From positions 1-27,058 of IMG/VR virus record IMGVR_UViG_3300044715_000159: a stretch of DNA of 27,058 nucleotides; one strand, written 5' to 3'. Origin of the DNA: a virus. Position 1 is the stretch's first letter, and each line of letters opens with the position of its first letter. The position numbers were made by a program, and so were the translations under genes. Below, one piece after another: positions 1-27,058 of the stretch. A model generated the notes under the pieces. The model saw nothing but the letters and a program-made list of their open reading frames with translations. It had not been told where the DNA came from and made no database searches.

Positions 1-64
1 CGTTTTCGTACTTTGGTCTGTCGAGCAGGGCGTTGATGTTCTTGATTCCCTTTACAATGCTCAT
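1..64 (-). CDS. Start of an unidentified gene (partial, cut by window edge)
   Basis: Only the first 21 codons lie in the window; they read MSIVKGIKNINALLDRPKYE and then leave it. The ATG at 64-62 is preceded by a strong Shine-Dalgarno (AAAGGAG, about six bases upstream), so it is a convincing start. It lies 24 bases after the primase stop and is probably co-transcribed with the primase. Its place suggests a DNA metabolism or nucleic-acid-binding role, but this is position only. The fragment is too short to assign to a family. Confidence 0.75.
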   Translation of the reverse strand, partial: MSIVKGIKNINALLDRPKYEN

Positions 65-88
65 ATTTTTCTCCTTTGTGTGTTTGTA

Positions 89-1033
89 TTAGTTTAGCAT
101 AGACTCTATGGTTTTGTCAAACGAAGACCTTAAACTTTTAATTTCTTCATCTGGCATATCGCCTATGTCTTTGTATTGTTTATTTAGTTGTATAACGGAA
201 ACACGAGATCCAAGTTTTTCAATTATCCTGTCTTTCATGTTTCCACCTGCCTCATCATTATCTGCAATAACAGTAATGTTATTGAAATACTTTTGAAGCA
301 ATTCTATTTGTTTACCTGATACATTAGCCCCAAGTGTTGCCACTGCAGGAATCCCCAGTTGGTCAAGTCTAATAACGTCAAACGAAGACTCTACAACATA
401 TACTATATCAGATTTCTTAACACGGTGCAAGTTAAAAAGTGTTTTGCTTTTTGGTAATCCTGGAGTATTCTTAAAGTCTTTACCTTCAATAGATCTTCCA
501 ACAAAGCCAAGTGTGACTCCGTCTGGGCTGTGTACTGGAACAGTTACCATATCCTGTTTTTCAGAATACCCTAAAGCAAACTTAGAACAAGACTGTTGAT
601 TTAGTTTACGATACTGAAAATAATTCTTTGCTCTTTCAGATGAGGCAACATTGTTATGAAGTCTTTTAATAATTAATTCATCAAATGGCTTGTACTGTTC
701 CTCTTTTACTAAAGCACGATCAATCTCAACTGCGAGATTGCTTTCTTTTTCTTTACTCTTTATAAATCTTGCTGACTCAAAATATGTTCTGCCAGAGGTG
801 TGCATTACTAATTCTATGAGGTCTGCAGATTTCTGACATGAAAAACAAAAAAACATTCCATTGGTCTTATGAACTTCTCCTGCTGGTGTTCTGTGGTTAT
901 TATGAAATGGACAAAATATTATAAAATCTGCATCTAATTCTGACTCGATTGTTGTGCCTGATCCAGTGATGACTCGCTTGACTTGTTCGGCTGTATAAGG
1001 ACTGGATTGGTTCCGTCTATTCCTGCTATCCAT
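89..1033 (-). CDS. DnaG-type DNA primase (short form)
   Basis: This protein should make RNA primers for phage DNA replication, working with the helicase encoded at 1318-2538. It has 314 residues. An N-terminal CHC2-type zinc-binding motif is visible as Cys41-Pro-Phe-His44 and Cys63-Phe-Ser-Cys66. An RNA-polymerase-basic region follows at about 150-195 (VTVPVHSPDGVTLGFVGR). The TOPRIM domain is at about 208-285, with the acidic motif VVESSFD (Glu215) and the metal-binding motif IADNDEAGG (Asp258, Asp260). It is about half the length of bacterial DnaG and lacks the C-terminal helicase-binding domain, as is common for phage primases. The ATG at 1033 is supported by AAAAGGAAGAG just upstream, although this makes it overlap the preceding gene by 100 bases. 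The zinc finger needs most of the N-terminus, which also favours this start. Confidence 0.93.
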   Translation of the reverse strand: MDSRNRRNQSSPYTAEQVKRVITGSGTTIESELDADFIIFCPFHNNHRTPAGEVHKTNGMFFCFSCQKSADLIELVMHTSGRTYFESARFIKSKEKESNLAVEIDRALVKEEQYKPFDELIIKRLHNNVASSERAKNYFQYRKLNQQSCSKFALGYSEKQDMVTVPVHSPDGVTLGFVGRSIEGKDFKNTPGLPKSKTLFNLHRVKKSDIVYVVESSFDVIRLDQLGIPAVATLGANVSGKQIELLQKYFNNITVIADNDEAGGNMKDRIIEKLGSRVSVIQLNKQYKDIGDMPDEEIKSLRSSFDKTIESMLN

Positions 1034-1305
1034 TCGCTCTTCCTTTTCCCTGCGTAAACCCCGTGTATTGATAATTCAAATTCAAAAAAGTCTTTACTAT
1101 CATTATACAGCAAAGTGAAGTCTGGGTCAAGATCAATTCTTGGAACATACCCACTCAACCTCATCTCTGAAACTAGCAATCTTACATACTCTATCTTTAA
1201 TCTTCCAAGCAACGCCTCATCTTGAATTATCCCATTAAGATAAAACTTCTTGAGTGGCTTATGATGATAAAAATCTGGTGGTATGTTCTCAGTGTTTTTA
1301 GACAT
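934..1305 (-). CDS. Hypothetical protein between helicase and primase
   Basis: This 123-residue soluble protein belongs to no family I recognise. It is mixed in composition, with a stretch at about 50-95 that looks like alternating beta strands (DFTLLYNDSKDFFEFELSIH) and a Ser/Gln-rich C-terminal tail at about 105-123. The tail is encoded in the 100 bases shared with the primase start, so its composition may be constrained by the primase reading frame. The gene sits between helicase and primase, so a replisome accessory role is possible but unproven. No Shine-Dalgarno precedes the ATG; instead a TATAAT box ends five bases upstream, suggesting a leaderless transcript. Confidence 0.8.
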   Translation of the reverse strand: MSKNTENIPPDFYHHKPLKKFYLNGIIQDEALLGRLKIEYVRLLVSEMRLSGYVPRIDLDPDFTLLYNDSKDFFEFELSIHGVYAGKRKSEWIAGIDGTNPVLIQPNKSSESSLDQAQQSSQN

Positions 1306-1319
1306 ACCATATTATACCT
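1306..1319 (-). promoter_or_regulatory. Candidate leaderless promoter (TATAAT) for the 123-residue gene
   Basis: On the minus strand the helicase stop codon TAG is followed by GTATAATATGGT and then the ATG at 1305. The perfect TATAAT (1316-1311) ends five bases before the ATG, so transcription would begin at or one base from the start codon. No Shine-Dalgarno is present at a usable distance. No clear -35 element is seen. In an AT-rich genome a single TATAAT could be chance; the repeated arrangement in this window raises the likelihood. Confidence 0.5.
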
Positions 1320-2538
1320 ACTTATCTTCAAAGTCTTTATACCTGTAGTATCCCTTGTCAAAGTCGCACTGGACTAGAAAATCTCCCATAAAACCATTAC
1401 GGTTCTTTCTAAAAGCACACTCGATAATGTCGCTATTCGTTCCACGGCCCAGAGCAAGTACCCAGTCAGCATCGTAAGCAATCTGTCTAGACCAGGCTGT
1501 CTGGCCCAGTGTAGGGACGGTAGACAGGTCATTAACGTCATCTGGTGTAGCAGATGAGATAGCAATGATAGGGACTTCTTCACCAATAGCCATTAGTTTA
1601 AGTTCTCGTGAAAGGTTCTTCATTCGTACCGTTTCATTATCTGACTTTTGATTAGGAGCCATCAATTGTAAATAGTCAACAATCACAAAGTCTGGCTTAT
1701 ACTGATCAATCTTTCCACGGAGTACAGAAGGGTTTATCTCTCCACCCTGATCATTTGAGATAATGTGAAACTCTGGCTTGCCCTGAAGATTCTTTGCATG
1801 CCATTCCTTTAGCATATCAATCTCTATCTCACCATTGCTAATCTTTCTGTGAGACCAACGACCTTCTCCCATGATAGTAAAGACACGGTTACGAACTTCT
1901 GTTTCAGACATCTCAAGAGAGATTACAAGGGGCGTCTTACCCTGCTTCCAGGCCTGTACAGCGAAGTACAGTGCTAACCAGGACTTTCCTATACCTGGGT
2001 ATGCCAAGAAGACTCCCAACTGCCCTGGCATAATTCCAGATGGCAGATAGTTATCAAATCCTGGCAAGCCAGTCTTGATGCCAACATGACCTAGGGCTTG
2101 TTGCTTCTTTACATTTTCAAAGTAAGCAATCGCAGACTCTAGATCTGTGACATCAATATCACGAATAGCAGCAGTATTCTTTTTTAGTTCTGAAGTTTTT
2201 GTAATAAGATCATTTAGTGCAACAGTTCCCTGATTGTTTTGCACATTTGTTGCTGCTGATCTAATGATATCCTTTAGGCTATCATTTAAATACTCTCCTT
2301 GAAGTTCTTCAAGATGATGCTTTGTGGCACCGACACCTGGGACTGGATCAAAGTCACGAAACTTTTCTCTTACTAAGTCTACTGGAGGAAGGGATGAATT
2401 GTTCTCAAAATAAAGTCTTACAAAGTTCCAGATGTCTCCGTGGGTTCTAAGAAGATTGTCTACGTTGGCCTGTAGCAGAACATGGATCTGCTTATCCTGA
2501 AGAACAGCAGTAATTAGTTTTGACTCTGTATTATTCAC
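1318..2538 (-). CDS. DnaB-type replicative DNA helicase
   Basis: This is a RecA-fold, DnaB/F4-family helicase that should unwind phage DNA at the fork. Of its 406 residues, the first 130 or so form a divergent helical N-terminal domain. The C-terminal ATPase domain starts near residue 150. It shows Walker A AYPGIGKS (Lys185), the ISLEMS motif at 207-211, Walker B FVIVDYLQL (Asp288), and a basic RKNRNG loop at 377-382 that matches the arginine-finger region of DnaB. It is shorter than bacterial DnaB (about 470 residues), mainly in the N-terminal domain. The GTG start at 2538 overlaps the previous gene by eight bases and has a good Shine-Dalgarno (AAGGAG). Together with the primase it forms a split helicase-primase set. 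Confidence 0.95.
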   Translation of the reverse strand: MNNTESKLITAVLQDKQIHVLLQANVDNLLRTHGDIWNFVRLYFENNSSLPPVDLVREKFRDFDPVPGVGATKHHLEELQGEYLNDSLKDIIRSAATNVQNNQGTVALNDLITKTSELKKNTAAIRDIDVTDLESAIAYFENVKKQQALGHVGIKTGLPGFDNYLPSGIMPGQLGVFLAYPGIGKSWLALYFAVQAWKQGKTPLVISLEMSETEVRNRVFTIMGEGRWSHRKISNGEIEIDMLKEWHAKNLQGKPEFHIISNDQGGEINPSVLRGKIDQYKPDFVIVDYLQLMAPNQKSDNETVRMKNLSRELKLMAIGEEVPIIAISSATPDDVNDLSTVPTLGQTAWSRQIAYDADWVLALGRGTNSDIIECAFRKNRNGFMGDFLVQCDFDKGYYRYKDFEDK

Positions 2539-2839
2539 TTAGCCACTCCTTCGCCATTCGTCTACGCTCTGCTCTTTCTTGACTGTCTTTTAGTCTATCT
2601 TTTTTTGCCTGTAATATTTTTTCTGCATTGTATGCAAAGTAATTCCATGATGGGCTTTCTGAAACTGCAAAGTAGTACTCAAGTATCTCGTAGCATCCTG
2701 ACAATGTGTAAGACTCAACAAGAGCATCAGATGCCCATTGTTCTACATTTAAGTTTAGAGATGGCTTTGATTCGTACCTTGCGGTATGATACTTGCTGTA
2801 TCTTGAAAGCAAAGCCATACGGTCTTTGCGTTCGGCCAT
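2531..2839 (-). CDS. Small helical protein preceding the helicase (possible loader)
   Basis: This is a 102-residue, charged, probably all-helical protein. Its middle (about 35-80) contains SYTLSGCYEILEYYF and an aromatic-rich stretch, and its C-terminus is strongly basic and acidic (KKDRLKDSQERAERRRMAKE). Small helical proteins directly upstream of phage DnaB genes are often helicase loaders or regulators, for example the G39P-type protein of SPP1. I infer a similar role from position, size and helicity only; no diagnostic motif is seen. Its start overlaps the previous stop codon by one base (TAATG), so it is translationally coupled, and it overlaps the helicase start by eight bases. Confidence 0.8.
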   Translation of the reverse strand: MAERKDRMALLSRYSKYHTARYESKPSLNLNVEQWASDALVESYTLSGCYEILEYYFAVSESPSWNYFAYNAEKILQAKKDRLKDSQERAERRRMAKEWLSE

Positions 2840-3048
2840 TACTTTTCTTCAGCCTCGGACTGTGCTTCTAAAATCTTGGCAGTTAACTTGTCTTCAACAA
2901 ACTTGTAGACTCGCTCAAATGCTTGATCTGGGGTTTCTCCGCTGCGTCTTGAATCAACAACACCAAGATCAAGTCTTAGTGATTGAAAGTTACCAAGGTT
3001 AAGCGTGTATCCTAATGTAACAGATACCTTTGTGTCTTCATTTTCCAT
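2839..3048 (-). CDS. Small conserved-looking protein of unknown function
   Basis: I call a 69-residue protein starting at the ATG at 3048 (MENEDTKVSVTLGYTLNLGN). An in-frame upstream start at 3129 would overlap the preceding gene by 68 bases and add a poorly structured N-terminus. The start at 3048 has GAAGGG seven bases upstream and begins just before the beta-strand region. The N-terminal half looks like beta strands (VSVTLGYTLNLGNFQSLRLD), and the C-terminal half is a single amphipathic helix (DQAFERVYKFVEDKLTAKIL). The fold class cannot be named. Because it sits in the replication operon, a nucleic-acid-binding accessory role is conceivable, but nothing shows it. Confidence 0.75.
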   Translation of the reverse strand: MENEDTKVSVTLGYTLNLGNFQSLRLDLGVVDSRRSGETPDQAFERVYKFVEDKLTAKILEAQSEAEEK

Positions 3049-3061
3049 TTTATACCCTTCG

Positions 3062-3604
3062 TTAAATAGACTCGCTCCAAATTGGAACAAACTGTCCGTC
3101 TTCTGTTCTTCTATATGTAAGTATACCATCGCCCATTCTGCGTGTCAACTCTTGCTTACTGGGCGTAATATCATTTGTTATTAATTTATCTTTTCTTGGT
3201 CTGCCAATATGGTACGTAGCAAGTATATCACGTATGGCTCTCACTTGCGATTCTGAGTAGTATGACCTTACTTGGAAACCTCTTGCCCCACCTTTTTGAG
3301 ATCCCGTTGGAAATGGAATGACTCCTCGTTTCATTAGTGATGGCATATATTTTTTATGACGATTAACTAAATCAGCAGTCTCTCTAACGGTATAGGCTCG
3401 CTCTCTTTTCTTTTTAAAATCAGAAACTAAACAACTTTCAATCTGATCTTTTGTAATATTATAAACAGACATAATCCCATTAGACTTATTGAGGTGGTGA
3501 ATTCTAACAAGATCACCATTTAAAAACCAAACCTTTTTGTTACCTGGTATTACAGGTGACTCATTGTACTTTTCGCTCTCAATTGTTCCCTTTTTAGTAG
3601 CCAT
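3062..3604 (-). CDS. Helix-turn-helix DNA-binding protein (MerR/excisionase-like)
   Basis: This 180-residue protein is probably sequence-specific and DNA-binding. Residues 70-130 resemble a MerR or excisionase-type winged helix: AYTVRETADLVNRHKKYMPS forms the HTH, a wing-like stretch follows (RGVIPFPTGSQKGGARGF), and then a helix (YSESQVRAIRDILA). Residues 134-140 (GRPRKDK) resemble an AT-hook. Residues 22-60 form a separate N-terminal region. It opens the replication cluster, so it could be a transcription regulator or an origin-binding initiator; the sequence does not decide between them. The ATG at 3604 has an excellent Shine-Dalgarno (AGGAGGG) and lies 55 bases inside the preceding gene. 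Confidence 0.8.
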   Translation of the reverse strand: MATKKGTIESEKYNESPVIPGNKKVWFLNGDLVRIHHLNKSNGIMSVYNITKDQIESCLVSDFKKKRERAYTVRETADLVNRHKKYMPSLMKRGVIPFPTGSQKGGARGFQVRSYYSESQVRAIRDILATYHIGRPRKDKLITNDITPSKQELTRRMGDGILTYRRTEDGQFVPIWSESI

Positions 3605-3741
3605 CGGCCCTCCTGAGAATTACTAGGTGGATGAAAAAATTTTCTTAATCCACAAAGAATGCAATATAGTTCTAGATTATTTATTTCTGTGTACTGTCGA
3701 TCTATTAGCATTCTTCCATTACATTTTATACATTTAATCAC
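3550..3741 (-). CDS. Zinc-ribbon miniprotein
   Basis: This 63-residue protein has a clear four-cysteine zinc ribbon: Cys4-x2-Cys7 and Cys27-x2-Cys30, separated by a short beta-rich segment (RMLIDRQYTEINNLELY). Such phage proteins usually bind nucleic acid or protein partners, but no specific function is known to me. The GTG start at 3741 overlaps the TGA of the lectin-like gene by four bases (GTGA), which indicates translational coupling to the tail operon. Its last 55 bases overlap the start of the HTH gene. The region after residue 35 (HPPSNSQEGRWLLKREQ) is basic and unstructured. Confidence 0.8.
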   Translation of the reverse strand: MIKCIKCNGRMLIDRQYTEINNLELYCILCGLRKFFHPPSNSQEGRWLLKREQLRAKSTMSHL

Positions 3742-4190
3742 GATGTAGGTTTTCCAACTGCTATTATGTTAATTCCTATCGGAGTCTCTCCTCCAACATT
3801 AAATCTTGCAAATCCTTCAACCTTTGATGTTGATATACTATTAATTGTAACTGTTACACCCTTTCCTGAATCTGTTGTGTCTTTATTGTATGGTGTTGCT
3901 GTTACAACTGGAGGATATGCAAACTGCTTTTTAAAGTCATGAGACCAAGAAATGGAGGTTCCTGCTGTTTGAAGTGATGCTGGTGAAACTGTTGTAAAAG
4001 CCGCTTCAATTTGAGCCTCAGAAGTTTTCATTGCTTGTGGACCTTCTGGTCCTTTAGTGTATACCCCAACCTCACCTTTTCTAGACTCGCTGCCTAATTG
4101 ATTGTATAACTCATTAATAGATCTAACAATATCATATATATAGGTAACATCTAGTGGCTGCCCACGCTCAGGTACAGGTAAAATTGGCAT
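3738..4190 (-). CDS. Probable tail accessory protein with H-type-lectin-like domain
   Basis: This is a 150-residue protein. Residues 1-60 form a leader with a helix (TYIYDIVRSINELYNQLG), perhaps an oligomerisation or virion-attachment segment. Residues 78-147 resemble an H-type lectin or gp53-like receptor-binding fold: F86-x3-F90, then Pro93-Pro94 in FAYPPVVTATP, alternating strands (GVTVTINSISTSKVEGFARF), and a closing strand INIIAVG. Such domains bind surface glycans in other phage fibres, so host recognition is a reasonable inference. It is the last gene of the tail cluster. No Shine-Dalgarno precedes the ATG, and an extended -10 box sits six bases upstream, so it is probably expressed from its own leaderless transcript. 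Confidence 0.75.
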   Translation of the reverse strand: MPILPVPERGQPLDVTYIYDIVRSINELYNQLGSESRKGEVGVYTKGPEGPQAMKTSEAQIEAAFTTVSPASLQTAGTSISWSHDFKKQFAYPPVVTATPYNKDTTDSGKGVTVTINSISTSKVEGFARFNVGGETPIGINIIAVGKPTS

Positions 4191-4205
4191 AATATAATTA
4201 TACCA
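4191..4205 (-). promoter_or_regulatory. Extended -10 promoter giving a leaderless transcript
   Basis: The minus strand reads TGGTATAAT, then TATATT, then the ATG at 4190. This is a perfect extended -10 (TGn plus TATAAT) with six bases to the start codon, so the first transcribed base should be the A of ATG. The -10 box contains the stop codon TAA of the upstream fibronectin-like gene. No Shine-Dalgarno and no convincing -35 box are present. The arrangement is nearly identical to that at 22429-22443. Confidence 0.6.
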
Positions 4206-4656
4206 GATCCTTGGTTTGAGAATAGACTTCTAGATGATTGGTTCTTACTAATGTTATTGGGTCAATTACGTCTGCAAGTGTCGGGTTAATAGAAGAGATC
4301 TGGACAACTACTCTTACAGACTGTGTTCCATTTTTTAAAAAAGAATAACTATTTGAGGCAGTTGAGTTTAAGTATGTTGGAGTTACTCCGTCAAAGCCGA
4401 CAAAGATGTCATAGGTTACTTGTGTTGATGACTGACCCGTTGTCCAATTTACCAAGATAGTATTACCAACTTGATTAATATCTCCTGGTCCAGCGACCAA
4501 AACATTAGATCCAGTGATAAATATTTTTGAATAGGCAGACTTTCTGTTTTTATCTTCCGATACAATTCTAAATCTTATAACTCTTGAATTTGAAGAAGTT
4601 ACTTTTCCAAGAAGTTCTTTTTTAATAACAACATTTTTAATTCCTTTATCTGCCAC
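4198..4656 (-). CDS. Virion protein with a fibronectin type III-like domain
   Basis: This is a 152-residue beta-rich protein. Residues about 50-121 look like a single fibronectin type III or similar Ig-like sandwich: ILVNWTTGQSSTQVTYDIFV carries the conserved Trp and the V-x-Y-x-I-F strand, and a later strand is SVRVVVQISS. Residues 1-50 have a shorter beta-rich stretch (SRVIRFRIVSEDKNRKSAYSK). Such domains decorate phage tails and fibres and may bind carbohydrate weakly. It starts at GTG 4656 with a G-rich upstream segment (TTGGGGG) as the only ribosome-binding signal, two bases after the upstream stop. It is co-located with other tail-tip genes. The exact role in the virion is unknown. Confidence 0.75.
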   Translation of the reverse strand: MADKGIKNVVIKKELLGKVTSSNSRVIRFRIVSEDKNRKSAYSKIFITGSNVLVAGPGDINQVGNTILVNWTTGQSSTQVTYDIFVGFDGVTPTYLNSTASNSYSFLKNGTQSVRVVVQISSINPTLADVIDPITLVRTNHLEVYSQTKDLV

Positions 4657-4658
4657 GG

Positions 4659-5807
4659 CTAAACCCCCAAGGAGAATCTAAATTCAATATAGTTTGTTGT
4701 ATTTGCTGCCTTTATAATTGGCCTTGATCCATCGTTTCTAATTACAGAATAGCCAGTAAGTCCATACAAAGAGTTTGTTGATGTAATGTTTTCTAGTCTC
4801 AAACCATCCAAACAAACATAGAACAAGTCTGATGGCTCTCCTGCTTCAGTTACACAGGAATATATTTTTGCCACAGTAACTTCTCTCCAATCAAAGTTGT
4901 CAGTCTTGTTTAAATCCTTTAGCGCCTTTTTTACAATTAGGTATCTGTTTGTTGAGAGGTTTCTGTTGTCTGGTGATGTTCCAGCCGTATAACCAAGATC
5001 GTCAATGTCTACTTCAAACCTAGCGTACTCTTGAGGAGTATCTGACCCTGTGTAAGAAAATTCTAAAAGAATCTTAACATTGTCTGGAACTGTATTTGCG
5101 CTAGGGCTTTTGCTTACAACAGAAAATGCTAGTCTCAGTTCATCAAGTGGACTATTTTTTGTAAAATCTACATTTGTTTGATTAAGCCGAATATACTTTG
5201 GCTCTGCACCTATTTCTAATTTACCTGAAGCATTCCTTGTTAGTCTAGAACTGTTTCCAGCCATAGCAATGATGTTATTTAAAAACCTACATCTTTCATT
5301 TCTTGCCACTCTGTCTGTATTTGTAAAAATTCTATTGTCTGCGTTGGTTTCAAAAACACTTGATGTCTGGTTTATAATTCCATTATCAGCCTCTCCATCT
5401 AACGGGGCATAGACAGAAGGTATTTCAATAGCAGAAGAATTAAAAGGCTGATATAGCCAATTGTCTGTGTCAGCAAAAGAGTAGACATTTCTACTATCAA
5501 AAGATCCAGCAACTGGGTTTGAGGCAGCAGAAAAGATTCCAATCTCTGTTATTTCATATCTTTCCTCTGTTGGTAGTTCTGCTGTTAGGACTACCTTATC
5601 TATCCCGTCCTCATTTACAAAACCTCTGGAAACGATAGGGACACGAAACATCTCAAAGTCCAAAGAATTCTTTAGACTGTAGTCGCCAAAAGACCCGTCA
5701 GAAGCCAGTGGAGAGGCTCCACAGCCCACAGCAATGTGGGAGGCATACGATTGGGTCTGTCCTACAAGATACTTGGCTAAAAGATTTTTACCTATATTAG
5801 TTATCAT
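4659..5807 (-). CDS. Minor tail / fibre-like structural protein
   Basis: This is a 382-residue protein with a fibre-type N-terminus (ITNIGKNLLAKYLVGQ), followed at about 70-95 by ERYEITEIGIFSA, a pattern seen in tail-fibre attachment regions and baseplate accessory proteins. The rest is rich in beta strands, Ser, Thr and Asn, with no enzyme motif visible. It overlaps the preceding gene by one base (TAATG) and has a strong Shine-Dalgarno (GGAGGAAA). Its place after the hub protein makes a tail-tip or side-fibre component likely. Receptor binding is possible but not shown. Confidence 0.75.
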   Translation of the reverse strand: MITNIGKNLLAKYLVGQTQSYASHIAVGCGASPLASDGSFGDYSLKNSLDFEMFRVPIVSRGFVNEDGIDKVVLTAELPTEERYEITEIGIFSAASNPVAGSFDSRNVYSFADTDNWLYQPFNSSAIEIPSVYAPLDGEADNGIINQTSSVFETNADNRIFTNTDRVARNERCRFLNNIIAMAGNSSRLTRNASGKLEIGAEPKYIRLNQTNVDFTKNSPLDELRLAFSVVSKSPSANTVPDNVKILLEFSYTGSDTPQEYARFEVDIDDLGYTAGTSPDNRNLSTNRYLIVKKALKDLNKTDNFDWREVTVAKIYSCVTEAGEPSDLFYVCLDGLRLENITSTNSLYGLTGYSVIRNDGSRPIIKAANTTNYIEFRFSLGV

Positions 5808-6370
5808 TAATTTCCTCCACTATGTATTGTATCACTAAAAACATCTCCACTGGTCAATATCTGAACCTCTAACTGTTCATCATTCATAGTATTAATTAGA
5901 TTAATAACCAGGTCCCCTGTGATTGGGTCAATATATACAGACTTACAGTTTGGCACTTTTGTTCTTTTTGTTAGGTCTGTGTCTGTTCCAACTAGATCGT
6001 ATCCAGTTCCGCACTCAGGAAGTCTATCAAAAATGGAAAAAGATAAAGATTTAAAATAAGAGTCAGATGACTGAAGCCTTACAATATTGTTTGGGTTGTA
6101 TTGTGAATATAGATCTGTTAAATTTTTAATTGGAGAGTAAGAAACTTTTTGTCCATTTACTAAATCGTGTCTTGATATTGTTGATAGTTCATAGCCACCA
6201 ATATCTTCAAATATTAAATCTGTCATTGTTTCAATATTTAGGAGTTCATCTCCAAAAATAATTAAATCTGGAGTTGCAATTTTTACTGAAGTGGTGTCTA
6301 CTTTTACTGTGGCTTCTGGCAGGGCTGCTGCCGAATCAGTAGAACTACCTGTGCTAATCTTATCTGTCAC
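5807..6370 (-). CDS. Tail-tip accessory protein of unknown function
   Basis: This is a 187-residue protein without a recognised family. The first 25 residues are Ser/Ala/Thr-rich and probably flexible. The remainder is mixed alpha and beta, with two cysteines at about 121 and 142 and a terminal beta-rich region (SVYIDPITGDLVINLINT). The GTG start at 6370 overlaps the stop of the 1,441-residue hub gene by one base (TAGTG), with GAGGT upstream. Tight coupling to the hub gene suggests a virion protein that assembles with it; this is inferred from context. Confidence 0.7.
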   Translation of the reverse strand: MTDKISTGSSTDSAAALPEATVKVDTTSVKIATPDLIIFGDELLNIETMTDLIFEDIGGYELSTISRHDLVNGQKVSYSPIKNLTDLYSQYNPNNIVRLQSSDSYFKSLSFSIFDRLPECGTGYDLVGTDTDLTKRTKVPNCKSVYIDPITGDLVINLINTMNDEQLEVQILTSGDVFSDTIHSGGN

Positions 6371-9300
6371 TATACTACCTCACTTAAAAATAATGTCATA
6401 TCTGGTCCATTAGAACTTCTTGAAAAGTCAATGTTGTATACTACAAATCTATTTTCTGGATTTGAGGCTATGCTTATATCATTTTCTATATAATCTAAAG
6501 TAACTATGTCTCCAAGTTGAATCGTTGGAATTGAGAATATTTTAACTCCTAAAGACTTTCTAGGCTTTGATGTTTTTTCAACTATCCACTTCATAAGTCC
6601 TACCGCTTCATCCTGTGATTGAATATACTGAGTGTCTAAAGAAAAATCTTTTTTGCCGTATGTCATTCTACTAAGTTTGATATCTTGATAGTCTTGCTTA
6701 AATTTAAAAGGATTAGAGATTAGTCTATCAGATACAAACTGTGGATTTGACTCAAGACTATTCTTATTAAAATAGTCGTCAACTGTAATCTTGTTGCTAG
6801 ACTGTTGTGTAAAAGTAATACCCTGAATTCTTAAATAGTTTCCGCTAGTTTCGTCTAGATTGAGTTGTGTATCTGTTGCATTAAATATTAAAAACTCTGC
6901 TCCGTAAGATCCTGCTTTAAATCCAGAGACAACATAGCCCTTTACATTATTAAATGTTGGAGAAATTTTTGCAGTTAAGGCTGGATATGCTTTGTCATAT
7001 TTAAAATTAAATGCTGCTGCTTCTCTCATAATGCTACCGAACTCTTCAAAGTATATGTTATATTTTGGAGGTTCTGAAGATCCTATCCCAGAAAGATATG
7101 TGCTTTGCACTAAGCCACTCATTGCATACTTTCTAAACGATTCGCTTGCTGATATCTCGCTGTCTCCAAAAACTGAATTAACTGGAGCGCCCGTAGAAAA
7201 TGTTGTATTTTGAGAGTAGTTACCAGACAGCGCATAAACATTTTCAAACATTGCTCTGGCTGATCCTCTTGTAAATAATCCAACACTAGAGTATTCTGGA
7301 AGTGGATCTGTGTCGTAGACAGTCTTTATCATTTTACCATTTAGGTATAAATAAAACCTACGAACCTTTCCTATGTCTTCATACTCAACTGCTAAATCGT
7401 AAACTGTTGGATTTTCTTCTGCAAACATTCTTGATTGTCCAGTAAACCTTCCATCGTCTACTAAGATATTGGCAAGTCCATCATACAAAACAACTGGAAC
7501 AGCCTTGCCACCATCTGATTTTATTTTGTAAAAAAACACGTTACTAACTGAGGCTCTATCGTCTGACGATAACTTTTCTAATCCAAGCGCTGCTATCTCA
7601 AAATAATATCCTACATTTGTAGAGGTGTTTAACATTACTGCTAAGCCAGCAGAACCTCCAGATATACTTATGTTCTTGTCTGGTGTAGATCCATTGACAA
7701 CAAAATATGTAGTTGATCCATTTGCAGTTTGTCCTGAATCTTTTCCGCCTTCTATCTTGCCAACAATTCTTAAACGTGTTCCAAAATGTTTATACTTTTT
7801 ATCTGGAAAAGATTTATGAACATATGATATAAAGTTTCTTGGCTTTTCTTTTGTTGTAAAGTTGGGTCCTGTTAAAGAAAGAGCAGAAGATTGGATTGAG
7901 CCTGGATGTGGCTGTGTTCCTGTTGTAATTTCTCCACTCATAACTGTTGACATAAAGTTTTTAATTAGTCCAGTTCTAGAAGAAGTTTTTGCCAAAGCAT
8001 CAGAGGATATGTTGGCATCTGTTGATTTTCCTGCAGCATCTATGGTTGTTGCTGGAACAGGAGTCTTTTTTTCAAACAAGTATTCTGCTGACATATAGCA
8101 TCCCTTAACATTGTCATCAGATTTCCAATAATCAGATACTCCAGCAGAGTGTGCCACCACTGTAGTTCCAAACTGACCTCGTCCGTGCTTTACGACTGGA
8201 CCGTTTTTTAACCTTACAATACCAGGCAACTCTTCATAGTTTGGCTCAGAGTATATTCTAACTAATCCTGTAGGATAGATCTTTCCATTAAATGGTAATT
8301 TAGAGAAGTAGTCTTGATAGTCTTCTACAGAGGTTACCCAAACATTACCATACCCACTAACATTAAATTGAACTGCATCATATTTTATAATTTCTCCTTC
8401 TGAGTAAAAGTATCCGTTATATCTTGTAATCCAATATACAGACTCTCCAAGACTAAAAGTATTATTGATAACAATATTATTTTTTACAAATGGAATGTCT
8501 GCTGTTAAGTTGGAGTTTAATGGTATTGCACTAAGAACATAAGCAGACTGATCGTTTACCTCATTGTTAATTGATTTGGTATTCTCTGTTCCAGAAACTT
8601 CCCAAAGAAGTGCAGGCTTATATATATAAACTCTTTCGTCATCTAAAAGACTGGCCTGTCTGATAGATCCAACAGATCTTTGGATGTGTCTTGTCGTGTA
8701 GTTAATTACTCCATCATTGTATACATTGTTTGACTGAGCAGAAACCTCAATAACATTCGCTATCTTATTACTACTGGTAGGTTTATTTTTAATTTCTTTA
8801 TCTACAAGAAAATCTTTTGTTCCTTTAAGTTCAAATGTAGTTGCTCTTTGTTGCTTTGTTGGCATAAAATAATCTTTGCTCATCATTACAAAATTATTGT
8901 ACTCATCAAAGAACATTGCAGTTTGTGTAGATATGGCCAGGTCCTGAAGAACTTCCGCTACACTTTTATCTGGAGCAACAAAAAAATATGGAATTATTAT
9001 TTCTTTTTCTCCATCGACTCTTTTAAATGTATAGTTAGAAAACCCAATACTGTCTAATAAAAGACACACGGCAGAACTAACAGATACTTGTGTCATTAGC
9101 ATTTGTGGTGCAGTTGTTGACTCTAAATACCAATACATGTCTCTTAATGTAAGAGATACAGTCTTTCCCATAAAATCTTGTTTAGGAAAAGCGTCAGAGT
9201 ACAATGTCTTTATTGGAATAAAATAATCCCAACCATCAACATCAACAATGACTTCATAAAATTTAAATTGAACGTGTCTGTTTACATACTTGGAAATTAT

Positions 9301-10695
9301 GCTACCTTTCCAAGTCTTACTTTGGTCATCCAAATAAAAAGGATTGTTTTCATTAAATGCCTGATCATAATCAAAGATATTTATGCTTCCATTAGAAGCA
9401 ATTAACTGGCCTACTGGCAAACCACTTATCCCAAGATCTGATGCACTCTTGTTAACTGAATAATCTAATGTTTTATCAGAAACATTCACAGCAAGTCTTG
9501 GAGAAATTTCGATTAGGTCAAAGGTAGAGTCTTTTACGTTCATAGCGTCTACAACAAGTCTTACTCCAGAAATTAAGTCAAACTCTCTGAACTGATCTTT
9601 GCCATCTAGGGATCTTGTAAATACATCTGGAGATGTTGCATCTGTTACAAAGTTTGTTAGTCTATCTACTGTTTCGTCTTGAACATACCAGCCATACTTT
9701 GGTGTTATAACTTCATACTCTGTACCGTTCCAAATATGGAAACTTCCTATACTTTTTTCGTTTGCCTTAATAAGATAAGCATATCCCACTACAGATTTTT
9801 CTGGTAGCAAACTAGAACTAGCATAAGTTTCTGCAAAAACAAAACTGGATCTCCACTCATCTGGAACTATAAGACCATAAGAAATTTCAACGTATCCGTC
9901 ACTTTTAATAATTGCAGAGCCATCAAGCCTTGTAACTGAAGGATTAAAAGATATGACATCTTGCCAGTTTCCATCCTTTAAGAATTGAATCTTCCAGTTG
10001 CTTGGTGTCTTTTTATTTAAATCTCCAAAAAATGCATCTGGCTTTGATCCTGTTGAAGAAGAAAATGGTCCTAAGTTTTCTGTTCCTGTGTGAGTTTGCA
10101 TTTTTATAACAAGTCTGTTTGTTGGAACTGCTTCTTTATAAACAACAAAAGGACAAGCATCTTCAATAGAGTTTTGAGATCCTCTTACTTTTGATGCAAT
10201 TCCGTACTCTTTCCCTGACTCTGTTCTGTAAGATGTCCAGTATTTAAACTTATCATTTTTGTCTGGCATATAGTACCTTGGTCTATCTGCCATAAAAAGA
10301 TTTGGGTGATGAAGTTTTGCATTTTCAAAATACACAGCCTTGTTAATTCCAGATCTTGGCCTGAACTGTTCAAAACATGATTCTAAAGAATAAAGAGTCT
10401 TTAGTTTTTCTTTCTTTGTTAAAAATATTGTTGGATCATTATTATTGTTAAAGGTGCCATCAACTAAAACATCTGCATCTGTTGCACCAGTATAGAAGTT
10501 TCCAGCATCGTTAATGTCAAAACTTGTCGGAAGTGATGAGTAGATTGAAGAAGTATCTGTTGGTCTGTATCTATAGTTTCCAATATGCTTTATATTGGTA
10601 GGACTATTCATATTCCACTCTGCTGTGATTACTGATTTGTTGCGTACTGTAGATGAGGTCTCTAGAAATGTTTGCAACTCTTTGTTTTCAAACAT
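6370..10695 (-). CDS. Large tail-tip hub protein with LamG-like domain
   Basis: This is a 1,441-residue structural protein that should form the distal end of the tail, downstream of the distal-tail-like protein. Residues about 470-610 resemble baseplate-hub/Tal sequences: KTVSLTLRDMYWYLES near 510 and DLAISTQTAMFFDEYNNF near 583. Residues about 965-1160 look like a concanavalin/LamG beta sandwich (FGTRLRIVGKIEGG, FYLYLNGKMIKTVYD, VGLFTRGSARAMFENV), a fold that often binds glycans. The C-terminus (about 1375-1441, SIPTIQLGDIVTLDY) matches the end of hub proteins seen in other siphophages. Residues 190-280 may hold another carbohydrate-binding sandwich. No peptidase, lysozyme or depolymerase catalytic motif was recognised. 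The ATG at 10695 has GGAAGAAG upstream and overlaps the previous stop. Confidence 0.85.
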   Translation of the reverse strand: MFENKELQTFLETSSTVRNKSVITAEWNMNSPTNIKHIGNYRYRPTDTSSIYSSLPTSFDINDAGNFYTGATDADVLVDGTFNNNNDPTIFLTKKEKLKTLYSLESCFEQFRPRSGINKAVYFENAKLHHPNLFMADRPRYYMPDKNDKFKYWTSYRTESGKEYGIASKVRGSQNSIEDACPFVVYKEAVPTNRLVIKMQTHTGTENLGPFSSSTGSKPDAFFGDLNKKTPSNWKIQFLKDGNWQDVISFNPSVTRLDGSAIIKSDGYVEISYGLIVPDEWRSSFVFAETYASSSLLPEKSVVGYAYLIKANEKSIGSFHIWNGTEYEVITPKYGWYVQDETVDRLTNFVTDATSPDVFTRSLDGKDQFREFDLISGVRLVVDAMNVKDSTFDLIEISPRLAVNVSDKTLDYSVNKSASDLGISGLPVGQLIASNGSINIFDYDQAFNENNPFYLDDQSKTWKGSIISKYVNRHVQFKFYEVIVDVDGWDYFIPIKTLYSDAFPKQDFMGKTVSLTLRDMYWYLESTTAPQMLMTQVSVSSAVCLLLDSIGFSNYTFKRVDGEKEIIIPYFFVAPDKSVAEVLQDLAISTQTAMFFDEYNNFVMMSKDYFMPTKQQRATTFELKGTKDFLVDKEIKNKPTSSNKIANVIEVSAQSNNVYNDGVINYTTRHIQRSVGSIRQASLLDDERVYIYKPALLWEVSGTENTKSINNEVNDQSAYVLSAIPLNSNLTADIPFVKNNIVINNTFSLGESVYWITRYNGYFYSEGEIIKYDAVQFNVSGYGNVWVTSVEDYQDYFSKLPFNGKIYPTGLVRIYSEPNYEELPGIVRLKNGPVVKHGRGQFGTTVVAHSAGVSDYWKSDDNVKGCYMSAEYLFEKKTPVPATTIDAAGKSTDANISSDALAKTSSRTGLIKNFMSTVMSGEITTGTQPHPGSIQSSALSLTGPNFTTKEKPRNFISYVHKSFPDKKYKHFGTRLRIVGKIEGGKDSGQTANGSTTYFVVNGSTPDKNISISGGSAGLAVMLNTSTNVGYYFEIAALGLEKLSSDDRASVSNVFFYKIKSDGGKAVPVVLYDGLANILVDDGRFTGQSRMFAEENPTVYDLAVEYEDIGKVRRFYLYLNGKMIKTVYDTDPLPEYSSVGLFTRGSARAMFENVYALSGNYSQNTTFSTGAPVNSVFGDSEISASESFRKYAMSGLVQSTYLSGIGSSEPPKYNIYFEEFGSIMREAAAFNFKYDKAYPALTAKISPTFNNVKGYVVSGFKAGSYGAEFLIFNATDTQLNLDETSGNYLRIQGITFTQQSSNKITVDDYFNKNSLESNPQFVSDRLISNPFKFKQDYQDIKLSRMTYGKKDFSLDTQYIQSQDEAVGLMKWIVEKTSKPRKSLGVKIFSIPTIQLGDIVTLDYIENDISIASNPENRFVVYNIDFSRSSNGPDMTLFLSEVV

Positions 10696-11336
10696 TACAC
10701 TTCTTCCAAACTTATTGAGACGTTCCAGTAGTCAAACTTAGTTCCTCTTTTTTCAACAGAGTATGAAAAGTCACTAATAAACATTTCTATCACCTGATTG
10801 TATTGTGCTAAATGGTCGTATGGGTCTGCTGTTGATTTAAAAGCACCCTTGCTGTCATAGGTCAAGAATACCCAAAAAGAACCCTTGTGAGAGTTATACC
10901 ACTCAAGCATATCTGCACCACCTGCACCTCCATCAGTAGTGTAGGACTTGTTAGGAGATATGCCTGTTGTTATGTTAAATGTAGGAACATCGTCATGAGA
11001 TCTAGAAGGAATAAAATTCCAGTTTGTGCTTAGGCTAATCTTGTCTGCAATATGATAGGACCTCATACGTCCATTAATCATTCTCTCTCGTCTTTCAATT
11101 CTTTCTTCTGAAAAATCAAGGGCTCCCCTGTTGTCATCAGTAATTAATAGAAATTGATCTAAAAGTTCTGGACCTGTTCCATCTGGTGCTACTGCTCCTA
11201 CCTCGTACCCTTGAGGAATATACAGGCCATTTAGCAAAGTACCAGAGTTTTCAGACCAAAGCATACCACTTGGTCTATTATATTTCTTTCGTCCCTGAAT
11301 ATACTTTACTTTATCGTCTATTTCATTATCTGGCAT
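10695..11336 (-). CDS. Distal-tail-like minor tail protein
   Basis: This 213-residue protein lies directly after the tape measure and before the hub, the usual place for a distal tail protein that forms the adaptor ring of the tail tip. The middle holds an Arg/Glu-rich helix (SEERIERRERMINGRMRS), and the C-terminal half is a beta-rich domain ending in FDYWNVSISLEEV. The sequence alone is not diagnostic; the assignment depends on gene order and size. The ATG at 11336 has a good Shine-Dalgarno (AAAGGGGTG) and overlaps the end of the tape measure gene by 11 bases. Confidence 0.75.
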   Translation of the reverse strand: MPDNEIDDKVKYIQGRKKYNRPSGMLWSENSGTLLNGLYIPQGYEVGAVAPDGTGPELLDQFLLITDDNRGALDFSEERIERRERMINGRMRSYHIADKISLSTNWNFIPSRSHDDVPTFNITTGISPNKSYTTDGGAGGADMLEWYNSHKGSFWVFLTYDSKGAFKSTADPYDHLAQYNQVIEMFISDFSYSVEKRGTKFDYWNVSISLEEV

Positions 11337-14300
11337 TTAGTGACACCCCTTTAATTCTTCTATCATCAACCTGTCTAATTGTTGACATGACTGCTTGTGC
11401 AATTTCATTTGGATTAGCATCTGTTTTTGCATTAACTGTTAATGTATATGTATTATTATACACTGCTCCGCCTACTGATTTTCCATTATTCATTGCCGTC
11501 ATAGTATTTATACCATGGGTGTCAACTGCATACTTGCTCATTACAAATTCTCCTGGGGTTAACATTCCTGGAACTGTGTCAGTGCCTCTTGCAAGATTTC
11601 TAGCAGCAAACTTACGTGCCCCAACACCACGAGCAGTCCTTCCTGGAGCAACTATTCCACCCTTTGCCCAATATCCGTAACCTCTAAGGGTTGCATCTGC
11701 TGCTGCGCCTAGAGTTTTTATCCATGGATAAAGTGCCAGTCCTTGTTCTTTTGACCCCTTATGAGATGCATTGTCTGGATCATACATTCCTGCTTTGGCT
11801 GCAGCCTCTGCTGCAGCCTTTGCTTCCGCTGCAGCCTTTGCATCTGCTGCTTTCTTGTCAGCAATTGCTTTTGCTTGTGCATCTGCTTCATCAGAATTTG
11901 CATCTGCGCCCATTGCAAGCAAGGCTCTTTCTTCTGGAGTAAGTTTTTGTCCAGAGGTTAGTTTTCTTAATGCTGCTGCGATCTTTTCTGCGTTTTCTTT
12001 AGCAGTCTTTGCTGCTGCATTTGCTGCTGCTGTCTTGGCATTGGCATCTGCTGCTGCTGCATCAGATGCAGTGTTGTCAAATACTGTAGTTACAGTTCTA
12101 ATTTCTTTAACTAAGTGCTCTGTTTCTACACTCTTAGGAATTGCATTAATCTTGTCTAAAATCTGGCCCCAAGAAGTATTTGCTGCGTCAACGGCTTTGG
12201 CTGCTGCCTCAGTTGCCTTTGCATACTCTATTGCCATCTCTTCAATTGACATAACCTTGTCAACTGTTTCTTCCCACTTATCAAGAGTCATACCAGTAGT
12301 ATCGTCAATTGCGACTGCTTCTTCTGCAATTGCCGTCAAATATCCTTCTTGGGCTGCCAGCAAAGCATCATCTTTTTCTAATTTGTCCAGAATGCCCTGA
12401 TGCGATGCCACTGCAGCATCAAGTGGTACTAAGGAATCTTTTAAGGCTTGAAGTGTTGCTTTCTGAGACTCTACTGCCTTTGCTACTACCGCTGCTCTTC
12501 CTTCTTCAATTTTATTAATTTCTTCTTCTTTTAGAGCAATGCTTTCTTGTACCCCTAGAATTTCTTCTCTTAAGTCTAATATTTCTTTTTCTATTAACTT
12601 TCTTGCAGGGTCTGTTTCTAATTTGTATATTTGTTGAGATATATCAAATTGTCTTTGTGAAATCTCTTTTCTTGTCTTTCCGCTTTCTGGACCCTTTTGA
12701 GAATCAAGTTCGTTTGTTCTAGAATTTTCCAGACCCTGCATCATGGCATCGCCTTGGGCTGCAGCAGAACTTGCTCTCATTTCCTGGGCAGCCCTTGCTG
12801 CTGCTGCAATGTCTCCAGATGTAAGTGCATCTGCTAAACTTAATTGCTGTCCCTGTGACTCAACGATTTGCTGATTTAACTCATTGACCTTTTGTAATGC
12901 CTCAACTTGTTTGTCATATTTTTCATTAATGTCTTCTGCAGCCTTGTCCATAATTGCAAGGTCGTTACTATACATTTGATTTTCTTCATTAAGGGCCTCT
13001 ATTTTGTCTGTAAACTTGTCCTTTATCTCTTTTTCTTTACCCTTTATAACTTTTTCTATTCCATTAATTTGATTTTGATAACCCTTAATTACATTTTGAA
13101 CTGCCTTAATTGCGTTATCAACACCCTCATTTGCTCTTGCCTCTGCATCTTGCAAAGAATTTTCAGCATTTGAAATTTGGCTTTCTACTGCTGCACGAGC
13201 ATTCTGAGCAGATTGAAGATTTGCAGATGAAAGACTTATTGACTTAGCCTTTGTTGCCCTATCTGCCTGAATACTTTTTATGGTTTGGTTAGCGCCAACA
13301 GTTGGTATTTCAGTTTTTGTATCTGCATATCTTTTGTCTACAGTTGCTTTTGCAATAGAACCAACTTGCTGATCTGGTTTGTCTTTGCCTACATATGCCG
13401 AAGTTGCACTGCCTAATTTTTCTAAACTTAAATTATTGTATATAGTTCTCTTTGAGTCCATGATCTTTTTTGCTGACTCATAACCTTGCTGAATCTGACT
13501 TGCAACGGTGCTTGTTGCAAATTGAATTGCAACCTTAATATCTGAGTTTGCCTGTATAGCCTTAAGACCAGCAACTATTTCTTCTAGTGCTGCTGCTGCT
13601 TTTTCGCCACCTGTTGCATATTCATCCATTGCTGCAATGGCTTCTGATAGTTGATCTGGGTCACCAATAATAGACCTTAGAGAATCATTTGATACGCCTT
13701 GACCCTTTAAGAATTTTGCAACATCTGGAATTCTTTGTCTATCTTTTTGTTCCTGAATTGCTGCTGTACCTCTAGAAATCATGTTATTAATTTTTTCTCT
13801 ATTAGTTAACTGCTTAGTTAACTCAGCATTTATATTTAGTTCTTCTTGAGTTATTTTGCCAGTAGCAATGGCTGACGTAGTATACTCGTCTTGCAAAATA
13901 TTTTCTATAGAGGCAGCGTCATATCCAGCAGCAAGCAATTTACGTCTTACGACATCCTGCCTGTTCAATAAGTCTAGAGACTTTTGTGCACCAGCATTAA
14001 ACTCTCCAACTACTGCTGCATCAAAATACTTATTATAGGTTTTTCCAAGAGTAGATAAAACAACATCTCCTGTTTTTGTTCCCTCTGGCAAGAACTTCTT
14101 TTTATTATATGGGTTAACAATTCTGCCTTTATTCTTACCCTTTTTAATTTTAGGTCCTGCTGTGGTAAGGTATTTCTTTTGCTCTTCTGGATCTTGTCCC
14201 ATTACAAAGTCTATGAACTGAGCATTATATTTCTTTTTATTTAGTTGCTGCTCTATGCCCTCAAACTTATTTTGAACAGATTTATTGTTTCCTGCAGCAA

Positions 14301-17300
14301 GTGCCTTGTTTAGTTCGTTAATTCCTCCTGCTGCATTGATTGCAGCATTTCTAACATTCTTTAATCTTTGTAAAAGGGACTCATATGGGTCTACCTTCTT
14401 AGCACCAGAGCCGTCTTCATCCCCCAGGCCTAAAGCCTTTCTTGCAGCAATATCTGCATTAACACTCTGCATAAGTCTTTCTTTTGCCACTTGTGCTCTT
14501 AGGGCTGCCTGACCTGCCTCGCTATCATAGTAGTTACGCATTGTCTCTGAACCACCAGAGGCAGCAAGGTTTTTATTGCGTTGGGTGTCAATATCTCCTT
14601 GTGTTATAGTTTTTTCTATAGTAATATATTCTGCAATAATAGTTCTTTTAGTTGATTCAGGCTCATCTTTCCACTGATCCCAAAGTGGAATAAGTCCTGC
14701 TAAACTTACTCCGCCAATTTCTTCTGTTTCTATTAATAAATTTTTAGTTATGGGCCCCTTGACTTTGTCAATTGCCTGTAATGATTTTGTTAAAGCAACA
14801 AGTTTTGCTTTAGGATCAATCTCTTTGCCATTTTCGTCTTCGCTAGAAAAGAATGTTTGAATATTGATTTCTTTGCCAGCCATTTTTTCAACTAGCCCAA
14901 TAGCATCAATAGTATCTGCTCTTGTTTTTGGATCCATATTTACAATATCTACAAATATTCTTTTTGCATTCTTTTTACTGTTAAGGACACTAAGTGAGTT
15001 TAGTAATGAAATAGTCTCTCCAGAGTCTTGAGTTGTTAATAGGTCTAGTGTTGCATCTAGTTGTGCCTCATTATCTTTACCCTCTCCAAACAATTTTATA
15101 AGAGTTGTTCCAGCCTCTGGACTTGCTCCTTCATAAGCAACAAAAGTTTTTATCTTAACTTCTAATTCTTCTGATTGTAAGTTGTCTTTTGCTGTATCAA
15201 GAAAACTTTGAGCATAAGGATTTCCTTCATATTTTGTTGTTACTTGAGTATCCAAAGATCCCATAAAAGCCTTTTTATAATAGTCATCAGGTGCCTTTTT
15301 TAATTTAGAGTAAGTCCCTACTTGCTTATCTAGGATGCCCTTTGTTTCTTTTCTTAACTCAACAAGTTCGTCTTTTTTCTTTGTTTCTAATGCTAGAATA
15401 TCCTCATCTATCTTTTTTTGTTTTGCTTTGTCAGAGGTTGCTTCTTTTTGTTTTAATAGTGAAGCAACTTGAGTATCATAAAGTTTAGATAAAGAATCTT
15501 CTTGTGCTTTTACGGCTTCTAAATTTTGAACATTTAATGCTGCATATTGTGCTGAAGCCTTTTCTCCTTCTGATTCTCCAAATGTTGGACTAAAAAATTT
15601 GAGTGGATTAAAAGTAAGGTACTCATCTTTGATATTTTTCATAAGATTTTCTTCAACATCGGCATTAAGTTTTGACTGCTCTCTTACTATGTTGAGTCTA
15701 ACGTTTAGTGGATCTTTTACAAGGTTTTGTCCCTCTGGGCCGATTAATTCTAATAAGTTTCCACTTATCTGAGTTGTTAATGTAGAGTTGCCTAGTTCTA
15801 TTCCAATCTGGCTTGCTACGCTATTTGCTTGCTCTGCTGTCATTACACCATCAGAAACATATGCAGCCAACTGAATGGCTATCTGTTTTGCAGAGTCTAT
15901 GCCTCCTTCAGTTAAACTTTTTTTAAATCCTTCAAAAACTGTTTTACCAACTTCGTTGGATAAGAAGGTTTCTCCGTACTGCTCTTTTCCTCTGTCAAAC
16001 CCTTCTGTAAATCTGTTATCAGATCCTTCTTTTCTCTTCCTAGCATAAAGTTCACTGGCTCCAACTTTGCCTGACAACTGTCCAATAGCAGACATTTTTT
16101 CTGTTGTTGCAGTAATTTGATCAACATATTTTGATTGTCCTGCTGCTGCTTTTTTGGCTGCTTCATTTAATAAGTAAAGTCCACCACCAACTACTGCTAC
16201 TGCTGTTGCTGCTAAACCGAACTTAGACATCCCTGCAAGCATTGGAGCCATACCTGCAACTGCAGATGCTCCCATTGCTGCCATTCCAGCAGTCTGTTGC
16301 CCAGCCATCATGAGGCCCATACCAGCAGTACCAAGAGCCATTGATGCTCCGCCAGACATTCTTCCTACTTTTTCTGCACGAGCAACTCTGTTTTGCTTAG
16401 ACTGCTCTCTCTGTGTTTGTTTCTGAGCCTTTATAGTTCTTTGCTGATCTTCTTTTACTGCAGCATCATAGGTTCTTGCCTGGGCAGCATTAAGTTGTGC
16501 TCTACGTTCACTTTCTACAAATGCTTTTCTTGCTGCTTCTGTTTGTCGTTTTTGTATTCCTGCCTGCTCTTTTTGTCTTGCTGCTTCGGCTCTTGCTGCT
16601 TTCTCAGCAGCAATTGCTGTTGCTTGCTTAGCCTTTAATTCTCTTTCTGCAAACCTTCTAAGAGTTCTATCAATTTCAGATTGACTAAATCCTTTAGCAC
16701 GTAACTCTGTTGCTAATTGGCCTTGCTTTACTGTAGGGTTTCTTAATCCTGGGTCTCCCTTATCTCTTCCAGGAATAACTCGAAGCCCTCTGGCTGTAGC
16801 AATTCTTGCTGCTTGAGTTTTTGTAAGAGTTGTTTGCCCTGGACCTTCAGATGAAAGTCTTCTGTCTGATTGATTATTAGTGCTTGGAACTGTTCCTGGG
16901 GGCTTTGGTCCAGTATTTGCTGTTGTTAGTTTTGTTAGTGTTCCAGTATTTTTATCTAATTTATACTCTCCAGGCTTTACCAACACTTGGCTTGGATCAG
17001 TTGCAGCAAGATTCATAATTTTGCTTGGCACAAATGCTTTGTCACCAAGAACGGTACTTAGTGCTTGAGATAGTCTAATGTCTTTAGGAAGAAGTTTTGC
17101 TGATACTGATCCTCCATCTTTTTTAAACTTAAAGACTCTTTGATCTAATTCTGCTGCTTTTGCAACTAATGCTCTTTCTTCTTTTGTTGATGGATGCAGC
17201 CCTCTTGCCATAAAGTCTGCTGCTTTTTTATACTCTTGTGTTTGTGCATCTGTTAAACGTAAAGGATTTTTAGGGCCATTCCAATCAAGTATATTAGAAC

Positions 17301-20300
17301 TTCTTTTCTTTGCAAGCATAAATGTATTTAGGAGGCGGGAATCGTACTGGGCAGTTCCAGTCTTCATCTTTAGGGCTCCTTCTCTACCACCAATACCTAG
17401 AGATTCTGTAGGAACAATATGAGACAGTTCTGGTCTTAAGAAGTATCTAACCTTATCTGGAGTAAAGCCAGCAGCAAGCATAGCCTTTCCTGTTTTAGTT
17501 TTAAGGGGATCTCCAACTCTTGCATTAAATTCTGCTTTTTGTGCATCAGCAATAGATCTTACAATTGGAGAAAGTGTTGCGCTTCCTCCTCCAGCAGTTT
17601 TTCCAGTAGACTTTAGATCTGTTTTAAAGTGATCTACTCCAGCAAATCTTCCAGTAAACCCTCCACCAGCAACAAAAGAGTCTCCTCTTTTTGTTACTCC
17701 CATTCTATAAAGCATATTGTCTATAACTTGCTGAGATGATCTTGCGTATCTTGCTCTTCCGTCAGGATCTGACTTAAACTTTTCGTAGTCATCTTTATGA
17801 ACGTATTTTATTTCATCCCCAACTTTTACTGGAACCATTTTTGATATTTCATCTAAGAAGGCTGTCTGTCTTGGAGTATTAAAAGATTGTTCTTTCCCTG
17901 ATGGAGGAACTACTGCCTTGCCACCAGACCATGCTGCTTCAACAATTGCTCTTCTTTGTGGATCAAGTGTTCCTAACTTACTTGCAAACTCACTTTGTGC
18001 AGAAGCCTTAAGATCATTGACTAGTCTAGAGGCTTGTTCTCCTGCAGGAACATTATATTTTGCAAGTTGTTTTTCTAATAAAGATTTTGGAGCATCAGGG
18101 TCAATTCCCTCTATTGCCTTTACAACCCCATCTCCTGCTTTTGTATGCATTGGATGAAGTTTAGACCAATCTGTGGTTGCTCCAGCCTTAAGTCTTTTTA
18201 GCATATCTCCATATACAATTTGCTCTGCTGGATCCAAATTAAAAGACTTAAGAACTTTTTCTAGTCTTGGAATAGATCTATTAATTTCTTCTTTAATCGC
18301 AGCATCATATTGTGCTGGAGTCATTTTTGCAGCAATTCCTGACGTTGCTTGTGCAAAGAATTTCTTTGCTCCGCCCTTTATACCAAGCAAGTTAATGACT
18401 GCCTGTTGTTCCATGCTTGGCATTGCCTTAGAAAAATCTCTAAATCCAGATGCTCTATCAAATACTCCAGCAGTTCCAACATCTGCTAAAACATTGCCAG
18501 ATAGGTTTGGCTGTTGCAAGTCTTTGTCTCCTCTTAGTGTTGAGGCAACTAGTTGTTTAACCATGTCGGACTTTGAAAACTTTCCATCCATTTTTGCAAT
18601 TCTTGGATCATAAGGAGATTCAATAACTATAAATTTTCTTTGTCCTGTTGGATCTGTTGGATCAATCATTGTTTTAATTGTTTGTTTTGGTGCTACAAGT
18701 CCATGTACTTCTCTGGCAATCTGAGTAGCACGTACTTCTGCTAAGGCAGTCTTATCATCTATTGTTGGTTTTACTACTACAATTTGTCCATTAGGCTTTC
18801 TGTATACCCCGCCAACTCCACGAGCAGGAAAACTTCTGCCAGAAAATGATTGAAGCATCGTTCCAAAGTTTGTTGGAGGAACAGATCCAAACCTTCCAGC
18901 AAGGACCTGACTTGAGATCTTATCTAAAATTTGTCTAGACTGTGATGTCTCTGCTGCGCTTTTTGGCATTCCAATAAATGTTGGACCTGACTTCTTTTCT
19001 GGATGAGGCTCATTGTATCCTTGTCTTGCATCATCTCTTCTTCTATATTTTGCTTGCTGAGCATCTCTAACTGCTGCTGGCCCTGCAGATAAAGGAATAC
19101 CCCTGCCTGGTCCACCTGGAAGCCTTCCAGCCATGAATCCTGGAACTTTATCTTGGAACATTGCTGTAATTAAACCTCTATATTTGTCAGTAGTCTCTGT
19201 AGGTATAACTGCTTCTCCTGGAGAAAGCATTGCAGGGACAACATCTCCCGCACCCTTTGGACCTGGTACAGATATAATTCCTTCTTTATACTTTTTTGTT
19301 GGTGGTAATTTACTTACCGCTCTTTTTGCTCCACCCATTCCTCCAGCAAATAGCGCTGGGTTTTGTGATGCCATTGCTCTCATCTGTGTGCTTAAAGAGT
19401 TATATGATGAAGCAAGTGCATTAACAGATGTTTTTTCAACATTAAATACTTCTATCAACTTTGTGTGTGTTTGGTGAAGTTGTTGAGAAGATGCAGCATT
19501 TTCAATCTGCTCTTGAGTCATGTAGTTAAATCCTGCACCCATGACATTTGTTTGTCCGTTTAGTTTTGCTATTCCTCCACGAAGCATTGCAAAGAATTTA
19601 ATAACATTTGCTACTCCATTTGCAAGCAAGCCAAATGTCATAAGGAGGACAGGACCAAGACCTGCAACTACTGCAACTATTGTGGCAACAACTTTTTTAG
19701 TTTGATCGCTAAGGCCATTAAACTTTTCAAAAAGATTTCCAAAAAATTTAACTACTGGAGTTAGTGCCTCAAGAAATGCTTTTCCTAAAGGCATAATCTC
19801 TTGTTTAAACTGCTCTATGGCTGCTTGGAATTTAGCACCAGTTGAGTCTTCTATCTTCTTCATTTCTCTTTCGGACAAAATTGCTAATTCTTCTATCGAT
19901 GCTCCTGCTAACTGAAATGCTCTTGATGCCTGAGATCCATCCTTAGTTACATTTTGAAACAATGTTGACAGACGTGAAAATTGAAACTTTCCAAACATTT
20001 GTTCAATTGCTCTTGCACGATTTAATGGGTCAAGTTCATCTAACGCTCTTGCAAATCCAACTACAGTTCCTTTTATATCTCCCTTATTTGCTTCAACAAG
20101 TCCTTTAATATTAATTCCCAAATCGCCCATGAACTTTGCTGCTTTGTCAGATGGATTAATTAAAGATGCAAGTCCAGACTTAAGTGCGTTAGCACCTTCT
20201 GATGCATTAATTCCACCTTCCTTCATTGCTGTAAGGAAGAAGGCTAGGTCTTCAACAGATCCACCAAGTTGCTTAACGACTGGTGCTGCTTTTGGAATTG

Positions 20301-21345
20301 CAATAGTTAAATCTTCAATAGACAAAAGTGTTTGGTTTTCTACTGCGTTAAGAAAATCAATTTTCTTTGCAAGGTCTTCACTAGAAATTCCAAATGCACT
20401 TTGTAGAGATATCGTTGTTTCAAGTGCCTGCTGCTGTTCTATTTGACCAAGGACTGCTAACTTTGTTGCAGTTTCAACTTGAGCAGTAAGATCGCTACCT
20501 GTAAAACCTGCTGCTGCAGCGGTTGCAGCCATGTTCATTGTATCTTTTACTGCTACGCCATATTTTGTATATTCGGTCCCTAGCCTTCTTATGTTCTGTA
20601 CTGCTGCTTCGACTTCAGCATCATTTGTAAAAGCGTCTCCATACACACGACGAAACTTTACAATCTCAGTATCTAATTCTTTAAAGGCTTTCGCTGCTGC
20701 TGAGCCAAATAAGGCCAAAGGCATTGTCAAACCAACCATCAACTGACGGCCTGCCCACTGAGTATTTTTACCAAAGTTAAGGAGTTGTGTAGATCCCTGC
20801 TTTAGTAGTTGATTAAGGAACTGTTGCCTCTGTGCAGCATATTGAATTCTTGTTCCAAGTTCTGTAAATTTACCACTAGCCATTTGAAGGCTTTTGGGCA
20901 TAATTCTAATTGCATCCATAAATCCAGCATTGGATTTGTTCATTTGGATGTACTGTGCTTGTAATGCCTTTACTCTATCTCTACGTGCACGGTTTATAAT
21001 TTCTCGCTCTTGTGCAAAAGCCTTACCCATAACACGGGTATTAGCAGTTGCTGCTGCCATGGTGTATCTGTAGTACTCACGAAGTGATAGTTTATTTTTT
21101 TCTAAAGCAGATGTAAAGGCTAGTGTGCTTCCTGCAACCTTAACTTGGCTTGCAGAAAATTTTCCTGTAGCACCAACAGACTGGATGAGTTGGGCATTTA
21201 AACCCTTTTGAGCATTTGCAGCAGCCAGGTTGCCCTCAGCAAGTGTTTGATGAAACTTACTGAGGCCTGCCTGAAGTGATCGAAGTTGTGCAAGAGCGGC
21301 AGCCGTATTAAAATTAATATTTATATTAGAGTTTACATCTGCCAA
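11326..21345 (-). CDS. Giant tail tape measure protein with embedded kinase-like segment
   Basis: This 3,339-residue protein should set tail length and help in DNA ejection. Visible in order: an N-terminal helical region (1-195); a TP901-type tape-measure core (about 200-480); a hydrophobic membrane-like stretch (about 548-590, VVATIVAVVAGLGPVLLM); a motif DVVPAMLSPGEAVIP (about 695-712); a protein-kinase-like region (about 835-1075); a possible HNH-like ELSHIVP segment (about 1306-1355); an Ala/Lys/Gln/Arg-rich coiled coil (about 1560-1655); a second hydrophobic Gly/Ala/Met stretch (about 1660-1728); more coiled coil (about 2680-2900); Ala-rich repeats (about 3090-3190); and a second copy of the SPGE-type motif (TVPGMLTPGEFVMS, about 3255). 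It starts at TTG 21345 (ADVNSNINI), with AGAGGTG eight bases upstream; no nearby ATG fits. At about 0.15 nm per residue the upper bound on tail length is near 500 nm, less if the inserts are globular. Confidence 0.95.
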   Translation of the reverse strand: MADVNSNININFNTAAALAQLRSLQAGLSKFHQTLAEGNLAAANAQKGLNAQLIQSVGATGKFSASQVKVAGSTLAFTSALEKNKLSLREYYRYTMAAATANTRVMGKAFAQEREIINRARRDRVKALQAQYIQMNKSNAGFMDAIRIMPKSLQMASGKFTELGTRIQYAAQRQQFLNQLLKQGSTQLLNFGKNTQWAGRQLMVGLTMPLALFGSAAAKAFKELDTEIVKFRRVYGDAFTNDAEVEAAVQNIRRLGTEYTKYGVAVKDTMNMAATAAAAGFTGSDLTAQVETATKLAVLGQIEQQQALETTISLQSAFGISSEDLAKKIDFLNAVENQTLLSIEDLTIAIPKAAPVVKQLGGSVEDLAFFLTAMKEGGINASEGANALKSGLASLINPSDKAAKFMGDLGINIKGLVEANKGDIKGTVVGFARALDELDPLNRARAIEQMFGKFQFSRLSTLFQNVTKDGSQASRAFQLAGASIEELAILSEREMKKIEDSTGAKFQAAIEQFKQEIMPLGKAFLEALTPVVKFFGNLFEKFNGLSDQTKKVVATIVAVVAGLGPVLLMTFGLLANGVANVIKFFAMLRGGIAKLNGQTNVMGAGFNYMTQEQIENAASSQQLHQTHTKLIEVFNVEKTSVNALASSYNSLSTQMRAMASQNPALFAGGMGGAKRAVSKLPPTKKYKEGIISVPGPKGAGDVVPAMLSPGEAVIPTETTDKYRGLITAMFQDKVPGFMAGRLPGGPGRGIPLSAGPAAVRDAQQAKYRRRDDARQGYNEPHPEKKSGPTFIGMPKSAAETSQSRQILDKISSQVLAGRFGSVPPTNFGTMLQSFSGRSFPARGVGGVYRKPNGQIVVVKPTIDDKTALAEVRATQIAREVHGLVAPKQTIKTMIDPTDPTGQRKFIVIESPYDPRIAKMDGKFSKSDMVKQLVASTLRGDKDLQQPNLSGNVLADVGTAGVFDRASGFRDFSKAMPSMEQQAVINLLGIKGGAKKFFAQATSGIAAKMTPAQYDAAIKEEINRSIPRLEKVLKSFNLDPAEQIVYGDMLKRLKAGATTDWSKLHPMHTKAGDGVVKAIEGIDPDAPKSLLEKQLAKYNVPAGEQASRLVNDLKASAQSEFASKLGTLDPQRRAIVEAAWSGGKAVVPPSGKEQSFNTPRQTAFLDEISKMVPVKVGDEIKYVHKDDYEKFKSDPDGRARYARSSQQVIDNMLYRMGVTKRGDSFVAGGGFTGRFAGVDHFKTDLKSTGKTAGGGSATLSPIVRSIADAQKAEFNARVGDPLKTKTGKAMLAAGFTPDKVRYFLRPELSHIVPTESLGIGGREGALKMKTGTAQYDSRLLNTFMLAKKRSSNILDWNGPKNPLRLTDAQTQEYKKAADFMARGLHPSTKEERALVAKAAELDQRVFKFKKDGGSVSAKLLPKDIRLSQALSTVLGDKAFVPSKIMNLAATDPSQVLVKPGEYKLDKNTGTLTKLTTANTGPKPPGTVPSTNNQSDRRLSSEGPGQTTLTKTQAARIATARGLRVIPGRDKGDPGLRNPTVKQGQLATELRAKGFSQSEIDRTLRRFAERELKAKQATAIAAEKAARAEAARQKEQAGIQKRQTEAARKAFVESERRAQLNAAQARTYDAAVKEDQQRTIKAQKQTQREQSKQNRVARAEKVGRMSGGASMALGTAGMGLMMAGQQTAGMAAMGASAVAGMAPMLAGMSKFGLAATAVAVVGGGLYLLNEAAKKAAAGQSKYVDQITATTEKMSAIGQLSGKVGASELYARKRKEGSDNRFTEGFDRGKEQYGETFLSNEVGKTVFEGFKKSLTEGGIDSAKQIAIQLAAYVSDGVMTAEQANSVASQIGIELGNSTLTTQISGNLLELIGPEGQNLVKDPLNVRLNIVREQSKLNADVEENLMKNIKDEYLTFNPLKFFSPTFGESEGEKASAQYAALNVQNLEAVKAQEDSLSKLYDTQVASLLKQKEATSDKAKQKKIDEDILALETKKKDELVELRKETKGILDKQVGTYSKLKKAPDDYYKKAFMGSLDTQVTTKYEGNPYAQSFLDTAKDNLQSEELEVKIKTFVAYEGASPEAGTTLIKLFGEGKDNEAQLDATLDLLTTQDSGETISLLNSLSVLNSKKNAKRIFVDIVNMDPKTRADTIDAIGLVEKMAGKEINIQTFFSSEDENGKEIDPKAKLVALTKSLQAIDKVKGPITKNLLIETEEIGGVSLAGLIPLWDQWKDEPESTKRTIIAEYITIEKTITQGDIDTQRNKNLAASGGSETMRNYYDSEAGQAALRAQVAKERLMQSVNADIAARKALGLGDEDGSGAKKVDPYESLLQRLKNVRNAAINAAGGINELNKALAAGNNKSVQNKFEGIEQQLNKKKYNAQFIDFVMGQDPEEQKKYLTTAGPKIKKGKNKGRIVNPYNKKKFLPEGTKTGDVVLSTLGKTYNKYFDAAVVGEFNAGAQKSLDLLNRQDVVRRKLLAAGYDAASIENILQDEYTTSAIATGKITQEELNINAELTKQLTNREKINNMISRGTAAIQEQKDRQRIPDVAKFLKGQGVSNDSLRSIIGDPDQLSEAIAAMDEYATGGEKAAAALEEIVAGLKAIQANSDIKVAIQFATSTVASQIQQGYESAKKIMDSKRTIYNNLSLEKLGSATSAYVGKDKPDQQVGSIAKATVDKRYADTKTEIPTVGANQTIKSIQADRATKAKSISLSSANLQSAQNARAAVESQISNAENSLQDAEARANEGVDNAIKAVQNVIKGYQNQINGIEKVIKGKEKEIKDKFTDKIEALNEENQMYSNDLAIMDKAAEDINEKYDKQVEALQKVNELNQQIVESQGQQLSLADALTSGDIAAAARAAQEMRASSAAAQGDAMMQGLENSRTNELDSQKGPESGKTRKEISQRQFDISQQIYKLETDPARKLIEKEILDLREEILGVQESIALKEEEINKIEEGRAAVVAKAVESQKATLQALKDSLVPLDAAVASHQGILDKLEKDDALLAAQEGYLTAIAEEAVAIDDTTGMTLDKWEETVDKVMSIEEMAIEYAKATEAAAKAVDAANTSWGQILDKINAIPKSVETEHLVKEIRTVTTVFDNTASDAAAADANAKTAAANAAAKTAKENAEKIAAALRKLTSGQKLTPEERALLAMGADANSDEADAQAKAIADKKAADAKAAAEAKAAAEAAAKAGMYDPDNASHKGSKEQGLALYPWIKTLGAAADATLRGYGYWAKGGIVAPGRTARGVGARKFAARNLARGTDTVPGMLTPGEFVMSKYAVDTHGINTMTAMNNGKSVGGAVYNNTYTLTVNAKTDANPNEIAQAVMSTIRQVDDRRIKGVSLNAR
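11797..11850 (-). repeat. Ala-codon repeat in the tape measure gene
   Basis: The ten-base unit GCTGCAGCCT (plus-strand reading) occurs at 11798, 11810 and 11828, spaced 12 and 18 bases apart, so all copies keep the reading frame. On the coding strand it encodes an Ala/Lys helix (AAADAKAAAEAKAAAEAAAK). A related Ala-rich stretch is near 12000-12065. This looks like in-frame helical repeat expansion and not a mobile or regulatory repeat. Confidence 0.6.
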
Positions 21346-21366
21346 TTCTTAAACACCTCTTTTATT

Positions 21367-21693
21367 TTATTTTGTTAACGAAGTTAATACTGCGCTTGCA
21401 TCGGAGTTTTGAACACCTGATGCTGCGTCAATAATTTCGTAAACTGTAGGAAGGTCTAGAAGTTCTTCTAGTGCTTCCTTGCTCTCTGCCAATTCTGGCT
21501 TGAACTGTTTCATTGCAATTAGAGCACATTCAATAAGAATGTCCATTGATTTATCGTTGTCATCAGATACCGAAGAAAGAAGTGAGAACTTAGCCATAAA
21601 TGGTCTAAGCAGAGATAACTTAAGCGGTCTTACTGCAACTTCTGTTCCGTCTATTAGTGTGATTGTCTTCTTGTTTAAAGGCTTGTCAGCCAT
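21367..21693 (-). CDS. Short tail assembly chaperone (paralogue of the next gene upstream)
   Basis: This 108-residue protein aligns over most of its length with the N-terminal half of the 225-residue chaperone encoded just upstream. Shared patterns are I-x-L-x-D-G-T-E, then P-L-K, L-x-x-F, C-A-x-I-x-M-x-Q, and D-x-P-T-x-Y. Tail assembly chaperones coat the tape measure before tube polymerisation; position directly before the tape measure fits. It corresponds to the short (G-type) form only and has no T-type extension: its stop lies 21 bases before the tape measure start. The ATG at 21693 has an excellent Shine-Dalgarno (AAGGAGGA) and its own extended -10 promoter. It probably arose by duplication. 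Confidence 0.85.
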   Translation of the reverse strand: MADKPLNKKTITLIDGTEVAVRPLKLSLLRPFMAKFSLLSSVSDDNDKSMDILIECALIAMKQFKPELAESKEALEELLDLPTVYEIIDAASGVQNSDASAVLTSLTK

Positions 21694-21718
21694 AGTTCCT
21701 CCTTATAAGGTTTAGTCA

Positions 21719-21727
21719 ATTATACCA
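21719..21727 (-). promoter_or_regulatory. Extended -10 promoter before the short chaperone
   Basis: The minus strand reads TGGTATAAT here, 25 bases before the ATG at 21693. Transcription would start about 18 bases before the gene and include the AAGGAGGA ribosome-binding site. It lies in the 57-base gap between the two chaperone genes and would drive the short chaperone and the tape measure. No -35 match is obvious, as expected for extended -10 promoters. Confidence 0.6.
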
Positions 21728-21750
21728 TAGCACAGGCTTATTTTTTAGTA

Positions 21751-22428
21751 TTAATATGACTCGTAATCAATGCCCATGCCAATTCCAAACCCAGCCTTTT
21801 GTGCATTTACTCCCTGTAATGCAAGAATATCGTTACTGCCATCTGCAGTCCCTTTGCTAAAGACTCTAGCCTTCATATCTTCCCAAGCGTTTTCTTTACC
21901 ACTAGCCTTATCTAAATCAACACCCTGCATGGCAGCCAAAAACTTTTTCTGACCATAGTCCAGATCTCTTTTTACTTTAAGAGTTGCTACTATCTCTGGC
22001 ATTGACATTGAAGATTCTAGTTCATCATAGTCTTTCCAAATCCCCAGCAAAAATACCTCAGCCTCTAACTCTGCTAAATCTAACTCATCCCAAGTAGAAC
22101 CGCTTTCTTTTGCTTGCTTTTTTACTGGCTCTTCAGATTTTTCATTTATTTTAATTCCAGCCGAGTAGTCTAATAGTTTATAGATTGTTGGCATGTCAAT
22201 ATTGTCTTCTAACTGCTCTTGAGTTTTTATGCTTGGATAGTATTGCCTCATGGTTATTGTTGCACACTTAGACAAATAGTTAATTGCCTCATCATCATTT
22301 TTTGATGTTTTTACATTTTCAAATTCTTCTAAAAACAACTTTAAATATTTTATTTTTAATGGGGTGATATACAACTCTGTTCCATCAAAGAGTTCAATTA
22401 TCGAGGTCTTGTATATTTCTGTAGGCAC
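21751..22428 (-). CDS. Long tail assembly chaperone (G-T type) with internal slippery site
   Basis: This 225-residue protein joins a G-type domain (about residues 5-100) and a T-type domain (about 115-225: DLAELEAEVFLLGIWKDYD, later RDLDYGQKKFLAAMQGVDLD and NAQKAGFGIGMG) in one frame. In most siphophages the T part is added by -1 frameshifting; here the long form is the zero frame. An A AAA AAG heptamer lies at the domain junction (22123-22117). I chose the GTG at 22428, because a -10 box sits six bases before it and the possible TTG at 22458 lies inside the terminator hairpin. No Shine-Dalgarno is present at either start. The product should bind the tape measure during tail assembly. Confidence 0.85.
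   Translation of the reverse strand: MPTEIYKTSIIELFDGTELYITPLKIKYLKLFLEEFENVKTSKNDDEAINYLSKCATITMRQYYPSIKTQEQLEDNIDMPTIYKLLDYSAGIKINEKSEEPVKKQAKESGSTWDELDLAELEAEVFLLGIWKDYDELESSMSMPEIVATLKVKRDLDYGQKKFLAAMQGVDLDKASGKENAWEDMKARVFSKGTADGSNDILALQGVNAQKAGFGIGMGIDYESY
22117..22123 (-). promoter_or_regulatory. Candidate -1 ribosomal frameshift site (A AAA AAG)
   Basis: The coding strand reads GTA AAA AAG at the junction between the two chaperone domains, which gives the dnaX-type heptamer A AAA AAG in the correct phase. After a -1 slip the ribosome would read GCA AGC AAA and so on, and meet TGA at 22087-22085 after ten codons. This would release a G-like short product. No strong downstream hairpin is obvious (only a four-base CAAG/CTTG pairing), so efficiency is unclear. 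Confidence 0.4.
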
Positions 22429-22443
22429 TATATAAGTATACCA
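22429..22443 (-). promoter_or_regulatory. Extended -10 promoter giving a leaderless chaperone transcript
   Basis: The minus strand reads TGGTATACT, then TATATA, then the GTG at 22428. The six-base gap places the predicted transcription start on the G of GTG. It follows immediately after the terminator of the major tail protein gene. There is no Shine-Dalgarno. The 18-base pattern nearly repeats the one at 4191-4205. Confidence 0.55.
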
Positions 22444-22450
22444 AACAGAA

Positions 22451-22476
22451 AGGCCCAACCCCGAAGGATTGAGCCT
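22451..22476 (-). terminator. Hairpin terminator with UUCG loop after the major tail protein
   Basis: The minus strand forms an 11-base stem, AGGCTCAATCC paired with GGGTTGGGCCT, closed by a TTCG tetraloop and with only G-U wobbles as imperfections. It is followed by TTCTGTTTGG, a moderate U-rich tail. It starts 18 bases after the end of the major tail protein gene and should reduce transcription from the abundant tube gene into the chaperone genes. Confidence 0.85.
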
Positions 22477-22494
22477 CTCGTATATTAAGTTGTA

Positions 22495-23166
22495 TTATGC
22501 TTCTAGGGAACGATCTACGATCTTTCCGTATGATGCATTGTCGTTTGGAAGAAGACGGAATGAAACTTCAAACATTGAAGCCTCGTCACGCTTTGCTGAT
22601 ACTGTTACGCTCTCGATTGAGAGTGCACGGTATGCAACATAGATTCTTTCCTTTGGCTCTAGAGAAGAACCAGAACCTGGTCCTACTGCTACGAGTCCAC
22701 GCTCTAGTGGAACGTCACCAATATCACCAGCAGACATCTTAATTGATGTTGCTCCTGATGCTGTTACTGGGTCCTGGTTATCTGCAATTGCAACCAAAAG
22801 ATTTTCTAGTGTTGCTTCTGCGAATGCAGTGTTTAGATTAACTGTCATACCTTGCTTGAATAAACGAGCAACGTCGAGAAGTTGATCTACTGCTACTTCA
22901 CCAAAATCAGGTTGGAATGCGAGTTCCAAACCATTTGATGTATATCCTACGTTTGTGAACTTCTCTGCCCAGTTTGGTGTTCCACCATCTGTTGAGAGTG
23001 TGTCCTTGTAAGATGTTGCGGATCCTGCAAAACTTGGAAGATCTGTCGCTGCTTCAGCGTCAGTGATCGCTCCGTCTGATGTGTATCCGATTGGACCTGC
23101 ATTATGTGTAAAAAGTGCTGCTGCACCCACGATAATGTTACTACTTGAACCACGGCTATATGCCAT
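22495..23166 (-). CDS. Major tail (tube) protein
   Basis: This 223-residue protein should polymerise into the tail tube. Gene order (after the tail terminator, before chaperones and tape measure), size, a private promoter and a terminator all match an abundant tube protein. The N-terminus has a Ser/Gly/Ala-rich arm (AYSRGSSSNIIVGAAALF), and a long beta-rich core contains TSNGLELAFQPDFGEVAVDQ. The C-terminal region is YVAYRALSIESVTVSAKRDE. I start it at the ATG at 23166, supported by GAGGTGAG; a TTG at 23217 in the same frame would add a leader overlapping the promoter and is unlikely. No additional Ig-like domain is fused at the C-terminus. Confidence 0.88.
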   Translation of the reverse strand: MAYSRGSSSNIIVGAAALFTHNAGPIGYTSDGAITDAEAATDLPSFAGSATSYKDTLSTDGGTPNWAEKFTNVGYTSNGLELAFQPDFGEVAVDQLLDVARLFKQGMTVNLNTAFAEATLENLLVAIADNQDPVTASGATSIKMSAGDIGDVPLERGLVAVGPGSGSSLEPKERIYVAYRALSIESVTVSAKRDEASMFEVSFRLLPNDNASYGKIVDRSLEA

Positions 23167-23216
23167 ATATCTCACCTCTTTCATTTTTATTAAAAGGGGG
23201 TTGTTTCCTCGCTCCA

Positions 23217-23222
23217 ATTATA
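23217..23222 (-). promoter_or_regulatory. Candidate promoter (TATAAT) for the major tail protein
   Basis: A perfect TATAAT lies 50 bases before the ATG at 23166, in the only sizeable gap between the tail terminator and tail tube genes. The preceding bases are TAG, so it lacks the TG of the other extended -10 boxes, and no -35 box is clear. The leader would be about 43 bases and contain the GAGGTGAG site. High expression of the tube protein fits. Confidence 0.5.
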
Positions 23223-23233
23223 CTACCCGTTTA

Positions 23234-23800
23234 TTATGGGTTTACTGGGTGCCAGTCGTAGTCTATGATTATCTTATTCCCCGCATAAGTACGGGCTGTG
23301 CCAAAATCAACGATGTCTCTTGTTTCTTCTAGTTGATAGATCTTAAAGTTATGAAAGAATAGTGGCTTAGACTCTGTGTTCCAGGATCCTGGATTTGCTG
23401 CTGCCCAGGCATTTAGGTCTTGTGCCGAATCGTCCCCCCTGTCAAGAAGATCGCTTACCTGCTGCTGAGTTATAACCATATTTCTTTGTGCATTGTCTCC
23501 TACTGAGTAAAAGTAATAAAGAAGTTGTTCACACTTAATATGGGGGAATGGCATTCTTCTCATTTTAAACATTCTGTCGTAAACACCAAAGACTCCGTTG
23601 CTTTGTGGAAATGTTTCAGTCAAGGCATCAATTTCTGTTGGTAGAGTTGGGAAAAAATATGTAGTACCAATTGATCTTGATCCTGATACTGGTGGATCAG
23701 AAAGAGTTAGGCTTTCCATGTCTAACTCAAAGTCAGGGTTTATCTTTGATGCTAGGTAGGCATTAATAATCGTAGGTGGGTGATGAATTATTGCAGCCAT
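23234..23800 (-). CDS. Tail-terminator-like protein
   Basis: This 188-residue protein lies just before the major tail protein, the usual place of the tail terminator that caps the tube and joins it to the neck. The N-terminus resembles a helix followed by a long loop (PTIINAYLASKINPDFELDM), then mixed strands and helices (PHIKCEQLLYYFYSVG, NMVITQQQVSDLLDRGDD) and a C-terminal strand (NKIIIDYDWHP). No motif is decisive, so the call rests on gene order and length. The ATG at 23800 overlaps the previous gene by one base and has GAGAGG upstream. Confidence 0.7.
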   Translation of the reverse strand: MAAIIHHPPTIINAYLASKINPDFELDMESLTLSDPPVSGSRSIGTTYFFPTLPTEIDALTETFPQSNGVFGVYDRMFKMRRMPFPHIKCEQLLYYFYSVGDNAQRNMVITQQQVSDLLDRGDDSAQDLNAWAAANPGSWNTESKPLFFHNFKIYQLEETRDIVDFGTARTYAGNKIIIDYDWHPVNP

Positions 23801-24474
23801 TAGATGCCTCTCCCTGCGTTAGCAATCCATCGGTATCCAGTCTTTACACCTAAAGATCTGCCACCTGTTTTTGCAGATATCATATTTTTCTTATAAGCCT
23901 GTGGATACTTGAAGTATTGTAAAAGGCCACTTGAGTTTAAAAAGGACTGCCTAAAGTAAACACCAAAAAAATTATTAAGCACATTTTCAAACTGACCCTG
24001 TGTTTGTCCTCCAGGGTTTTCTACACGAACCTCGTTTGATGTATAAATTTCTGTGCCATCAATTTCAAACCTTAATGCGTTTGCTTTCTTTGGTTTAATC
24101 GTAACAGCAATACCTTCTTCCATAATTTTTGCTTTATTGTAGAATGGAACATTTGAACCCTCTTTAATCGAAACCGATTGCTTTAGGGATGATGTAAATG
24201 TAATACCAATATTAGTAACCTTATAGTCTAAATCAAAAAGCCTTGCTTGTGGACTTCCAGTTCTTTGCCACTCATAAACATGATGGAGTAGGTCTGGAGA
24301 CATTCTAGCGTTGGCGTCGACGAACTGTGCTGCCAACTCAGACACCTTTGGTGCTAATGAAAGGTAAAACTCTGTCTTTCCTTTTTGCACTCCATCTAAA
24401 AACCCAACCGAGTACTCCATTATGTTGTCTATTTCTTTTTTAAATTGTTTGCTATCGATTACTAGTTTTAACAT
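23800..24474 (-). CDS. Neck or tail-completion protein (HK97 gp10-like position)
   Basis: This 224-residue protein starts with VIDSKQFKKEIDNIMEYSVG, followed by a long helix (about 25-60), as in gp10-type minor tail proteins that act at the head-tail junction. The middle is beta-rich (YKVTNIGITFTSSLKQSVSI) and the C-terminal 40 residues are basic and aromatic (RSLGVKTGYRWIANAGRG). It sits between the head-closure-like and tail-terminator-like genes. The ATG at 24474 has AGGTGAT upstream and a one-base overlap. The function is inferred from order and general shape. Confidence 0.65.
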   Translation of the reverse strand: MLKLVIDSKQFKKEIDNIMEYSVGFLDGVQKGKTEFYLSLAPKVSELAAQFVDANARMSPDLLHHVYEWQRTGSPQARLFDLDYKVTNIGITFTSSLKQSVSIKEGSNVPFYNKAKIMEEGIAVTIKPKKANALRFEIDGTEIYTSNEVRVENPGGQTQGQFENVLNNFFGVYFRQSFLNSSGLLQYFKYPQAYKKNMISAKTGGRSLGVKTGYRWIANAGRGI

Positions 24475-24923
24475 TAAATATCACCTGATTGATTTTCTGA
24501 TCTTCTTATTACAACTTTGTAGGACTCAACATTTCCAAATGGACCTGTGAAAGGCTCATAGGTTGCTAGTTCAAAAAGCGTTCCCTTACCAGACCTAGGT
24601 CCTGATGTTTCCATGTATATAAGATTTCCTTCTTGATCTTTTATGTCTGTAATTAAAATGTTGGTTAATGCATTCTTGCTATCAAGTAAAGAAATTCTTA
24701 TATCAGATTTAACTCTTCCAACTAATATTGAATTTTGTGTTATATTTACATTTGGCTTTACTTCTTCTTTAAAAGCAGAGCCACCAGAAGAAAAACTACA
24801 GGCAAAGACTCTGTCAAGTACCCAGTGCTTTTTTATTGCACCGAAATCACCTTGCTCAATTATTGGATGATAAACAGATGCTTGCATTGGAAACATGAAG
24901 TCTGGACTCTCACAAACTGTCAT
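24474..24923 (-). CDS. Head-closure-like protein
   Basis: This 149-residue, beta-rich protein lies after the connector gene. It begins ESPDFMFPMQASVYHPIIEQ, and its central part reads RISLLDSKNALTNILITDIK, giving a compact small-barrel profile of the kind typical of head-closure or stopper proteins. The last residues are polar and probably flexible. The ATG at 24923 overlaps the previous stop by one base; TTGGGGTG upstream can act as the ribosome-binding site. Assignment depends on gene order. Confidence 0.65.
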   Translation of the reverse strand: MTVCESPDFMFPMQASVYHPIIEQGDFGAIKKHWVLDRVFACSFSSGGSAFKEEVKPNVNITQNSILVGRVKSDIRISLLDSKNALTNILITDIKDQEGNLIYMETSGPRSGKGTLFELATYEPFTGPFGNVESYKVVIRRSENQSGDI

Positions 24924-25819
24924 TATAACACCCCAAGTTTTGTAATAGACTTAGCATACTTTGAAAGTATCTTGTCTACAATTATGTTTCCTGTTCCTTC
25001 GAAAAGACCCTTATCAAACTGAATTCTAAACTGATCTGTATTGTAAGAAGAAATAAATCTCTTATAGTAGTCTAACTTTCCACATTCTAAGTCGTGGATA
25101 AGCATCTCTGTTGCTCTAAGAATGTCTGATGGTACTGCTGTGTATCCATACTCAACAGTTACCAAGTAATCCCATGTTTTCCCAAACCCTCTATATATAA
25201 ACTGTGGGTCTAAGGAATCTGATGCTGCTGCAGGTAAAACTAGTGGTGCTGATTCAGCACGGTTAATGTTGTCAGATGACTTTTCAATAATTGCTGTCTT
25301 GTCTGATGATACTTCATATTGTCTATCTTCTACCAACTTGTTGTTTTCGTATACCGCTAAAACCTTCTTTACGTCATCCCAGATTGGCAGATAGTCTGCT
25401 CCAGTTCCCGTAAAATGTAAAACCTTCTTCTTGTAATAAAATCCTTCTGTAACAATAGAATCAATAATGGCTCTTGCAATTTCTTCATTTAAAGCATACG
25501 CTGCTATATCTGATGCTGTTGATCCTTTTGTTGATGGGTCTACATATGGTCTTACAATTTCATAAGTTTCTTCCTTAAGGATTGTTTCTCCAACTCCCCC
25601 AAGATTTTTAACAATTTCAACCTTATAAGATGAGTCATAATTCCCTGGCAAAGTTATGCCAATAACGTTTCCTGCTGCCTTATTTAAAAATGTTAATGTT
25701 GATACTGAAAGATCCGCCATATCCGTTATGGTAACAGTAATAGTTGATGATGTTATTCCCGCAGGAACTACAAAATCAACAGGTATATCTGCATATGGCG
25801 AAACTCTCAATATCTCCAT
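24923..25819 (-). CDS. Head-tail connector (adaptor) with N-terminal beta domain
   Basis: This is a 298-residue protein. Residues 1-95 form a beta sandwich (TSSTITVTITDMADLSVSTL), while the rest is mixed. The C-terminal part (PSDILRATEMLIHDLECGKL and SSYNTDQFRIQFDKGLFEG) matches the helical pattern of head-tail connector adaptors that bind the portal. Classic adaptors are about 100-170 residues, so the N-terminal domain looks like an addition, perhaps exposed on the neck. The ATG at 25819 has no clear Shine-Dalgarno; a GATAAT ends five bases before it, so it may also be leaderless. It follows the PVEA-rich gene with a six-base gap. Confidence 0.65.
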   Translation of the reverse strand: MEILRVSPYADIPVDFVVPAGITSSTITVTITDMADLSVSTLTFLNKAAGNVIGITLPGNYDSSYKVEIVKNLGGVGETILKEETYEIVRPYVDPSTKGSTASDIAAYALNEEIARAIIDSIVTEGFYYKKKVLHFTGTGADYLPIWDDVKKVLAVYENNKLVEDRQYEVSSDKTAIIEKSSDNINRAESAPLVLPAAASDSLDPQFIYRGFGKTWDYLVTVEYGYTAVPSDILRATEMLIHDLECGKLDYYKRFISSYNTDQFRIQFDKGLFEGTGNIIVDKILSKYAKSITKLGVL

Positions 25820-25830
25820 CTTTAATTATC
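25820..25830 (-). promoter_or_regulatory. Weak candidate leaderless promoter (GATAAT) for the connector gene
   Basis: The minus strand reads GATAAT, then TAAAG, then the ATG at 25819. The spacing matches the other leaderless candidates and no good Shine-Dalgarno is present, but the box deviates from consensus and overlaps the stop codon of the upstream gene. This is weak evidence on its own. Confidence 0.25.
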
Positions 25831-26248
25831 CAAAAGCCTTCTTGACTTCTTCTGGTGTAGCAATGCGAATATGCCCACGAGTTAGCCACTTATCTGCTTG
25901 TGCTTTTGTAACAATATTGTATCCCTTAGCAATTGCACCAACCTCTTCCCAACGAACGCTCTTTGTTGAGTGAAGTGCTACCTTATCTGAAAGGTTTACT
26001 GACTGTTCGATTACAGTCTTTGGGCCGTCTGCTGCCATTGATCCAATTGCGCCTGTTTCTGTAAATCCTAGTGCTTGAACTGGTTCCTCTGCTGCAGGTG
26101 CTTCGACTACTGCCTCAACAACTGGTGCTTCAATAACTGGCTCTGCTACAGGAACATGCTCTACTGGTGCTTCTACCACTGGGGCTTCGACATGGTCTTG
26201 CTTTTCATTCTGTGATGAAAACGGTCTATTATAATCATTATTTTCCAT
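25826..26248 (-). CDS. Pro-Val-Glu-Ala-rich tethered small protein, likely virion-associated
   Basis: This is a 140-residue protein in three parts: a polar N-terminus (1-19), a low-complexity Pro-Val-Glu-Ala repeat (20-57, units such as VEAPV and EAPVV), and a compact C-terminal domain (about 85-140, with VRWEEVGAIAKGYNIVTKAQ and a Trp-Leu-Thr-Arg motif). The repeat is likely an extended flexible linker. It lies immediately after the major capsid gene and has its own extended -10 promoter and a strong Shine-Dalgarno (GGAGGA), so high expression is expected. A capsid decoration or neck role is plausible, but I know no established function for the C-terminal domain. Confidence 0.75.
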   Translation of the reverse strand: MENNDYNRPFSSQNEKQDHVEAPVVEAPVEHVPVAEPVIEAPVVEAVVEAPAAEEPVQALGFTETGAIGSMAADGPKTVIEQSVNLSDKVALHSTKSVRWEEVGAIAKGYNIVTKAQADKWLTRGHIRIATPEEVKKAFG

Positions 26249-26266
26249 TGTATCCTCCTTGTTTGT

Positions 26267-26275
26267 ATTATATCA
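26267..26275 (-). promoter_or_regulatory. Extended -10 promoter after the capsid terminator
   Basis: The minus strand reads TGATATAAT, a perfect extended -10, 18 bases before the ATG at 26248. It is followed by the AAGGAGGA ribosome-binding site (TCCTCC at 26253-26258 on the plus strand). It lies just after the capsid terminator hairpin and should restart transcription for the neck genes. Confidence 0.65.
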
Positions 26276-26287
26276 TTAAAGTATTAA

Positions 26288-26317
26288 GGGGGACAGGAGA
26301 GTGAACTCCCGCCCCCC
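26288..26317 (-). terminator. GC-rich hairpin terminator after the major capsid gene
   Basis: On the minus strand GGGGGGCGGGAG and CTCTCCTGTCCCCC pair around a TTCA loop, with a two-base bulge and G-U wobbles. The hairpin starts 21 bases after the capsid stop. The following TTAATACTTTAATG is a weak U-rich tail. In an AT-rich genome a run of six G opposite five C stands out and supports a real stem. Termination may be partial. Confidence 0.75.
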
Positions 26318-26338
26318 ATTAAAGGTACTGATTACAGA

Positions 26339-27058
26339 TTATGAATCTGATGCAGAATCAGCGAATGCAATTGCATCCTCTTCTTCCCAGTTGATTCCGA
26401 AGCGAACGAATACAGTGTATTCAATTGTATCCTTCTTCGCTACGTACTCACGGTTTACAGTGATGTCTCTTTGGAATCCCCATACACGGTTTGCAGGGAA
26501 TGTCAAATCGATATAGCCTGCTGGGTAGTAAGGAACTTCCTGAACTTCAATTCCGAGAACACGAGTTGTACGTGCTCCACCGAATGTCTGTCCGATACCA
26601 TCAAGGTATGACTGGCGGTTTGCCTGGGTTGATCCTGGCATCTGGCCTGCAAATGCTTCTGCAACTGCATCAGCAAGTGTACCGTTGTTCTTAACGATTC
26701 CACCGAATGCATCTGTACCTGCGTAGAACTTAAGATTGTTCTTAAGTGCACGGTACTTACGTGGCATTGCATTGATGATGCCCTGCATTACATCAGGTGT
26801 CCAAGCATTATCTGCTACGGTTACTACTGACTCATGTGCATCGTTGTTTGTCTTTACCTTGTTGATAAAGCCATCCATGATTGACAAGAATGATCCTGTT
26901 GCACCATCACCATTGATAGCGAGATCTTCGATATCATTTGCGAATGCGTTGGTCATCAAGCGTACTAAGTGATCTTCTAGAGCGTCACCTTCTACACCAT
27001 CTTCCAATGATTCTGCTGTTACTTCCCAATCAAGACGAATCTTCTTGGTAGTAAGTTC
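26339..27058 (-). CDS. Major capsid protein, HK97-type (partial, N-terminus outside window)
   Basis: The last 239 residues are visible, in frame from the right edge (ELTTKKIRLDWEVTAESLED). The region corresponds to the central and C-terminal parts of an HK97-fold capsid protein: a helix with acidic residues (DALEDHLVRLMTNAFANDIE), the segment INGDGATGSF, the A-domain-like stretch RALKNNLKFYAGTDAFGGIV, VPYYPAG, and the C-terminal ITVNREYVAKKDTIEYTVFV with a closing acidic tail. It should form the icosahedral shell. A TTG at 27007 is internal, not the start. Gene order (capsid, connector, neck, tail) supports the call. The remaining N-terminal part lies beyond the window. Confidence 0.9.
   Translation of the reverse strand, partial: ELTTKKIRLDWEVTAESLEDGVEGDALEDHLVRLMTNAFANDIEDLAINGDGATGSFLSIMDGFINKVKTNNDAHESVVTVADNAWTPDVMQGIINAMPRKYRALKNNLKFYAGTDAFGGIVKNNGTLADAVAEAFAGQMPGSTQANRQSYLDGIGQTFGGARTTRVLGIEVQEVPYYPAGYIDLTFPANRVWGFQRDITVNREYVAKKDTIEYTVFVRFGINWEEEDAIAFADSASDS

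Follow-up and report, generated by a model that had tools for sequence, protein, structure and literature searches.

How many genes of a phage can dispense with a leader is a question raised by two almost identical strings, TGGTATAAT-TATATT-ATG (4205-4188) and TGGTATACT-TATATA-GTG (22443-22426), each at the start of a gene without a Shine-Dalgarno (SD) sequence. Both lie in a 27,058-base virus record, analyzed here at its full length and referred to as the window, whose main genes are located on the minus strand. A first-pass annotation had described the strings as a repeated promoter/start module, added two weaker cases (TATAAT-ATGGT-ATG at 1316-1303 and a GATAAT string at 25830-25817) and proposed a deliberate class of leaderless genes in a phage of an actinobacterial host. 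All four strings were found in the window, and the two strong ones are present as described (Table 1).

Leaderless genes are already known in actinobacteria, where a TANNNT element about 10 bp upstream is their mark (PMC3160421). For mycobacteria, it was reported that a 5′ ATG or GTG is necessary and sufficient, whereas CTG or TTG fail, and that leaderless translation is approximately as efficient as leadered translation (PMC4633059). The genes analyzed here resemble those of mycobacteria and Streptomyces in carrying TANNNT about 10 bp 5′ of ATG or GTG and in having no SD. They differ in being phage structural or assembly genes, in the prominence of an extended TGn -10 element and in that their leaderlessness is read from sequence.

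Table 1. Positions of the promoter-like elements, genes and terminator discussed in the text (window coordinates).
Feature	Position	Strand	Conservation or basis
TATAAT, 5 nt 5′ of ATG at 1305; doubtful member of the class	1311..1316	-	conserved in 6 relatives
Putative leaderless gene, 150 aa, structural region, after tail genes	3738..4190	-	14 relatives
Extended -10 TGGTATAAT, 6 nt 5′ of ATG 4190-4188	4197..4205	-	invariant in 14 relatives
Tape measure-like gene, 3339 aa, downstream of short chaperone	11326..21345	-	length and Braelyn/Circinus synteny
Short chaperone paralog, 108 aa, SD-led, just 5′ of tape measure gene	21367..21693	-	phrog_10504
Shine-Dalgarno AAGGAGG of short chaperone gene	21698..21704	-	read directly; conserved
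Extended -10 TGGTATAAT, leadered promoter, 25 nt 5′ of ATG 21693	21719..21727	-	conserved in relatives
Putative leaderless long (fused) tail assembly chaperone, 225 aa	21751..22428	-	phrog_10504 and phrog_10474; both Streptomyces phage pieces matched
Extended -10 TGGTATACT, 6 nt 5′ of GTG 22428-22426	22435..22443	-	95/96 distinct relatives, 6-9 nt
Intrinsic terminator between major tail protein gene and leaderless promoter	22448..22479	-	14-pair stem
Major tail protein-like gene, SD GAGGTGA, upstream of terminator	22495..23169	-	phrog_2175; Braelyn/Circinus synteny
GATAAT, 5 nt 5′ of ATG at 25819; rejected member of the class	25825..25830	-	not conserved
Extended -10 TGATATAAT of leadered SD-led gene 25826-26248 (comparison case)	26267..26275	-	conserved with AAGGAGG in relatives

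Kinship and host of the window

The closest named phages to the helicase and the tail assembly chaperone of the window are Streptomyces phages of the Stanwilliamsviridae (~40% identity), and uncultured contigs related to the window reach up to 119 kb. WhiB, which serves as an actinophage marker (PMC6802176, PMC10202952), scored over the cut-off in 7/9 large relatives, this search covering the nine large relatives. Since WhiB is present in these relatives and the nearest named phages infect Streptomyces, an actinobacterial host is well supported, which bears out the initial proposal. Searching GTDB genomes for a host with the chaperone as query gave no match, and WhiB as query recovered one contig, labelled Chitinophagaceae. 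This contig (L234, CANGYR010000020.1), part of a Chitinophagaceae MAG, encodes a WhiB 65% identical to that of these phages and is probably a misbinned phage contig. A search of six relatives for a phage sigma factor detected no sigma-70 domain, and host sigma-A is therefore the likely reader of the promoters described below, at which no clear -35 element is seen.

Leaderless spacing in the window and across relatives

The first-pass annotation had also proposed to search for the spaced motif in the window and in related genomes. Within the window, TATAAT-N6-RTG (one mismatch allowed) showed no excess, with 13 matches compared to 18 expected; TGNTATANT was modestly enriched (12 observed, 5.4 expected). 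On the window alone, the two-string pattern is not beyond chance and cannot carry the leaderless claim, so that the relatives decide. There the outcome was different: across 15 related records, TGNTATAMT-N6-RTG occurred 86 times, whereas the reversed pattern occurred 3 times.

The class was sampled in six relatives of 98-119 kb, in which 730 genes were called by a simple codon-usage script. The distance between TGNTATAMT and the start codon peaked at 6 nt (37 genes) and 7 nt (12 genes), while every other distance from 0 to 5 and from 8 to 14 nt accounted for 0-5 genes each. None of the genes with a box at 6-7 nt had an SD (0/49) and all of them started with ATG (49/49); among genes with the box at 15-45 nt, 49/90 had an SD and 14/90 a non-ATG start. 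This amounts to roughly eight leaderless-spaced genes per genome, and several of their families recur between genomes. The leaderless class is real at the sequence level in this group, making a family-wide case for leaderless initiation as a gene class in large actinophages, a virion-assembly gene included.

What had been overlooked initially is that a TGnTATAAT box is also found 5′ of the SD-led genes at 21693 and 26248. Because the same box precedes SD-led genes, it is the spacing and not the box that is specific to leaderless genes. The strings at 4205-4188 and 22443-22426 are thus genuine, but instead of a copied module they represent a common extended -10 promoter at leaderless spacing. 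A leadered, SD-led gene class stands alongside the leaderless one and uses the same -10 box.

These counts also bear on the idea that the promoters are real, but that the genes are expressed from longer read-through transcripts by SD-independent internal initiation, the spacing being incidental. SD-less leadered genes are known in bacteria, and read-through is likely for the gene at 4190, which has no terminator on its 5′ side. Such initiation would, however, leave little reason for so precise a spacing with the SD wholly absent, or for ATG being the only start at 6-7 nt when leadered genes include non-ATG starts, and an efficient-looking terminator stands 5′ of the gene at 22428. We consider read-through a very improbable explanation, and leaderless initiation remains our preferred reading.

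A second strong leaderless case lies outside the window. It concerns a family of small proteins (~122-134 aa) with a WGVYVWKKSNGKW motif, leaderless at 7 nt with TGGTATACT in 6/6 large relatives (G001-G006). In the Streptomyces phage relatives, a looser pattern exceeds its reverse as well (9 versus 2 in Braelyn), which is why the leaderless habit may be older than the freshwater group.

The start sites at 4190, 1305 and 25819

At 4190, TCTGGTATAATTAnAnT-ATG is invariant at 14/14 related loci, and the codons before it vary; the product of the gene gave no Pfam or PHROG match. In nearly all relatives, the TAA stop of the upstream gene sits inside the 4197..4205 box. Because of this, translational coupling has to be considered, in which the downstream gene would be translated by re-initiation after the upstream stop and TATAAT would be a by-product of TAA in AT-rich sequence. 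The upstream gene likewise stops a few bases before the start at 1305 and 25819. Several observations speak against coupling, beginning with the distant orthologs of the 4190 gene (G001, G004, G006), in which the box persists. In G004, GTG replaces CTG before the box, so that the residue is a different one, but TG survives; in G006, TGGTATAAT is kept 9 nt from the ATG after a different preceding sequence. Moreover, the gene upstream of 22428 ends 66 nt away, behind a terminator, and the genome-wide peak at 6-7 nt would be left unexplained. Coupling therefore appears unlikely to us, and we continue with a leaderless promoter as the preferred account of this site.

The two weaker cases fared differently. 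At 1305, TATAATRTGRT-ATG is conserved in 6 relatives. Its membership in the leaderless class is nevertheless doubtful, since it is without TG, a spacing of 5 nt shows no enrichment among these genes and the site coincides with the end of the helicase gene. The GATAAT string at 25819 is missing from most of ~30 orthologs and was rejected as a member. Of the four proposed cases, the leaderless reading is well supported for the genes at 4190 and 22428, as it is for the class found across relatives, and in both genes the start codon very probably opens the mRNA. Transcription would begin at, or within ~3 nt of, these two start codons, yielding a leaderless mRNA that would be translated from its 5′ AUG or GUG.

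Promoter, terminator and chaperone genes at 22428

Among relatives of the 22428 gene, which were included down to ~67% protein identity, the box precedes the ATG or GTG by 6 nt, or by 8-9 nt in a divergent subclade, in 95/96 distinct freshwater sequences. An SD was found in 0/96 of them, and the start codon is ATG or GTG in all relatives; the 8-9 nt spacing of the one subclade would imply a leader of 2-3 nt. A terminator hairpin was detected in 49/49 distinct relatives (median fold z-score -5.4, ~30 different stems), standing 5′ of the 22428 promoter and after the major tail protein stop codon. It was scored by folding single sequences against shuffles; the stems vary in length and were misaligned by MAFFT. 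In alignments, position 22428 coincides with the start codon annotated for the Streptomyces phage chaperone, so that the mechanically listed, longer frame opening with TTG at 22458 probably does not give the real start. For annotation, this means that starts missed by SD-trained gene finders can be placed, such as 22428 here.

Between the major tail protein stop and the terminator lies ATAATACAACTTAATATA (22477-22498, minus strand), which is conserved in most relatives, resembles the T7 promoter core and does not occur more than once in a genome. L082, L085 and L093 of the divergent subclade instead carry a similar ATACAACTTAATAT on the 5′ side of the major tail protein gene. With at most one occurrence per genome, the T7-promoter-like TAATACAACTTAATATA before the terminator was rejected as a phage-polymerase promoter, and no single-subunit RNA polymerase was found in a search run without a positive control.

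The protein encoded at 22428 matches both chaperone pieces of the Streptomyces phages (~92% of its length). It was identified as the long tail assembly chaperone by homology to annotated chaperones and because its gene is flanked by those for the major tail protein and the tape measure protein; in Braelyn and Circinus, the annotated major tail protein gene is found at the position that the major tail protein-like gene has here. Every freshwater relative with a complete gene encodes the long form in one uninterrupted frame of 225-237 aa, rather than by a lambda-type frameshift out of the short gene. In most loci, a gap of 27-69 nt separates the long gene from a short paralog, which encodes 105-113 aa and carries AGGAGG as well as a separate extended -10; earlier TTG or GTG starts reported for it by the script were read as alternative starts of the same paralog. 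It was assigned by its position before the tape measure gene and by its homology with the long form's N-terminal domain (34% identity); both forms match phrog_10504. Among relatives whose sequence extends far enough, nearly all have the two genes adjoining in this order.

Comparing this arrangement to the homologous chaperones of the Stanwilliamsviridae (Braelyn gp56/57, Circinus gp34/35), the order of major tail protein, terminator, promoter, chaperone and tape measure is the same. In contrast to the freshwater group, the chaperone of Braelyn and Circinus consists of two pieces in overlapping frames in a -1 relation, the first of which has an SD and, 22-33 nt upstream, a box resembling an extended -10, and there is no short paralog. 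In these two records (L130, L131, 3001-3660), the second piece is annotated as a separate gene, in Circinus as a hypothetical protein; a frameshift join may be missing from both. In the chaperone tree, the long, short and Streptomyces forms each fall on one side of a single branch, which fits a single duplication before the freshwater group diversified; the tree is unrooted, and since three single-branch groups allow one arrangement, it is silent on which form is nearer to the Streptomyces form.

Taken together, we regard it as likely that the strings are host sigma-A extended -10 promoters of a leaderless class, with the one at 22428 driving the long chaperone and the short form coming from a separate paralog. 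The leaderless promoter directly behind the major tail protein terminator would drive the long (fused, lambda GT-like) chaperone, and the short (G-like) chaperone would come from a second gene just 5′ of the tape measure gene, equipped with a separate promoter and a strong SD. The levels of long and short form would then be set by two genes with different modes of initiation and not by -1 frameshifting.

In lambda, -1 frameshifting sets a short-to-long ratio of 30 to 1, which is crucial (PMC5009743). Common to lambda gpG/gpGT and the freshwater group are short and long forms encoded next to the tape measure gene and 3′ of the major tail protein gene; the freshwater group differs in needing no frameshift, as the long form is fused in one frame and the short form is a separate paralog. 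It is tempting to propose, though only tentatively, that in this widespread freshwater group duplication replaced chaperone frameshifting and that a scarce long and an abundant short form are set by leaderless versus SD-led initiation behind the terminator-promoter joint. Given that leaderless translation in mycobacteria is about as efficient (PMC4633059), a leaderless start would not by itself have to keep the long form rare, and the strength of the promoter or the stability of the message may be just as important. If the proposal holds, these genes are a candidate case in which a programmed frameshift that is among the best known has been naturally replaced. Relatives with the SD-led, two-frame gene can be set directly against those with the leaderless, fused gene, which opens the question of the short-to-long ratio to testing.

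A somewhat less probable alternative is that the short paralog has another role, for instance as a tube or baseplate chaperone, and that frameshifting was not replaced. Its low identity to the long form and its separate branch would agree with such a role, as would the annotation of a single chaperone gene in some actinophages (PMC10885494). Yet both forms stand side by side in conserved order, both are needed in lambda at the ratio given above (PMC5009743), and some T4-like phages use short plus fused chaperone genes, according to the part of PMC10885494 that cites Vladimirov et al. 2022. As described in that part of the source, the T4-like phages likewise have two genes and no frameshifting; they are an unrelated group, and no leaderless start is reported there for their short or fused chaperone genes. 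With replacement by duplication as our working proposal, the freshwater actinophages look like an independent two-gene case, which adds a leaderless long form behind a terminator and a short form with a strong SD. No report of leaderless tail assembly genes was found in the open-licence papers searched, and the leaderless twist on short-plus-fused chaperones appears to be new. The tape measure-like gene downstream of both chaperone genes encodes 3339 aa, a size that would point to a very long tail.
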